Positions 1 to 64,000 of a stretch of DNA of 64,000 nucleotides are shown here, piece by piece. The DNA comes from an uncultured Methylomonas sp. (lineage in GTDB: Bacteria > Pseudomonadota > Gammaproteobacteria > Methylococcales > Methylomonadaceae). The position numbers and the translations under genes are program-made. Below the pieces are notes generated by a model. The model saw only the letters and a program-made list of their open reading frames with translations, did no database searches and had not been told where the DNA came from. How positions within the stretch are numbered: the first letter of the stretch is position 1; every line of letters starts with the position of its first letter. The stretch is from assembly GCA_936941155.1 (NCBI GenBank), contig CAKZJE010000048.1:1-64000 (forward strand), given 5' to 3'.

Positions 1-110
1 GTGAGTTCATGTGTGAGTGGTGCTTTCTACTTATGTTGTTATTATAACTTGTTGAAGAAGGATACTTTCACAGTCTCGTAAGTAATTAAACTAAATTTTT
101 GCAGTGTTTT

Positions 111-154
111 GGAGTGCAAGCTTTGCTTGCCATGTCAAGTAAAGCTTACGCTCC
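111..154. repeat. Imperfect palindrome, 20-bp arms
   Basis: The two arms read GGAGTGCAAGCTTTGCTTG and, on the opposite strand, GGAGCGTAAGCTTTACTTG. They pair with a few mismatches around a CATG-containing centre. No T-run follows, so it looks like a dispersed palindrome rather than a terminator. Confidence 0.45.
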
Positions 155-404
155 CATATTTTGTAATCGCGCGAACCCTCCATTTGCTTTTTTGAGAATA
201 GAAATTGTAAGTCACAACAATTGAGTTGATATATTTCTCTCAACTGCGTGCCTGCTGATTTTTTAAACTCATTTAAAATTTTCAATCTCTTTAAAAAGCC
301 ACTGCAAAGCTAATCCTGCCAAAATTAAATTCTGTAAAAAAGTGATTGTCCTGTAAAATCTTATTCAGAAATTACACCCGTTAAGATTTTTTTTGAATTA
401 TTAT

Positions 405-433
405 TTGAAAAAAGACTTAGCATTATCTTTAAT
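405..433 (+). promoter_or_regulatory. Possible sigma-70 promoter for nusB
   Basis: TTGAAA and TTTAAT are separated by 17 bases and lie 25 bases before the nusB start. Both boxes are close to consensus, but the whole region is AT-rich, so chance matches are likely. Confidence 0.35.
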
Positions 434-458
434 AAATCAATAAGTTGAGAAAAAATTA

Positions 459-917
459 ATGAGTCAGGCAAAAACCAATGCGCGTCAATGTGCGGTACAA
501 GCTCTATATCAATGGCAAATGACAGGGCAAAACTTAAGCCTGATTGAAATCCAGTTTCACGAAGAAGAGCGATTAAAAGATGCGCAAAAAAGTTATTTTG
601 TGGAACTTTTTCATGGTGTGCCAAAGCAACTTGATGCGATTGACATGGCTTTAACAGAATTTGTGGATAGACCGGTTGATAAAATTGATCCAGTAGAACG
701 CGCAGTTTTGCGCATTGGCACTTATGAATTAATCAATCGCTTGGAAACTCCGTATCGCGTTATTATTAATGAGTCAGTTAATTTGGCTAAATATTTTGGC
801 GCGGATGGCAGTCATAAATATGTGAATGGCATTTTGGATAAAGTGGCGCAAAAAGTTCGTAGCACTGAAGTTCAGATGCGCCAACAAAAACAACAGAATC
901 AACAACCTAAAGCATAA
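459..917 (+). CDS. nusB: Transcription antitermination factor NusB
   Basis: NusB binds boxA RNA with S10 (NusE) and takes part in rRNA antitermination. The 152-residue product has the all-helical NusB fold signature: an N-terminal ARQCAVQALYQWQ helix, a central RPVDKIDPVERAVLRIGTYE segment and a C-terminal NGILDKVAQKVR segment. The length is near the usual 140-160. A short Gln/Lys-rich tail (about residues 140-152) extends past the domain. ThiL follows after 17 bases, so the two are probably co-transcribed, as is common for nusB-thiL-pgpA in gammaproteobacteria. Confidence 0.96.
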   Translation: MSQAKTNARQCAVQALYQWQMTGQNLSLIEIQFHEEERLKDAQKSYFVELFHGVPKQLDAIDMALTEFVDRPVDKIDPVERAVLRIGTYELINRLETPYRVIINESVNLAKYFGADGSHKYVNGILDKVAQKVRSTEVQMRQQKQQNQQPKA

Positions 918-934
918 GCCATTTTCCCTTCGTT

Positions 935-1870
935 ATGTCTCTGTCTGAATTTGGTTTAATCGAGCGTTTCTTTGCTCAGCAACCGTTAAAAAACCCTCAT
1001 AATCGTTTAGGCATTGGTGATGATTGCGCGTTGCTGGAAATTCCCGCAGGTTATCAATTGGCTGTCACCACCGACACGATGGTAGAAAATGTGCATTTTT
1101 TTAAGGATGCCAATCCACAGCAGTTAGGGCATAAGCTGTTGGCGGTGAATTTAAGTGATTTAGCCAGTATGGGCGCACAGCCTTTTGCCGTAACCTTGGC
1201 TTTAACCTTGCCGAAAGTTGATGAAACATGGCTGGCTGGGTTTTCTAAAGGTTTTTTGGATTTGGCACACCACTATAATGTTGATTTAATCGGTGGCGAT
1301 ACCACAAAAGGACATCTAACTTTGACCGTGCAAGCGTTAGGTTTAGCGCCAAAAGGTTTAGCGATGCAACGCTCAGCAGCAAAAGTGGGAGATTTGATTT
1401 ATCTAACGGGTTGTCTAGGTGATGCCGGATTAGGTTTGAAAATCGAGCAAGGTTATCAGTGCGCTAATCCTGAACAAGCCTTACAACAGTTTCATCAACC
1501 TTTGCCGTGTGTGGCGCAAGGACTAGCATTAAGAGACATTGCTAACGCCTGCATTGATGTTTCCGATGGATTAGCTGCCGATTTAGGGCATATTTTGGAA
1601 AAAAGTGGCGTTGGTGCAACTATTAATAGTGATGCGCTGCCGTTGTCTAAAGCAGTAAAAACCTATCTTGCTGAAACGGACGATTGGCGAATGCCTTTAA
1701 CAGCGGGCGATGATTATCAACTTTGCTTTACGATTAGCCCTGAAAAGATTGCTGATTTAACGATTGAGTGTTGGCAAATCGGCGTTATTGAAGCAACAGC
1801 AGGTCTGCGAGTTTTACGGTCAGGACACATTGAAACATTAGAGGTACAAGGCTTTGAACATTTTTCTTGA
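935..1870 (+). CDS. thiL: Thiamine-monophosphate kinase
   Basis: ThiL phosphorylates thiamine monophosphate to thiamine diphosphate with ATP, the last step of thiamine cofactor synthesis in the cytoplasm. The 311-residue product shows the AIR-synthase/ThiL family features: IGDDCALL near residue 27, the TTDTMVENVHF metal/ATP loop, NLSDLASMGAQP, GGDTTKG and a C-terminal IDVSDGLAADLGHI plus TAGDDYQL. The length is typical. It lies between nusB and pgpA, and its last 17 bases overlap the pgpA start, which suggests translational coupling. Confidence 0.96.
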   Translation: MSLSEFGLIERFFAQQPLKNPHNRLGIGDDCALLEIPAGYQLAVTTDTMVENVHFFKDANPQQLGHKLLAVNLSDLASMGAQPFAVTLALTLPKVDETWLAGFSKGFLDLAHHYNVDLIGGDTTKGHLTLTVQALGLAPKGLAMQRSAAKVGDLIYLTGCLGDAGLGLKIEQGYQCANPEQALQQFHQPLPCVAQGLALRDIANACIDVSDGLAADLGHILEKSGVGATINSDALPLSKAVKTYLAETDDWRMPLTAGDDYQLCFTISPEKIADLTIECWQIGVIEATAGLRVLRSGHIETLEVQGFEHFS

Positions 1871-2348
1871 GAATTACGGTAACAGCAAATTAACCCCAAA
1901 ACAAATTTTGACTGATCCGGTTTTGTTTTTGGCATTTGGGTTTGGTTCGGGTTTAGTGAAAAAAGCCCCCGGCACAATGGGAACAGTGGCGGCGATTCCG
2001 GTTTATTTATTCTGTGTGCAATTTAATTTCTGGATTTATGCGGGATTAACTTTAATTGCGACAGTTGCCGGCGTGTGGATTTGTGATATTGCGGCAAAAA
2101 AATTGGACGAGCATGATTTTGGCGGCATTGTTTGGGACGAAGTTGCAGGTTATTTGATTACCATGTTGTTTGTGCCGTTCTCATGGCAGGCGTTATTACT
2201 CGGATTTGTGTTGTTTCGCGTGTTTGATATTGTCAAACCGCAACCGATTAAATGGATTGATGCAAAAGTGACAGGCGGTTTAGGGATTATGCTAGATGAT
2301 GTGTTAGCAGGCGTGTTTGCTGGGTTGGTCGCATGGTTTTTGCTGTAA
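1854..2348 (+). CDS. pgpA: Phosphatidylglycerophosphatase A
   Basis: PgpA removes phosphate from phosphatidylglycerophosphate to give phosphatidylglycerol at the inner membrane. The 164-residue product has GFGSGLVKKAPGTMGT near residue 27, then a hydrophobic run, the acidic motif DIAAKKLDEHDFGGIVWDE (about residues 77-95) and a final FRVFDIVKPQPIKWID segment, all typical of the family. The start chosen is TTG at 1854, overlapping thiL by 17 bases; a later start would remove part of the N-terminal arm. It is the third gene of the nusB-thiL-pgpA unit. Confidence 0.93.
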   Translation: MNIFLENYGNSKLTPKQILTDPVLFLAFGFGSGLVKKAPGTMGTVAAIPVYLFCVQFNFWIYAGLTLIATVAGVWICDIAAKKLDEHDFGGIVWDEVAGYLITMLFVPFSWQALLLGFVLFRVFDIVKPQPIKWIDAKVTGGLGIMLDDVLAGVFAGLVAWFLL

Positions 2349-2404
2349 AAATGTTAATCAATCCAAACTTTTTAACACTAATTCACTGAAAACTAAATAA
2401 TAGC

Positions 2405-2432
2405 TTGCTAATTTTAAATAATTCTTTATAAT
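2405..2432 (+). promoter_or_regulatory. Promoter of the initiator tRNA
   Basis: TTGCTA (2405-2410) and a perfect TATAAT (2427-2432) are separated by 16 bases. The tRNA begins 12 bases past the -10 box. Confidence 0.6.
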
Positions 2433-2444
2433 AGCTAAATCAAT

Positions 2445-2521
<77 letters not shown>

Positions 2522-2531
2522 GATTTTTAAG

Positions 2532-2555
2532 AACCCCTTTATGGGGTTTTTTGTT
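2532..2555 (+). terminator. Rho-independent terminator after tRNA-fMet
   Basis: Stem AACCCC/GGGGTT with a 5-base loop is followed by a run of T with one G. It would end, or partly end, the tRNA transcript; read-through into rimP is possible. Confidence 0.75.
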
Positions 2556-2602
2556 TTCTAGGACTTTTAAAAATCCTAAAAATTTTATGTAGTTATCAAT
2601 AG

Positions 2603-2622
2603 AAGGGCCTATGGCTCTTTTT
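2603..2622 (+). terminator. Weak hairpin plus T-run before rimP
   Basis: AGGGCC and GGCTCT pair with one G-T, with a TAT loop, and are followed by seven T. It may attenuate read-through from the tRNA promoter into the rimP operon. Confidence 0.3.
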
Positions 2623-2649
2623 TTATGTGTGAAATAAAGTGAGAAAAGC

Positions 2650-3135
2650 ATGAAACAGGCTCCTGAGCATTTGCTGAACCTAATTGAACCTATCGTAACG
2701 GGGTTAGGTTATGAGTGCGTGGGCATCGAATATAACCCGCATCCCCAGCACGGATTGTTACGAATTTATATTGATAAAGAAAATGGGATTTTGGTCGATG
2801 ACTGTAGCAAAGTCAGTCACCAAGTCAGCGGTGTGCTTGATGTTGAAGATCCAATTCAAGGTAATTATCACTTAGAAGTTTCATCACCCGGCGCGAATAG
2901 ACCTTTATTTAAAGTTGCGCAGTTTGAACAATTTATTGGCAAAACTGTCACAGTGAGTTTATTTAAAGCCATCAATAGCCGCCGCAAAATTACTGCTCTG
3001 ATTCAAAAAGTTGAAGGAGACATTATTTTTCTAGCCGAAGCACAGCAGCTTTTTGAAATCCCGTTTACCGCAATGAGCAAAGCTCAATTAGTGCCTGATT
3101 ATTTACTCGAAAAAGGAGGTCGTAGTGGCAAATAA
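2650..3135 (+). CDS. rimP: Ribosome maturation factor RimP
   Basis: RimP assists late 30S subunit maturation. The 161-residue product has the family's two-domain form: an N-terminal alpha/beta domain with GLGYECVGIEY and LLRIYIDKENG (residues about 19-50), the segment DDCSKVSHQVSGVLDVEDPI, the motif YHLEVSSPGANRPL, and an SH3-like C-terminal part. The length is normal (about 150). It starts the rimP-nusA-infB-rbfA operon and overlaps nusA by 11 bases. Confidence 0.95.
   Translation: MKQAPEHLLNLIEPIVTGLGYECVGIEYNPHPQHGLLRIYIDKENGILVDDCSKVSHQVSGVLDVEDPIQGNYHLEVSSPGANRPLFKVAQFEQFIGKTVTVSLFKAINSRRKITALIQKVEGDIIFLAEAQQLFEIPFTAMSKAQLVPDYLLEKGGRSGK
3113..3120 (+). promoter_or_regulatory. Full Shine-Dalgarno for nusA
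   Basis: AAGGAGGT lies four bases before the GTG at 3125, inside the end of rimP. It settles the nusA start on the GTG codon. Confidence 0.85.
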
Positions 3136-4639
3136 AGAAATTTTATTAGTAGTTGATGTTTTTGCTAATGAAAAAGAAATTGATAAAAATATTGTTTTTC
3201 AAGCAATGGAGTCTGCATTGGAAGCAGCGGCGGTAAAACGCCATGAAAATCGCATTAGAGCTAGAGTTTCTATCAATCGGCAAACAGGCGATTATGATAC
3301 GTTTAGACGTTGGGAAGTAGTTGCGCCAAACGACAAAGTTGATGGCGATGTAGAACTTCCTGGTTCACAAATTTTATTAGAAGTAGCGCAGTTAGACGAT
3401 CCGAATATTCAAGTTGGTGATTTTGTTGAAGAACAAATTGAGTCTGTGGCATTTTGTCGGATTGCAGCGCAAACGGCTAAGCAAGTTATTATTCACAAAA
3501 TCAGAGAAGCTGAGCGCAATAAAATTGTCATGGCTTATAAAAGCCGTGTCGGTGATTTGATTACTGGTATCGTTAAACGGATTGAAAAAGGCAGTATTTA
3601 TCTGGATTTAGGTGGTCATGTTGAAGCGTATATCGCTAAAGAAGATATGATTCCTAGAGAATCGGTGCGCGTTGGCGATAGAATTCGTGGCTATTTAAAA
3701 GATGTGCGCCCTGAAATACGCGGGCCGCAGTTATTTGTGAGCCGTACCGCGCCGGAATTATTAATTGCGTTATTCCGTTTAGAAGTGCCTGAAGTGGGCG
3801 AAGGCATGATTCAAGTGATGGGAGCAGCGCGTGATCCGGGCTCGCGTGCTAAAATTGCAGTGAAAGGCAACGACCCGCGTTTAGACCCAGTGGGCGCATG
3901 TGTTGGAATGCGTGGTTCGCGCGTGCAATCAGTGACCAATGAATTAGCCGGCGAGCGGATTGATATTATTTTATGGAATCCAAACGATGCGCAATTTGTG
4001 ATTAATGCGATGTCACCTGCGGAAATTCAGTCAATTGTTGTCGATGAAGATAAACATAGTATGGATGTGGCGGTTGCAACCGACAATCTTTCACAAGCGA
4101 TTGGACGTGGCGGGCAAAATGTACGCTTGGCAACGCAATTAACCGGATGGGAATTAAACGTTTTAGACGCTGCCAAAGTTGAGCAAGATAGCGACGCGGC
4201 AACTTCTAAAATCGCACTAGTATTCATGGAACAATTGGATGTTGATGAAGAAATAGCAAAAATTTTGGCAGAGGTAGGATTTACCAGCGTTGAAGAAATT
4301 GCTTATGTGCCTGTTGATGAAATGATAGAAATTGAAGGTTTTGATGAAGAATTAGTCGAAACCTTAAAAAGACGGGCAAAAGATTCACTGTTAATTAGTG
4401 CCATTGCCTCAGAAGAAAAAATAGAAACAGCAGAGCCCGCCGCAGATTTATTGAATATGGAAGGGATGGATACTGATTTGGCTTATGAATTAGCAAGTCA
4501 AGGTATTATCACAATGGATGATTTAGCGGAACAGGCAATTGATGATTTGTTAGGATTTGCTGGCATGGATAAAGAACGAGCAAGCGTGCTGATTATGAAA
4601 GCGCGTGAGCCGTGGTTTACAACGGAACAGAACACATAG
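3125..4639 (+). CDS. nusA: Transcription termination/antitermination protein NusA
   Basis: NusA binds RNA polymerase and nascent RNA and controls pausing, termination and antitermination. The 504-residue product has the full proteobacterial layout: polymerase-binding N-terminal domain (1-130), S1 domain (about 135-200, GDLITGIVKRIEKG), two KH domains (about 205-345, including GMRGSRVQSV and SQAIGRGGQNVRLA), and two acidic helix-hairpin-helix repeats at the C-terminus (about 365-500). The length matches E. coli NusA (495). GTG start with a strong ribosome site. infB follows after 9 bases. Confidence 0.97.
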   Translation: MANKEILLVVDVFANEKEIDKNIVFQAMESALEAAAVKRHENRIRARVSINRQTGDYDTFRRWEVVAPNDKVDGDVELPGSQILLEVAQLDDPNIQVGDFVEEQIESVAFCRIAAQTAKQVIIHKIREAERNKIVMAYKSRVGDLITGIVKRIEKGSIYLDLGGHVEAYIAKEDMIPRESVRVGDRIRGYLKDVRPEIRGPQLFVSRTAPELLIALFRLEVPEVGEGMIQVMGAARDPGSRAKIAVKGNDPRLDPVGACVGMRGSRVQSVTNELAGERIDIILWNPNDAQFVINAMSPAEIQSIVVDEDKHSMDVAVATDNLSQAIGRGGQNVRLATQLTGWELNVLDAAKVEQDSDAATSKIALVFMEQLDVDEEIAKILAEVGFTSVEEIAYVPVDEMIEIEGFDEELVETLKRRAKDSLLISAIASEEKIETAEPAADLLNMEGMDTDLAYELASQGIITMDDLAEQAIDDLLGFAGMDKERASVLIMKAREPWFTTEQNT

Positions 4640-4648
4640 GGGGGCGAA

Positions 4649-7483
4649 ATGAGTAATAAAACAGTACGAGAATTAGCAGAGGTAGTAGGGATTCCTCTTG
4701 AGCGTTTATTGGAGCAGTTAGCCGAGGCTGGTCTAAAAGTAGATGCCCCCGATGAAATTGTTGACGAAGAAGAAAAAACCAAATTGTTGGCGCATTTGCG
4801 TAAACGGCATGGCAAAACGGAAGATGAAGCGGGCGCAGGTGCACCAACGCGCGTGACTTTAAAACGCCGCAAAGTCAGTGAGCTAAAACAAGCCTCAGTG
4901 CCGGGTAGCTCTACAAAAGTGATTAGCGTTGAAGTGCGCAAGAAAAAAACCTATATCAAACGTGAAACGGTTGACAGTATTGAAACAAAAGAAAAACCTG
5001 CTGTTTCTGAGCAACCTGTCGTAACCCCCACTGTATCAATAGAACCAGCAGAAAAAATAGTTGTGGTTGAAAATACTGAAATTAAAGCAGTACAAGAAAC
5101 ACCTGTTATTAGTGAGCAGCCAGTGCCAGTGAAAACCGAGCAAGAATTAGCTGAAGAACAGCGTAAGAACGAAGAGCTGGCTTTAGAACAGCAGAAAAAA
5201 GAAGCAGAGCAAAAAGAGCGCGAACGCAAAGAGCGTTTGGAAGAGTCTGTGCAAAGAAATGCTGATAAAGTCAGAAAAATGGCAGAAGCTAAACAGCAAA
5301 CTCTGCATAAGAAAAAACAGCCTCCGCGTAAACCTGCGGACGCTGGGCGAACACCTGCTACTGCTAATCCAGCAGCAGCGGCGACACCTGCACCTGCAAA
5401 CACAGGCAGACCTGCTCCACAAAATCGTGGCGCGGCAGCAGCACCTGCAAATGACGCACGTCCTGGAAAAACCACAGCGCATCGAGATGCACCAGCAGGT
5501 CGTGACGCACCCAGCGGCGGTAAAGCTTCTGCGGGTCGCGGTGGTGGATTTGCTGGACGCGGCGGTGGTGGTGGCGGTTCACTGGCAATCTTGGATGAAT
5601 TTGCAGAACGGGAAATGGGCGCAGGTCGCCGCTCGAAAGGTAAAAAACCAAAACAAAAAGCGCGTACTAATACCCCAGTAAGCGAAGCAAAACATCAGTT
5701 TGAAATGCCGGTTGCGCCTACCATCAAAGAAGTCACTGTTCCTGAGCATATTCTGGTTTCTGACTTAGCGCAAAAAATGAGCGTGAAAGTCGCGGAAGTG
5801 ATTAAACACTTGATGAAACTGGGGATTATGGCAACCATCAACCAAAGCATTGACCAAGAAACGGCAGTGATTTTGGTGGAAGAAATGGGTCACAAAGCCA
5901 TCATGCAAAGTGAAGATGACTTTGAGCAAGAAATGTTGGCAGCGGTTGAAAATACTGTTGATGACAGAGAATTGCATAGCCGTGCACCGATTGTCACCAT
6001 CATGGGACACGTCGATCATGGTAAAACTTCTTTACTCGATTACATTCGTAAAACGCGCGTGGCAGCAGGCGAAGCGGGTGGTATTACGCAACATATTGGC
6101 GCGTATCAAGTTAAAACCGATCATGGCGCAGTGACATTCCTCGATACACCCGGACACGCGGCGTTTACCGCTATGCGGGCACGGGGTGCAGAAATCACTG
6201 ACGTAGTTATCGTGGTGGTGGCAGCCGATGATGGGGTGATGCCACAAACTAAAGAAGCGGTAGAACATGCCCGCGCAGCCAATGTGCCTATCATTGTCGC
6301 GATTAACAAAATTGATAAACCGGCTGCAAATCCTGAAAAAGTGATGCAAGAGTTGGCAACTATCAATGTGTTGTCAGAAGAATGGGGCGGTGATGTTCAA
6401 TTCTTGAAAATCTCAGCTAAAACAGGCGAAGGCGTTAATGAACTGATTGAAGCTTTGATTTTGCAGTCAGAAATTTTAGAACTGAAAGCTCCTGTTGAAG
6501 GCAATGCTTCTGGTTTAGTGATTGAATCACGTCTGGATAAAGGTCGCGGTGCGGTTGCAACCGTATTGGTACAAAAAGGCACGTTGAATAAAGGCGAGTT
6601 TGTACTGTGCGGACATGAATATGGTCGCGTTAGAGCGATGTTTAATGAAACAGGCAAAGCCATTAAAACCGCAGGTCCTTGTGCGCCAGTGGAAATTCTA
6701 GGTTTATCCGGCACTCCCAATGCTGGCGACCGCTTTATCGTGGTACAAAACGAAAGAGTGGCGCGTGAGTTAGCAGAACATCGTGAAGATAAGAGCAAAT
6801 CCACACGTCATGCAGCGCAACAAGCTTCGAAATTGGATGAGGTTTTCTCCAAAATGGCGGCGGGTGAAACTGCAAGCGTTAATTTAGTGATTAAAACCGA
6901 CGTGCAAGGTAGTTTGGAAGCCTTACGCGGTGCATTGGTGAACTTGTCCACACCAGAAGTCGAAGTGAAATGCGTTTATGGCGGCGTAGGTGGGATTACT
7001 GAAAGTGATGCAAACCTTGCGTTAGCTGCGGGAGCTATTTTAATGGGCTTCAACGTGCGTGCTGATGCGACTGCACGGAAAATGATTGAAGAAAAAGGCA
7101 TTGATTTACATTATTACAGCATTATTTACGATGCGATTGATGAGGTAAAACGTGCCATTAATGGTATGTTAGCTCCTGATATTCATGAAAAAATTGTCGG
7201 TCTTGCCGAAGTGCGTGATGTATTCCGTTCACCTAAATTCGGTTTGATTGCCGGTTGTATGGTAGTTGATGGTTTTGTGAAACGGAATTTACCGATTCGG
7301 GTATTGCGTAATAACGTGGTTATTTTTGAAGGTCAGCTCGAATCGTTACGTCGTTTCAAAGATGATGCTGCTGAAGTCAAAATGGGCATGGAATGTGGTA
7401 TCGGCGTGAAAAACTACAACGATGTGAAAGTTGGCGATCAGATTGAAGTGTTTGAACGTTTTGAAGTTAAACGGGAAATCTAG
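4649..7483 (+). CDS. infB: Translation initiation factor IF-2
   Basis: IF-2 is the GTPase that places fMet-tRNA on the 30S subunit and promotes subunit joining. The 944-residue product is the long form: an N-terminal IF2_N segment (1-50), a Lys/Glu-rich charged region (about 75-220), an Ala/Pro/Gly/Arg-rich low-complexity linker (about 225-315), a second IF2_N-like domain near 360-415, the G domain with GHVDHGKTS at 453-461, DTPGH and NKID, then domains II, III and the C-terminal fMet-tRNA-binding domain. The start has GGGGCG upstream. rbfA follows after 3 bases. Confidence 0.97.
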
Positions 7484-7486
7484 TTA

Positions 7487-7858
7487 ATGGCAAGAGAATT
7501 TGGTCGTAGCGACCGCGTTTCTTCACAGATGCAAAAAGAGTTGGCGGCGGTGTTGCAACGCGACATCGCTGACCCGCGTTTGGGTTTTATCACCATTAAT
7601 GAAGTGGTGCTGACGAAAGATTTGTCGTATGCCAAGATTTACGTCACCGTTTTGAATACCGATGAAGAGGGAAAAAAGGCGCAAACGAAGTTATTAAACG
7701 AGTTAGCTCCAATGATTCGGCATTATGTGGCGAAACGTATGAAGTTGCGGCATATTTCTGAGTTTCGTTTTTTGTATGACAATTCGTTTGATACTGGGAT
7801 GCGGGTGGCGGAGTTGTTGAGTGATTTGCCGAAACTTCCTGAAAGTGATGAAGAATAA
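7487..7858 (+). CDS. rbfA: 30S ribosome-binding factor RbfA
   Basis: RbfA is a cold-shock-linked 30S maturation factor with a type-II KH fold. The 123-residue product carries the expected N-terminal FGRSDRVSSQMQKELA, DPRLGFITINEVVLTKDLSYAKIYVTV in pieces, and LKLRHISEFRFLYDNSFD-like motifs near the end. In most gammaproteobacteria truB follows at once; here four other genes intervene before truB. Confidence 0.95.
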   Translation: MAREFGRSDRVSSQMQKELAAVLQRDIADPRLGFITINEVVLTKDLSYAKIYVTVLNTDEEGKKAQTKLLNELAPMIRHYVAKRMKLRHISEFRFLYDNSFDTGMRVAELLSDLPKLPESDEE

Positions 7859-7870
7859 CAGGAGCTTGCA

Positions 7871-8101
7871 ATGGAATATTTAGTGAATTTGCATATTGAA
7901 AAATTGCCAGAAGGTTTTTATCTAGCGACTTCGGATGATGTGCAAGGTTTGGTAGCGCAAGGCAAAACGCTAGAAGAAACTTTAACTATTGCGGCTGATG
8001 TTGCTAAACAACTATTGCAAGCTCAAAAAGAACGTAACATTTTGTTTCCTCTTAAAACGATAGCCGATTCTTTTGACTATTCTTTGGTTGTGAACGGTTG
8101 A
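7871..8101 (+). CDS. hicB: HicB-like antitoxin (DUF1902 type)
   Basis: A 76-residue protein with the HicB N-terminal fold: MEYLVNLHIEKLPEGFYLATS, then DVQGLVAQGKTLEETL and a helix. HicB-type antitoxins neutralise the HicA RNase. This one lacks a clear C-terminal DNA-binding domain, so it resembles the short DUF1902 form. The ribosome site AGGAG lies 12 bases after rbfA ends, and hicA starts one base after the stop. Antitoxin first and toxin second is the less common order for hicAB but is well known. Confidence 0.8.
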   Translation: MEYLVNLHIEKLPEGFYLATSDDVQGLVAQGKTLEETLTIAADVAKQLLQAQKERNILFPLKTIADSFDYSLVVNG

Positions 8102-8102
8102 G

Positions 8103-8327
8103 ATGGGGCAGCTAAGCGGTTTTCGCTATCGTGACATTATTGCACGGTTGAAACAGTTAGGTTTTAAACTCGATAGACAAGCGGCTGGTAGTCATGAAAT
8201 CTGGTATAACGCAGACACTAATTCTTATACTACGATTCCTAAGCATTCAGGCGATATGCCAGAAGGCACTTTACGCGCAATTTTGAAACAAGCCGGTATT
8301 TCAGTGAATGAGTTTGTTGGCAAATAA
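8103..8327 (+). CDS. hicA: HicA-type mRNA interferase toxin
   Basis: HicA toxins have a double-stranded-RNA-binding-like fold and cut mRNA using a conserved His. The 74-residue product reads FRYRDIIARLKQLGF, then GSHEIW with the candidate catalytic H31, then IPKHSGDMPEGTLRAILKQ, which are the family motifs. The length is typical. It is coupled to the upstream hicB by a one-base gap and lies inside the translation-factor operon. Confidence 0.85.
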   Translation: MGQLSGFRYRDIIARLKQLGFKLDRQAAGSHEIWYNADTNSYTTIPKHSGDMPEGTLRAILKQAGISVNEFVGK

Positions 8328-8333
8328 AAGTAA

Positions 8334-9209
8334 ATGGCACGGAAAAAAGCAAGTAATGGCTTACCAACTTTTGATGAGCTTCTTATTCCAACAGTTAAAG
8401 CACTTCAAGAACTAGGAGGCTCAGGTTCAATTGAAGAGATTAATAGCAAAGTTTATGTTATTGCTGAAATTTCCGATGAGATATTACAAATTCCGCACGG
8501 AGAGGAAGGTGCTGTCAGTGAAATTGATTATCGACTTGCATGGAGTAGAACCTATCTTAAAAAGTTTGGACTGCTTGAAAATTCATCACGAGGCATTTGG
8601 GCATTATCAAAAGCAGATATCGAAGTAACTACACTTGATTCTATTGAAATTGCTAGGTCAGTTAGAGAGCAAGAAAAATCAAAGCAACCGCCAAAAGCAT
8701 CAACTGACAAAATAGAACACGATGTTAAAGAGGAAATTGATAACACCGAAGAATGGAAGCAACAATTACTTGAGATTCTTTACAACATAACCCCCGCTGC
8801 TTTTGAGCGATTATCACAAAGACTTTTAAGAGAAAGTGGTTTTTTTCAAGTTGAAGTCACAGGAAAAGTGGGCGATGGTGGAATTGATGGCAAAGGAATT
8901 GTGAGAGTTAGCGGTCTGTTGAGTTTTCATGTTATTTTTCAATGTAAGCGTTATAAAGGCTCTGTTTCACCCAGTCAAATTCGGGACTTTAGAGGCGCAA
9001 TGCAAGGAAGGGCTGATAAAGGGCTTTTTATCACAACAGGTACATTCACGAGAGAAGCGATTAAAGAGGCAACTCGCGATGGCGCACCGCCTATTGATTT
9101 AATAGATGGCGAAATGCTTTGTGATAAGTTGAAAGAGTTGAAACTTGGTGTAGAAACAAAGCTAACCGAAACAGTTGATATAAAGAACGACTGGTTTAAT
9201 AACTTATAA
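8334..9209 (+). CDS. Mrr-type restriction endonuclease
   Basis: A 291-residue protein with an N-terminal winged-helix Mrr_N-like domain (about 8-105, ending GIWALS) and a C-terminal Mrr_cat PD-(D/E)XK nuclease domain (about 145-275). The catalytic residues are visible: GDGGIDG with D185 and Q203-C-K205 on the next strand. Mrr-type enzymes cut methylated or otherwise modified foreign DNA. It starts 6 bases after hicA, so it is probably in the same transcript. There is no cognate methylase next to it, as expected for a modification-dependent enzyme. Confidence 0.88.
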   Translation: MARKKASNGLPTFDELLIPTVKALQELGGSGSIEEINSKVYVIAEISDEILQIPHGEEGAVSEIDYRLAWSRTYLKKFGLLENSSRGIWALSKADIEVTTLDSIEIARSVREQEKSKQPPKASTDKIEHDVKEEIDNTEEWKQQLLEILYNITPAAFERLSQRLLRESGFFQVEVTGKVGDGGIDGKGIVRVSGLLSFHVIFQCKRYKGSVSPSQIRDFRGAMQGRADKGLFITTGTFTREAIKEATRDGAPPIDLIDGEMLCDKLKELKLGVETKLTETVDIKNDWFNNL

Positions 9210-9268
9210 TTTCTTAAATTCAATTAGCTCGGTAGTTTGTAAATGGAAAACTTGTGACACACTAAAAA

Positions 9269-9871
9269 ATGAAAAAATCCTATTCACAATATACTGCCGA
9301 AGATTTAAACGAACTCGCTATTGAGGTAGTCAACGGACGTTTGTTTTCAGATATTGTACCCATACAGCCTAGCGAGTTATTGCTGCAATTACTGTTGATT
9401 AATCGAAGGCTACCAATGCAATCTGAAAAAGCAAAATCAGAATTGTTAATCAGTCCTGTTTTAAATGAAATATGGGCTAAGAATTCTCACGTTTTTACTT
9501 ATTTTTCTGGTTATCAATTTAACGTTGACAGTAAACGCGGTTTAAAAGGTTTTTGCGATTATATTTTAAGCACAAAATATAACGCGGTGTTTATTGAAAG
9601 TCCGATTTGTGCGATCGTTGAAGCTAAACATAATCAGGATTTAATAGATGCAGTGCCGCAATGTGGCGCAGAAATGTATGCCGCTCGTTTATTTAATCAG
9701 CAACATGGCAAAGATATTGAAAGCATTTATGGCATCGTTACAACGGGTTCTGAATGGCTGTTTTTAAAATTAACCGATAATACTTTAGTTGTGGATGAAG
9801 ACCGCTATTTTTTAAATAATTTGCCCGAATTATTAGGTTGCTGGCAAACAATGATTAATGAAATTGCATGA
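9269..9871 (+). CDS. Predicted PD-(D/E)XK nuclease-like protein
   Basis: A 200-residue protein of no named family that I recognise. The centre shows a PD-(D/E)XK-like core: GFCDYIL (D97), then CAIVEAKH (E118, K120) and a following QCGAEMYAARL helix with Q131. This resembles type I restriction HsdR N-terminal nuclease domains and many uncharacterised cyanobacterial proteins. Its last four bases overlap the truB start (ATGA), so truB translation may be coupled to it. A nuclease fold is inference from the motif; activity is unknown. Confidence 0.6.
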   Translation: MKKSYSQYTAEDLNELAIEVVNGRLFSDIVPIQPSELLLQLLLINRRLPMQSEKAKSELLISPVLNEIWAKNSHVFTYFSGYQFNVDSKRGLKGFCDYILSTKYNAVFIESPICAIVEAKHNQDLIDAVPQCGAEMYAARLFNQQHGKDIESIYGIVTTGSEWLFLKLTDNTLVVDEDRYFLNNLPELLGCWQTMINEIA

Positions 9872-10770
9872 GCAAACGCACCTCAGGGATTAATGTAAAC
9901 GGCATTATATTATTGGACAAACGCCTAGGTGTTTCTTCTAATAAAGCGTTGCAGGAAGTACGGCGATTATTCAATGCCAATAAAGCCGGACACACAGGTA
10001 GTTTAGACCCCCTAGCTACCGGATTATTGCCGCTGTGTTTTGGTGAAGCAACCAAAGTCTCTGGCATGATGCTAGACGATGACAAACGCTATCAAGTGGA
10101 AATCCAACTCGGTGTAATGACCGATACAGGCGATGCCGAAGGCCAAGTTCTCGAAACAAAACCCGTTCCCGAAATTTCAGCAGAAGCACACACCGCTTGT
10201 TTAGCGGACTTCACAGGCGAAATCGAACAAGTGCCGCCAATGTATTCTGCATTAAAACATAACGGTAAAAAACTATACGAACTCGCTCGTGAGGGTATTG
10301 AGGTTGAACGAAAGCCAAGAAAAATTACAATTTTTGAAATCAAACCACTGGATTTTTCTACGCCATTTTTAACCCTAGAAGTATTTTGCTCCAAAGGCAC
10401 TTACATTCGCTCACTCGCAGAAGATATTGGGCATTATTTCGGTTGCGGCGGCACGGTGACAAAATTGCGCCGTTTACAAGCTGGACAATTTCACTTAAGC
10501 AATGCTTATACGCTGGAACAATTAACCGCAATGAATCCAGAAACCTTGTTTTCTAGTCTCATCGCAGTGGATAAACCGCTAGAATCTATGCCCAGCGTGT
10601 TGCTTTCTGCGGAACAAGCAAAACTCATTCAGTTTGGACAAACCATCCACTTTGCATCAACAACAGAGGGCATGGTCAGACTGTATGATACAAATCTATT
10701 TTTAGGATTGGGGGAATTGCTATTAAATGGTAAACTAGCCCCTAGAAAACTATTTAATCTTAAGACCTGA
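9868..10770 (+). CDS. truB: tRNA pseudouridine(55) synthase TruB
   Basis: TruB makes pseudouridine 55 in the T-loop of tRNAs. The 300-residue product has NGIILLDKRLGVSSNKAL, the catalytic loop AGHTGSLDPLATG with D47, YSALKHNGKKLYELAREG, and CSKGTYIRSLAEDIG, with a C-terminal PUA-like part. The start overlaps the stop of the upstream nuclease-like gene by 4 bases. The TGA stop falls inside a perfect palindrome. Confidence 0.96.
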   Translation: MSKRTSGINVNGIILLDKRLGVSSNKALQEVRRLFNANKAGHTGSLDPLATGLLPLCFGEATKVSGMMLDDDKRYQVEIQLGVMTDTGDAEGQVLETKPVPEISAEAHTACLADFTGEIEQVPPMYSALKHNGKKLYELAREGIEVERKPRKITIFEIKPLDFSTPFLTLEVFCSKGTYIRSLAEDIGHYFGCGGTVTKLRRLQAGQFHLSNAYTLEQLTAMNPETLFSSLIAVDKPLESMPSVLLSAEQAKLIQFGQTIHFASTTEGMVRLYDTNLFLGLGELLLNGKLAPRKLFNLKT

Positions 10771-10795
10771 CAGGTTTTAAAAACCTGTCAGGTCT
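10763..10795. repeat. TTTTAAAA-centred palindrome, ACCTGACAGG arms
   Basis: A perfect palindrome with AGACCTGACAGG arms around TTTTAAAAA. It includes the truB stop codon (10768-10770). A second copy follows hcp at 52527-52559. It belongs to the same architectural family as the ACCTTCCAGG and GACTGCCAG palindromes of this window. Confidence 0.85.
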
Positions 10796-10852
10796 GGATT
10801 CAAAACAAACACTAAACTCCTACACCCTATTGTGGAAGTTGTGTTGTAAAGC

Positions 10853-10884
10853 ACTACCCTTTTGGTAGTTTATTTTTTATTTTA
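10853..10884 (+). terminator. Hairpin and T-rich tract upstream of rpsO
   Basis: ACTACC/GGTAGT form a 6-bp stem with a 5-base loop, followed by TTATTTTTTATTTT. It may end the truB transcript or belong to the S15 autoregulatory leader; the sequence does not decide. Confidence 0.4.
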
Positions 10885-10900
10885 TATATAGGGCTTAAAA

Positions 10901-11170
10901 ATGCCATTTACCGCAGCACAAAAAAAAGCAGTTGTAGAACAATATCGTCAATCTGAAACCGATACTGGCTCGCCAGAAGTTCAAGTTGCTTTATTAACCG
11001 CTCATATTACGCATTTAGCACCGCATTTTGCGGCGCACAAAAAAGATCACCATTCACGTCGTGGTCTGTTACGCATGGTGAATCAGCGTCGTAAAATGCT
11101 GGAATACCTGAAAAACAAAGACGTAACCCGTTACAAAGCATTGATTGCACGTTTAGGTTTGCGTAAATAA
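10901..11170 (+). CDS. rpsO: 30S ribosomal protein S15
   Basis: S15 binds 16S rRNA helices H20-H22 early in 30S assembly. The 89-residue product is full length with the hallmark [26 protein letters not shown] and RRKMLEYLK motifs. It lies between truB and pnp as in E. coli, and is followed by a strong terminator. S15 often represses its own mRNA; the 105-base leader could hold such a structure but I cannot show it. Confidence 0.98.
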
Positions 11171-11180
11171 AACCTTGAGA

Positions 11181-11207
11181 AACGGCACTTGATAGTGCCG
11201 TTTTTTT
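11181..11207 (+). terminator. Rho-independent terminator after rpsO
   Basis: Stem AACGGCACT/AGTGCCGTT with a TGAT loop, followed by seven T. Confidence 0.9.
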
Positions 11208-11230
11208 GCATGAAGCCTATCGCCTGTTTG

Positions 11231-11258
11231 TTGACACACGAGTTATTTTTTTTAGAAT
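11231..11258 (+). promoter_or_regulatory. Promoter of pnp
   Basis: A perfect TTGACA (11231-11236) and TAGAAT (11253-11258) are 16 bases apart, about 65 bases before the pnp start and after the rpsO terminator. Confidence 0.55.
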
Positions 11259-11321
11259 ATAACCTTAACGCGATAGCAATAGAATTAAAATTTAACACAT
11301 TAACCCAAAGGAAACTTAATA

Positions 11322-13400
11322 GTGAATCCTACTAAAAAACAATTTCAGTATGGCAATCACCTTGTCACTTTAGAAACTGGCGAAATAGCCCGTCAAGCAG
11401 ACGGCGCGGTGCTAATTGATGTTGATGGTACGACTCTGCTGGTGACCGTCGTTGGTAAAAAAGAATCCAGTGGCGGCGATTTTTTTCCTTTGACGGTTAA
11501 TTATCAAGAAAAAGCTTATGCTGCCGGCAAAATTCCGGGCGGTTTTTTCAAACGTGAAGGTCGTCCTACTGAAAAAGAAACCTTAACATCACGCTTAATT
11601 GACAGACCGATTCGCCCTTTGTTTCCTGAAGGTTACAGCAATGAAGTGCAAATCGTTGCGACTGTGATGTCATTAAATCCTGAAGTTGACCCAGAAATTC
11701 CAGCGTTGTTAGGTTCTTCTGCGGCATTAGCGATTTCTGGATTACCTTTCCAAGGGCCTGTGGGCGCGGCGCAAGTAGGCTATAAAGATGGCGAATACTT
11801 ATTAAATCCAACCGTGTCTGCTTTAAAAGAGTCTGAGTTGGAATTAGTGGTTGCGGGAACTGCAACCGCTGTATTAATGGTTGAATCAGAAGCGAAATGT
11901 TTATCTGAAGAAGTGATGCTAGGCGCGGTATTGTTTGGTCACGAACAAATGCAAGTTGCCATTAGCGCGATTAATGAGTTTGCAGCAGAAGCTGGAAAAC
12001 CTGCGATTGCATGGTCAGCTCCAGAGTCTAACGTTGCTTTAGAAGCCTTGGTTTTGGCAGAAACTGAAAGCGCGATTAAAGCCGCTTATCAAATTCCTGA
12101 AAAATTAGTGCGCCAAGAAACAATGAAAGCTATTCGCGCGGCTGTTGTTGAAAAATTAACGGTTGATGATGAATACGCAGCTGCTGCAATTTGCAGTATT
12201 GTTGAAAAATTAGAATCAAAAATCGTGCGTGGCTCTATTCTGCACGATGCAAAACGGATTGACGGACGTGCTTTAGACAGCGTTAGACCGATTTCTATCA
12301 GAACCGGCGTATTGCCAAGAACACACGGTTCAGCGTTATTTACACGCGGCGAAACCCAAGCCTTAGTCGTTGCCACACTCGGCACAGCGCGTGATGCGCA
12401 AGTGATTGATGCGTTAGGCGGCGAATATAAAGAACCATTTATGCTGCATTACAACTTCCCTCCGTACTGCGTGGGTGAAACAGGTCAAGTTGGCTCGCCA
12501 AAACGTCGTGAAATTGGTCATGGTCGCTTAGCAAAACGTGGCGTACATGCAGTTTTACCGAATATGGATGAATTTCCATACACTATTCGCGTGGTTTCTG
12601 AAGTCACTGAATCAAACGGTTCAAGCTCAATGGCATCCGTGTGCGGTAGCAGTTTAGCGTTGATGGATGCTGGCGTACCTTTGCAAGCTCCGGTTGCAGG
12701 TATTGCAATGGGTTTGATTAAAGAAGGCGACGAATTTGCTGTGCTTTCCGACATCATGGGTGATGAAGATCACTTAGGTGATATGGATTTCAAGGTTGCT
12801 GGTTCAGAAAATGGCATTACCGCGCTACAAATGGACATTAAAATCAACGGTATCACCGCTGAAATTATGAAAGCTGCGTTGGAACAAGCCAAACAAGGTC
12901 GTTTGCACATTTTAGCGGAAATGAACAAAGCCTTATCTGCAACACGCGGCGAAATGTCTGATTTTGCGCCACGCATTATCACTTTCAAAATTGATCCTGC
13001 GAAAATCCGTGAAGTGATTGGTAAAGGCGGCGCAACGATTCGCAGCATTACTGAACAAACTGGCGCATCGGTTGATTTAACTGATGACGGCATTGTGAAA
13101 ATAGCTTCCGTTGATAAAGCGGCTGGCGAAGAAGCAAAACGCATTATCGAAGAAATCACCGCAGAAGTGGAAGTTGGCAAAACTTATGAAGGCAAAGTGG
13201 TTCGCTTAATGGATTTCGGTGCATTCGTGACAATTTTACCTGGCAAAGATGGTTTGGTGCATATTTCCCAAATTTCTGATGAACGTGTGGAAAAAGTTAG
13301 CGACAAATTGTCTGAAGGCGATACTGTGAAAGTTAAAGTCTTGGAAATTGATCGTCAAGGTCGTGTTAGACTGAGTATGAAAGACGTAGAAGCCGAGTAA
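11322..13400 (+). CDS. pnp: Polyribonucleotide nucleotidyltransferase (PNPase)
   Basis: PNPase is a phosphorolytic 3'-5' exoribonuclease and degradosome component. The 692-residue product has two RNase PH domains (about 1-215 and 310-540, the second with [19 protein letters not shown] in pieces and [16 protein letters not shown]), the KH domain ([14 protein letters not shown], about 565-575) and the C-terminal S1 domain (about 620-690). GTG start with AAAGGAAAC upstream. It has its own promoter and terminator. Confidence 0.97.
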
Positions 13401-13430
13401 TTTTAACGACTTTGTTTTGAATACCATGAA

Positions 13431-13457
13431 AAAGGGTCTGCAAAGACCCTTTTTTTA
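13431..13457 (+). terminator. Rho-independent terminator after pnp
   Basis: Stem AAAGGGTCT/AGACCCTTT with a short GCAA loop, followed by a T-run. Confidence 0.9.
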
Positions 13458-13527
13458 TGCCTGTTAAAAATCAGATTTTCTTTTCCCGCTACGAAAGCGA
13501 TTTAGAGATAAATTATAGAAACTTTTT

Positions 13528-13545
13528 AAGACGACCAGTCGTCTT
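13528..13545. repeat. AAGACGACCAGTCGTCTT palindrome, copy 1
   Basis: A perfect 18-bp palindrome flanked by T/A runs. It is the first of six copies in the window (others at 15332, 33027, 37389, 44473, 44503), all intergenic. Confidence 0.85.
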
Positions 13546-13669
13546 TAAAATTTTTCGTAACCAGATTTACCGCGTTGTCACATAACCGTCAACAAAACTT
13601 CATTTTTCTGTCACAAATTCCTTTTAAACTCTAGCAGTGAATTTCACAATGTAAAAAAGGATAATAAAA

Positions 13670-14194
13670 ATGAAACTACTCTATGCTATTCACAAATATG
13701 ATGTGTTTTTATTCATGTTTCTGCTCAACACCCGCAATCATCAAATTCTGGTACAAATCAGTCGCTATATTTCCAAAACAGCCGATGGCCCGATTTATGT
13801 GTTGATAGCAGGACTGTTATATTGGCGCGAAAATCTTGAAAATCCTCTCTTACAAGCCATGCTATGGGCATTTTTAATTGAAAGACCGATTTATTTTGTC
13901 TTAAAAAATGGTTTTAAACGCAACCGCCCGCAAATAGCCTTGCAAAACTTTCGCAGTTTTATTACGCCTTCAGACAAATTTAGCTTTCCATCAGGACATA
14001 CCTCCGCTGCGTTTATGATGGCAACCTTAATCGGCTATTTTTTTCCGCTGCTTTTTATTCCCTTATATAGCTGGGCGGTGTTAGTAGGCTGCTCGCGCGT
14101 TATGTTAGGCGTTCATTTTCCCACCGACACGTTGGTCGGGGCATTATTAGGTGTTAGCACCGCAATTTTTAGTTTGCAACAGGTTGTGTTATGA
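13670..14194 (+). CDS. PAP2-family membrane phosphatase
   Basis: A 174-residue membrane protein with the acid phosphatase/PAP2 signature: KNGFKRNRP, PSGHTSAAF and SRVMLGVHFPTD. These three motifs carry the Lys/Arg, His and Arg/His/Asp active-site residues of lipid phosphate phosphatases such as PgpB or BacA-type undecaprenyl-diphosphatases. Several hydrophobic helices surround them. GGATAATAAAA precedes the start. It overlaps the following glycosyltransferase by 4 bases, so the pair may act on the same lipid or sugar-lipid; the substrate is unknown. Confidence 0.88.
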   Translation: MKLLYAIHKYDVFLFMFLLNTRNHQILVQISRYISKTADGPIYVLIAGLLYWRENLENPLLQAMLWAFLIERPIYFVLKNGFKRNRPQIALQNFRSFITPSDKFSFPSGHTSAAFMMATLIGYFFPLLFIPLYSWAVLVGCSRVMLGVHFPTDTLVGALLGVSTAIFSLQQVVL

Positions 14195-15246
14195 AAATAT
14201 TTTATGGAGTACAAGGCACAGGCAACGGACACATTACCCGCGCTCGTGTTATGGCAAAAGCATTGGCTGCTGCTGGCATGGATGTAACTTATCAATTTAC
14301 TGGACGACCTGCGGACAAATATTTTGATATGGAAATCTTTAACGGCTATCAATTGCGTGATGGTTTAACTTTTAACACGCACAATGGAAAAGTCAGCTAT
14401 TTAAAAACAGCGCGTGATGCCAAATTAATCACGTTCATTAAAGATGTGAAATCATTAGATTTGAGCGGCTATGATTTGATTTTAAGTGATTATGAACCGG
14501 TCACTTCGTGGGCGGCTAAACAACAAAAGAAAACCATTTTAGGGATTGGACATCAATACGCATTTAGACACAATGTGCCGAAAAAAGGACATGACCCATT
14601 GGCAGATTTTGTGATGAATAATTTTGCGCCTACTGAGCGCAATGTCGGATTGCATTGGCATCATTTTGGACAACCGATTTTGCCGCCGATTATTGATTTA
14701 TCAAAGCATTCTAAACCCGCTATTAAAAATAAAATTGTGGTTTATTTGCCGTTTGAAGATCAAAACGAAGTGATTCGCCATTTAGCATCATTTGAAAATT
14801 TTAATTTTCATTGCTATGCCTCAGATGTTGTAAGCTCTGAATATGCGCATATTATTTGTCATCCATTATCGCGGGAAAATTTTCAGAAAGATTTGCTTGA
14901 TTGTGTTGGCGTGATTGGCAATGCAGGTTTTGAATTATCCAGTGAAGCGTTACAGTTGGGGAAAAAACTACTGATAAAACCACTGCATAAGCAAATGGAG
15001 CAAATTTCAAACGCTGCTGCTTTGCAACAATTAGGTTATGGTCATGTGATGGATGATTTGGATGTGGCTGCCATTGAGCGTTGGTTGGATGATGTGAATG
15101 CGGTGCAGGTGACGTTCCCGAATGTTGCGGAAATTTTGGTGTCATGGGTACAAGATGGAATGCCGGCGATGGACGCAGATTTTTTTGCAGAGGTTTGGAA
15201 TAAAGTTGATGTGCTGCATATTCAGCATAATGGCATGAATGCTTAA
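14191..15246 (+). CDS. MJ1255/VC2487-family glycosyltransferase
   Basis: A 351-residue protein with a MurG/UGT-like two-domain shape. The N-terminus (FYGVQGTGNGHITRARVMAK) matches the MJ1255/VC2487 family. A conserved SDYEPVTSWAAK follows near residue 99, and the C-terminal donor-binding half has GNAGFELSSEALQLGKKLLIKP. Related proteins are annotated as putative glycosyltransferases without a proven acceptor. It is coupled to the upstream PAP2 phosphatase by a 4-base overlap, which points to envelope lipid or polysaccharide work. Confidence 0.82.
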   Translation: MKIFYGVQGTGNGHITRARVMAKALAAAGMDVTYQFTGRPADKYFDMEIFNGYQLRDGLTFNTHNGKVSYLKTARDAKLITFIKDVKSLDLSGYDLILSDYEPVTSWAAKQQKKTILGIGHQYAFRHNVPKKGHDPLADFVMNNFAPTERNVGLHWHHFGQPILPPIIDLSKHSKPAIKNKIVVYLPFEDQNEVIRHLASFENFNFHCYASDVVSSEYAHIICHPLSRENFQKDLLDCVGVIGNAGFELSSEALQLGKKLLIKPLHKQMEQISNAAALQQLGYGHVMDDLDVAAIERWLDDVNAVQVTFPNVAEILVSWVQDGMPAMDADFFAEVWNKVDVLHIQHNGMNA

Positions 15247-15267
15247 TCTGTGCAGGCATGTATAAAA

Positions 15268-15298
15268 AACCTTCCAGGTTTTAAAAACCTGGAAGGTT
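15268..15298. repeat. TTTTAAAA-centred palindrome, ACCTTCCAGG arms
   Basis: A perfect palindrome, AACCTTCCAGG arms around TTTTAAAAA, just after the glycosyltransferase gene. The same palindrome lies inside smc at 22301-22331, and a decayed copy is at 37296-37326. Confidence 0.85.
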
Positions 15299-15331
15299 TA
15301 GCTGTTTATTTCAATCATCTAAAAATTTTCC

Positions 15332-15349
15332 AAGACGACCAGTCGTCTT
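15332..15349. repeat. AAGACGACCAGTCGTCTT palindrome, copy 2
   Basis: This copy is the centre of a longer palindrome, with AAAATTTT-type flanks on both sides (about 15321-15359). Confidence 0.85.
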
Positions 15350-15402
15350 GAAAATTTTTCTCACTTAAGTGGGTACGAAACAACTTATGCAGGTTTATTT
15401 TG

Positions 15403-15449
15403 TGTAGGTGCGGATTTATCCGCACTGTGCGAATGAATTCGCACCTACA
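15403..15449. repeat. TGTAGGTGCG...CGCACCTACA inverted repeat
   Basis: Ten-base perfect ends enclose two nested hairpins (GCGGATTTATCCGC and GCGAATGAATTCGC). This is a dispersed-hairpin type found between genes in many Proteobacteria. Confidence 0.7.
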
Positions 15450-15503
15450 GTTGTTGAGCTTATTTTATACACGTTCCCTTAACTAAAATACGTTTTAAAG
15501 TTT

Positions 15504-15698
15504 TTAGCTTGCCGCAATATTCCAATAGCCCAGATGTAATTGCCTGCGACTTTCAACTTCAATAAGCACTAAGTCGCGTTGCTGTTGATCCAGTTGTTGC
15601 CACGCACAAATTTCGTCTAGTGTTCGAAAGCAACCTAAGCAAATATTTTGTTCGTTTAAACAACATCTTCTAACGCAAGGTGATGAAATGGTAGTCAT
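15504..15698 (-). CDS. DUF1289 cysteine-rich protein
   Basis: A 64-residue protein of the DUF1289 family. The N-terminus is SPCVRRCCLNEQNICLGCFR, with four spaced Cys (C8, C12, C20, C23) that could bind a metal or Fe-S centre, followed by the usual TLDEICAWQQLDQQQR helix. The function is unknown. It lies 20 bases downstream of the MASE3 kinase gene on the same strand. Confidence 0.8.
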   Translation of the reverse strand: MTTISSPCVRRCCLNEQNICLGCFRTLDEICAWQQLDQQQRDLVLIEVESRRQLHLGYWNIAAS

Positions 15699-15718
15699 TT
15701 TTTAATCCTAGAATAAAG

Positions 15719-18058
15719 TTAGAAATGATTTGCACAGTTAAGTAATTTTATAATTTGATCGAATTGATATTGTTGCTCCAGTCGATATAAAACTTCTGCA
15801 ATATCAGCCGATGCGTGCTGAATTTGGTTAATCACAAGCTCCGTTTCTTCCATATCCAAACGTGAGGCAGCATCGTGAAGTTGTTGTCGTAAGTTAATCG
15901 GCAATTGCGCCAACATTTCAGGCGTAATTTCTTGCTTAGGCGACACTTGCACGTTAGGAATGTCTCGATAAATAAATTTAACCTTTAAACACGACATTAA
16001 GGTCGCAAACAATTCTGGCGCGTGAAAAGGCTTATGTAAAATGGCATCACAGCCAGCGGCAACAATTTTTTGATGTTCTTCCTCAAAAGCACTGGCGGTT
16101 AGTGCAATAATTTTAACCTGATCGCCGCCGGCTAATTGCCGAATTTTTTCAGTGGCTTCATAACCGTTCATCATCGGCATGTGCATATCCATCCAAATTA
16201 AATGCGGTTGCCATTCTTGAAACACGCTAATCGCTTCTGCGCCATTGCTTGCTTCACGAATTTGAAAACCGACTTCGGTGAGAATTTTAAACAACAATAA
16301 GCGATTATCGGCGTTGTCATCCACCACTAACAATCGCCAGACAGGTTGCTGTGGCGCAAGGCATTTAATGGGATTCCAATCTTCTTTAACGGTAATGTCA
16401 TCGGTTTTGGCAATAAAAACGGGTAATTCAATTTCAAAAGTTGAACCGACTCCTAACACACTACTAACCGTAATTCGCCCTTCCATCAATTCCACTAACG
16501 ATTTGGAAATCACCAATCCCAAGCCTGAGCCGTCTGAGTTAGCAGGATTTAATTGCACAAAGGGCTGAAACAAATCGCCCAACTTTTCTTTTTCAATACC
16601 CGCGCCGCTATCAACAATTTCAATATGCAGCATTATCATGCCATCAGTCGGCATGGCACGAAAATTCATCCGTAAAATAATTCCGCCTTCTTCGGTAAAT
16701 TTAATCGCATTACTTAACAAATTAATCAGAATTTGCCGCAGTTTGCTGTTATCGGCTTTCACATATTGCGGAATATCTGGGGCAATTTCCAATCTGAAAT
16801 TTAATTTTTTCTCCTGTGTGCGCAGGTGAATCATTTCATTCATTTCATCAAGCAGCTTGCGCAAATCAAAGGTTTGAATATTCAGTTCAAATCGTCCGGC
16901 TTCAATTTTGGAAATGTCCAATATATCGTTAATCATGCTGAGCAAATAAGCACCACTCCGATTAATAATCCCCAGCGTTTGTTTTTGCGTGGCAGTTGTG
17001 GTTTCGTCGCGACTCATTAATTCAGAAAAACCTAAAATCGCATTCAGTGGTGTACGCAATTCATGGCTCATGGTCGCGATAAACATGCTTTTGCTGGAAT
17101 TAGCCGCTTCTGCAAGGATTTTTGCCCGTTCCAGCTCCTGAGTACGTCGCATCACCAGTTCTTCCAAATGTTCACGATAACGAGCTAATTCTGATTCAGA
17201 TAATTCCCGCTCAGTCATTTCCTTGCGCAATTGGTTGTTAATACGGGCAAGTGCAAGATACGGTTGTTTGACGGCTGTGGTAAATAAACTCTTATAAATC
17301 AAATAAAAAGCGACAATTTTATATAAATGTCCAATCACATTATAAGAATCAAAAACACTTTTATAACCTGCAAAAATAGCTTCGCTGAACATGCACATCA
17401 CAAACGCACTGATAAAATAAATCAGTTGTTGATTTTTGGTTTTTAGCATTCGTTGCCAATACGCTGCCATACTGAGACACAGCAAAAAAATAATAAAATA
17501 CTCGCAATTTTTTTTAAACTCAGTCAAACCAATCCCTTCCTCAATCGTGATAGGAAGATACTGTGGAAAAAAAGTGACGCTGGAAAAAACCGCTATCGGA
17601 ATCGCAAGATTCAGAGCTAACAAGCTGTTTTTTGTGAGATAAACACAGCGGCAATTGGGATAAACGTAAGCACTGGCTAAAAAAGTGATTGCCATATACA
17701 GGCGGGCGGCTGTCCAGTATTGGGTTGATTTAAGAGCTGAATTAGGGGTGATAAAGTCTGGCATTCCTGAATAACCAAAAGTGTGCATCAGGTCTAATAA
17801 GCCGATGCCGAAAAAAATCGCTCCTAAAAATAGGCTATGGCGATTTTTTGATTGTTCGTAGGCGTACCAGCCAATTCCGAAAATTGAAAACGAGACAACA
17901 ATGCTAAAAAATTCGGCTATGTTGTGAAAAACCAGATAAGAGGAAACTTCCATCACCGAATAAAGCCGTTGCCGAAACAATTCGATGAGCAAAAAGGGCA
18001 GCAGGGCGGCTACAAAGACTCGAATAATGTATTTGAAAAGAAAAGATGAGTTAAGCAT
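15719..18058 (-). CDS. Hybrid histidine kinase with MASE3 sensor
   Basis: A 779-residue membrane kinase. Residues about 10-270 form a seven-helix MASE3-type sensor (NIAEFFSIVVSFSIFGIGW, FFGIGLLDLMHTFGYSGM). A coiled-coil linker leads to HisKA with the phospho-His H332 in TMSHELRTPLNAILGF, then HATPase_c with GSGLGLVISKSLVE, and a C-terminal receiver with phospho-acceptor D624 in LIWMDMHMPMMNG. A helical tail of about 90 residues follows. The ligand is unknown. It lies next to a second kinase (18097-19905) whose kinase, receiver and tail are clearly paralogous, but whose sensor differs. Confidence 0.92.
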   Translation of the reverse strand: MLNSSFLFKYIIRVFVAALLPFLLIELFRQRLYSVMEVSSYLVFHNIAEFFSIVVSFSIFGIGWYAYEQSKNRHSLFLGAIFFGIGLLDLMHTFGYSGMPDFITPNSALKSTQYWTAARLYMAITFLASAYVYPNCRCVYLTKNSLLALNLAIPIAVFSSVTFFPQYLPITIEEGIGLTEFKKNCEYFIIFLLCLSMAAYWQRMLKTKNQQLIYFISAFVMCMFSEAIFAGYKSVFDSYNVIGHLYKIVAFYLIYKSLFTTAVKQPYLALARINNQLRKEMTERELSESELARYREHLEELVMRRTQELERAKILAEAANSSKSMFIATMSHELRTPLNAILGFSELMSRDETTTATQKQTLGIINRSGAYLLSMINDILDISKIEAGRFELNIQTFDLRKLLDEMNEMIHLRTQEKKLNFRLEIAPDIPQYVKADNSKLRQILINLLSNAIKFTEEGGIILRMNFRAMPTDGMIMLHIEIVDSGAGIEKEKLGDLFQPFVQLNPANSDGSGLGLVISKSLVELMEGRITVSSVLGVGSTFEIELPVFIAKTDDITVKEDWNPIKCLAPQQPVWRLLVVDDNADNRLLLFKILTEVGFQIREASNGAEAISVFQEWQPHLIWMDMHMPMMNGYEATEKIRQLAGGDQVKIIALTASAFEEEHQKIVAAGCDAILHKPFHAPELFATLMSCLKVKFIYRDIPNVQVSPKQEITPEMLAQLPINLRQQLHDAASRLDMEETELVINQIQHASADIAEVLYRLEQQYQFDQIIKLLNCANHF

Positions 18059-18096
18059 ACGGGCTGTCCCTTTACATGAGTGGGTAAGTTTGCTTA

Positions 18097-19905
18097 TTAA
18101 CTTTCTTTCGCGGTAAGCAATGTAATGATTTGGTCAAATTGATAATGTTCTGCTAATTGCTGCAAACTCTCGGCAACATTGGGTGCAATGGCGTAAATGT
18201 CAGTAATCCATTTTTCACTTTCTTCAATATCCAGATTCACCGCCGCTTTGCGCAAATGTTGGCGTAATTCTTCAGGTATGGCTGCCAACATGTCTGGCGT
18301 TATTTCCATTTTAGCCGCGCTAGTGGTTGCAGGCTTTTCTTGATAAATAAACTTAACCCCTAAATATTTTGTCAGGGCAGCAAAAATTTCGGGGGCACGA
18401 AATGGTTTATGCAATACGGCTTCACAGCCTGCATTGATGATGTCGATGTGTTGTTCTTTAAACGCACTGGCAGTTAAAGCGATAATTTTAACGGCATTGC
18501 CATTGGGTAATTGCCGAATTCGGCGCGTGGCTTCATATCCGTCCATGACTGGCATTCGCATATCCATCCAAATTAAATCCGGTTGCCATTGTTGAAATTT
18601 ATCAATGGCTTCTTGACCATTTTCAGCTTCCTGCACCGCAAATTCTACTTCTTTTAGCAACGTAGCAAGCAATAGGCGATTTTCAAAATTATCATCCACA
18701 ATCAACAATCGTTTTACCGCCTGATTAGGTGCAAGTCCTTTCACGGGAGATGGATTATTTTCTGCGCTGACATGTTTGGCTTCTGCCATAGGCACGGGTA
18801 ATGCAACGCGAAAAGTTGAACCCACTCCGAAAGTGCTGCTTACTTGAATAGAGCCTTGCATTAATTCGACCAATGCTTTGGAAATTGCCAGACCTAAACC
18901 TGTGCCTTGTATGTTTAAAGTATCCTGCGCCAACTGCACAAAAGGTTTAAAAAGCTCCTGTTGCTGATGCTGCGCAATTCCTGTGCCGCTATCTGCCACT
19001 TCTAATGTTAGTGTTAGCATTTCAGGCGTGTTTAAAGGATGTGAGCACGCTCTTAAAATTACCCCACCTTGCTGGGTGAATTTAATTGCATTGCCTAGCA
19101 AATTAATCAAAATTTGCCGTAATTTGCCGCTATCACTTTCAATGTAGCGCGGTATATCGGAGGCGATTTCTAGCCTAAAACTCAATTGTTTTTCGATTGC
19201 CCGCACTGTCACCATATCAGCAATTTCCTGCAATAGTTTGTGCAAGTCAAAAGCCTGAATATCCAGTTCAAAACGTCCGGCTTCAATTTTGGAAATATCC
19301 AGCACATCATTAATCATACTCAGCAAATGTGCGCCACTGCGATTGATGATGTTGAGCGTTTCTTTTTGTGCAGGAGAAATACTGCTATCGCGGCTCATTA
19401 ATTCGGAAAAACCTAAAATTGCATTCAGCGGTGTGCGCAATTCATGGCTCATATTGGCTAAAAAAATGCTTTTGGCTTGATTGGCAGCTTCGGCTTGATC
19501 GCGAGATTTTTGCAGTTCTGCGGGACTGGGCAATTTTAATGCGCGTGGAATGACCCACCAAATGGCAAAAACGGTGGCAGTGGCAATAATAGCGGCAAGA
19601 GCTTTAACATAAGCATCTAGCCAATACACTGGAACCCAAATGGTGAGCAGGGACAGAAAATGCGTGCTAGCGCAGGTTAAAATAAAAGCGTTGAAAAAAG
19701 TTAAGTATAACCAGCGATATTGCAAATCTTTACGCTTCCAGACGAAATAGGCGATACCGATGGGATAAGTCGCATAAGCGAGCGTCATCACGGCATCCGA
19801 GATAACAGTGAGCCAAAGCAAAGATGAATTCCAGCCGAGACAATAGCCGTGCGGCATAAAATCTTTAAAATCAATCAGTGTTTGCATGATGAGATACCGA
19901 CGCAT
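18097..19905 (-). CDS. Hybrid histidine kinase with ethylene-receptor-like domain
   Basis: A 602-residue kinase, or 596 if it starts at M7. The N-terminal three-helix region matches the transmembrane domain of plant and cyanobacterial ethylene receptors: SDAVMTLAYATYP (D37, Y44, P48) and FILTCASTH (I74, C77, H81). The spacing equals Arabidopsis ETR1 D25, Y32, P36, I62, C65 and H69, the last two being the Cu(I) ligands. HisKA (H154), HATPase and a receiver (D448) follow, with a helical tail. It could sense ethylene or Cu(I); ligand binding is not shown by sequence. No GAF domain lies between sensor and kinase. Confidence 0.9.
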   Translation of the reverse strand: MRRYLIMQTLIDFKDFMPHGYCLGWNSSLLWLTVISDAVMTLAYATYPIGIAYFVWKRKDLQYRWLYLTFFNAFILTCASTHFLSLLTIWVPVYWLDAYVKALAAIIATATVFAIWWVIPRALKLPSPAELQKSRDQAEAANQAKSIFLANMSHELRTPLNAILGFSELMSRDSSISPAQKETLNIINRSGAHLLSMINDVLDISKIEAGRFELDIQAFDLHKLLQEIADMVTVRAIEKQLSFRLEIASDIPRYIESDSGKLRQILINLLGNAIKFTQQGGVILRACSHPLNTPEMLTLTLEVADSGTGIAQHQQQELFKPFVQLAQDTLNIQGTGLGLAISKALVELMQGSIQVSSTFGVGSTFRVALPVPMAEAKHVSAENNPSPVKGLAPNQAVKRLLIVDDNFENRLLLATLLKEVEFAVQEAENGQEAIDKFQQWQPDLIWMDMRMPVMDGYEATRRIRQLPNGNAVKIIALTASAFKEQHIDIINAGCEAVLHKPFRAPEIFAALTKYLGVKFIYQEKPATTSAAKMEITPDMLAAIPEELRQHLRKAAVNLDIEESEKWITDIYAIAPNVAESLQQLAEHYQFDQIITLLTAKES

Positions 19906-20029
19906 AACTCGTGATATTCATATCTGGATTTTTTGAGATTCAGGTACTGATACGAGCAGTTATAGTGACGACTACCAATCTGTTGAGAGCAGCAGTCGTT
20001 GGAAAACTGAAAGATTGCAAGAATCGTGA

Positions 20030-20419
20030 TTAAGGCAAATTTACAACCGCAGGAATTGCCCAGCTTGGGTCACGATGCTCAACAATCACGGTGGTGTAAA
20101 CCCCGCCACGCACATTAAAAACAGCGCGAATCCGCATAAAACGTGGCGCGGTAACTTTCACCAAATCATCCAACATTTCATTAGTCACCGCTTCATGAAA
20201 CGCGCCTTGATCACGAAATGCCCACATATACAGCTTTAACGCTTTCAACTCCACACACAATTCATTCGGCACATATTCAATATGAATCGTCGCAAAATCC
20301 GGCTGTCCCGTTTTTGGACAAAGGCAAGTAAATTCAGGCACATCAATGCGAATCGTGTAATCGCGTTGCGGTTGTGGGTTTGGAAAAGTTTCTAAATCTT
20401 TGCTTGGTTGCGTTGTCAT
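20030..20419 (-). CDS. queF: preQ1 synthase QueF (type I)
   Basis: QueF reduces 7-cyano-7-deazaguanine (preQ0) to preQ1 with NADPH in queuosine synthesis. The 129-residue product is the short, single-domain type I form. The catalytic Cys34 and Asp41 lie in [13 protein letters not shown] with the expected seven-residue spacing, followed by the QueF motif [22 protein letters not shown] in pieces (about residues 66-87). It is divergent from smc. No preQ1 riboswitch is visible in the 100 bases upstream. Confidence 0.95.
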
Positions 20420-20521
20420 AGTGGTTTAAATCTGTATTTAAGAATAAAAAAGTACAATATCACTCGAATATCGTGAATAATACGCGGTTCGATTGTTATC
20501 TACAGGCGTATTCTACCAGTT

Positions 20522-23500
20522 ATGAAACTGGAAAAAATCAAACTTTCAGGGTTTAAATCCTTTGTTGACCAAACCACAATTCCGATTCACGGCAATTTGA
20601 CCGCGATTGTCGGGCCTAATGGTTGTGGCAAATCCAATATTATTGACGCAGTGCGCTGGGTGATGGGCGAGAGTTCAGCCAAACATTTGCGCGGCGGCAA
20701 TATGGCAGATGTGATTTTCAACGGCTCATCCACACGCAAACCGGTCAGCATGGCGACGGTCGAATTATTATTTGACAACAGCGAAGGCAAAGTCGGCGGT
20801 GAATATTCCCAATATGCAAAATTGGCGATTAAGCGGCAAGTCAGTCGCGACGGGTTATCGCTGTATTCGCTGAACGGCACGCGCTGTCGGCGCAAAGATA
20901 TTACCGATTTATTTCTCGGCACGGGTTTAGGTTCACGCAGTTATGCGATTATTGAACAAGGCACGATTTCAAGAATGGTGGAAGCCAAGCCTGACGAATT
21001 GCGTGTGCATATTGAAGAAGCGGCGGGCATTTCCAAATACAAAGAGCGTCGTCACGAAACTGAATCGCGAATGAGCAACACCCGCGAGAATTTGGATAGA
21101 TTGCAAGATTTGCGTGAGGAAGTTGGAACACAACTCAAAAATCTGCACAAGCAAGCGCAAAAAGCGGAAAAGTATGTTGAGTTAAAAAAACAGCAGCGGC
21201 AGATTAAACTGGAATTAATGGCGATGCGTTGGCAAGAACATCAGCGCGTGACTGAACAATTACAAAAACAATTGGAAACGGTTGCTAATGAACATAACCG
21301 ATTGTTTTCTTTGCATAAAAACAGTGAAGAAAGTTTAGAAAACAAACGCGCTGAACAAAAAATGCAACAACAGCAGTTGGAAATCGTGCAGGCGCAGTAT
21401 TATCAACTAGCCAATGAAGTCAGTCGCTTAGAACAAGCTCTGGCGCATCATCAGCAAAATCAACAACAAGCGGAACTAGAAATCCAACGTTTACAACAAC
21501 ACGCACAAACTGCTGCGAGTGAATACAGCCAAGAATTGGCGATATTAGAAGAGCTGAAACAAACGCAGGAAGAACTGGGCGAAAGTTTGGCAGAAGCGCA
21601 GGAACGTTTGGAGCTGGTGCAGGAAAATCAGCAACACGGACAGCAACAGCGCGGCGTGTGGCAACAACAGTGGGAACAGTATCTACAGCGTAATTCCAAG
21701 CAAAATCAACAAATTGAAGTGCAGCAAGCGAAAATTAATCAGCTTGAAGTGCATAATCGGCAGTTGTCACAGCGGTTGGAAAAATTGCAGCAACAGCGTG
21801 AGGAATTATCCGCCGCACAATCGCAGCTTGATTTAGAAGTTTTGGCAGAAACTCTGGCAGAGATTGAAGAACAGCGCGAAATTGTTTCGATTCAGCTGAG
21901 TCAAAGTCAGCAGCAGAATTTAGCGCAACGTCAGCAGTTGAAAAATCTGTATGAACAACTGCATGAATCACGCTCAACATTGCAAAATTTAAGCGGAAAA
22001 ATTACTTCGCTGGAATTGTTGCAACAACACGCGATGGGAAAAGATAAAAAAAATTTAGCGGTTTGGTTGGAATCATTAGGACTTGCAAAGCAACCGCGCT
22101 TAGCGGAGTTTTTAAAGGTTGAAAACGGCTGGGAACTAGCGGTGGAAGTAGTTTTAACCGATTATTTGGAAGCGATTTGTTTAAGGACTGCCAGTCCTTT
22201 AAAGGACTGGCAGTCCTCTGATGCTGATAATATGGACGCTATTATCAAAAAGTTGTCAGACTTAAAAAATGAATCAGTGGTTTTGTTTGAAGCTGAGCCA
22301 GACCTTCCAGGTTTTAAAAACCTGGAAGGTCTTTCACTACCCCTTTTATTAGATAAAATCTCCACACCTTACGATTTAAGCACCTTATTAAGCGGCGTTT
22401 ATTGTGCAGACAGCTTAGAAACTGCACGACAACAGTGCAAACAATTACAACCTCACGAATCCATTATAACGTTAGACGGCAGCAGGCTAGGACGCGACTG
22501 GCTGAAAACCTTTGCCAAAGCGGATAATCATAGCGGCGTGTTACAACGTGAGCAGCAATGCCGCGCTTTAAAACAGCAACGTGAGGAAGTTGAACTTAAA
22601 ATCGGTGAGCTAGAAGAGCAAATAGAACTCTTAGAAGGCGAAGTGAAAACGCTGGATGTGCAGCGCGAACAATGGCAGCAACAAGATAAAAACCTCAGCA
22701 CAGAATTTTCCAGCACTAATGCGCAATTCAGCGCGGCGCAAACGCGGATTGAACAACAAGCCAATCGTTTAAGCCACACGCTTAATGAAATAGCCGAAGT
22801 GCGTGAACATTTACAAGATAATGCACAAACAATTGCCGAAGCGCAGTTGTTAAAGCAGGACGCTGAAGAACAAAATGAGGATTTAGCCGCCCAAAAACTG
22901 AGCTTAGAAAACGCCAGCGGTGAATTGCAAAATCAACAATATCAGCTTGACCAAGCGGTGCATGAAGCACGACAACAGCTGTACAGTTTACAATCGCAAC
23001 TGGAAGCCTCGCGTTCAACTGAAAAAGCCACGCAAAAACAATTAGAGCGATTGCATCAGCAACAACAGCAATCGGCACAACGTTTGCAAGAGTTGCAAAA
23101 CCAGCAAGCCGCGCTTACGCCATTAGTCGATGAAATGCAGGTTTTAGAGCAGGCACAAGCGCAAAAACAAGCCGCAGAAGAAGCTTTAAAACAGCAGCGT
23201 TTGGGGTATCAAGAATTGGAGTTTGCCATCAATCAATTGGCTAAAACGGCGCAGCAAACGCAACAGGCTTTAGAGCAGCAAAAACAAAATCTGGATAAAA
23301 TCCGCTTTGCGCAACAGGAAAATCAGGTGCACCAGCAAACGGTTGTTGAGCAGTTAGAAGGTCAGGTGAATGAAATTGCCGCCGTGTTAAAAAATCTATC
23401 GCCGCAAGCGAAAGAATCGGCATGGAAAATTCAACTTGATGATTTAACCCAAATGATTGAACGATTAGGGACGATTAATCTTACTGCGATTGAAGAATAT

Positions 23501-24079
23501 AAAACGCAATTGGAACGCGCGAATTTTTTGGAAACGCAACATAAAGATTTAACAGACGCTTTAGCGACTTTAGAATTGGCGATTGCGAAAATTGACCGTG
23601 AAACTCGCCTGCGTTTTAAAGAAACATTTGATAAAATAAATACAGGGCTGCAAACTAAGTTTCCTAAACTTTTTGGAGGCGGTCAGGCTTATCTGGAACT
23701 CACAGAGCAAAATTTATTGGAATCGGGGGTGAATATTATCGCCAGACCACCCGGCAAAAAAAATAGCTCGATTCATTTGCTTTCAGGTGGCGAAAAAGCG
23801 TTAACCGCAGTCGCATTGGTCTTTTCCATTTTTGAACTCAACCCCGCGCCGTTTTGTTTGCTCGATGAAGTCGACGCACCTTTAGATGATGCAAACGTGG
23901 GACGGTTTTCAAAAATGGTGGCTGAAATGTCAGAAACGGTGCAGTTTTTGTTTATTTCACACAATAAAGTCACAATGGAAATTGCGGAACAACTCACAGG
24001 TGTAACCATGAAAGAACCCGGCGTGTCGAGGATGGTTGCTGTTAATATTGAAGATGCAGTGCAATTGGCAGAACACTAA
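20522..24079 (+). CDS. smc: Chromosome segregation protein SMC
   Basis: SMC is the ATPase arm of the bacterial condensin that organises and segregates the chromosome. The 1185-residue product has Walker A (GPNGCGKSN, about 32-40), Q-loop and GLGSRSYAIIEQG, two long Gln/Glu-rich coiled coils (about 165-510 and 670-1020), a hinge (about 515-665), and the C-terminal signature LLSGGEKALTAVAL plus Walker B CLLDEVDAPLDD. Two perfect palindromes lie within the hinge coding sequence (codons 555-566 and 594-604), both in frame. It overlaps zipA by one base (TAATG). Confidence 0.96.
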   Translation: MKLEKIKLSGFKSFVDQTTIPIHGNLTAIVGPNGCGKSNIIDAVRWVMGESSAKHLRGGNMADVIFNGSSTRKPVSMATVELLFDNSEGKVGGEYSQYAKLAIKRQVSRDGLSLYSLNGTRCRRKDITDLFLGTGLGSRSYAIIEQGTISRMVEAKPDELRVHIEEAAGISKYKERRHETESRMSNTRENLDRLQDLREEVGTQLKNLHKQAQKAEKYVELKKQQRQIKLELMAMRWQEHQRVTEQLQKQLETVANEHNRLFSLHKNSEESLENKRAEQKMQQQQLEIVQAQYYQLANEVSRLEQALAHHQQNQQQAELEIQRLQQHAQTAASEYSQELAILEELKQTQEELGESLAEAQERLELVQENQQHGQQQRGVWQQQWEQYLQRNSKQNQQIEVQQAKINQLEVHNRQLSQRLEKLQQQREELSAAQSQLDLEVLAETLAEIEEQREIVSIQLSQSQQQNLAQRQQLKNLYEQLHESRSTLQNLSGKITSLELLQQHAMGKDKKNLAVWLESLGLAKQPRLAEFLKVENGWELAVEVVLTDYLEAICLRTASPLKDWQSSDADNMDAIIKKLSDLKNESVVLFEAEPDLPGFKNLEGLSLPLLLDKISTPYDLSTLLSGVYCADSLETARQQCKQLQPHESIITLDGSRLGRDWLKTFAKADNHSGVLQREQQCRALKQQREEVELKIGELEEQIELLEGEVKTLDVQREQWQQQDKNLSTEFSSTNAQFSAAQTRIEQQANRLSHTLNEIAEVREHLQDNAQTIAEAQLLKQDAEEQNEDLAAQKLSLENASGELQNQQYQLDQAVHEARQQLYSLQSQLEASRSTEKATQKQLERLHQQQQQSAQRLQELQNQQAALTPLVDEMQVLEQAQAQKQAAEEALKQQRLGYQELEFAINQLAKTAQQTQQALEQQKQNLDKIRFAQQENQVHQQTVVEQLEGQVNEIAAVLKNLSPQAKESAWKIQLDDLTQMIERLGTINLTAIEEYKTQLERANFLETQHKDLTDALATLELAIAKIDRETRLRFKETFDKINTGLQTKFPKLFGGGQAYLELTEQNLLESGVNIIARPPGKKNSSIHLLSGGEKALTAVALVFSIFELNPAPFCLLDEVDAPLDDANVGRFSKMVAEMSETVQFLFISHNKVTMEIAEQLTGVTMKEPGVSRMVAVNIEDAVQLAEH
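22184..22217. repeat. In-frame palindrome 1 inside smc hinge
   Basis: AGGACTGCCAGTCCTTT pairs perfectly with its continuation (34 bp, TTTAAA centre). It begins on a codon boundary and encodes RTASPLKDWQS. The same palindrome type lies between genes at 33088-33120 and is split by a mobile element at 37649-37945. Confidence 0.9.
22301..22331. repeat. In-frame palindrome 2 inside smc hinge
   Basis: A perfect 31-bp palindrome GACCTTCCAGG...CCTGGAAGGTC with a TTTTAAAAA centre. It begins on a codon boundary and encodes DLPGFKNLEGL. An intergenic copy lies at 15268-15298. Confidence 0.9.
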
Positions 24080-24753
24080 TGGATAAAGATATATTTAGAA
24101 TAATAATATTTGCAATCGGCTTAGCCGTGATTATCGGGATGATTGCATGGAGCTATCTGAAACACGAAAAAGCTAAAGAAGATTATGGCGATTACGACAA
24201 TATCTCTCCTGATTCAGAACGCGAACACAGTGAACTTGGTAGCGACGAAACTGAATATGATGATGAGTTAGACGATGAAGACCATCACTCTGGCTCTGAA
24301 GTAAACGCAGCGAATAGCGAAACCAATGCAACCGGCAGCGCACCACATCTTGCAGCAAAAAAATTGCAAATTATTCAATTCAGCATTGTGGCACAAGATG
24401 AAGATGGATTTAATGGCAAACAATTGTTTGAAGTGCTTGATGATGTTGGGCTTGAATATGGCAATTTGCAAATTTTTGAACGCTTAGATGCCCGCCGCTT
24501 AGTGGATTTTGGCGTTGCCAGCATGGTAAAGCCAGGGATTTTCCCCAGCACCAATTTAGCTGCGTTTTATTGTCCAGGCATTGTATTTTTTATGCAGCCT
24601 GGCAAATTAGATAATCCTGTCGTTGTCTTTGATGATTTTGTCAGAACTTTAAAATATGTAGCATCACAGCTTGACGGTGAAATGTGGGATCATCACAGAG
24701 AGCTATTAACCGAAGAAACCCTCGCACAAATTCGCCATTCTTTAAACAATTAA
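24079..24753 (+). CDS. zipA: Cell division protein ZipA
   Basis: ZipA tethers FtsZ to the inner membrane early in division. The 224-residue product has a single N-terminal membrane helix (about 6-26), a very acidic Asp/Glu/Ser-rich linker (about 33-90), and the ZipA C-terminal FtsZ-binding domain (about 97-222: FNGKQLFEVLDDVGLEYGN, then FPSTNLAAFYCPGIVFFMQPG in pieces). The linker is shorter than in E. coli (328 residues in all). smc-zipA adjacency is common in gammaproteobacteria; ligA, which often follows, is absent here. Confidence 0.92.
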   Translation: MDKDIFRIIIFAIGLAVIIGMIAWSYLKHEKAKEDYGDYDNISPDSEREHSELGSDETEYDDELDDEDHHSGSEVNAANSETNATGSAPHLAAKKLQIIQFSIVAQDEDGFNGKQLFEVLDDVGLEYGNLQIFERLDARRLVDFGVASMVKPGIFPSTNLAAFYCPGIVFFMQPGKLDNPVVVFDDFVRTLKYVASQLDGEMWDHHRELLTEETLAQIRHSLNN

Positions 24754-24793
24754 TTGTTTATTCCCTGCTGTATTTCCCCTCTATTTCAATATT

Positions 24794-24827
24794 CACAGCC
24801 TAACAATCAATAAATTGTCTGGCTGTG
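24794..24827 (+). terminator. Hairpin after zipA
   Basis: CACAGCC..ACAAT pairs with ATTGT..GGCTGTG (12 of 14 positions) around a 6-base loop, followed by AGTCTTTT. It is a plausible terminator for smc-zipA. Confidence 0.45.
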
Positions 24828-24840
24828 AGTCTTTTAAAAT

Positions 24841-27800
24841 TTGCCAAATTCTTTTCTATCCATGAAAAATAATAAATTACTTAGCCAATTTCACGCTTTA
24901 CCTGAAGATGAACAAACGATTTTATTGGCTTTAGCTGTGGTTTTGATGCCAATTGGACAATCTGCATTTGCACAATTATTAAATCGTTCAGGCTGTGTTG
25001 AAAGCTCAATTGCAGGTAAAGTAGCCGCCCCTTTAAAGGCGCGATTAAGTAAAACTGAATTAGTGCAATTTGGCACGGATGGCTGGCGATGTAATGAAGA
25101 AATTGCTGAAGACTTAATGAAATTAGCAGTTAAAAAAGAATTCTTTTTTAATAAACTTGCCAATGAAATCATTAATTCTCCCAATCACTCATATATGATT
25201 CCTTACCGTTTAACTTTATTAAATGAGTTAAAACGTTTAAGGATTTTTTTATATCAAGGCAGAGTGGTTGAGTTTTCAAGTTCCCTCGATAAAATTAATG
25301 CCTCTTTTCCAGATCACACCAATAAAATATTTGATCGGTTATTTTTTAAAGAATTTGATCAAGAATGGTTTTCTTCATTAGATGATGGGATTCGCTTTGT
25401 TGCTTTAAGTTATTATTTATCACTGAATCAAGAAAAATTAGCGGACTGCTCTTTTCAATATGAATTATTGGAAAAATATTTTGCCGATTTTAATGATGAA
25501 AAAGTCCAACAAACCTTAATTGCTTATCGATTATTGCGTGGTAATTTTGAAAATGCGGAAGATTTTTTAAGTAAAAATGTTTCCATGCCAAATCTTAAGT
25601 TATTGGGGGCATTACGTTTTTTGCAAAATCGCAATCAAGAGTCCATTGAACATTACGAACGCTGCATTGTTGAGTTTAAAAAAGAAAGTCGCAAACGCAA
25701 TATTGTTTTGAGTGGCTTATATGGGCAGTTTTATCATTTATCCTTATTAAAAAGTCGTTCAGCGGTTAATTTATCCGTATTAAAAAAACAGCTGGAAATA
25801 GCGATTAAAAATTCCTCCGATAATTTTTCTTATACCAATTTAATGCTGCTCGATACTTTAATGGTTTATCAAGCGCAAACCAGCATTGAAAAAACACATT
25901 TTTTATTGACTAAGCAAACCTCAAAAGTCAACGCGGCTTATGAACTTTTATTTCAAGCGTTGTTTTTATATTGGCTGGATAGTGTTGATTTAATGGTGAA
26001 AAAAGATAAAACCTTTTTAAGCCATTTAGCAGAGTATTCTAAAAAAGCCCATCAATTCGGTTATAAATGGTATGCGGTTGTCAGCTCATTATTATTGGAT
26101 AGAGTTGGTTATGTTGATAAACAATGCTTGCAAATTGCCGCTTTTTATAAAGGCTCACCTTTAGGCGATATTATTGATTTATTGCCGCGTGTGGAATCTT
26201 GGGAACGGGCATTAAATGCGTTATCGCAATTAAATGCAGTGAAAAAAGATATGCCCGAATTGGTGAATAAAGAATCGCGTTTAATTTGGTTGTTTAGTTT
26301 AAATCACGATGAATTTGAATTAATGCCACGCGAACAAAAATTAGGGAAAAATGGACGTTGGACAAAAGGTAAAGCGATTGCTTTAAAACGCTTGAAAGAA
26401 GATTTATCCGATTTTGATTATCTGACCGAACAAGATAAAGAAATCTGTATGCGGATTGAAGTGGAAATGGAATATGAATATTACGGCTATCGTCCTAAAG
26501 AAGTGTATTTGGTCGGTGAAAAAGCGTTATTAGCCGCTGTTGGGCATCCGCATATTTATTGGGCGGAGCGTGATGATTTTGTGAATTCGATTGAAATAAA
26601 AATTGCGCATCCGCAATTATTGGTGACAGAACAAGGCGAAAGTTTGCATATTTCGTTGCAGCCACAAATCAGAAACGATGCAGGATTAGTGTTAGAGCGC
26701 ACCGCAAATGATGGCATTTTGGTTTATCAAGTGAATAAACAGCATCAACAAGTGGCGGAAATTTTAGGCAGCAAAGGCTTAAGTGTGCCGAATAAAGCTC
26801 GCCAGCAAGTGCTTGATTCTATTGCTTCTATTGCATCTACTTTAACCGTGCAATCGGATATTGGCGGGCAATCAATGCTTGCCGAAACAGTGGAAGTGGA
26901 TAGCCGTTTGCATATTCATTTGCAGCCAGTCAACGACGGATTGCAGATTGAAATTTTTGTGCAACCTTTTAATGATGCGGGGCCGATTTATAAACCGGGC
27001 GTGGGTGGTTCAACGGTTTTGGCTGAAGTTGAAGGCAAACAATTGCAAACCAGCCGCGATTTTAAATTGGAAAAAGATTATTTAGGGCAAGTGTTGGAAT
27101 TATGCCCGCTGCTGTATGGCTCAAAAGAGTTGAATTGGATTATGGATGACCCTGAAATGGCGTTGGAAGCGTTGCTGCAATTGCAGGGTTTACCCGATTT
27201 TGTGGTGATGGAATGGCCAAAAGGCAAAAAAATCAAAATCAGTCAGGAAGTTACTTTATCGCAAACGCGCTTTTCGATTCGGAAAGAAAAAGATTGGTTT
27301 AGTGTGGAAGGCGATTTGACGATTGCCGAAAATCAAGTTGTGGAAATGCAAAATTTGCTGCAATTGCTGAAAAATTCGCGCGGACGTTTCTTAAAATTGG
27401 AAGATGGACAGATTATCGCCCTGACGCAAGAATTGCGAAATCGTTTGGATGATTTTGTAGGTTTAGGCGATGTGCATGGCGGCAAAGTCCGTTTTCATGC
27501 GTTAGCGGCGCAAGCGTTGGAAGAAATCACCGAAGGCATGGCGATTAAAGCTGAAAAGCAATGGCAAGAGCAGGTGAAACGTCTGTCAGAAATGTCTGAA
27601 TTAGTGCCAGCACTGCCCTCTACCCTGCAAGGTGAGTTGCGTGACTACCAATTGGAAGGTTATCACTGGATGCGACGTTTAGCTTATTGGGGCGCGGGTG
27701 CGTGTTTGGCAGATGATATGGGCTTGGGAAAAACCGTGCAGGCTTTGGCATTGATTTTATCTCGCGCTAGTGAAGGGGCTACGCTGATTCTTGCCCCGAC

Positions 27801-29019
27801 TTCGGTGTGTATGAATTGGCTGGATGAAAGTCAACGCTTTGCTCCGACTTTAAATGCGATGCAGTTTGGCAGCGGTGATAGACAACAAATGCTCGATAAT
27901 GCCGGCGCGTTTGATTTAATCGTCTGTAGTTATGGGTTGCTGCAAAGTGAAGCCGAGCGGCTGGCGGAGAAAAAATGGCATACCTTGGTCGCTGATGAAG
28001 CGCAGGCGATTAAAAACGCGCTGACCAAACGCTCAAAAGCGGTGATGTCATTGCAGGCGGATTTCAAATTGATTACCACAGGCACGCCGATAGAAAATCA
28101 TTTGGGTGAATTGTGGAATTTATTTAATTTTATTAATCCTGGTCTTTTAGGTTCGCTGCAAAAATTCAATACTAATTATGCGAATGCCATTGAAAACAAT
28201 AAAGATCATGGCGTGCAGTTGCGCCTGAAAAAATTGCTGCGTCCGTTTATTTTGCGGCGTTTGAAAAGTGATGTGTTAACGGAATTGCCGGCTCGAACTG
28301 AAGTCACACTGCATATTGAATTGAGTGCAGAAGAGCGGGCGTTTTACGAAGCGTTGCGACGTGATGCGGTGCAAACCATGATGGATGTGAAAAATAATGT
28401 CGCTCCGTCTGGGCAACAGCATTTAAAAGTGCTGGCAGAAATTATGAAATTGCGCCGCGCGTGTTGTCATCCGCGTTTGGTGTTGGCGGAAAGTCCGTTA
28501 AGCAGCGCGAAATTGGAAGCGTTTGAAGAATTAGTGGAGGAGTTGATTTCCAATCGTCACAAAGCTTTGGTGTTTAGTCAGTTTGTGGGGCATTTGGAAG
28601 TGATTCGCGAATTATTAGATAAAAAGAAAATTCGGTATCAATATTTGGATGGTTCTACACCCGCACCTAAGCGTACTTTAGCGGTGAATGCGTTTCAAGC
28701 GGGCGATGGCGATTTGTTTTTGATTAGTTTGAAAGCGGGCGGTTCGGGTTTGAATTTAACAGCGGCGGATTATGTAATTCACATGGACCCTTGGTGGAAT
28801 CCGGCGGTGGAAGATCAAGCGTCGGATAGGGCGCATCGGATGGGGCAAAAGCGTCCGGTGACGATTTATCGCTTAGTCGCGAAAGATACGATTGAGGATA
28901 AAATCATTGATTTACATCGGCATAAGCGTGATTTGGCGAATAATTTGCTGGAGGGTGGCGAGTTGAGCGGCAAAATGTCAGTGGATGAAATGTTGGCGTT
29001 GATTAAGGATTTTGATTAG
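24841..29019 (+). CDS. Large SNF2-family DEAD/DEAH helicase
   Basis: A 1392-residue protein, or 1385 if it starts at the ATG at 24862. The C-terminal third is a SNF2 ATPase: YQLEGYHWMRRL, Walker A around DDMGLGKT (D958), the DEAQ box at about 1052, TGTPIENHLGELWNLFNF, and the second RecA lobe with KALVFSQF, LKAGGSGLNLTAAD and DQASDRAHRMGQKRPV. The N-terminal ~900 residues are mostly helical in the first half and then beta-rich, with no domain I recognise. Such proteins are widespread DNA translocases, some in defence loci; the role is unknown here. Confidence 0.88.
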   Translation: MPNSFLSMKNNKLLSQFHALPEDEQTILLALAVVLMPIGQSAFAQLLNRSGCVESSIAGKVAAPLKARLSKTELVQFGTDGWRCNEEIAEDLMKLAVKKEFFFNKLANEIINSPNHSYMIPYRLTLLNELKRLRIFLYQGRVVEFSSSLDKINASFPDHTNKIFDRLFFKEFDQEWFSSLDDGIRFVALSYYLSLNQEKLADCSFQYELLEKYFADFNDEKVQQTLIAYRLLRGNFENAEDFLSKNVSMPNLKLLGALRFLQNRNQESIEHYERCIVEFKKESRKRNIVLSGLYGQFYHLSLLKSRSAVNLSVLKKQLEIAIKNSSDNFSYTNLMLLDTLMVYQAQTSIEKTHFLLTKQTSKVNAAYELLFQALFLYWLDSVDLMVKKDKTFLSHLAEYSKKAHQFGYKWYAVVSSLLLDRVGYVDKQCLQIAAFYKGSPLGDIIDLLPRVESWERALNALSQLNAVKKDMPELVNKESRLIWLFSLNHDEFELMPREQKLGKNGRWTKGKAIALKRLKEDLSDFDYLTEQDKEICMRIEVEMEYEYYGYRPKEVYLVGEKALLAAVGHPHIYWAERDDFVNSIEIKIAHPQLLVTEQGESLHISLQPQIRNDAGLVLERTANDGILVYQVNKQHQQVAEILGSKGLSVPNKARQQVLDSIASIASTLTVQSDIGGQSMLAETVEVDSRLHIHLQPVNDGLQIEIFVQPFNDAGPIYKPGVGGSTVLAEVEGKQLQTSRDFKLEKDYLGQVLELCPLLYGSKELNWIMDDPEMALEALLQLQGLPDFVVMEWPKGKKIKISQEVTLSQTRFSIRKEKDWFSVEGDLTIAENQVVEMQNLLQLLKNSRGRFLKLEDGQIIALTQELRNRLDDFVGLGDVHGGKVRFHALAAQALEEITEGMAIKAEKQWQEQVKRLSEMSELVPALPSTLQGELRDYQLEGYHWMRRLAYWGAGACLADDMGLGKTVQALALILSRASEGATLILAPTSVCMNWLDESQRFAPTLNAMQFGSGDRQQMLDNAGAFDLIVCSYGLLQSEAERLAEKKWHTLVADEAQAIKNALTKRSKAVMSLQADFKLITTGTPIENHLGELWNLFNFINPGLLGSLQKFNTNYANAIENNKDHGVQLRLKKLLRPFILRRLKSDVLTELPARTEVTLHIELSAEERAFYEALRRDAVQTMMDVKNNVAPSGQQHLKVLAEIMKLRRACCHPRLVLAESPLSSAKLEAFEELVEELISNRHKALVFSQFVGHLEVIRELLDKKKIRYQYLDGSTPAPKRTLAVNAFQAGDGDLFLISLKAGGSGLNLTAADYVIHMDPWWNPAVEDQASDRAHRMGQKRPVTIYRLVAKDTIEDKIIDLHRHKRDLANNLLEGGELSGKMSVDEMLALIKDFD

Positions 29020-29040
29020 TTTTGAGAGCGGATAAATAGG

Positions 29041-29184
29041 ATGAGTTACGAAAAATTTTCTATTGAAAGTGTCGAAAAAGATTTTTCTGTAACTCGTTTT
29101 GAGGTGGATAACAGCGAGTATTATTTAGACCAGTTGGCGAAGATTTTGGGAATTTTTGCGGCGGATTTGGGTTTGCAGGATTAA
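29041..29184 (+). CDS. Small hypothetical protein, 47 residues
   Basis: A short open frame starting MSYEKFSIESVEKDFSV and ending FAADLGLQD, 21 bases after the SNF2 gene on the same strand. TAGGATG gives only a weak ribosome site. I do not recognise it. The composition looks protein-like (charged N-terminus, hydrophobic C-terminal helix), and it may be the N-terminal remnant of a longer gene. Confidence 0.3.
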   Translation: MSYEKFSIESVEKDFSVTRFEVDNSEYYLDQLAKILGIFAADLGLQD

Positions 29185-29214
29185 GAGAAAAATTAGTAGA
29201 AATGTTTAAAACTC

Positions 29215-29463
29215 TCAATCATTTTTATGTTCAACGCCGGAAAATGCTTGGCAAGCGGCATCAATGGTGAAGTTTTGGCTGTTGTAAATTCCAGCAAATA
29301 GCGCGAAAGCCTCTGGATTTTCTTCGATTGTAGAAATTTTGTTAATTACTTTTTTTGCATTTTCAGCGTCTTGCAGTTGTTTGAGTTTGGTTTCAAATTC
29401 GCTGATGTATTGCGCGACAATGGCGGCGGGTAAGTTATCGGGAATATTGAGGGTAATTTGCAT
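29215..29463 (-). CDS. Orphan antitoxin-like protein (MQIT family)
   Basis: An 82-residue protein that begins MQITLNIPDNLPAAIVAQYI. The same opening appears in the putative antitoxin at 30766-31020 (MQITINVPDNLPPSIVQQYI), so the two are paralogues over about 25 residues and then diverge. The second lies next to a vapC remnant, which suggests both are VapB-like antitoxins. No toxin gene follows on this strand. Function is inferred only from this similarity. Confidence 0.55.
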   Translation of the reverse strand: MQITLNIPDNLPAAIVAQYISEFETKLKQLQDAENAKKVINKISTIEENPEAFALFAGIYNSQNFTIDAACQAFSGVEHKND

Positions 29464-29631
29464 GGTGTTTCACCGAGCGTGATGTGTTGGGGTTTTAAGA
29501 TGCTGTGTTTTAGCCTTTCTGATGCTGACTATTATAATGACGTAATCCGAACTGAAAAAATTGATATTTCCAGAAACTGGTTGTTTTTCGATAAGATACA
29601 GCCCTATAACAAACAAATAGAGAATAAAAAT

Positions 29632-30639
29632 ATGGCATTTATCGAATTTATTACGTTTATGATATTCGGCTGTTTGGGGCTTGGACATCTTATTCCTTCT
29701 AATCCCAATGGGCAAAACAACTCCATATTACAAAGCACTACAAGTAAAGTTATCGTTATTTTTTTTGCTGCGGCTGTTTTTTTTGGATGGAGTTATTATC
29801 AAAAGACAGAAGAACATTGGGATTTTGCGAAAAAAGTCGATACTCACGAAGCTTATTGCAAGTATGCAGAAAGTTATCATTATAGTTTTCATTTTGATGA
29901 GGCTGAATTAGTTTGTCATCCTCAAAACTCTGTTCCTGTTGCAACAACAGTTATTGAAGCCTCTGTTAAAATAGAAGATCCTAGAACTGTTCGAGTTGTT
30001 GAAGCGCAGCATGAGATAGAAGAACCTAGAACTGTTCAAGTTGTTGAAGTGCAGCATCCGATAGAAGAACCTACCTCTGCTTCAATTGTTGAAAAAGTAC
30101 CTGCCAAAACATTCGCACCTAGTTTTAATTGTGCGAAAGCATCAATAAACTCTGAACTGTTAATTTGTTCTAATGAAGAATTGGCTAAAGCAGATGTTAA
30201 TTTAGCGCGAATTTATAGATTTACTATGTCTAATACAATTTATAAAGAAACACTAAAAACAACTCAAAAAAACTGGTTAAAAAATATTCGAGATGTCTGT
30301 ACTGATATAAAATGTATGCTTGATGTGTATAACACTCGTATTAATGAATTATCTAATTATCAAATTACAACATTAGATTCTGCACCTAGTTTTGATTGCA
30401 CTAAAGCATCTACAAGTTCTGAATATTTGATTTGTTCTAATAAAGAACTAGCTTATATAGATGTTAAATTAGCGAAAGTTTATAAACTTTCTTTAGAAAA
30501 TTCAATTAATAAAGAAGAAATTAAGAAAACACAAAAAAACTGGCTTAGAAATGTCCGTGATAGCTGTAGAGATGCAACATGTATGCTAGATGCTTATAAC
30601 TCTCGAATCGACTATCTATCATCTTATTCTTCTAATTAA
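29632..30639 (+). CDS. Membrane protein with two LprI-like domains
   Basis: A 335-residue protein, taking the ATG at 29632. An upstream TTG/ATG-extended frame from 29458 would add 58 non-membrane residues and is less likely. Two membrane helices occur (about 3-20 and 41-57), then a three-fold imperfect repeat (EDPRTVRVVEAQH, EEPRTVQVVEVQH, EEPTSASIVEKV), then two LprI (DUF1311)-like domains (about 165-235 and 250-325). Each of these has CAKAS/CTKAS, LICSNEEL/LICSNKEL, a KNWL motif and four Cys. LprI-type domains occur in secreted lysozyme-inhibitor-like proteins; a periplasmic location is inferred. Confidence 0.7.
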   Translation: MAFIEFITFMIFGCLGLGHLIPSNPNGQNNSILQSTTSKVIVIFFAAAVFFGWSYYQKTEEHWDFAKKVDTHEAYCKYAESYHYSFHFDEAELVCHPQNSVPVATTVIEASVKIEDPRTVRVVEAQHEIEEPRTVQVVEVQHPIEEPTSASIVEKVPAKTFAPSFNCAKASINSELLICSNEELAKADVNLARIYRFTMSNTIYKETLKTTQKNWLKNIRDVCTDIKCMLDVYNTRINELSNYQITTLDSAPSFDCTKASTSSEYLICSNKELAYIDVKLAKVYKLSLENSINKEEIKKTQKNWLRNVRDSCRDATCMLDAYNSRIDYLSSYSSN

Positions 30640-30705
30640 ATTTATATGAAAAATATCAACCCGATAAGATGTGCTGAACGAAGGGAAGCGCATGCAATTA
30701 CAAAT

Positions 30706-30771
30706 CATTAAAAACAGTTTATTTTTGCCGCCAGCCAACAGCACAAATTAAAAAGGAAAATCATCATGCAA
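30706..30771 (+). repeat. 66-bp direct repeat, copy A (antitoxin leader)
   Basis: This leader runs from CATTAAAAACAG to the ATGCAA start of the antitoxin gene, including AAAAAGGAAAATC as ribosome site. Copy B at 31935-32000 differs at only 2 of 66 positions. Confidence 0.9.
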
Positions 30772-31020
30772 ATCACAATCAACGTTCCTGATAATTTACC
30801 GCCATCTATCGTGCAGCAATATATCAACACAATTGAAGCGCAAATGCGTTTAATCGCTGAATTAACTGTCAATAAAATAGCCAATGAACCTAAAAAAACG
30901 CTCACAACAAAACAAGTAAGTTTTGAGCAACTCTTAAAAATTGCCAACGAATGCAGCGCATTACCTGTGCTTGATTCACGTTCAGCCGATGAAATATTAG
31001 GCTATGCCAACAACAACTAA
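30766..31020 (+). CDS. VapB-like antitoxin
   Basis: An 84-residue protein: MQITINVPDNLPPSIVQQYI, a Lys-rich middle, then VSFEQLLKIANECSALPVLDSRSADEILGYANN in pieces. The last part has the form of a toxin-wrapping VapB C-terminus (SADEILGY). A frame overlapping its last bases encodes the C-terminal end of a VapC PIN toxin, so this is an antitoxin whose partner has been mostly deleted. AAAAAGGAAA precedes the start. Confidence 0.75.
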   Translation: MQITINVPDNLPPSIVQQYINTIEAQMRLIAELTVNKIANEPKKTLTTKQVSFEQLLKIANECSALPVLDSRSADEILGYANNN

Positions 31021-31093
31021 ACATCTCAACAAACCGCTATTGTTTAAGGGAAATGACTTTCCGCAAACCGATATTAAAATGTTCAAGAGTTAA
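31004..31093 (+). pseudogene. Remnant of a VapC PIN-domain toxin
   Basis: A 29-codon frame reading PTTTKHLNKPLLFKGNDFP then QTDI and a stop. The LLFKGNDF.QTDI segment is the characteristic C-terminal end of many VapC toxins. The first ~100 residues of a PIN domain, with the catalytic acidic residues, are missing. It overlaps the antitoxin end, as an intact vapC would. It looks like the product of an internal deletion. Confidence 0.7.
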
Positions 31094-31097
31094 TCAA

Positions 31098-31940
31098 ATG
31101 GACAAATCCCTAGGCACATTCATCAATCCCTTCACCGACTTCGGCTTTAAAAAACTATTTGGCAGCGAAGAAAGTAAACCTTTATTAATCAGCTTTTTAA
31201 ATGATTTATTGCCGATTACCGATAAAATCATTTCCCTAGAATTTAAAAACATCGAAAAATTGGGAATGCTCGAAGAAGACCGCCGCGCTATTTTCGACAT
31301 TTATTGCCGTGATGAAAAAAATCACGAATTTATTGTTGAATTACAACGCGCCAAACAAGAACATTTTCAAGACCGCGCTGCCTATTACTCCAGCTTTTTA
31401 ATCCAAGACCAAGCCAAAAAAGGTAAATGGGATTTTGAACTAACTCCGATTTATTTCATCGGCATTTTAGATTTTTCCCTTGCCAGTTTTCCTGATAATA
31501 ATTACCTGCATTTTGGACAAATCACCGATATTGTCAGCAAAGAAGTGATATTTAAAAAACTAAACTTTATTTATATCGAAATGGCGAAATTCAAAAAACA
31601 AGAATCCGAATTAGCCAATCATTTGGAATGGTGGCTATATTTCTTAAGGGAATTAGTCACTTTTGATGAAATCCCTAACGAATTTCAAGGCGATATTATT
31701 GAAGGTGCGTTTGAATTAGCAAAATTGGCAAACATGAGTTATGAAGACCGCCATGCGTATGAACTCAGCTTAAAATATTATCGGGATTTTATTAATGTTG
31801 TTGATACCGCAAAAAAAGATGCCAGAGAAGAGCGTGAAATAGAAATTGCTAAAACCATGCTAGAAGAAGGCTTTGATATTAAAATCATTGCAAAAATAAC
31901 AGGCTTAACAGAAGCAATGATTTTGAGTCAACGCCATTAA
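31098..31940 (+). CDS. Rpn-family recombination-promoting nuclease
   Basis: A 280-residue protein, starting at the ATG at 31098 (MDKSLGTFINPFTDFGFKKL); an in-frame start at 31053 would lie over the vapC remnant. It matches the Rpn/PD-(D/E)XK transposase-like family: the N-terminal TDFGFKKLFGSEESKPLLI, the nuclease core IFDIYCRD and EFIVELQRAK, and the C-terminal helix ending in IIAKITGLTEAMI. Rpn proteins are DNA endonucleases linked to RecA-independent recombination. The stop codon lies in copy B of the 66-bp repeat. Confidence 0.85.
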   Translation: MDKSLGTFINPFTDFGFKKLFGSEESKPLLISFLNDLLPITDKIISLEFKNIEKLGMLEEDRRAIFDIYCRDEKNHEFIVELQRAKQEHFQDRAAYYSSFLIQDQAKKGKWDFELTPIYFIGILDFSLASFPDNNYLHFGQITDIVSKEVIFKKLNFIYIEMAKFKKQESELANHLEWWLYFLRELVTFDEIPNEFQGDIIEGAFELAKLANMSYEDRHAYELSLKYYRDFINVVDTAKKDAREEREIEIAKTMLEEGFDIKIIAKITGLTEAMILSQRH

Positions 31941-32000
31941 AAACAGTTTATTTTTACTGCCAGCCAACAGCACAAATTAAAAAGGAAAATCATCATGCAA
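31935..32000 (+). repeat. 66-bp direct repeat, copy B (antitoxin leader)
   Basis: This copy starts in the last codons of the rpn gene and ends at the ATGCAA start of the second antitoxin. 64 of 66 positions match copy A. Confidence 0.9.
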
Positions 32001-32213
32001 GCGATTAGACAAATCATCGAAACCCAAAAGCTTAAAACTCTTTGTAATATTCCCGACAATTTTAGTTCAGAAAAAGTTGAAATTATTATCTTCCCTGTAT
32101 TTTCTGAAAAAACAAAAACAGCTCAATTCAATCCAGAACAGTTTTTTGGCATCAGTCACTTAAAAAATACTAAACAAATGCTTGCTGATATGCGCAATGA
32201 ATGGGAAAGCTAA
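31995..32213 (+). CDS. vapB: Antitoxin of the intact PIN toxin pair
   Basis: A 72-residue protein: MQAIRQIIETQKLKTLCNIP, then EKVEIIIFPVF and an acidic C-terminal part (QMLADMRNEWES). The shape, with a short beta/DNA-binding start and a helical toxin-binding tail ending in NEWE, fits the VapB/Phd-like antitoxins that precede PIN toxins. The toxin gene starts 3 bases after the stop. The leader is the 66-bp repeat. Confidence 0.8.
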   Translation: MQAIRQIIETQKLKTLCNIPDNFSSEKVEIIIFPVFSEKTKTAQFNPEQFFGISHLKNTKQMLADMRNEWES

Positions 32214-32216
32214 GGG

Positions 32217-32597
32217 ATGAAAAACTACTTATTGGATACCAATATCCTGATTTACTATTTCAATGGCGAAATGGAAGACAACGTAAAAAGCAAAGTTTCG
32301 GAACTTATGCGCAAAAGTTTTCACATTTCAGTGATTTCAAAAATGGAGTTTTTAGGCTTTCCATTTAATCCACAAGAAAGAGAACAGGCAATCCAACTAA
32401 TAGAATTTGCTGTGCTTAAGCCGTTGAATGATGACATTGTGCAAAGGGTGATTGATATTCGCCAACAAAAACGCATTAAATTACCTGATGCTATTATTGC
32501 CGCAACTGCGATGGAATATTCAAGCGTTTTAGTCACCCGCAATACGAAAGACTTTAACTCACTTAATTTGGAAACGTTTAATCCATTCGGTGATTAA
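32217..32597 (+). CDS. vapC: VapC-family PIN-domain toxin
   Basis: VapC toxins are Mg-dependent RNases that cut tRNA or rRNA. The 126-residue product has a complete PIN active site: D7 (LLDTNILIYY), E44 (SKMEFLGF), D91 (KLPDAIIAATA) and D112 (TRNTKDF). The length is typical. It forms a tight operon with the upstream antitoxin. Confidence 0.92.
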   Translation: MKNYLLDTNILIYYFNGEMEDNVKSKVSELMRKSFHISVISKMEFLGFPFNPQEREQAIQLIEFAVLKPLNDDIVQRVIDIRQQKRIKLPDAIIAATAMEYSSVLVTRNTKDFNSLNLETFNPFGD

Positions 32598-32616
32598 AAA
32601 ATAAGTTGTTAATCAA

Positions 32617-32943
32617 ATGGATAGCATAGAAAATACCCGCGCTAAAATCAAAAAACTCATTCAAACTATCGCGCCACCTGCTGACGAAATCGAAAGCCAA
32701 ATTATTACCGACACCGAACACGACCACTATCAAATTACGCAAGTCGGTTGGAAAAACAAACACCGCGTTTACGGCTGCATTCTGCATTTGGACATCAAAG
32801 ACAATAAAATATGGATGCAGCACAACGGCACTGAAATTGACATTGCGCAGGAATTAATCCAAATGGGCATTTCTAAAGAACAGATTGTGTTAGGCTTTCA
32901 ATCGCCGTACAAAAGACAATATTCTGAATTTGCGGTTGCGTAG
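32617..32943 (+). CDS. xisI: XisI-family protein without XisH
   Basis: A 108-residue protein with the full XisI signature: DTEHDHYQITQVGW, RVYGCILHLDIKDNKIWMQH, NGTEIDIAQELIQMG and SPYKRQYSEFAV. XisI was named for control of the fdxN element excision in Anabaena; outside cyanobacteria its role is unknown and it is normally paired with an upstream xisH. Here the upstream gene is vapC and no xisH is present, so it is an orphan. It ends the accessory island. Confidence 0.9.
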   Translation: MDSIENTRAKIKKLIQTIAPPADEIESQIITDTEHDHYQITQVGWKNKHRVYGCILHLDIKDNKIWMQHNGTEIDIAQELIQMGISKEQIVLGFQSPYKRQYSEFAVA

Positions 32944-33026
32944 CTTAAAAAGAAAAATCTTTTGTCTCCACAAACTCATAATTTTCAACATGGTCTCGCT
33001 AATCGAAATTACAGCTGAAATTTCTC

Positions 33027-33044
33027 AAGACGACCAGTCGTCTT
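33027..33044. repeat. AAGACGACCAGTCGTCTT palindrome, copy 3
   Basis: A perfect 18-bp copy between xisI and glgP, followed by AAAATTTTTT. Confidence 0.85.
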
Positions 33045-33087
33045 AAAATTTTTTGTAAAAAAAATGCGTTTTCAAAATCGAAATTTA

Positions 33088-33120
33088 ACGACTGCCAGCT
33101 CTTAAAGAACTGGCAGTCGT
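33088..33120. repeat. GACTGCCAG-arm palindrome
   Basis: ACGACTGCCAG pairs with CTGGCAGTCGT around CTCTTAAAGAA. It has the same arms as smc palindrome 1 and the split copy near 37.65 kb. Confidence 0.8.
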
Positions 33121-33125
33121 ATCTG

Positions 33126-35636
33126 TTATTTCAACATTCCAGACGGTTGCGGAGTTAATTTCCAAATATCGTGATTGTAATCAGCAATCGTGCGATCTGA
33201 GGAAAACTTGCCGCTGTAGGCGCAATTTAAAATACTCATTTTGCTCCACCGCTCCTGATCGCGATACGCCTCTTCCACTTGCTGTTGCGCATCTATGTAA
33301 CTGCGAAAATCTGCAATGGTCATCCAAGGGTCATTGGGACATTTTAACGAGTTAAAAATGTCGTTAAAAATCCCCGGTTCAAAATAATTAAAATGTCCGC
33401 ATTCAAGTAAATTCATCACTTTTTGCAAATCACGATCTTGATTGATAATGTCAACGGGATTATACGAATGACGTTTTTCAACCACTTGCTGCTCGGTTAA
33501 GCCAAACAAAAAGAAATTTTCATCGCCCACTTCTTCGCGAATTTCAATATTTGCGCCGTCTAATGTGCCAATTGTCAACGCGCCATTCATCATTAATTTC
33601 ATATTGCCTGTGCCAGAGGCTTCTTTGCCGGCGGTAGAAATTTGCTCAGATAAATCGGCAGCCGGACAGATTTTTTCCATTGCAGAGACGCGATAATCCG
33701 GTAAAAACAACAATGTTAATCGACCCGCCATATCGGGGTCAGAATTAATCACATGCGCCACATTGTTGATTAATTTAATAATTTTTTTCGCCATTGAATA
33801 ACCGGGCGCGGCTTTGCCTCCAATCAACACACAACGCGCCACCCAATTTTCGGTATCACCTTGTTTAATCCGGTTATACAAATGCACAACGTGCAGAACA
33901 TTCAGCAATTGCCGTTTGTATTCGTGAATACGTTTAACTTGCACATCAAATAAAGCATCCGCGCTCAGCGTGACATCAGGATAATAGTGTTTTTTATAGT
34001 CCACTAATTGTTGTTTCGATTGCTGTTTAATGTCGCGCCAGCGTTTTCTAAATGCCACATCATCCGCATAAGGCACTAATTTTTTTAATTCGCGTAAATC
34101 CGTAATCCAACCTTCGCCAATGGTTTCACTGATTAACGCTGCAAGCTTAGGATTACAAGCGGCAATCCAGCGGCGCGGCGTAACGCCATTGGTTTTGTTA
34201 TTAAATTTTTGCGGCCAAAGTTGGTAAAAATCTTTAAACAAACCTTGTTGCAATAATTGCGAATGCAGTTGCGCTACGCCATTCACAGAAAAACTTCCCA
34301 CAATTGCCAAATGCGCCATTCTAATTTGTTGCAATCCGCATTCTTCAATAATCGACATACGTTGCAAGCGGGCAATATCGCCTGGCCAATGCGCAGCCAC
34401 TTCTGCCAAAAAGTGCGCATTGATTTCAAAAATAATTTCCACCAAACGCGGCAATAGTTTTTTAAACAGCGGCACTGGCCATTTTTCCAACGCTTCCGGC
34501 AATAAGGTGTGATTGGTATAAGCCATTGTGCTGCGCGTAATCGTCCACGCTTTTTGCCAACTTAAACCATGATTATCCAGCAACAGCCGCATCAATTCTG
34601 CAACCGCAATGCTCGGATGCGTGTCATTCAGTTGAAAGCAGCTTTTTTCCGCAAATAAACTAAAATCCTCGCCGTGTTGCCCAACCCAATGCCCTAAAAT
34701 ATCTTGCAAACTGGCGGAGGCTAAAAAATATTGCTGGCGCAGGCGTAATTCCTTGCCGTTTTCATTCGCATCATTTGGATAAAGCACCATAGTGATATGC
34801 TCTGCGGTGTTTTTTGCCGCCACTGAATCCGCGTAATCACCTTCATTAAATTCTTGTAAATCAAACTCTTCTGTTGCGGCGGCTTTCCACAAGCGCAAGG
34901 TATTAACCGTGCCGTTGTGATAACCGGGAATTGGCGTGTCGTAAGGTACGGCTAAAATATCGTTGGTATTAATCCAACAGACGCGGTGACTGCCGTTTTC
35001 ATCGGTTTGTACTTCAGTATGTCCGCCAAATTTAATCCGTAGTGAATATTCTAAGCGTTTGATTTCCCAAATATTGCCATGCCGCAACCAGTGATCGGGC
35101 TTTTCCACTTGTTCACCATTCACAATCGATTGGGTGAACATGCCATATTCATAGCGCAAACCATAACCAATCACCGGCAATTGCAAGGTGGCGCAACTGT
35201 CAATAAAACACGCTGCCAACCGCCCTAAGCCGCCGTTACCTAAACCGGCATCAAACTCGCTATCAATCAATTCTTCAATTTCCAAACCTAAATCATACAA
35301 GGCTTCGCTAACGGCATCTGTGACACCTAAATTCAACATAGCATTGCTTAAGGTGCGTCCCATCAAAAATTCCATCGACAAATAAAACATTCGCCGACTT
35401 GCGTTATTTCTATAAGTGTCGTGGGTGATTTTCCAACGCTCCATTAATCTATCGCGCACCGCGAGCGATAAGGCTTCATTGGCATACAATGGAGAACGGC
35501 AAAATTCATCACGCCCTAACAGATTTACATAGTATTTTCTAAAGTCGAACAGAAAATCCTCTTTATTTTTGCCTAAGGGTGGCAATTGAAAAATAAGTGG
35601 ATTAGGGCAGCTGGTGACAAATTTTTTCTGCGGCAT
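33126..35636 (-). CDS. glgP: Glycogen/maltodextrin phosphorylase
   Basis: GlgP cleaves alpha-1,4-glucan ends with phosphate to give glucose 1-phosphate. The 836-residue product is full length. It shows MEFLMGRTLSNAMLNLG, DAGLGNGGLGRLAACFIDS, the glucan/phosphate region KNTAEHITMVLYPND, NGVTPRRWI, and the PLP site EASGTGNMKLMMNGALTIGT with the Schiff-base Lys. No other glycogen gene is adjacent; the gene stands alone between repeats and a membrane-protein pair. Confidence 0.97.
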   Translation of the reverse strand: MPQKKFVTSCPNPLIFQLPPLGKNKEDFLFDFRKYYVNLLGRDEFCRSPLYANEALSLAVRDRLMERWKITHDTYRNNASRRMFYLSMEFLMGRTLSNAMLNLGVTDAVSEALYDLGLEIEELIDSEFDAGLGNGGLGRLAACFIDSCATLQLPVIGYGLRYEYGMFTQSIVNGEQVEKPDHWLRHGNIWEIKRLEYSLRIKFGGHTEVQTDENGSHRVCWINTNDILAVPYDTPIPGYHNGTVNTLRLWKAAATEEFDLQEFNEGDYADSVAAKNTAEHITMVLYPNDANENGKELRLRQQYFLASASLQDILGHWVGQHGEDFSLFAEKSCFQLNDTHPSIAVAELMRLLLDNHGLSWQKAWTITRSTMAYTNHTLLPEALEKWPVPLFKKLLPRLVEIIFEINAHFLAEVAAHWPGDIARLQRMSIIEECGLQQIRMAHLAIVGSFSVNGVAQLHSQLLQQGLFKDFYQLWPQKFNNKTNGVTPRRWIAACNPKLAALISETIGEGWITDLRELKKLVPYADDVAFRKRWRDIKQQSKQQLVDYKKHYYPDVTLSADALFDVQVKRIHEYKRQLLNVLHVVHLYNRIKQGDTENWVARCVLIGGKAAPGYSMAKKIIKLINNVAHVINSDPDMAGRLTLLFLPDYRVSAMEKICPAADLSEQISTAGKEASGTGNMKLMMNGALTIGTLDGANIEIREEVGDENFFLFGLTEQQVVEKRHSYNPVDIINQDRDLQKVMNLLECGHFNYFEPGIFNDIFNSLKCPNDPWMTIADFRSYIDAQQQVEEAYRDQERWSKMSILNCAYSGKFSSDRTIADYNHDIWKLTPQPSGMLK

Positions 35637-35726
35637 GGTGTTGCACTCGGTGGTAAATTTAAAAAAGTATCGCTAACTTAACACGAGTCTATGAAAACTC
35701 AGTGACACAACCTATAAAAAATCATG

Positions 35727-36197
35727 TTATTGCTGATTTTGTAAGGCCTCGACTATCGAATCGTATTCTTCTGGCTTAGGCCGTTGTAAGAAAAAGCCCA
35801 ATACTGCCAAGCCGCTAAAAATATAAAGCGTATTAAAATCATCACCTAAAACAAACATGATGAAACCTAAAATCCCCACGCTTTCCATCATCGCTTGCGC
35901 AACCACCACCGTGACTAAATAACGCTGCGCCGCGCTTTTATTGCCGGGCATGGTTTGATTTAAGCGCACTAAAATATAACGCAGCAGCGTGGTGAGCGGA
36001 AACGCCGTAATCGCAATCACATAAAACACGGTTCGGATAAAAATGCGTTGCTCCATGCTCAACGCTTGCTGAATTTGCGTACTAAATTGATGACAAACCA
36101 AAATATAAACGCCTTGCATCAGCACCATAAACGCAATAATCACCCACGCCACAGTAAAATCAGGTTTTGCAGAAGATTGATGGAAATTGTTAAACAT
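35727..36197 (-). CDS. Conserved-looking membrane protein, unknown
   Basis: A 156-residue protein with four predicted membrane helices (about 16-34, 52-68, 91-110, 118-134) and a charged C-terminus ending PKPEEYDSIVEALQNQ. I do not recognise the family. It overlaps the upstream CPBP protease gene by 8 bases on the same strand, so the two are probably translated together and may work together in the membrane. Confidence 0.65.
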   Translation of the reverse strand: MFNNFHQSSAKPDFTVAWVIIAFMVLMQGVYILVCHQFSTQIQQALSMEQRIFIRTVFYVIAITAFPLTTLLRYILVRLNQTMPGNKSAAQRYLVTVVVAQAMMESVGILGFIMFVLGDDFNTLYIFSGLAVLGFFLQRPKPEEYDSIVEALQNQQ

Positions 36198-36807
36198 GAT
36201 GTTGTCCTTCTAAAAGCTGTTGTTTGTAAGTTTTTATCAAGGCAAGAAAAACTAAAAAATCGTATAAACTGTAAATCACAATGGGCGTTAAAAGATTGCG
36301 AGTACCGCCATAATCCAAAGCTAAACCTAAATAAACGCTGATAAAAAACGCGACAACGGCATATAACGGTGTGAGGGCGTGAATCATCCCAAAAATGACA
36401 CTGCTCACCAACAGCCCTGCATTCATTCCCCATAAATGTTCCATCCACGATTGCAACACACCGCGAAATAACAACTCTTCACCCACGCCCGCAATGGCGG
36501 CAAGCACAAACAAATCTGCCCAATGATGCTGATGTAAACTCGGACACAAGGTTTCTAATAAAATTTTGCGGATGCTTTTTAGTGTTTCTAAATTGGATTG
36601 CTGACTGGCTAAAAACAATAAAAACAGCGGCAATGTACCAAATACGCCAAAAGCAATGGCGTGTTCAGAAAAATGAAAATAATCAAAAGGATTGATGTCT
36701 ACCATCCAGCCAAAGCCCACAGCCACTAAAATCAATGACGCTTCAAAATAACAGGCGGTTTTAAAAAAGTTTTCTGTGGAGTCCATAAGTGATTTTTTTT
36801 TAAACAA
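36190..36807 (-). CDS. CPBP-family intramembrane metalloprotease
   Basis: A 205-residue membrane protein of the CAAX-protease/bacteriocin-processing (CPBP, Abi) family. Motif 1 is GEELLFRG (E110, E111, R115), motif 2 is FGMIHAL, and a final YSLYDFLV replaces the usual H/N motif. Six to seven hydrophobic segments fit the family. Members include type II CAAX proteases and bacteriocin immunity proteins; the target here is unknown. Confidence 0.82.
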   Translation of the reverse strand: MFKKKSLMDSTENFFKTACYFEASLILVAVGFGWMVDINPFDYFHFSEHAIAFGVFGTLPLFLLFLASQQSNLETLKSIRKILLETLCPSLHQHHWADLFVLAAIAGVGEELLFRGVLQSWMEHLWGMNAGLLVSSVIFGMIHALTPLYAVVAFFISVYLGLALDYGGTRNLLTPIVIYSLYDFLVFLALIKTYKQQLLEGQHHV

Positions 36808-36876
36808 TAAGCAAGAGACGCATTCTAAACAAAATTGCGTAGAATAGGCAGTTTTTGACCGATAAAGAGAGTTGCA

Positions 36877-37134
36877 ATGTTGTGTTTTGTGTATAAAAGT
36901 TTAAAAAAAGCGGAATTGTATTTGTATTTGGATAAAAAAGATGATTTTTCAGCCTTGCCGGAAGGATTATTGCAAACTGTGGGACATCTGGAATTTGTGA
37001 TGGAATTGGAATTAACGCCTGAGCGTAAATTGGCGCGGGAAAAAAGTGAGAAAGTGCTGGAAAGTTTGCACGACAAAGGTTTTTTTATTCAATTGCCGCC
37101 TACGTTTGCGCCTGCGGGACAGTTGAAACATTAA
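36877..37134 (+). CDS. ycgL: YcgL domain protein
   Basis: An 85-residue protein with the YcgL/UPF0745 pattern: CFVYKSLKKAELYLYLDKKD, ALPEGLLQTVGHLEFVMELEL and LPPTFAPAGQL. It is a small alpha/beta protein known only from gammaproteobacteria. The function is not established. Transcribed alone, divergent from the CPBP gene. Confidence 0.9.
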   Translation: MLCFVYKSLKKAELYLYLDKKDDFSALPEGLLQTVGHLEFVMELELTPERKLAREKSEKVLESLHDKGFFIQLPPTFAPAGQLKH

Positions 37135-37188
37135 GATTTTCAGTAGATAAACCACATCTAATTTGAGAAACGTAGTTTTTTGTTGAAT

Positions 37189-37218
37189 CGTAGCGACGCA
37201 ATATTTTGCGTCTCTACG
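37189..37218. repeat. CGTAGAGACGCAA-type palindrome
   Basis: CGTAGCGACGCAA pairs with TTGCGTCTCTACG with one mismatch. A related hairpin lies at 44370-44394. Confidence 0.6.
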
Positions 37219-37295
37219 CGTTTGCATAGCGTCTAACCATTTAAAAAACTATGTATTTCTGAATGGATGCGGTTTAAAGAAATTTTTATCACCCA

Positions 37296-37326
37296 AACCT
37301 TCCAAGTCTTTGAGATCTGGAGGGTT
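37296..37326. repeat. Decayed ACCTTCCA palindrome
   Basis: AACCTTCCAAGTC faces GATCTGGAGGGTT. The arms still pair with mismatches, unlike the perfect copies at 15268 and 22301. Confidence 0.45.
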
Positions 37327-37388
37327 TTTATATCTGAAAACGTATGTTGTTAATCGCTGCAAATTTCTGAAATTTTCTGAATTTTTTT

Positions 37389-37406
37389 AAGACGACTGGT
37401 CGTCTT
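37389..37406. repeat. AAGACGACTGGTCGTCTT palindrome, copy 4
   Basis: A perfect 18-bp copy, with a TTTTTT flank on the left and AAAAAATTTT on the right. Confidence 0.85.
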
Positions 37407-37648
37407 AAAAAATTTTCGTTATGTCTTTTTATACAGTTCTCCATCAAGCATTTGATATTTTTGCAACGCCGGTTTAGTCATAATGGCATTTCTCAATTGG
37501 TTATTGCTTACAGAGTTTGCTTTATGAGGCTAATTTGTGACATAAAGCGCATTATTAACGCAATCGCTGAACAGCAAATTTAAAATCAATCACTTAGTAA
37601 TGTATATAAATCAACTTAGACAAGTTTATTCTTAAAATCGCTGAGGTC

Positions 37649-37945
37649 ACGACTGGCAGTCCTTTAAGGCATAGTTATCTACACATCTTTAGTTTAAAAA
37701 GTGTTTATATATCAATTGGATATTGAAATATGTAGGTTGGGTTAGCTGCTTTTTTCGTCAGAAAAAAGAGCGTAACCCAACAAAGTGCGTCTATTTTAAC
37801 GCTGAATGTTGGGTTACGCTTATCTCGCTTCGCTCAATAATGCTAACCCAACCTACAAAAAATTCTTTATTATCAATGCTTTTGTTATAAAAACCATCAA
37901 ACTATCTTGTGTAGATACTTATGCCTTTAAGGACTGCCAGTCGTA
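37649..37945. repeat. GACTGGCAGTCC palindrome split by a mobile element
   Basis: The left half (CGACTGGCAGTCCTTTAAGG, ending at 37669) and right half (CCTTTAAGGACTGCCAGTCG, from 37924) are the two arms of one palindrome, separated by the 254-bp element. The shared CCTTTAAGG is the target duplication. Confidence 0.85.
37670..37923. mobile_element. MITE-like element, copy 1 (254 bp)
   Basis: The ends are CATAGTTATCTACACA and, inverted, CATAAGTATCTACACA (14 of 16 match). CCTTTAAGG is duplicated on both sides (37661-37669 and 37924-37932). Inside are nested inverted repeats: TGTAGGTTGGGTTAGC (37731) with GCTAACCCAACCTACA (37842), and GCGTAACCCAACA (37770) with TGTTGGGTTACGC (37807). No transposase is encoded. 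A second copy is at 47759-48004 in the same orientation. The element would need a transposase from elsewhere. Confidence 0.85.
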
Positions 37946-38010
37946 AAGTTGCAGCACAATCCTTAAGCAATCACTCATCACAAAACATTTTTTACTCAGG
38001 TAATTTTTTA

Positions 38011-39114
38011 ATGCCAAACAAAAACTCACAAATACTTATTGTTGACGACAATCTTGAAAACATCCGAGTATTAGGAACAGTGCTAAGACAACTTAAATGT
38101 CGAATCGCCGTTGCACAAAATGGTGCACAAGCCTTAAGAGCCGTTGAAGAACAAATCCCTGATCTGATTTTATTAGATGTGATGATGCCAGATATGGACG
38201 GTTTTGAAGTGTGTGAAACGCTAAAAGCCAATCCTAAAACCCAAGACATTGAAATCGTCTTTGTCACCGCCGCCGTCAATCAAACCGATGAACTGAAAGG
38301 ATTGTCACTCGGCGCAGTTGATTACATCCATAAACCGTTTGCCATTCCCCTTGTGCAGGCAAAAGTTGCCCTGCATTTAGAACGCGCCCGCAACAAAAAA
38401 GAATTGCGCTTGAAAAATGCCGCCCTAGAAGAAAATGCCAAGCTGCGCGAAGATATTGAGCGCATGACGCGCCATGATTTAAAAAATCCACTCAACGCCT
38501 TAATGGGCTACCCGCAATTGCTGTTGCTTGATGATAATCTCAATGCAGAACAGCGCGATTATTTAGAACAAATGCTCAGAGCAGGCAATGAAATGCTCAA
38601 TATCATTAATAATTCTTTAGATTTATTTAAAATGGAAACCGGACGCTATCAATACCGTCCTAACACGCTTGATATGGTGACACTGATCCAAGAAATTAGC
38701 CGCGATTTACGCATGTTGCTGCAAGAACATCAAACCCATATTAACATTCAGGTCGAAAATCAGGATGACCCTGAAAATCAAAGTTTTCTAATACTGGCTG
38801 AACAAAGCCTTTGTTATTCTCTGTTTGCCAATTTAATCCGCAACGCCATTGAAGCCTCTTCACTCAATGACACCATTGCAGTGGTGATGCGATATGACAA
38901 TAATGATGCGGTTATTAGCATCACCAACTCCGGCACTGTGCCAGAATCAATCCGCAACACTTTTTTTGCCAAATACAGCACCGCAGGAAAACCGCATGGC
39001 ACAGGTCTTGGCACTTATTCCGCAAAACTGATGACCGAAACGCAAAACGGTAGTATTAAAATGAGCACCGACAGTGAAAAAACCTGTCTTACCGTGCGTT
39101 TACCTGCTTCTTAA
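38011..39114 (+). CDS. Receiver-histidine kinase (REC-HisKA-HATPase)
   Basis: A 367-residue soluble protein. The N-terminal receiver has phospho-acceptor D56 in LILLDVMMPDMDGFEV and K in HKPF. A coiled coil leads to a kinase core with H155 in TRHDLKNPLNALMG, an N-box LFANLIRNAIEAS, and the G-box GTGLGTYSAK. It therefore probably acts as an intermediate phosphorelay kinase. The ATG at 38011 is chosen: the 30 codons before it come from the end of the mobile element and the palindrome. The BvgS-like kinase follows on the same strand. Confidence 0.88.
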   Translation: MPNKNSQILIVDDNLENIRVLGTVLRQLKCRIAVAQNGAQALRAVEEQIPDLILLDVMMPDMDGFEVCETLKANPKTQDIEIVFVTAAVNQTDELKGLSLGAVDYIHKPFAIPLVQAKVALHLERARNKKELRLKNAALEENAKLREDIERMTRHDLKNPLNALMGYPQLLLLDDNLNAEQRDYLEQMLRAGNEMLNIINNSLDLFKMETGRYQYRPNTLDMVTLIQEISRDLRMLLQEHQTHINIQVENQDDPENQSFLILAEQSLCYSLFANLIRNAIEASSLNDTIAVVMRYDNNDAVISITNSGTVPESIRNTFFAKYSTAGKPHGTGLGTYSAKLMTETQNGSIKMSTDSEKTCLTVRLPAS

Positions 39115-39291
39115 ATCAAGATAAAAACCAGCTGCTTTGCGAAAAAGATTGTGAAAGTATTCGATTTTTGGCTCAAAAATCACAACTTTTGACTCCAGCG
39201 ATATATATAAATCTACGCAACAATATTTTTCCTTCGCGTATTTTTGTGTAAAAAATCAAATCACATAGTCTAACGCCACAAACCTAACACT

Positions 39292-42200
39292 ATGAAAAAT
39301 TTACTGTTTATCTTATGGCTGGGTTGTTTATTGAGCATCAGCCCGTTAGTTTATGCTGAGACTAAAACCTTAATCGTAGGCAGCGAGCAAGATTACCCAC
39401 CTTTTGCGCTAGGCTCAACCGATGCCACAGCAAGTGGTTTTACAGTTGAATTGTGGAAAGCGGTTGCAACAGAAAGCCAATTAAAGTTTAAGCTGCGGGT
39501 GCTGCCTTTTCACGATTTGTTGCGCGAGTTTAAAGCCGGAAAAATGGATGTAGTGCTTAATTTGGCGCAATCAGAAGATCGTCGCCAGTTTGCAGACTTC
39601 ACTGTGCCACATGTGGTTGTGAATGGTGCAATCTTTATGCGAAATGATGAGAACGATATTTATTTTGAACGCGAATTAAACGACAAAAAAATTATTGTGC
39701 TGAATGCAGATTTAGCGCAAGACTATGCTATTTCAAAAGGCTGGAAAAAACAGCTGCTTCCAGTGGATAACGCAGAAGCAGGTTTTCAATTGTTAGCGTC
39801 CGGGCGATATGATGCCATGCTGCTGAGTAAATTGGCAGGTCAGCAAACGCTGGAAAAACTCCATATCAACTCCATTAAAATGCTACCTATCAAGCTAGGT
39901 TTTAAGCAAAAGTTCTCCTTTGCAGTGCGCAAAGGGGATGCTGAATTGTTGGAAACAATCAACGAAAGCTTGGCAATCACCAAAACTAATGGCACATACG
40001 ACAAGCTGTATGAAAAATGGTTTGCCATTTATGAAGACCGCACTTTCCCGCGCGAGTTCATTCCATATTTTATTGTTATCGTCATCGTTTTTCTGTTGAG
40101 TATTTGCATTTTGCTCTATCGGCGTAGTTTAGAACGTCAGCAAGCCGCAGAACTGTTACGCAAAAGTGAAATTCGTTTTAGTAACACCTTTGAATACGCC
40201 CCGATTGGAATTGCCAATATTTCCTTATCTGGAGACTTTTTGGCGGTTAATCAAACTTATTGCAATATCGTAGCCTACAGTCGCTCAGAATTGTTGAGTA
40301 TGAACATTATGGATGTGACTCGTGATGAAGACAAAGAGCCTCATGCTCAATTATTCAACAAAATCGCGAGTGCAAAAATTGAAGGCATTTATTTAGAAAA
40401 GCAATTGCTGCGTAAAAATCACAGTAGGGTGTGGATTAGTTTATCAGTTAGCTTAAGTCGTCATCGCGACGGCTCACCGGATTATCTGATTGCAACCATT
40501 GAAGATATTTCGGTGCGAAAAAAAATCCAAGCCGAAATTATTCAAGCGCAAAATCAATTGCAATCCACCTTAAATGCGATTCCTGATTTGTTATTTGAAC
40601 TCGATTTACAAGGACGCTATTACGACTACCACGCGCAACGTAGTGAGCTGCTTGCCGTGCCGGCTGAGTTTTTTTTGGGCAAAACCAGTGCAGAAATATT
40701 ACCCGCCGATGTTGCAGAAGTGATTCACAGTGCGTTGGAAGAAGCGCATCAACAAGGCTGGTCAATTGGCAAACAATATCAATTAAAACTTGCAGCTGGG
40801 CTGCATTGGTTTGAGTTGTCGGTTGCGATTAAAGATGAAAATAATGCCGCAAAGCCGCACTTTATTATGTTGGCGCGTGATATTACTGAGCGCAAACAAG
40901 TGGAGCAGGATTTACAACAAGCACAGTTAGAGCTACGCGAAGCACAGCGACTAGCGCAAATGGGCAGTTGGCATTGGAATGTGGTTGAAAACACGCTCAA
41001 ATGGTCTGACGAACTTTATAGCATCTTTGAATGGGATAAAAATGTGCCGCTGCCCTCTTACGAAGAGCACTTCAGCGTTTATACCCCTGAAAGCCAAAAG
41101 CTGCTCCATGCGACTGTTACCCATACTTTGCAGACTGGCGAATCGTATGAAGTGGATTTGCAAAAAGCCAGTAACAAAGGCACTGTGCGCTGGGTGGCAT
41201 CAAGAGGCGAGGCTTTAAAAAATGCCCAAGGCAAAATCATTGTGTTGCGCGGCACTCTGCAAGATATTACTGAGCGCAAGCTGATGGAAGAGCGTTTGCG
41301 TACTTTATCCGTTGCCGTTGAACAAAGCCCCGCCTCTGTTGTGATTGCCGATTTAGATGCAAACTTGCTTTATGTAAACCCTAAGTTTACGCAAATTTCA
41401 GGCTACAGTTATGAAGAATCAATAGGCGAAAATCCGCGCATGTTGAAATCCGGTTTAACCTCAAACGAAGTTTATGAGCAATTATGGAGCTCAATCACAC
41501 AGGGCAAAACTTGGAATGGTGAACTCGCTAATCGCCGGAAAAATGGCGAAATTTATTGGGAAGATGTGTATATTTCACCAGTCAAAAACCTAGCTGGCGT
41601 TACCACGCACTATGTAGGTATCAAACTGGATATTAGTGAACGCAAACTCATGGAAGAATCGCTAAAACGCTCGGAGTCAAAATTCCATGCTCTGTATGAC
41701 TCAACCAGCGACGCAGTAATGTTGTTAGATCATAATGGTTTTTTTGAATGCAACCAAGCTGCCTTAAAAATGTTTGGCTACCCCGTTATCAACGAACAAT
41801 GTCCTCTCCACCCTGCTGAGCTATCACCGCCTGAACAACCTTGCGGCACTAACTCTTTAATCCTAGCTAACAAAATCATTGCGTTAGCCAAAGAAAAAGG
41901 CAGTCAGCATTTTGAATGGCAGCATAAACGCCTCAATACAGGCGACGTTTTTCCTGCCGAAGTGTTACTCAACACCATAATGTTAAATGGCAAACTTATT
42001 CTGCAAGCAACCGTGCGAGATATTACTGAGCGCAAACAAATGGAAGAAAAATTGCGCACCAGCCAAGATTTGCTCAAAACAGCACAAAAAGCGGCGGGAA
42101 TGTATAACTATGTCACTGATTTAAAAACAGGAATTCTCACAAACAACGTTGAACTGAATCAAATTTATGGCATAGACGACGACTTCCCTCATACTATAGA

Positions 42201-44313
42201 AAGCTTTCAGCGCATTATTCACCCCGATGATGTACCTTATTTTCAAATTGCCATGCAAAATGAAGATAAATTTGTTTCCACAGAATACAGAACCATTAGC
42301 CCTATTGATGGACAAATTCACTGGATAGCCGCATGGGGTGTTAATGTCTATGACAATCAAGGCAACCCCACCCAGCAAGTCGGTATGATTCAAGATATTA
42401 CTGAACGTAAACGCATAGAACAACAAATCCGCGATAGTGAAGCCTTTACTATCAGCATTTTAAACTCGCTCACCTCACATATTGCCGTATTAGACTCAGC
42501 AGGCATTATTGTTGCGGTCAACAAAGCCTGGCAACAATTTGCTGAGGCAAACAATTTGGCAGCCTCTAAAAACTACACCATAGGTCACAGCTATTTTGAA
42601 GCCTGTCAAAATGCCCTTAATCAAGGAGATCTTGAAGATGCCGTCAAAGTTCAATACGGCATTATGTCGGTGCTAGAAGAAACTCGCGATAGTTTTCATT
42701 TGGAATATCCTTGTCATTCGCCAACGGAAGAACGCTGGTTTTATATGACAGTTTCGCCCTTGCGCGGCGCAAAACAAGGCGTGGTTGTTAGCCATGAAAA
42801 CATTACCCAACGTAAACTTGTAGAAATCGAATTAAATCAAGCCAAAGAAATGGCAATTGCCGCAAACAGCGCGAAAAGTGAATTTATTGCGAATATGAGC
42901 CACGAAATTCGCACGCCCATGAACGCCATCTTAGGTTTTAGCTCCATTTTGGCAGACTTAATCACCGACACAGTGCAGCGACATTATTTAGATGCCATTG
43001 CAACCAGCGGCAAAACCTTGCTGCAATTGATTAACGACGTGTTGGATTTATCAAAAATTGAAGCCGGCAAATTAGCTCTGCATTATCAATGCGTGAAAAT
43101 AAACGATCTTTTTGACGATGTTGAAATTGTGTTTGCGCAAAAAATCGCCGAAAAAAGCATCAATTTTAATATTGCAATGCCGGAAAGTACGGTGAAATAT
43201 TTGCTGTTAGATGAAACTCGTTTGCGACAAGTCTTGTTAAATATTATTGGTAACGCGGTTAAATTTACCGACAAAGGCTTTATTCACGTTTCTGTCGCGC
43301 TTTTACCCACTCTCTCACGCCAGCATGTTAATTTAATTATCAAAGTCATAGATAGCGGCATGGGGATTGCTCAAGACCAACTGAGCGAAATTTTTTCAGC
43401 GTTCACCCAACAAAAACAACAAAGTTTGCGTTACGGCGGCACAGGCTTAGGTTTAACGATCTGTAAACGTCTGCTGGAAATGATGAATGGCAAAATCAGC
43501 GTCGATAGCACAGTCGATCAGGGCAGCTGTTTTACTATTGAATTACCGAACCTTAAAATTTGCGATTCAAAATGTTCAATCGAACATAAACCGCAAATAG
43601 AAGCGATGAAACACATCAACTTTAAGCCAGCCTCCTTGTTAATTGTTGATGATAGTGACATTAATCGCTTAGTTCTAAAAACGTATTTAGAAGAATATAA
43701 AATGCTGATGATTTTTGAAGCAAGCAGCGGTGAACAAACACTAGAACTGATTCAAAAACATGCCATTGATTTAATTTTTATGGATAGACGAATGCCCGGC
43801 GAAGATGGCGATATTATTTGCGAGAAAATTAGAGCGTTGCCAAATTATGCTGATGTGCCGATTATTATGGTCAGTGCGTCCGTATTCAACTTAGAAAAAC
43901 AGCGTCCAGTTTTTTATAACCTGCAAGTCAATAAACCGATTGATAAATCACAATTGCTCAAAGCCATGCAGTCTTTTTTGCCTACGGACGATGCTGTTTT
44001 ATTAAAAGCAGATGCTGCAATAACAGCTCGCACAGAAACCAAGCTCGATTCAGAAAAAGCACGGGAGCTGCATCAATTATTAAGCCAGCGTTATCAAGCA
44101 GATATTACACAGCTGAAAAATTCCGGTGCATTTGAAATAGATAGATTGATTGAAGTAGCTGAACAATTGCTGGAAATTGCAGATCAATATCATTGGCACG
44201 CCTTGTCTGCGTGGGCAAGCAACTTAAAAAACCAAGCAGAATTGTTTGATTTAACCAAGTTATCACAAACGTTGGAAGATTTTGAGAAAGTGCTTAACCA
44301 TCTGCAAGAATAA
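39292..44313 (+). CDS. BvgS-like hybrid sensor kinase, seven PAS domains
   Basis: A 1673-residue sensor kinase. It has a signal peptide (1-22), a periplasmic solute-binding type 3 (Venus flytrap) domain (about 24-245), a membrane helix (about 256-276), seven PAS/PAC units each ending in a DITERK-like motif (near residues 405, 530, 657, 781, 909, 1034, 1170), HisKA with H1204 in NMSHEIRTPMNAILGF, HATPase_c, and a receiver with D1498 in IFMDRRMPGEDG. A helical tail of ~120 residues may be a degenerate Hpt domain. The ligand is unknown; an amino acid or small organic molecule is usual for the binding domain. Confidence 0.93.
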   Translation: MKNLLFILWLGCLLSISPLVYAETKTLIVGSEQDYPPFALGSTDATASGFTVELWKAVATESQLKFKLRVLPFHDLLREFKAGKMDVVLNLAQSEDRRQFADFTVPHVVVNGAIFMRNDENDIYFERELNDKKIIVLNADLAQDYAISKGWKKQLLPVDNAEAGFQLLASGRYDAMLLSKLAGQQTLEKLHINSIKMLPIKLGFKQKFSFAVRKGDAELLETINESLAITKTNGTYDKLYEKWFAIYEDRTFPREFIPYFIVIVIVFLLSICILLYRRSLERQQAAELLRKSEIRFSNTFEYAPIGIANISLSGDFLAVNQTYCNIVAYSRSELLSMNIMDVTRDEDKEPHAQLFNKIASAKIEGIYLEKQLLRKNHSRVWISLSVSLSRHRDGSPDYLIATIEDISVRKKIQAEIIQAQNQLQSTLNAIPDLLFELDLQGRYYDYHAQRSELLAVPAEFFLGKTSAEILPADVAEVIHSALEEAHQQGWSIGKQYQLKLAAGLHWFELSVAIKDENNAAKPHFIMLARDITERKQVEQDLQQAQLELREAQRLAQMGSWHWNVVENTLKWSDELYSIFEWDKNVPLPSYEEHFSVYTPESQKLLHATVTHTLQTGESYEVDLQKASNKGTVRWVASRGEALKNAQGKIIVLRGTLQDITERKLMEERLRTLSVAVEQSPASVVIADLDANLLYVNPKFTQISGYSYEESIGENPRMLKSGLTSNEVYEQLWSSITQGKTWNGELANRRKNGEIYWEDVYISPVKNLAGVTTHYVGIKLDISERKLMEESLKRSESKFHALYDSTSDAVMLLDHNGFFECNQAALKMFGYPVINEQCPLHPAELSPPEQPCGTNSLILANKIIALAKEKGSQHFEWQHKRLNTGDVFPAEVLLNTIMLNGKLILQATVRDITERKQMEEKLRTSQDLLKTAQKAAGMYNYVTDLKTGILTNNVELNQIYGIDDDFPHTIESFQRIIHPDDVPYFQIAMQNEDKFVSTEYRTISPIDGQIHWIAAWGVNVYDNQGNPTQQVGMIQDITERKRIEQQIRDSEAFTISILNSLTSHIAVLDSAGIIVAVNKAWQQFAEANNLAASKNYTIGHSYFEACQNALNQGDLEDAVKVQYGIMSVLEETRDSFHLEYPCHSPTEERWFYMTVSPLRGAKQGVVVSHENITQRKLVEIELNQAKEMAIAANSAKSEFIANMSHEIRTPMNAILGFSSILADLITDTVQRHYLDAIATSGKTLLQLINDVLDLSKIEAGKLALHYQCVKINDLFDDVEIVFAQKIAEKSINFNIAMPESTVKYLLLDETRLRQVLLNIIGNAVKFTDKGFIHVSVALLPTLSRQHVNLIIKVIDSGMGIAQDQLSEIFSAFTQQKQQSLRYGGTGLGLTICKRLLEMMNGKISVDSTVDQGSCFTIELPNLKICDSKCSIEHKPQIEAMKHINFKPASLLIVDDSDINRLVLKTYLEEYKMLMIFEASSGEQTLELIQKHAIDLIFMDRRMPGEDGDIICEKIRALPNYADVPIIMVSASVFNLEKQRPVFYNLQVNKPIDKSQLLKAMQSFLPTDDAVLLKADAAITARTETKLDSEKARELHQLLSQRYQADITQLKNSGAFEIDRLIEVAEQLLEIADQYHWHALSAWASNLKNQAELFDLTKLSQTLEDFEKVLNHLQE

Positions 44314-44369
44314 GTAAATTCGGATGTGACGCAGTGTAAAAATATCGACAAACGTTCAAAATATTTCGG

Positions 44370-44394
44370 TAGAGACGCGATTAATCGCGTTTCT
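44370..44394. repeat. AGAGACGCGATTAATCGCG palindrome
   Basis: AGAGACGCGATT pairs with AATCGCGTTTCT with one mismatch, after the BvgS-like kinase. This hairpin type is common between genes in several bacterial groups. Confidence 0.6.
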
Positions 44395-44472
44395 GCGCAG
44401 CGAAAAAAATCCACATTTTAAAAAACTTATCTTTTAAAGATAAACATCCGGCAATAAACTGCAAAAATTTCT

Positions 44473-44490
44473 AAGACGACCGGTCGTTTT
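44473..44490. repeat. AAGACGACCGGTCGTTTT palindrome, copy 5
   Basis: It differs from the consensus at the outer right arm (TTTT for TCTT). It lies 12 bases before copy 6. Confidence 0.75.
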
Positions 44491-44502
44491 TTTAAATTTT
44501 TT

Positions 44503-44520
44503 AAGACGACTGGTCGTTTT
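44503..44520. repeat. AAGACGACTGGTCGTTTT palindrome, copy 6
   Basis: The second of a tandem pair, 30 bases apart start to start. It has the same TTTT change as copy 5, so the pair probably arose by local duplication. Confidence 0.75.
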
Positions 44521-44610
44521 CTAAATTTCAAAACATTGCAACAAAACGACAACGAAAAACAGAATCGGGTATAATTTTTCCCATTTTTACAGTTACTCGC
44601 AGCCTGTCTT

Positions 44611-45567
44611 TTGAACATCCAACACACAAAAGTATCCGTCATTGCCCCTGCACGATTGCACATGGGCTTCATAGATTTAAGCGGTTCATTAGGTCGCCAT
44701 TTTGGTAGCATTGGCGTTGCGCTGAATGAAATCAGCACCCGCTTAACCCTTTCCGCATCTTCAACACTCTGTTTTAGTGGCTTGCCGTCCGCCCGCGCTG
44801 AAAAATGTTTACAGCGTTTATGCACGGCTTTAAATATTTCCAACGATTTGCATATTCATTTAGAAAGCTTGATTCCTGAGCATGTCGGCTTAGGCTCAGG
44901 CACACAAATGACATTGGCAATGGGCAGTGCCTTAAATGCCTTTTACCAGTTAAATTTAAGCGTGCGCGATATTGCCCAACTCGGTGAACGCGGGGTACGT
45001 TCTGGCATTGGCATTGGCGTGTTTGAGCAAGGCGGCTTAGTGGTGGACGGTGGGCGCGGTGAATTAACCAAAACGCCGCCGATTGTTTCGCATTTAGATA
45101 TTCCCGCAGAATGGCGATTTATTTTGGTATTCGATCAGCGTGGACAAGGTTTGCATGGCGAACAAGAAATCAGCGCGTTTAAAAAACTCCCGCCTTTTCC
45201 ACACACGGAGGCAGCGCGGTTGTGTTATTTATTATTGATGCAAGGTTTACCAGCGGTTGCTGAAGCTAATTTAACGCAATTTGGCGATGTCATCACGCAA
45301 CTGCAACGCTCAGTTGGCGAACATTTTGCCGCCGCACAAGGGGGCGTTTTCACCAGCAATGAAGTCGCGGAAGTGATGGATTGGTTGCAACAGCAAGGCG
45401 CAGTTGCGATTGGACAAACTTCATGGGGGCCGACAGGATTTTGTGCGGTCGCCAATGCAGAAATAGCACAGGCTTTGGTTGCCGATTTAGAGAAGAATTT
45501 TGCCCATTTTCAAAACGTGTCGTTTAAAGTGGTCAGTGTGCGCAATAGCGGCGGGCAAGTCAGTTAA
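44611..45567 (+). CDS. Beta-RFAP synthase (methanopterin pathway)
   Basis: Beta-ribofuranosylaminobenzene 5'-phosphate synthase joins 4-hydroxybenzoate or p-aminobenzoate to PRPP, the first committed step to tetrahydromethanopterin. The 318-residue product is a GHMP-type protein: APARLHMGFIDLSGSLGRHF near the start, PEHVGLGSGTQMTLAMG (about 90-106), RSGIGIGVFEQGGLVVDGG, DQRGQGLHGEQE and a final GQTSWGPTGFCAV. In bacteria the gene marks an H4MPT-dependent C1 pathway. The start is TTG at 44611; no better ATG precedes the conserved region. Confidence 0.9.
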   Translation: MNIQHTKVSVIAPARLHMGFIDLSGSLGRHFGSIGVALNEISTRLTLSASSTLCFSGLPSARAEKCLQRLCTALNISNDLHIHLESLIPEHVGLGSGTQMTLAMGSALNAFYQLNLSVRDIAQLGERGVRSGIGIGVFEQGGLVVDGGRGELTKTPPIVSHLDIPAEWRFILVFDQRGQGLHGEQEISAFKKLPPFPHTEAARLCYLLLMQGLPAVAEANLTQFGDVITQLQRSVGEHFAAAQGGVFTSNEVAEVMDWLQQQGAVAIGQTSWGPTGFCAVANAEIAQALVADLEKNFAHFQNVSFKVVSVRNSGGQVS

Positions 45568-45574
45568 AAAACAC

Positions 45575-45605
45575 GCACTGCGAATTATCCAAAAACTCGC
45601 AGTGC
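45575..45605. terminator. Bidirectional terminator
   Basis: A perfect 9-bp stem GCACTGCGA/TCGCAGTGC lies between the convergent beta-RFAP synthase and cyclase genes. T-rich tracts follow on both strands. Confidence 0.75.
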
Positions 45606-45614
45606 TAAAATTTA

Positions 45615-47750
45615 TTATTTTTCATACAGTTGCCAAACACCGTTTAAGCCTAATCCACTGTCGCGCCAGCCTAAAACGGTTTTCTGATCTTTGCGATAAA
45701 TCTCAGGACACGGTTTATCCGTATCAACTCCTGCTTCAATATCTGCAACCCATGCTTCCCAAGCCTGAATGTTGTCAGGCGCAAAACGCGGGTCTGTCAT
45801 TCTTCCTAATGCGTAAAGGGTTTCAGGCTCAATCCGTCCTTTCACTTTGATTGCCCCTAATCGCCGCACCACCAAACTTTCTCGCGCTGCTGTTTCTTTG
45901 GCAAAATCGCCTGCAATAATAATTTCCGTATTAAAAACCCGCGTTAAACTTTCAATCCGTGATGCTAAATTGAGCGGATCACCCAAAATCGCGAATTTTT
46001 TTATCCCGTCTTTGGGCCCTAAATTGCCTTTCACCACATCGCCTGCGGTAATCCCAATCCCCGCATTAATAATGGTGCTGATTTTATCAATCACATCAGG
46101 GGTTAAGACTTCCTTATATCGCGCCGCTACGGAAGAAAAAAAGTTTTTTTGTAATAACGCTAATTCCACAGCCCCTAACAACGCATTTTTATACGCCGCT
46201 TGTTCTTCGCCTTCTTCATATTCCCAGTAATAACAGACCATATCACCGACATAAGCTTCTAAAATACCGTTGTATTTATCTTGCAGAACAATCGAAGTTG
46301 CGCCTAAGTAATCATTCATTAAACCCATCACCAGCTCAGGTTTTTTGAGCAATCCCGTCACGGTGGTGTAACCTGCTAAATCACTCATTAACACCACAGC
46401 TTTGCAGTGTTTATTGATAAAAACTTCAGATCTTTCTAACGGCATTAATACGTCAAGCACTTGTTGCGGCACATATTCAAACAATAAATCCCCTTGCCGA
46501 AAACCAGATAACAGATGTACTGCTACCATTTGGATTGCGCCGACAACATAAGCAATCATCACCGCAGCAACTGGCCAAAGCTGGGTCAGAGGACTCACAA
46601 AGCACAGCGTGAGCATCAGTCCCAACAGTAACAAAGCCCCAAGCCATAATAAGCCTTGCGAAAAATAAGCCCCTAGCAATACACTCAAAATCGCGGCGCA
46701 AATAAACAAGGTAATGCGAGCAAGTTGGGGAGGTGTACGCGGAAAGTCTTGATTTAATAGCGTTTCTATCTCATCGACAATATATTGCGCACCCGGTGTC
46801 ACTAAGCGAGGGCCAAATAAAGCCGTTGTCATGGGAGTCACCATAATATCGCTGGATTCATTCGGCGAGGAGGTTTGTAAAATCACAACTTTGTTTTTTA
46901 ACAACGCCGCCGCTTTATTTGCCACCGCGTCATCACAAGAAGCTAATTGGCTTAATGGCAAAACCAATTGTTCGCTGCTCATATTGACTGTGTAAATCGG
47001 TTTACTCAAACGGATGCGCCGACAACGTTTATTGTTATCACACAACTCGTCCGTGCGATTTTTTGCATACAATGCAGGAATTTTTTCAGGAGCCAATAAA
47101 CTGGCTAATTGAAAAACCGCGTGATCTTCACTCATATCCAGCCAGCGGGCAATCGGTGTCGATTTCGTCACCAAACGATCACTCGCCACTAAGCCCGATT
47201 GAGGAATAGCCTCAGCAGCATCCCAGTCATACAGCAAAAAGTCTGGAAAATTATTATGGCTATTCAAATAAGGGGCAATTCTAAAACGACTGATCGCAGC
47301 TTTATTCATTTTTAACGGCGCGTTGCCAGCCTCACTGTTGCTAAGCTGGCAAGAATTATTTTTGCCGTTGCTCACGCTGCATTTTGGCTCTGACCAACGC
47401 GCTTGCCCATCATGCTCCAAACATACCGCATAAGGCATTCGCCCTTCTATTTCTTTAGAAACCTGCGCATCTAAATAAACCGCTTTTGCCCCTTGTGAAA
47501 TTAAGTGCTCAACCGCTCTTGCAAACAGCGGCAAAGACTGCATTCGTGACACCCGAAAAGGCACATCATCATCAAGCACCACAATGCCAGTATACTTCCA
47601 GCTGTGCCGCTGCTGATAAACCACAGCGGAATCGTGCAACCAATAATCAATTCGTGTGCCTAATGCGTAGTCAGTCAATATTCCGGCTAAACTGGCAAGC
47701 ACCATAAAAAAGAGTAGGTTTTTTTTATGGGCAAAAGGTCTAGGGCGCAT
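45615..47750 (-). CDS. CHASE2-domain adenylate/guanylate cyclase
   Basis: A 711-residue membrane cyclase. It has an N-terminal membrane helix (about 12-28), an extracytoplasmic CHASE2 sensor (about 30-335, including the GIVVLDDD start and SQGAKAVYLDAQV), three membrane helices (about 345-425), and a class III cyclase domain (about 455-640) with VLMSDLAGYTTV, YVGDMVCYYW, and FAILGDPLNLASRIESL. It would make cyclic AMP or GMP in response to an external signal. A C-terminal stretch of ~60 residues is not assigned. The second mobile-element copy lies just upstream of the start. Confidence 0.92.
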   Translation of the reverse strand: MRPRPFAHKKNLLFFMVLASLAGILTDYALGTRIDYWLHDSAVVYQQRHSWKYTGIVVLDDDVPFRVSRMQSLPLFARAVEHLISQGAKAVYLDAQVSKEIEGRMPYAVCLEHDGQARWSEPKCSVSNGKNNSCQLSNSEAGNAPLKMNKAAISRFRIAPYLNSHNNFPDFLLYDWDAAEAIPQSGLVASDRLVTKSTPIARWLDMSEDHAVFQLASLLAPEKIPALYAKNRTDELCDNNKRCRRIRLSKPIYTVNMSSEQLVLPLSQLASCDDAVANKAAALLKNKVVILQTSSPNESSDIMVTPMTTALFGPRLVTPGAQYIVDEIETLLNQDFPRTPPQLARITLFICAAILSVLLGAYFSQGLLWLGALLLLGLMLTLCFVSPLTQLWPVAAVMIAYVVGAIQMVAVHLLSGFRQGDLLFEYVPQQVLDVLMPLERSEVFINKHCKAVVLMSDLAGYTTVTGLLKKPELVMGLMNDYLGATSIVLQDKYNGILEAYVGDMVCYYWEYEEGEEQAAYKNALLGAVELALLQKNFFSSVAARYKEVLTPDVIDKISTIINAGIGITAGDVVKGNLGPKDGIKKFAILGDPLNLASRIESLTRVFNTEIIIAGDFAKETAARESLVVRRLGAIKVKGRIEPETLYALGRMTDPRFAPDNIQAWEAWVADIEAGVDTDKPCPEIYRKDQKTVLGWRDSGLGLNGVWQLYEK

Positions 47751-47758
47751 ATTTTAAG

Positions 47759-48004
47759 CATGGGTATCTACACATCTTGAAATTATAAAGTTGTTGTATA
47801 TCAATATATTGATATGTAGGCTGGGTTAGCTGCTTTTTTCGATAGAAAAAAGAGCATAACCCAGCAGCGGGTGTTTTAAAACGCTGAATGCTGGGTTACG
47901 ATTATTTCGCTGTCGCCCAACCATCTAACCCAGCCTACAAATAATTCTTTATTATCAATAAGTTTTAATAACATTGATGTTAAAAACTTGTGTAGATACT
48001 TATG
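47759..48004. mobile_element. MITE-like element, copy 2 (246 bp)
   Basis: The left end is CATGGGTATCTACACA and the inverted right end is CATAAGTATCTACACA. The internal arms TGTAGGCTGGGTTAGC (47815) and CTAACCCAGCCTACA (47925) match copy 1 except for paired changes. The flanks ATATTTTAAG and ATGTTTTAAG may be an imperfect 10-bp target duplication. It lies between the cyclase start and the next gene's stop. Confidence 0.8.
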
Positions 48005-48019
48005 ATGTTTTAAGCAGAG

Positions 48020-48784
48020 CTAAAAAGAATATTTCATGGTTAAGTCTTGTTTGGCATTCACTTGTTTGACAACGCCTTCGACACAAGCAACTAAATCTGT
48101 GTTTTGACTATTCACATTCAAATCTTTAATAATGCCTGCACTACTAATCGTCCAACTCATATTCAGCGCGTCAGAAACATTGTATAAGTTTTTGCATAAC
48201 TCAATTTCAGGTTTCATGCTTTGAATAATCTCCTCTTTCGTCAAAAGAGTCATCGGTTTCAAACTGCGCATTTTCATTGAAGTAGTGACTTCAGGAGAAC
48301 GCTTTACAGCTTTTAATTTAGTGCTAGCAATCGCACAAAAAAAGCTGCTTTTTTCGCCCTCAGCAGTATCACAACTCAATTTATTGCCTTTCCACTTGTC
48401 GCAATCTTTCAAACCTTGTGGTTTAATCCAAGGTGCTTTTGTGCTTGTCACCTCCACACTGACTGGGTTTGCTGATTTATTTTGACAAATTAATTGAAAA
48501 CTTTCGCCTGCAATAGGATCAAACTTTAGCCACATCCGACTGCCTGATGGCAACTCTACGGTCGCCCCCAGTTTTAATCTTGATGTTTCAACACAATTAT
48601 TATTGGTTACGTTTGCACCGACACTTCCTTCTTTGACCAACGTTGCCTGTCCGCATTCGGTCTGTGCCACAGACGCTGGATTATTCACAGGATTAACTGC
48701 CATTACTGGATTAGCTGCTAAGCTACTGAGCAACACACCAGCACTCCACACTGATAAAGCTCTGGTTTTATTAGACATCATCAT
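48020..48784 (-). CDS. Secreted hypothetical protein
   Basis: A 254-residue protein with a clear signal peptide (TRALSVWSAGVLLSSLAANP, cleavage after VMA near residue 29). The mature part has several Cys (CGQA, NNCVE, LICQNK, CDKWKG, LSCDTA, FFCAIA, ELCKN, VACVEG), which suits disulphide bonding in the periplasm. I recognise no domain. A C-terminal sub-region (about 195-250) reads like a small alpha/beta unit. Function unknown. Confidence 0.6.
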   Translation of the reverse strand: MMMSNKTRALSVWSAGVLLSSLAANPVMAVNPVNNPASVAQTECGQATLVKEGSVGANVTNNNCVETSRLKLGATVELPSGSRMWLKFDPIAGESFQLICQNKSANPVSVEVTSTKAPWIKPQGLKDCDKWKGNKLSCDTAEGEKSSFFCAIASTKLKAVKRSPEVTTSMKMRSLKPMTLLTKEEIIQSMKPEIELCKNLYNVSDALNMSWTISSAGIIKDLNVNSQNTDLVACVEGVVKQVNAKQDLTMKYSF

Positions 48785-49048
48785 TCCCCTAAAAATAAAT
48801 ATTACCGAGACAAGATGAAAGTTTTTAAACTTCCATCATTTTTTTACATCATAACAGCAAATACCCTGATAAATAAGCGTTTTTCTAATAAAAGAAATAG
48901 GGATTTTTTCAGAACTATCTCCAAAAAAAACAGCAAAAAACTTGCTTGTTATTCACAAATTTATCAGATGGTCGAAACGAAGCGCGTCATTCATAAACAA
49001 CTCCGTCACTGTTTCAGCCAATCTTCAAAGAGAATGCGATAAAACGCT

Positions 49049-50587
49049 TTAACAAATCCCCAGCCGCTTCAACAACCTAAAAAAATTCCCTCTATCCAAA
49101 CCAAAATCTTGCGCCGTTTTTGCCTTGTTATGATTATTTTCCGCAAGTTTTCGCTCAATTAATTGTCTGGAAAAATCATCCACCTGCTGTTTAAAACTGA
49201 TATTTTCTAACGCCACAGGTTTTGCTTCATTGCTGATAGGAATCGCTGGCACATGATTTTCCGCACTTATATCCAAATGCTGCAAAGAAATCGTCACCAC
49301 CCGTTTTTCGCGCCCTTCCAGCTTCACTGCTTTCAACGCCGCCCGACTCAATAAATGCTCCAATTCGCGAATATTTCCCGGCCATTGATAATTTAATAAC
49401 GCCTGCTTTGCATCCACATCGAGCCGCAAACCTTGCACAGCCAAACGCTGTTTATTTTTTTCCAAAAACAATCCCGCCAACAACAACGCATCTTTGCCGC
49501 GCTCACGCAGTGGCGGAACATGAATCGGATAAACCGCGAGCCGATGATATAAATCCGCGCGAAAACTGCCCTCCGCCAAACCTTTTTGCAAATCGCGATT
49601 AGTCGCAGCCAGCACCCGAATATTCACTTTGATATAACGGTCACTGCCGATGCGTTGAATTTCGCCGTTTTGCAGCGTGCGTAGAATTTTCGCTTGTAAC
49701 AGCAACGGTAAATCCCCAATTTCATCCAGAAAAATCGTGCCGTGATTGGCAAGCTCAAACTTCCCAACTCTATCGCTAATCGCGCCCGAAAACGCACCTT
49801 TGGAATGTCCAAATAATTCACTTTCGGCAATCTGGTCAGGCAGGGCGGCGCAGTTGACATAAATCATCGCTCGTTCTGCGCGTTGCGATTTGGCGTGAAT
49901 TTGCTGCGCCACCAATTCTTTACCCACGCCGGTTTCGCCTAAAATCAGCACCGCTAAATCCGACTGCGCCACCACCGCGATTTCATTTTGCAAAGTTTGC
50001 ATCGCCGCACTGTTGCCAACCATTTCCAGAGGATTATTTTCTGCCAACAAACTTTGCCGCACTTGTTTCACCTGCGTTTCCAACGACACAATCAGGTTGG
50101 CGGCTTTCACGGTGGCTTCGGTCAAGGCAATAAAAGTCTGTAATGCTTGCGGATTGATGCTGTCAAACGTGCCAGGGGTGAGCGCGTCAAAGGTCAAAAC
50201 GCCCCATGCCTGATTGTCAATGTACAACGTCACGCCGATGCAATCGTGCACATGCAGTTGTTTATCGCTGTTTTCAATCAAACCATCATAAGGGTCGGGC
50301 AGTTCGGAATCCGCCGGAAAACGGGTGATGCCTGTAGTTGCCAAAATCGTCGCCAAGCGCGGTTGCTCCGACAGCAAAAAGCGTCGTCCCAGCGTATCTT
50401 CACTCAAGCCATTAATCGCCAGCGGCACTAAATAATGCTGTTCCAATTTCAACAACGCACAAGCATCCGAGGGGAAAAAACGCATCAAACTTTGCAACAA
50501 ATTTTGATAGCGTTGCTCGGCGGGCAGTTGCCGCGATAAATCGCTGACGATGGAAATAAAGCTGGTACAAAATAAATCAGTGGTCAT
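49049..50587 (-). CDS. norR: NorR-type nitric-oxide-responsive sigma-54 activator
   Basis: NorR senses NO at a mononuclear iron in its GAF domain and activates sigma-54 promoters. The 512-residue product has GAF (1-170) with the iron-site region FPADSELPDPYDG and HVHDC (H114, C116) plus D134 in LTFDAL, an AAA+ domain (about 188-420; Walker A GETGVGKE, Walker B IFLDEIGD), and a Fis-type HTH at the C-terminus. The sigma-54 contact loop reads GAFSGA (264-269) instead of the usual GAFTGA. It is divergent from hcp, with three GT-N7-AC sites between them. Confidence 0.9.
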   Translation of the reverse strand: MTTDLFCTSFISIVSDLSRQLPAEQRYQNLLQSLMRFFPSDACALLKLEQHYLVPLAINGLSEDTLGRRFLLSEQPRLATILATTGITRFPADSELPDPYDGLIENSDKQLHVHDCIGVTLYIDNQAWGVLTFDALTPGTFDSINPQALQTFIALTEATVKAANLIVSLETQVKQVRQSLLAENNPLEMVGNSAAMQTLQNEIAVVAQSDLAVLILGETGVGKELVAQQIHAKSQRAERAMIYVNCAALPDQIAESELFGHSKGAFSGAISDRVGKFELANHGTIFLDEIGDLPLLLQAKILRTLQNGEIQRIGSDRYIKVNIRVLAATNRDLQKGLAEGSFRADLYHRLAVYPIHVPPLRERGKDALLLAGLFLEKNKQRLAVQGLRLDVDAKQALLNYQWPGNIRELEHLLSRAALKAVKLEGREKRVVTISLQHLDISAENHVPAIPISNEAKPVALENISFKQQVDDFSRQLIERKLAENNHNKAKTAQDFGLDRGNFFRLLKRLGIC

Positions 50588-50590
50588 AAC
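50580..50590. promoter_or_regulatory. NorR site A (GT-N7-AC)
   Basis: GTGGTCATAAC. It overlaps the norR start codon, which would fit autoregulation. The first of three sites spaced about 23 and 26 bases centre to centre. Confidence 0.5.
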
Positions 50591-50602
50591 GACATCGTGG
50601 TT

Positions 50603-50613
50603 GTTAATTTGAC
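50603..50613. promoter_or_regulatory. NorR site B (GT-N7-AC)
   Basis: GTTAATTTGAC, with the AT-rich centre typical of NorR enhancer sites. Confidence 0.55.
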
Positions 50614-50628
50614 AGCATTATAACCGTT

Positions 50629-50639
50629 GTTAATAAAAC
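50629..50639. promoter_or_regulatory. NorR site C (GT-N7-AC)
   Basis: GTTAATAAAAC. Sites B and C share the GTTAAT half. It is the site nearest the sigma-54 promoter. Confidence 0.55.
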
Positions 50640-50681
50640 AATGTTTTTTATCAAAGCCAGATGCGACAAGGGTTTTCACGC

Positions 50682-50697
50682 TGGCATAGCGAATGCA
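50682..50697 (+). promoter_or_regulatory. Sigma-54 promoter of hcp
   Basis: TGGCATAGCGAATGCA has GG and GC 12 bases apart, as needed for -24/-12 recognition. It lies downstream of three NorR-type sites and about 155 bases before hcp. Confidence 0.65.
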
Positions 50698-50722
50698 CTC
50701 ATAGAAATGAAATCATTTTTTT

Positions 50723-50789
50723 AAATCCCCCAGCCCCCTTTTCAAAGGGGGAACTCCCTCCTTTAGAAAAGGAGGGTTGGGGAGGATTT
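50723..50789. repeat. Double-hairpin repeat in the hcp leader
   Basis: Outer arms AAATCCCCC and GGGGAGGATTT enclose two perfect hairpins, CCCCCTTT/AAAGGGGG (50734-50751) and CCCTCCTTT/AAAGGAGGG (50756-50776). If transcribed from the sigma-54 promoter it lies in the 5' untranslated region of hcp. Confidence 0.75.
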
Positions 50790-50851
50790 GAACAATATAA
50801 AACTCAATCTTTAACCAACTGAAATATATTTACATTTAGGAGATTCAACTC

Positions 50852-52516
50852 ATGTTTTGTTATCAATGCGAACAAACCACCCGCTCAGAAACAGGTGACG
50901 GCTGTGCTACAGCAAAAGGCGTATGCGGTAAAGATTCCACCACCGCCGATTTGCAGGATTTGCTGGTTTTCGCGATTAAAGGCATTGCGCAATATGCAAA
51001 GCGGGCGCGGGCGTTAGGCAAAACCGACAAAGAAGCGGACGGTTTTATTCTGTATGGCTTGTTCACCACGCTGACGAATGTCAATTTTAATGCCGGACGT
51101 TTTGTGACGTTAATTCAGGAAGCCGTGCAACATCGTGAGCGCGTAAAAGGGTTATATGAATCCGCTGCACAAGCGCAAGGTTTAACACCAGACGTTTTAT
51201 CCGCTGCGGCAACTTTCACTCCAGCCACTTCGCAAGCGGAATTGTTGTTGCAAGCCAAATGGGATGCTATAGATAAAGATGCGGCAACGGTCGGTGATGA
51301 TATTGTCGGCTTGCGGGCGATGATGCTTTACGGCATCAAAGGTTTGGCGGCTTACGCGCATCATGCTCATGCTTTGGGTTATGAAGATGAAGAAATTTAT
51401 GCGCGATTGGAATCAGCTTTGGATTTGCTAGCGAGTGATCCAACTGACGCAGGCGTGTTGCTGAATGGCAATCTGGAAGTCGGGGCGATTAATTTAAAAG
51501 TGATGGAATTGTTGGATGCGGCGAACACGGGACGCTTCGGACAGCAAACCCCAGGCAGTGCGCGGATTTCGCATGTAAAAGGCAAAGCGATTTTAATCAG
51601 CGGGCATGATTTGGAAGATTTGTCGTTGTTGTTGGAACAGACTAAAGACAAAGGCATCAATATTTATACGCATGGTGAAATGTTGCCAGCGCACGCCTAC
51701 CCCAAACTGCGCGAATATCCGCATTTAATCGGCAATTACGGTGGCGCGTGGCAGAATCAACATATTGATTTTGCGAATTTTCCAGGCGCGATTGTGATGA
51801 CTTCCAATTGTTTGATTGAACCTGCCGCTGCTTATCGGCAACGGATTTTCACCTCAGGGCCGGTGGGCTGGCAAGGTGTGCGTCATGTTGCGAATGGCGA
51901 TTTTACTCCGGTGATTCAAGCGGCTTTGGCGTTGCCAGGTTTTCAGGAAGATGAGGCAGAAAAATCATTAACCGTTGGTTTTGGACATCACGCGGTATTG
52001 GGTGTGGCGGATAAAGTGATAGATGCGGTGAAAACTGGCGCGATTAAACATTTCTTCCTGATTGGCGGCTGTGACGGCGCAGCTCCGGGCAGAAATTATT
52101 ACACCGATTTAGCAGAAATGACTCCGCCGGATACCGTTGTGATGACGTTAGGTTGCGGCAAATATCGTTTTCACGAACATGATTTTGGCAATATCGGCGG
52201 CATTCCACGCTTGCTGGATATTGGACAATGTAACGATGCCTATTCTGCGGTGAAAATTGCCAGCGCGTTGGCAGGTGCATTTGAGTGTGGCGTGAATGAT
52301 TTACCGCTCTCGCTGATGATTTCCTGGTTTGAACAAAAAGCGGTGGCGGTATTGTTGAGTTTATTATCGCTCGGTATTCGCGGCATTCATTTAGGGCCGA
52401 CTTTACCTGCGTTTTTAACCCCGAATTTGTTAGCAATTCTGGTCGAAAAATTTGATATTAGACCGAATGGCGAACCTGCTAACGATTTAGCTATGGCGTT
52501 AAAACAAGCGGCGTAA
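50852..52516 (+). CDS. hcp: Hybrid cluster protein (Hcp)
   Basis: Hcp reduces NO or hydroxylamine at a hybrid Fe-S-O cluster and protects against nitrosative stress. The 554-residue product has the N-terminal cluster motif FCYQCEQT with further Cys at [13 protein letters not shown], and the C-terminal ligands of the hybrid cluster in [38 protein letters not shown] and [14 protein letters not shown] lies 9 bases before the start. norR is divergent and the reductase gene follows, so this is a NO-response unit. Confidence 0.95.
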
Positions 52517-52526
52517 TTTTCAGCCG

Positions 52527-52559
52527 AGACCTGACAGGTTTTTAAAACCTGTCAGGTCT
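52527..52559. repeat. TTTTTAAAA-centred palindrome after hcp
   Basis: AGACCTGACAGG arms, a near-identical copy of the truB palindrome, here followed by a run of T. Between hcp and its reductase it could act as a partial terminator or protect the hcp mRNA 3' end. Confidence 0.85.
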
Positions 52560-52578
52560 TTTTTTAATAGGAAAATCG

Positions 52579-53604
52579 ATGAGTTATCAGATTACTCTCA
52601 CCACCCGCGACGATAAGCAAATTGAATTCCCTTGTGAAGCCGAGCAAACCGTACAGGACGCAGCCGAAGCCGCCGGATTTTTTCTGCCCGCATTATGCAA
52701 AGCCGGCAGTTGTGGTTCTTGCTTAGGTCGCTGCACCGATGGCGACTATCGTTTGGGAAGTTACAGCCCGTCGTTATTACCCGAAAATCCAAAACTGCAT
52801 GGCGATGTATTGTTGTGCCGCACTTATCCTGACAGCGATTTGCAACTGCTCGCGCCTTACAATGCCGCGCAAATTCAATCTAGTTTGAAACTGCCGCGCG
52901 ATGCTGAAATTGTGAAACTGGAATTGATTGCTGAGCGCACGATGTTATTGGTGTTGCAGCTCTGCGCCGATGCTGAACTGGGCATTGCGTTTGAATTTGA
53001 GCCAGGGCAATTTGTAGAACTAGAAGTGCCTGAACTGAATTTGAAACGTGCTTATTCGCTCGCCAACACGCCCAATTGGGATGGCAAATTAGAATTTTTA
53101 ATTCGTTTGCAACCGCAAGGACTGTTTTCGACGTTCTTGCAGGAAACAGCACAAGTCGGGCAGATTTTGACAGTGGAAGGCCCATCGGGAAGTTTTGGGA
53201 TTTTGGAACAAAGTTTAAATCCGCGTTGTTTTGTGGCTGGCGGCACGGGGCTTGCGCCGTTTTTGTCCATTTTGCAACGCATGGCAGAATGGGGCGAAGA
53301 TCATCCGATTCATTTGTTTTTGGGCATGAATAATGAGCGGGAAATTTTTTATCAAGCGGAATTAACTGCGTTGATGAGTGCGATTCCGCAATTGCGGGTG
53401 GAAATTTGTGTTTGGCAGCCTTCAGAGAGTTGGACGGGATTTTCAGGTACGCCAGCCGATGCGTTGAAAGCGTATTTGGCAAAAACGGTGGTTTTGCCGG
53501 ATGTATTTTTGTGTGGCCCTCCGCTGTTGGTGGCGGCGGCAACGCAAACTGCGCTGGCTGCGGGGGTGAGTGCGGAGCGGATATTTGTGGAGAATTTTGC
53601 GTAA
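52579..53604 (+). CDS. MmoC-like [2Fe-2S]/FAD reductase, probable Hcp partner
   Basis: A 341-residue flavoprotein. The [2Fe-2S] domain is N-terminal (residues 1-95; CKAGSCGSCLGRC and a fourth Cys in VLLCRTYP), then an FAD domain (RAYSLAN, residues about 155-160) and an NAD domain (GGTGLAPFLSIL; final FVENFA). This order is that of MmoC and benzoate dioxygenase reductases, whereas E. coli Hcr has the ferredoxin domain at the C-terminus. GDYRLGSYSPSLLPE and LLCRTYPDSDL closely resemble MmoC. Its place after hcp suggests it gives electrons to Hcp. Confidence 0.88.
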   Translation: MSYQITLTTRDDKQIEFPCEAEQTVQDAAEAAGFFLPALCKAGSCGSCLGRCTDGDYRLGSYSPSLLPENPKLHGDVLLCRTYPDSDLQLLAPYNAAQIQSSLKLPRDAEIVKLELIAERTMLLVLQLCADAELGIAFEFEPGQFVELEVPELNLKRAYSLANTPNWDGKLEFLIRLQPQGLFSTFLQETAQVGQILTVEGPSGSFGILEQSLNPRCFVAGGTGLAPFLSILQRMAEWGEDHPIHLFLGMNNEREIFYQAELTALMSAIPQLRVEICVWQPSESWTGFSGTPADALKAYLAKTVVLPDVFLCGPPLLVAAATQTALAAGVSAERIFVENFA

Positions 53605-53795
53605 ATTTTCTTGTTTTAAAAATTCTGATAGGGGGCACATTACAGCAAAAGATGCGCTTCCTTACGTCAACATTGCATCCTATAAGTTGGTGGGGCTTAT
53701 CGTGTTGGACTAAAACAAGTAATGACTTCTTTAGGCTTATCACTCAAAATATCCCTATTACTTAAACCAACAGATTGATTACTTTTTTCGACATT

Positions 53796-56700
53796 ATGAA
53801 CAACCCATTTTTAACTGAAGTTTATCAAAAGCTTGATTTGCGAAACGGATGTTTGCTGTCGGCTTGTGCTTTGCCAGAAGATAAAAAAACTAAAGAAGAG
53901 TGGCTAAATAAAGGCGATTGGTTAGAGCTTGCCCAAAAAATTGGTGCAAAAAAAGTATTTTTTGTCAGAGACGAACCGCTCATTGTTTTTTATCAATTCA
54001 ATCAATTTCCAGATGAAGATGACTTGAAAGATGTGGTGCGTAAGGTTTGGTGTATGTCGCGTCCACAGATGTTATTCGTTGCTTTGCCGGAACAATTACA
54101 GGTTTATGATTTAACTAAGCGTCCTTTAGACGAAAATAAAAATTTACTCGAACCGATTAAAAAAGTTGAATACATTACTCAAATTTTGGAAGTATTGCAG
54201 GAATATCATCGGGAACAATTAGAATCAGGTTATTTACCGCATTTAGAAAAACACTTTGGCAAAAGAAATAAAAAACAAGAATCTCAACGCGCCGATAAAC
54301 AATTAATTAATGATTTAAAATCGGTTAGAGAAGAATTAACAGATAGAAATTTAAATCAAAAATACGCCCATGCTTTAATTAGTAGAGTCATTTTTGTCCG
54401 TTATTTAGAAGACAGGGGGATTTTATTAAATACTTATTTTGAACAGGTTGCAGGAAACAATCAAAATTGGCAAAGCTTATTATTACAAGATTTGGAAAAA
54501 CCTTATTTTAACCCTAAAAATAAAGAGTATTATTTTTATAAAGTTTTAAAAAATAAAGAATTCACTTATGCGTTGTTTATTAAATTAGCTTATGATTTTA
54601 ACGGCGATTTATTTCCTCAAGACCAAGATGAGCAAGCGCATGTTGAGCAAAAGCATCTTGATTTGTTGCGTGATTTTTTATTAGGTAATGTAGGAAAACA
54701 GGAAAATATATTTTTTTGGTTGTATGATTTTGAAATAGTGCCGATTGAATTAATCAGCAATATTTATGAAGAGTTTTATAGCACAACTCAATCCGATGAC
54801 AAAAAAGGTACGGGGTCACATTACACCCCTAGCGTTTTAGCAGAATTTGTACTTTCGGAAGTTTTAAAGTCTGACAAATTAAATGATAATCCAATTGTTC
54901 TTGATCCCGCTTGCGGTTCAGGTATTTTTTTAGTTGAAGCATTTCGCCGCATTGTTCGCTTTAATATTCTAAAGAAGCACAGAGAATTGACAGCTTCTGA
55001 GTTAAGAAAAATTTTAGAAAATCAAATTAGAGGCATTGAAATTAATAAAAATGCTATTGAAATTACCGCATTTAGTTTGTATTTAGCTTTGTTGCATTAT
55101 CAAAATCCGCCTGATATTTTAGCGCAGATTAAAATGGTTGAGCCAAGTGATAAACCATTACCCCATCTTATTTATAATGAATCAAAAAAGGAGGAATTAG
55201 ATTATTACAATATTTTATTTAATTGCAATGCGTTTGCGTTAATAGATTCAGAACGTCAATATCTAACGGAAAAATTAGAAAATAAGAAACGCTTTAAAGG
55301 ACGGGCTGAAGTTGAGAAATTGCTTAAATTTAAAGAAATATTACCTATAGAATCTAATTCAATTGATGTTATTATCGGAAATCCACCTTGGAGCAGTAAA
55401 AATGATATTGAGGTGCAATGGTGCAATAACTTCAATTGGTATATTGGAGATTGCGAATTATCTCAAGCTTTTATTTGTCGAAGTTTAAGTTTATTAAAAC
55501 AGCAGACAGGAGAAGTGGGCTTTCTTGTTTCAGCAGGTGTTTTTTTTAAACGCGATGATAATAATACTTTATTTAGAACAAGATGGCTAACTGAATCTAC
55601 TATTAAAAAGGTTGTAAATTTTTCTCATGTAAGGGATATATTTTTTAATGGTGCTATTTCTCCTTTTAGTTTTGTGCATTATCAAAATAAAGCTGCAACT
55701 TACTCCCATAGAGTTCAACATTTGTCTGCGAAAAAATTAGAATTTATTGAAAATAACCAAGCCGTTGTTCTTTATAATTCTGATATTCGTCAAATTAAGC
55801 AATATGACTTAAATAATAACGAGCAGTTATGGAAAATTTATTGGTGGGGCGGTCATCGTGATGCTTCGTTAATTAATATTTTAAAATTGGAAAAACCGTT
55901 ATTAAACTTTGCAGATCAAGATGAAGACAAAAATATTTTGATAGGTCAAGGTTTTTCAAAAGGAAAAATTAAGGAAGCAAGTAGATTACAAAAATATCTA
56001 TTTTTAGATATTCCACCACGTTCTAATATATTTAAAAGATATGGGGATATAGTCAGTGGATTTATAAAACCACCTAACTATGTTCATAGATTTAATACAG
56101 AAAATAATTTTTTATATGAGGAAGGTTGGCGGTTATTAGTTAAAAGAGGAGTAACCGCAACAAAAAATGGTCAGATAATTATATCTCGCTTGGAAAGTAA
56201 ATCGTATTGTTTTAGCTCAAGTGTTCATGGTGTCAGATTAAATAATCTTGATGATTGGATACAAAAAGTAATTCTTGGTATATTTTGGAGTTCATTAGCA
56301 AGATATTATCTTTTTACTACTTCTGTATCGTGGGGAATGTGGCATCACGAAATATATTTTTCTGATTTTAAAAGTCTTCCTATTCGCTTACCAACAGATA
56401 ATAATTTAAAAGAAAAAATCGTTTCTATTGTTGATGAATTAAGGAGTTGGAAGAGCACATTATTAAACGATGATGATAAAATTAAAAAACTCGAAGACCA
56501 ATTAGATAAAGCTATTTTTGAACTGTATGAACTCAGCGAAGCAGAACAAGATTTAGTTTTAGATATGTGCGAAACAGGCTTAGAATTTTTTTATCAAGCG
56601 AATAAAAGTAATGCTGTTCAAAAAGTAGATAAAAATCATCCAGAAAAACAGCAAGGCTTTATTCGTGATTTACCGCAAAATCGGGATAACGAAAAAGGCT

Positions 56701-57092
56701 TAGAAGGCTATCTATATGCCTTTCTTGATTTTTGGAATGATGAACTTGAACCCGAAGGTGAATTTAATTGGCGAATTATTAATCCACCTAATAATCCCAT
56801 GTTAGCAGTTATTTTCACGACACAAAATAACGGCGAACCGTTACCTGAATTGCAAAATGATTTAATGGCAGAATGGAAATCTGTATTAGAACGTTGCGGT
56901 AAAGCCTCAAAAAAAGAAATCAGTCGTGATATTTATATTCAAGGCATGGTTCGGTCTGTGAGTGATACGGAAATCATTATTATTAAACGTAATGAACGCC
57001 GATTATGGACACGCACAGCCGCGCGTGAAGATGCAGAAGCAACATTAGCACAGTCATTTAAATTACAAGAGCAAGTAAATGATATTAACTAA
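53796..57092 (+). CDS. N6-adenine DNA methyltransferase (Eco57I-like)
   Basis: An 1098-residue protein, taking the ATG at 53796; a TTG seven codons earlier is possible. The N-terminal ~300 residues are not assigned. Then come GTGSHYTPSVLAEFVL, the SAM motif VLDPACGSGIFLVEAF (D370) and the catalytic NPPW (529-532), typical of gamma-type N6-adenine methylases in type IIG/Eco57I-like systems. A TaqI-like target-recognition part follows (about 650-870). It overlaps the downstream nuclease-like gene by 14 bases. The pair is probably a restriction-modification system. Confidence 0.85.
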   Translation: MNNPFLTEVYQKLDLRNGCLLSACALPEDKKTKEEWLNKGDWLELAQKIGAKKVFFVRDEPLIVFYQFNQFPDEDDLKDVVRKVWCMSRPQMLFVALPEQLQVYDLTKRPLDENKNLLEPIKKVEYITQILEVLQEYHREQLESGYLPHLEKHFGKRNKKQESQRADKQLINDLKSVREELTDRNLNQKYAHALISRVIFVRYLEDRGILLNTYFEQVAGNNQNWQSLLLQDLEKPYFNPKNKEYYFYKVLKNKEFTYALFIKLAYDFNGDLFPQDQDEQAHVEQKHLDLLRDFLLGNVGKQENIFFWLYDFEIVPIELISNIYEEFYSTTQSDDKKGTGSHYTPSVLAEFVLSEVLKSDKLNDNPIVLDPACGSGIFLVEAFRRIVRFNILKKHRELTASELRKILENQIRGIEINKNAIEITAFSLYLALLHYQNPPDILAQIKMVEPSDKPLPHLIYNESKKEELDYYNILFNCNAFALIDSERQYLTEKLENKKRFKGRAEVEKLLKFKEILPIESNSIDVIIGNPPWSSKNDIEVQWCNNFNWYIGDCELSQAFICRSLSLLKQQTGEVGFLVSAGVFFKRDDNNTLFRTRWLTESTIKKVVNFSHVRDIFFNGAISPFSFVHYQNKAATYSHRVQHLSAKKLEFIENNQAVVLYNSDIRQIKQYDLNNNEQLWKIYWWGGHRDASLINILKLEKPLLNFADQDEDKNILIGQGFSKGKIKEASRLQKYLFLDIPPRSNIFKRYGDIVSGFIKPPNYVHRFNTENNFLYEEGWRLLVKRGVTATKNGQIIISRLESKSYCFSSSVHGVRLNNLDDWIQKVILGIFWSSLARYYLFTTSVSWGMWHHEIYFSDFKSLPIRLPTDNNLKEKIVSIVDELRSWKSTLLNDDDKIKKLEDQLDKAIFELYELSEAEQDLVLDMCETGLEFFYQANKSNAVQKVDKNHPEKQQGFIRDLPQNRDNEKGLEGYLYAFLDFWNDELEPEGEFNWRIINPPNNPMLAVIFTTQNNGEPLPELQNDLMAEWKSVLERCGKASKKEISRDIYIQGMVRSVSDTEIIIIKRNERRLWTRTAAREDAEATLAQSFKLQEQVNDIN

Positions 57093-57762
57093 ACGGCGCA
57101 CATTATTAGACAGAGTCGCTCAAAGTTTAACTTTATTGGAAAGTGAAAAAGGACATGAACGAATATCGGCTGAGTTTAATAATAACGAAGATACAAGAAA
57201 AATTGAAAATAGAATAAATCGTGCTTTTCTGTTTTGTTTAAAAGATTATTTTCCTGAAAAACGCTATCGTATTTTTCAAGAATTACCAAGACAGCCAGAA
57301 AATGATACTCAATATGATAAATCAGAAGATGTAAGACCAGATTTAACTATTATTCAATTGGCAGATGATAACTCACCTGATGGCGGTATAGACTTTCATA
57401 TCGAATGTAAAAGATTAGGTTCTCCAACAAGTTCTAAATGGAAATATAATGAAAAATATGTAGAAAATGGTATTTTTCGATTTATAAGCGACAGGTTTTA
57501 TTATGGTGTTGATAGAGAAAATGGTGCAATGGTCGGCTATATTGAAGATATGGAGTTCGATGATATTTTTAAGGAAGTTAATCAAACCATTGATAGGCAT
57601 CTGAAAATTGAAAGTTTAGTAAAAACAACTAATTGGCGAGAAAATTCAACTACGAAACTACACCATAAATTTGAACGACCTTTTAAAAAATCCCCCTTTA
57701 CATTGCATCATTTTTGGGTGGATTTAAGAGGCTGTTATCCTCGCAGTCAAAAGTCCGCATGA
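57079..57762 (+). CDS. Predicted PD-(D/E)XK restriction nuclease
   Basis: A 227-residue protein of no named family that I recognise. The core VRPDLTIIQL (D88), followed after ~20 residues by FHIECKRLG (E109, K111), is the PD-(D/E)XK layout. It overlaps the methylase by 14 bases and ends at a terminator, so the two genes form one unit. It is the likely cutting subunit if the upstream methylase lacks its own nuclease. The N-terminal helix-rich region (1-60) may contact the methylase. Confidence 0.65.
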   Translation: MILTKRRTLLDRVAQSLTLLESEKGHERISAEFNNNEDTRKIENRINRAFLFCLKDYFPEKRYRIFQELPRQPENDTQYDKSEDVRPDLTIIQLADDNSPDGGIDFHIECKRLGSPTSSKWKYNEKYVENGIFRFISDRFYYGVDRENGAMVGYIEDMEFDDIFKEVNQTIDRHLKIESLVKTTNWRENSTTKLHHKFERPFKKSPFTLHHFWVDLRGCYPRSQKSA

Positions 57763-57792
57763 AATAAAATCCGTGAAAACGCTACAAAACAA

Positions 57793-57826
57793 AACCACCC
57801 TTGGGGAAGCTTAAGGGCGGTTTTTT
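57793..57826 (+). terminator. Terminator after the methylase-nuclease pair
   Basis: ACCACCCTT pairs with AAGGGCGGT (one mismatch) around GGGGAAGCTT, followed by six T. Confidence 0.75.
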
Positions 57827-57865
57827 GTGTGATAAAATCTTTAGTCAAAATTTACAAAGGACAGA

Positions 57866-58093
57866 ATGATGACCATCGCCTTACCATTCAACGAAGTTTT
57901 AGAGGTTATTGAGACCCTGTCGCTCGATGAACAAGAAACGCTTTTAACTATTGTGCAACGCAGATTTGCCGAGCGCAGTCGTCAAAAGCTATTAGCGGAT
58001 GTGCAATCAGCACGAGAAGAGTTTAATCAGGGGGATTGCCAACCAACTTCTGTTGATGATTTGCAAACAACGTTGCGGCGGTTGCGGAAATAA
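57866..58093 (+). CDS. Antitoxin-like small protein, no toxin
   Basis: A 75-residue protein: FNEVLEVIETLSLDEQETLLTIVQRRFAERSR, then an acidic helix and Arg-rich end. It resembles the small helical proteins that precede RelE/ParE-like toxins in cyanobacteria and other bacteria. The next gene is hldE on the other strand, so any toxin is missing. AAGGACAG precedes the start. Confidence 0.6.
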   Translation: MMTIALPFNEVLEVIETLSLDEQETLLTIVQRRFAERSRQKLLADVQSAREEFNQGDCQPTSVDDLQTTLRRLRK

Positions 58094-58102
58094 TCTACAA
58101 CC

Positions 58103-59530
58103 TTAACTCTTCTGACCTTGAATAGTTTTAATAATATTCGTGGTGGAATGCCCTTCTTCAAACGACAAAACCTTCACATCGCCACCATTTTTCAACACAC
58201 ATTCATGCCCTGCAATGCTGGTAATATCGGCATAATCACCGCCTTTTACCAAAATATCGGGAATCAGCTGCTCAATCACTTCGCGCGGCGTGTCTTCTGC
58301 AAACGGCATCACCCAATCCACGCATTCCAACGCGGCTAACATTTCCATCCGATACGCCAAATTGTTAATCGGACGCTCTTCACCTTTCAAACGTTTCACA
58401 GACTCATCGGTATTGACCAAAATCACCAATCTATCGCCCAACTCTTTGGCTTGTTGCAAATAACGAATATGCCCCGGATGCAAAATATCAAAACAGCCAT
58501 TGGTGAGCACAATTTTTTCGCCTTCACTTTTTGCATGTTGCATTGCGGCAAAAATTTCTGCCAACGTGCCAACGCCTTTATGCGGTGCACGTTGATGATG
58601 CAGTTCATGGCTAAATTCTTCTGGTGTCACAGTTGCTGTGCCCATTTTGCTCACCACAATGCCCGCCGCCACATTTGCCAACGCTGTTGCGTCAGGTAAG
58701 CTTTTCTTTGCAGCTAAACTCGCTCCTAAAACTGAAATCACGGTATCGCCCGCGCCTGTCACATCAAAAACTTGTTTTGCATGTGTCGGCAAATGCAAAG
58801 GCGGCGTATTTTTCACCAATAACGTCATGCCATGTTCGCCGCGCGTGATTAACAACGCTTCCAGCTCCAGATTTTCTAATAAAATCATCCCTTTGCTGAC
58901 AATTTCGTTTTCGTCTTTGCATTTGCCGACCACCACTTCAAATTCATTCAAATTCGGCGTGATAATCGTTGCGCCTTTGTATTTAGTAAAATCACGTCCT
59001 TTTGGATCAACTAATACAGGCTTGCGCATTTTTTTCGCCAACGCAATAAAATTGCCGACATCTTCTAATGTGCCTTTGCCATAATCGGACAAAATCACTA
59101 ATTGCGCCTGTTCTAATTCTGCGTGATAACGATGCAACAGGTTTTCACTATCCAAATGATGAAAACCATCTTCAAAATCTAAGCGGATTAATTGCTGATT
59201 TCGACTCATTACCCGCAATTTCGTTACCGTTGGGTGAGTTTCTAAGGCTTCAAACACACATAACACGCCTGCGTTTTGCAGTAATTGGCTTAATGATTGG
59301 GCAGGCTCATCTTTGCCAACAAAGCCAATCAGAGAAACTTTCGCGCCTAATGCGGCAATATTTAATGCCACATTGCCCGCACCTCCCGCACGTTCTTCAA
59401 TGTCTTTGACATGCACAACAGGCACAGGGGCTTCGGGGGAAATTCGCGAAGTCGAACCGTGCCAATAGCGATCTAGCATTAAATCGCCAACCACAAGGAC
59501 ACGCGCGGAACAATAATCAGGTAATTGCAT
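58103..59530 (-). CDS. hldE: Bifunctional heptose-7-phosphate kinase/adenylyltransferase
   Basis: HldE makes ADP-heptose for lipopolysaccharide core: it phosphorylates D-glycero-beta-D-manno-heptose 7-phosphate at C1, and later adenylylates the 1-phosphate. The 475-residue product, from the ATG at 59530, is full length. It has a PfkB-type kinase domain (VLVVGDLMLDRYWHG, GGAGNVALNIAALG, DVTGAGDTVISVLGA) and a nucleotidyltransferase domain with TNGCFDILHPGHIRYL. A start 17 codons upstream is open but would exceed the family length. Confidence 0.95.
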   Translation of the reverse strand: MQLPDYCSARVLVVGDLMLDRYWHGSTSRISPEAPVPVVHVKDIEERAGGAGNVALNIAALGAKVSLIGFVGKDEPAQSLSQLLQNAGVLCVFEALETHPTVTKLRVMSRNQQLIRLDFEDGFHHLDSENLLHRYHAELEQAQLVILSDYGKGTLEDVGNFIALAKKMRKPVLVDPKGRDFTKYKGATIITPNLNEFEVVVGKCKDENEIVSKGMILLENLELEALLITRGEHGMTLLVKNTPPLHLPTHAKQVFDVTGAGDTVISVLGASLAAKKSLPDATALANVAAGIVVSKMGTATVTPEEFSHELHHQRAPHKGVGTLAEIFAAMQHAKSEGEKIVLTNGCFDILHPGHIRYLQQAKELGDRLVILVNTDESVKRLKGEERPINNLAYRMEMLAALECVDWVMPFAEDTPREVIEQLIPDILVKGGDYADITSIAGHECVLKNGGDVKVLSFEEGHSTTNIIKTIQGQKS

Positions 59531-59598
59531 AGCTTTACAGGCAGTTAAATCAATAAAAATGGTATTATAGCGTTTTATCAATGCAAAAAACTTAACAG

Positions 59599-59952
59599 AT
59601 GAAAGTCACTATTTTTCATAATCCACGTTGCAGCAAATCGCGGGAAACCTTGCAACTGTTGCAGGCGCAAGGCATAGAGCCTGAAATTGTTGAATATTTG
59701 AAAAAACCGCCTTCGTTTGCGCAATTAGATGAAATCTTGATCAAGTTAAATTTGCAGCCGCGCCAGTTGATGCGGGTGAAAGAAGCTGAATATGCAGAAC
59801 TTGGATTAAAAGATGAAACGTTATCGCGCGAAGCGTTGATTAACAGCATGATTCATAACCCAAAACTGATAGAGCGTCCGATTGTATTAGCCAATGATAA
59901 AGCGGCAATTGGCAGACCGCCGGAAGCAGTTTTAAACATTTTGACGGCGTGA
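59599..59952 (+). CDS. arsC: ArsC-family arsenate reductase (glutaredoxin type)
   Basis: A 117-residue ArsC-fold protein with HNPRCSKSRETLQLL (active Cys11), then KKPPSFAQLDEIL, LMRVKE and RPIVLANDKAAIGRPPE. This is the E. coli ArsC/YfgD type that uses glutaredoxin. The position near wrbA, DUF2069 and hda is like yfgD in other gammaproteobacteria, where arsenate resistance is not proven. The eamA gene overlaps its end by 4 bases. Confidence 0.9.
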   Translation: MKVTIFHNPRCSKSRETLQLLQAQGIEPEIVEYLKKPPSFAQLDEILIKLNLQPRQLMRVKEAEYAELGLKDETLSREALINSMIHNPKLIERPIVLANDKAAIGRPPEAVLNILTA

Positions 59953-60377
59953 GTATGGAACGCTGGATAGTTTATGCGTTTGCGTCGATGTTTTTTGCAG
60001 GCTTTACCTCGGTGATTGCTAAACAAGGCTTAGCTGGAATTTCTGCGGAGTTAGGACTGAGCCTGCGCACTGTTTTTGTTTTTTGCTTTGTGTTGCTGTT
60101 TGCAGCGGCTGTTGTGCCTGTGGCAGAAATCAGTTCTTTGCAAAAAACTAACTTTATTTGGCTGGGAGTTTCTGGCGCAACCACTGCACTGTCGTGGGTG
60201 TTTTATTACAAAGCCTTAAAAATAGGCGATGTGGCAACGGTGGCACTGATTGATAAAGGTAGCGTGGTGATTGCCATGCTGCTGGCGTGGTTGATTCTGA
60301 AAGAAACCATCACGCCACGCTTGATAATGGGGGCAAGTTTTATTGTGGCTGGATTGTTTATTATTGCAAAAAAATAA
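59949..60377 (+). CDS. EamA-domain membrane protein (half-size)
   Basis: A 142-residue protein with one EamA unit: about five membrane helices, WLGVSGATTALSWVFYYKALKIG, ALIDKGSVVIAMLLAWLILKE and IMGASFIVAGLFII, each in the expected order. Full-size DMT transporters have two such units, so this small form probably works as a dimer. GTG start at 59949 overlapping arsC; an ATG two codons later is possible. Substrate unknown. Confidence 0.82.
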   Translation: MSMERWIVYAFASMFFAGFTSVIAKQGLAGISAELGLSLRTVFVFCFVLLFAAAVVPVAEISSLQKTNFIWLGVSGATTALSWVFYYKALKIGDVATVALIDKGSVVIAMLLAWLILKETITPRLIMGASFIVAGLFIIAKK

Positions 60378-60401
60378 TCCCACCTTCCCCCTAAATTTTG
60401 A

Positions 60402-61009
<608 letters not shown>

Positions 61010-61010
<1 letters not shown>

Positions 61011-61363
61011 TGAAAACAGTCTATTATCATTATGCAGCATTAGTTGGATATTTTGGTTTGTTTGGGCTGCTAATGTTATGGAATACCATTCTTGCTCCTT
61101 CGCGGCATTTTCCGGTGGCAATGGTGTTATTGTGTTTAGTCACGCCTCTATTATTGCCACTCAGAGGTTTGCTCAATGCCCATTTAAAAACCTGTGCGTG
61201 GGCAGCCTATGTGAGTTTGATTTATTTTGTGCACGGCACAATTGAAGCTTACAGCAATGCCGATGAGCGATTATTAGCGAGTTTAGAAGTATTTTTTAGT
61301 TTATTACTGTTTTTTGGAGCGACTTTTTATGTGCGCTTTACCGGTCGAGCACAAAAATTATGA
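61010..61363 (+). CDS. DUF2069 membrane protein
   Basis: A 117-residue protein with four membrane helices and the DUF2069 pattern LLPLRGLLN, AYVSLIYFVHGTIEAYSN and FVRFTGRA-like end. The function is unknown. In gammaproteobacteria the family is often next to wrbA and hda, as here. It overlaps wrbA by one base and hda by four. Confidence 0.85.
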
Positions 61364-62052
61364 GCATACAATTTCCATTGCAGTTTGAATTTCAGGCGAA
61401 TAAAGGCTTTGATAGCTTTTACCCTGGCTCTTACTCTGAAATTATTACCGAACTGCATGAGTTGATTTCAGGAGAAGGCGAGCGACAAATTTTTCTGTAT
61501 GGCGATAAAGGGTACGGCAAAAGCCACTTGCTGCAAGCCAGCTGCCAACTTGCGCACCAAAAAGGCATTAATCCATTTTATTATCCTTTCAACAAACGCA
61601 AACTGCCGACTTTAGATATGTTTGACGGTTTAGAGCAAGTTAAATTGGTTTGTTTTGATGATATAGACGAAATTGCCGGCTTGCTGGATTGGGAACAAGC
61701 GTTTTTAAATTTTTTTGAACAACACTTAGAAAAGAATCACAAAATAGTTTTAACCGCACAAATTCATCCAGACGATATAGACATCAAACTGCCAGACTTA
61801 AAACGGCATTTATTAAACGGCTTAACTTTAAAGCTAAAACCGTTAGCGGATGAAGAAAGTGTTTCCGCACTGATTTGCAAAGCTAGTCACATGGGCTTAA
61901 CCATTACCCCGAAAGTCGGGCATTTTTTGCTCAGTCATTACGCCAGCGATTTGCCTTCTCTATGGATTTTATTAGGGCAATTGGATAAAGCCACTTTATC
62001 AGCACAACGAAAATTGACCATTCCTTTTTTAAAGCAAATTTTAGAACAGTAG
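61360..62052 (+). CDS. hda: DnaA regulatory inactivator Hda
   Basis: Hda works with the DNA-loaded sliding clamp to convert DnaA-ATP to DnaA-ADP and prevent over-initiation. The 230-residue product has a clamp-binding motif at the N-terminus (QFPLQF), a Walker A-like GDKGYGKSHLLQA, the Walker B region LVCFDDIDEIAG and the sensor/lid part. GDKG replaces the typical GxxGxGKSHLL first residues conservatively. Start overlaps DUF2069 by 4 bases. Confidence 0.92.
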   Translation: MSIQFPLQFEFQANKGFDSFYPGSYSEIITELHELISGEGERQIFLYGDKGYGKSHLLQASCQLAHQKGINPFYYPFNKRKLPTLDMFDGLEQVKLVCFDDIDEIAGLLDWEQAFLNFFEQHLEKNHKIVLTAQIHPDDIDIKLPDLKRHLLNGLTLKLKPLADEESVSALICKASHMGLTITPKVGHFLLSHYASDLPSLWILLGQLDKATLSAQRKLTIPFLKQILEQ

Positions 62053-62113
62053 TCGCAAATAACATCGCATTCATCGTTTTATTTGCGAAAACATAGTCAC
62101 CTTAGTATTTATT

Positions 62114-63346
62114 ATGCGCATTCTTTTTCTGCATCAAAACTTCCCCGGACAATTCAAACATTTAGCCCCGACGTTAGCCGCTGACCCTAAGAATAAAGTG
62201 GTGGCATTTACCATGCAAAAAAATGCTCCCACACAATGGCAAGGCGTAAAACTGATTAGCTATTACCCAGCACGAAGCTCTACGCCTAACATTCATCCTT
62301 GGGTCAGTGATTTTGAAACCAAAGCCATTCGCGGTGAAGCTTTGTTTTATGCCGCCTCTAAGCTAAAAAAATCAGGTTTCACTCCCGATGTGATTATTGC
62401 GCATCCCGGTTGGGGCGAAAGTTTATTTGTAAAAGATGTTTGGCCAACTGCGAAATTAGGGATTTATAGCGAGTTTTTTTATCATTCTAAAGGGGCTGAT
62501 GTTGGTTTTGATCCTGAGTTCTCTACACCAGAGCTAGGTGATGTCTGTCGTTTACGCTTAAAAAACACTAATAATCTGCTGCATTTTGAAATCGCTGATG
62601 CAGGTATTTCCCCAACACATTGGCAAGCAAGTACCTTTCCTGCTTCATTTCGAGAAAAAATCACCGTTATCCACGATGGCATTGATACCGATGCGATTGC
62701 ACCAAACTCTGCTGTTCAATTAACGTTGAATACCGCAAACGGCGCATTATCCCTAAGTCGCGACGATGAAGTGATTACTTTCGTCAGCCGAAATTTAGAA
62801 CCCTATCGCGGCTATCATATTTTTATGCGAGCATTGCCAGAGCTGTTGCGTCGTCGTCCGAATGCGCGGGTGTTGATTGTCGGTGGAGATGATGTAAGTT
62901 ATGGGGCGCGTCCGCCAAAAGATCAAACGTGGAAAAATATTTTCTTAAATGAAGTACAAAGCCAATTAGATTTAAGTCGGGTGCATTTTTTAGGACACAT
63001 TTCTTATCCCCATTTTATTTCGATGCTGCAATTATCGCGCGTGCATATTTATTTAACTTATCCTTTTGTATTGAGTTGGAGCTTGCTTGAATCCATGAGT
63101 GTGGGCTGTAGCATTGTAGCAAGTGATACGCAACCACTGCGTGAGGCCATTGTTCACAACGAAACCGGCAGATTAGTGAATTTTTTTGACGGCAAAGCGA
63201 TGTGTGATGAAGTCTGTCGTTTGCTAGATGCACCTGATGAACGTTCTCGCTTAGGTGAAAATGCCCGCACGTTTGCACGCGCCAACTACGACCTAAAAAC
63301 CATCTGCTTACCGCGACAACTCGCATGGGTTAAAAATCTGGCATAA
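62114..63346 (+). CDS. Glycosyltransferase family 4 protein
   Basis: A 410-residue GT-B enzyme. The N-terminal half starts MRILFLHQNFPGQFKHLAP, has HPGWGES and IHDGIDTDAI, and the C-terminal half has ITFVSRNLEPYRGYHIFM, the family 4 donor-site pattern SLLESMSVGCSIVASD and REAIVHNETGRLV. The acceptor is unknown. The UDP-glucose dehydrogenase downstream suggests a surface polysaccharide role. Confidence 0.88.
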   Translation: MRILFLHQNFPGQFKHLAPTLAADPKNKVVAFTMQKNAPTQWQGVKLISYYPARSSTPNIHPWVSDFETKAIRGEALFYAASKLKKSGFTPDVIIAHPGWGESLFVKDVWPTAKLGIYSEFFYHSKGADVGFDPEFSTPELGDVCRLRLKNTNNLLHFEIADAGISPTHWQASTFPASFREKITVIHDGIDTDAIAPNSAVQLTLNTANGALSLSRDDEVITFVSRNLEPYRGYHIFMRALPELLRRRPNARVLIVGGDDVSYGARPPKDQTWKNIFLNEVQSQLDLSRVHFLGHISYPHFISMLQLSRVHIYLTYPFVLSWSLLESMSVGCSIVASDTQPLREAIVHNETGRLVNFFDGKAMCDEVCRLLDAPDERSRLGENARTFARANYDLKTICLPRQLAWVKNLA

Positions 63347-63652
63347 TAAACCTCATTAATTAAAAGGCAAATGAAGCCATTGCAGATTGTAGCGATACAA
63401 TATTCCGCACTAGACTATTTACTAACAGCTGATTTGACGGCATACTAGATTTTGCTTCTTTTATTCAATCGCAATGGACAAATCAGTGATACATTCAGCA
63501 CCGTTTTAAGTGTTGAAAATCATCATTACTTAGTCCATTAATCCTTAAAAAACTAAGCATAACAATCTAAAAAACGATAGTCGCAAATGCTAAAAAACAC
63601 TCTCTAAACACAATAACTCTTTACTTTTGATCACAGCACACGGGTTACCATT
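63347..63652. other. Intergenic region before ugd
   Basis: About 300 bases with no gene I can support. A decayed repeat with TTGTAGCGATACAATATTCCGC occurs near 63387. The last ~60 bases presumably hold the ugd promoter but no clear -35/-10 pair stands out. Confidence 0.4.
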
Positions 63653-64000
63653 ATGAAAATTACTATTTACGGTTCTGGCTATGTAGGCTTAGTCACAGGA
63701 ACATGTCTTGCAGAAGTCGGCAATGATGTTGTCTGCATGGATATTGATCAGAAAAAAATCGACAATCTTAATCAAGGGATTATTCCTATTTATGAACCCG
63801 GCTTAGAAGGAATGATTAAGGAAAATCAAAGCGAGGGACGCTTAAAATTTACCACGAATATTGAAGATGCCGTAAAACACGGTTTATTTCAATTTATTGC
63901 AGTAGGCACGCCACCCGATGAAGACGGTTCTGCGGATTTGCAATATGTGCTCGCTGTTGCCAATGCCATTGCGCAACATATTGATGGCTACAAAGTGGTG
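63653..64000 (+). CDS. ugd: UDP-glucose 6-dehydrogenase (5' part)
   Basis: The first 116 codons of a gene that runs off the window. The product begins [20 protein letters not shown] (Rossmann NAD site), then [20 protein letters not shown] and [16 protein letters not shown], the N-terminal features of UDP-glucose/GDP-mannose dehydrogenases. The YEPGL motif favours UDP-glucose. UDP-glucuronate from this enzyme feeds surface polysaccharides, which fits the glycosyltransferase upstream. Confidence 0.93.

Follow-up and report, generated by a model that had tools for sequence, protein, structure and literature searches.

Pairs of REPs nested in elements that are mobilised by transposons are a less common arrangement. 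The GTAG REPs comprise subfamilies with complementary stems and occur as head-to-head dimers (Di Nocera et al. 2013, PMC3733652), and compensatory changes are common in the hairpins of REPINs (Bertels and Rainey 2011, PMC3116915). Base changes matched across a stem are thus to be expected of REPs. TnpA-REP of E. coli and others binds only one strand, the one with GTAG, in its folded form, and the tag, some unpaired feature and the pairing of the stem are important for this; in one TnpA-REP system changes at the second and third stem positions were without effect (PMC8266576).

The window analysed here is a stretch of 64,000 nucleotides from an uncultured Methylomonas sp., and it holds two copies of a MITE. 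When the sequence was re-read, both copies, their coordinates and their arm sequences were exactly as an earlier note on this DNA had quoted them (Table 1). The four arms of copy 1 read TTGGGTTA (37737-37744, 37773-37780, 37809-37816 and 37844-37851), two per strand, and those of copy 2 read CTGGGTTA (47821-47828, 47857-47864, 47891-47898 and 47926-47933), so that the copies differ by four T/A to C/G arm changes. The core folded much more stably than its own shuffles, with a z of about -10 for copy 1 and of -7 to -9 for copy 2. Both copies are intergenic. The genes on either side of copy 2 are both on the minus strand, and the copy lies 15 bp past the end of the upstream ORF. A search of the window against Rfam returned tRNA only, and neither MITE copy matched a curated family. 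The probable left TSD of copy 2 reaches the predicted start codon of an adenylate-cyclase-like gene on the minus strand (45615-47750). The insertion lies 8 bp upstream of this codon and may cut the gene off from its ribosome-binding site or promoter. The host is most likely a methane oxidiser, since a gene of the AMO/pMMO subunit A family is present in its genome.

Table 1. Position of the two MITE copies and of their parts in the window.
Feature	Position	Strand	Basis
MITE copy 1 (subfamily A), TIRs CATAGTTATCTACACA / TGTGTAGATACTTATG	37670..37923	+	whole-element similarity
Left TSD of copy 1, CCTTTAAGG	37661..37669	.	exact 9-bp duplication
Right TSD of copy 1, CCTTTAAGG	37924..37932	.	exact 9-bp duplication
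Core of copy 1, head-to-head GTAG-REP dimer (REPIN), T-type stems	37732..37856	+	same core without MITE and in relatives
REP 1 of copy 1: GTAG tag, arms 37736-37744 / 37773-37781, bulged G	37732..37781	+	
REP 2 of copy 1: arms 37808-37816 / 37844-37852; GTAG tag 37853-37856 (minus strand)	37808..37856	-	
MITE copy 2 (subfamily B)	47759..48004	+	whole-element similarity
Probable left TSD of copy 2, ATATTTTAAG, 1 mismatch to right TSD	47749..47758	.	
Probable right TSD of copy 2, ATGTTTTAAG	48005..48014	.	
Core of copy 2, head-to-head GTAG-REP dimer (REPIN), C-type stems	47816..47938	+	
REP 1 of copy 2: arms 47820-47828 / 47857-47865	47816..47865	+	
REP 2 of copy 2: arms 47890-47898 / 47926-47934; GTAG tag 47935-47938 (minus strand)	47890..47938	-	

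The core, of 125 bp in subfamily A and 123 bp in subfamily B, starts with GTAG and ends with CTAC. One REP consists of GTAG, GTTGGGTTA, GC, an apex, GC, a bulged G and TAACCCAAC, and a second such unit on the opposite strand completes the head-to-head dimer. The 3' bulged G was present in 190 of 238 well-paired REPs. Judged by its sequence, with an unpaired GTAG tag and two inverted REPs, the core is a REPIN of the GTAG REP superfamily. A search of the host's own genome (4.26 Mb, 124 contigs) with the tag-plus-arm motif GTAGGNTGGGTTA gave 138 matches, 69 forward and 69 reverse; among the matches listed, almost all were paired in inverted orientation at a distance of 92-117 bp, and many lay outside the MITE. 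GTAG...CTAC dimers also occurred solo, and by eye these showed no obvious target duplication. The arms thus lie in a MITE, as had been proposed, and are not specific to it, since the same GTAG REP dimer occurs without one. The same REP dimers were further seen in a second MITE, with TIRs CACTGCCATTAAGTTAAG / CTTAACTTAATGGCAGTG (L180-L182, L093 and L094), an arrangement that was also found in another genus (L158, L159 and L177). Of 60 related genomes, the host's own not being counted, 28 were matched by a covariance model made from 17 cores. The GTAG tag was part of the search pattern for the relatives. Their loci are the best-scoring matches of the model, which biases them towards hairpins that are intact; the MITE copies, collected by similarity over the whole element, are free of this bias.

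The dimer agrees with the GTAG REPs of Di Nocera et al. (PMC3733652) in the GTAG tag, the 9-bp stem, the complementary stem subfamilies and the association with RAYT, as well as in the head-to-head order with a spacer of 20-100 bp and in the nesting in palindromic elements, known from GTAG-15 of A. variabilis. It differs from them in its stem GTTGGGTTA, in its long apices and in its carrier, which is a MITE with DDE-type TIRs and 9-bp TSDs. This stem and the string 'methylo' are both absent from the text of that paper, figures aside, and searches of the literature for the exact sequence gave unrelated matches only. With the REPIN (PMC3116915) it shares the inverted REP doublet, the conserved ends, the variable spacer, the compensatory hairpin changes and a proposed dependence on RAYT, whereas the element measures 105-125 bp here and 71 bp between the two 16-mers of REPIN group I, and most copies here lie inside a MITE. 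The GTAG tag and a conserved unpaired stem feature are common to this REP and to the E. coli REP/TnpA-REP system (PMC8266576); the feature is one bulged G here, known from sequence, in contrast to the AA/GC mismatch of E. coli.

In the own genome, subfamily A comprised about 29 full copies (91-100 percent identity) and subfamily B 12 (89-100 percent identity), with further MITE fragments at contig ends. The TIR form CATA..TATCTACACA was common to both subfamilies. The TSD measured 9 bp in 37 of 41 copies and 8 or 10 bp in two more, giving 8-10 bp in 39 of 41. Most copies were inserted at the centre of a palindromic repeat, GACTGSCAGTCC-TTTAA-GGACTGSCAGTC, with 189 half-matches across the genome. 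This repeat, a palindrome of about 34 bp (ACGACTGSCAGTCCTTTAAGGACTGSCAGTCGT), is the preferred target of the MITE and its IS, and surrounds copy 1 (37649-37669 and 37924-37944). Insertion mid-way in a repeated palindrome is likewise known from REP-targeting IS (Tobes and Pareja 2006, PMC1525189), but the target palindrome GACTGSCAGTCCTTTAAGGACTGSCAGTC is a different repeat, and here the element itself carries the REPs. At one contig end (C120:53019) the TIR of the MITE adjoins a 265-residue fragment of a DDE_Tnp_1 / IS4-like transposase. The element is therefore most likely a MITE of an IS4-like (DDE) transposon. The IS4-type matches, the same TIR and the constant TSDs of the MITE resemble an IS4-family IS with its MITE; the family name and rank are provisional, because the contig end truncates the IS and the score of the fragment stays under the cut-offs of the curated families. 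Two TIR matches (C22:25696 and C31:250109) were considered as an autonomous IS and dismissed as chance matches. At four other contig ends (C11, C33, C45 and C121; L065, L067, L069 and L071) TIRs with the variant subterminal sequence TATCTACACAAAATAGCTTGACAGT lie about 70-110 bp from the end, and they read as assembly-broken copies of the MITE or of a related element. One MITE copy (L061, G000:C47:37605-37857) has its GTAG...CTAC core in the opposite orientation to its TIRs, as recombination between the outer REP arms would produce. When named genomes were scanned for the MITE core, a single record matched, a MAG from LaPlata that belongs to the same genus.

The earlier note had reported that each arm change between the two copies is matched in the other arm, and had proposed that all genomic copies be examined with a covariance model. 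Across 29 genomes, 252 REP units were compared. Four stem types accounted for 210 of them, each with its matching arm: GTTGGGTTA (TT) in 148 units, GCTGGGTTA (CT) in 28, GTCGGGTTA (TC) in 26 and GTCGTGTTA/TAACGCGAC, which has one T.G wobble, in 8. Relative to the commonest stem, matched changes outnumbered single ones, with 77 paired double changes and 23 single changes among the 252 REPs; after thinning to one unit per genome and stem the values were 26 and 19. The most variable positions were stem positions 2 and 3, with matched changes in many genera, and at position 3 nearly every thinned change (15 of 16) was double and paired. Counts of G.T versus A.C mismatches were dropped as an RNA-versus-DNA test, the independent events being too few.

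Unpaired arm changes did not occur at the rate of the flanks. In the 29 type-A copies 0 of 36 arm sites were variable, against 43 of 123 flank and spacer sites (p = 2.7e-6), and none of the 8 GTAG tag sites varied; in the 12 type-B copies the values were 1 of 36 and 32 of 120 (p = 0.001). Changes confined to a single copy, which should mostly postdate the insertion, affected 1 of 72 sites in the arms, 45 of 243 in the flanks or spacer (p = 8e-5) and 18 of 64 in the TIRs. The REP hairpins are thus protected after insertion, unlike the ends of the transposon. Either selection at the site or conversion among the many REPs of the genome would have this effect.

Association with RAYT was seen in one relative, G022. 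There a RAYT gene (L215; NF047646, E = 2.8e-58) stands between a dimer, located 24 bp upstream of the start codon, and a REP arm that follows the stop codon immediately, and another Y1 transposase (L214) lies just downstream of a dimer. In G017 (L112) a dimer is followed by what by eye appears to be a RAYT start; an ORF scan of this locus found no open frame of at least 90 residues, and the RAYT-like sequence may be a remnant. Of the 30 RAYT loci taken from relatives, most had no such REP nearby. This REP flanks neither of the two RAYT-like genes of the own genome (on C34 and C32), from which the enzyme responsible for spreading the dimers may therefore be absent or lost. The gene on C32 (positions 276-854 of L096, G000:C32) encodes 192 aa, scores below the NF047646 cut-off, is flanked by palindromes of type AGACCTGACAGGTTTTAAAAACCTGTCAGGTCT and adjoins a copy of the ACTGGCAGTCC palindrome.

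Several explanations of the matched arms were weighed. Two copies could represent one historical event, because no MITE with arms intermediate between A and B was seen among the copies of the own genome. This absence would suit the view that no covariation exists, a single ancient event or chance accounting for the difference between the subfamilies and the arms being mere conserved repeats. A tree from apex and spacer only did not unite the C-type dimers of the genus in one clade (p-AU 1.5e-6) and required a minimum of 3 state changes, which rules out the A/B split as a single event. Since each row has no more than 81 columns and dimers have visibly recombined, the claim is limited to at least two independent four-arm switches and gives no exact number. 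The polyphyly of the C type, together with the excess of double over single changes across 29 genomes, removes the doubt, and with matched changes at positions 2 and 3 in many genera the absence of covariation is most improbable. The covariation claim is thus true, with four-arm switches on at least two backgrounds, and it supports the view that the folded form matters. The arms had been drawn as pairing outer with outer and inner with inner, in one long cruciform, and this is the predicted minimum-energy fold for both RNA and DNA. Most dimers are homodimers, which satisfy both pairing schemes, and cross pairing may therefore still form. Among 76 distinct dimers, however, five heterodimers from five other genera (G008, G013, G024, G028 and G046) pair perfectly within each REP, with outer-outer and inner-inner pairing broken; several near-perfect ones agree with them. 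The opposite pattern, with perfect cross pairing, occurred in 4 of the 76: three G022 dimers, in which a T.G wobble is conserved, and L142, whose two REPs share a G.A mismatch and which is the only dimer that clearly favours cross pairing. Because the five heterodimers keep within-REP pairing only, the single REP hairpin is more likely to be the covarying unit, and it is quite unlikely that the cruciform is the selected structure.

The folded form could also matter as RNA, the dimer being transcribed from neighbouring genes and its fold selected at each site for protection of mRNA 3' ends, termination or processing. The hairpins are kept while the TIRs and flanks decay, suggesting a benefit at the site, copy 2 lies just past an ORF end, the predicted fold is very stable, and REPs are often plausibly transcribed downstream of genes (PMC3733652). 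Against this, Rfam matched neither copy. Moreover, both REPs of G022 carry their wobble as T.G when read on the GTAG strand. Any one transcript would then have a G.U in one REP and an A.C in the other, an indication that the GTAG strand is what is conserved, although this is a weak argument from a single lineage. We consider the RNA explanation unlikely, and infer that any RNA role would be secondary. Copying of the arms from each other, by quasi-palindrome correction or conversion among the four arms and among dimers during replication, would need little or no selection on folding. It accounts for four arms changing together and has one clear example, REP 2 of L091, in which the apex (400-520) TTATCTCGCATAGCGAGATAA is a perfected palindrome of the TTATCTCGCTACGCTCAATAA of L079, as from a template switch. 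The inverted core on C47 with its implied outer-arm recombination, the chimeric dimers L179 and L182, and an 8-bp tandem duplication at an arm of L042 point the same way. Copying alone, however, leaves unexplained the heterodimers with within-REP pairing, the conserved bulged G and GTAG tags, and the identical stem set in 29 genomes; it probably contributed, and as the sole explanation it is doubtful.

We regard as probable the whole explanation in which a REPIN resides in an IS4-type MITE and its pairing is kept by RAYT recognition of the folded strand. The DDE transposase would move the MITE through its TIRs, and the REP hairpins, which bracket a RAYT gene in a relative, would have a separate history. 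RAYT, a HUH transposase, would bind the folded GTAG strand, the tag, the bulge and the pairing counting for more than which base occupies some positions of the stem. Paired stems would be selected for, and this, together with arm copying and recombination between dimers, would then give stem types that change on both sides together. Recognition by RAYT is the likeliest cause of the pairing, with arm copying as a helper, because TnpA-REP reads the folded GTAG strand and because stem positions 2 and 3, at which changes had no effect in one such system, are the most variable here. Between the causes offered in the earlier note, RNA function or copying during replication or transposition, the connection to transposition is thus retained, in a form that it had not named.

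It is unlikely, yet worth stating, that the REPIN is not a passenger and that its hairpins give the insertions a selected function, or a second mobility through the action of RAYT on single-stranded DNA. If true, the element, spread as a MITE by a DDE transposon, would be a composite with dual mobility, its cargo hairpins being better preserved than its transposon ends. REP dimers have usually been studied as free elements; here one family is found in two unrelated MITE families of one genome. This provides a natural experiment, in which the flanks and TIRs serve as an internal clock for measuring how strongly the REP hairpin is selected. The identity of the base is free at stem positions 2 and 3 and the pairing is not, which is directly testable with RAYT proteins.
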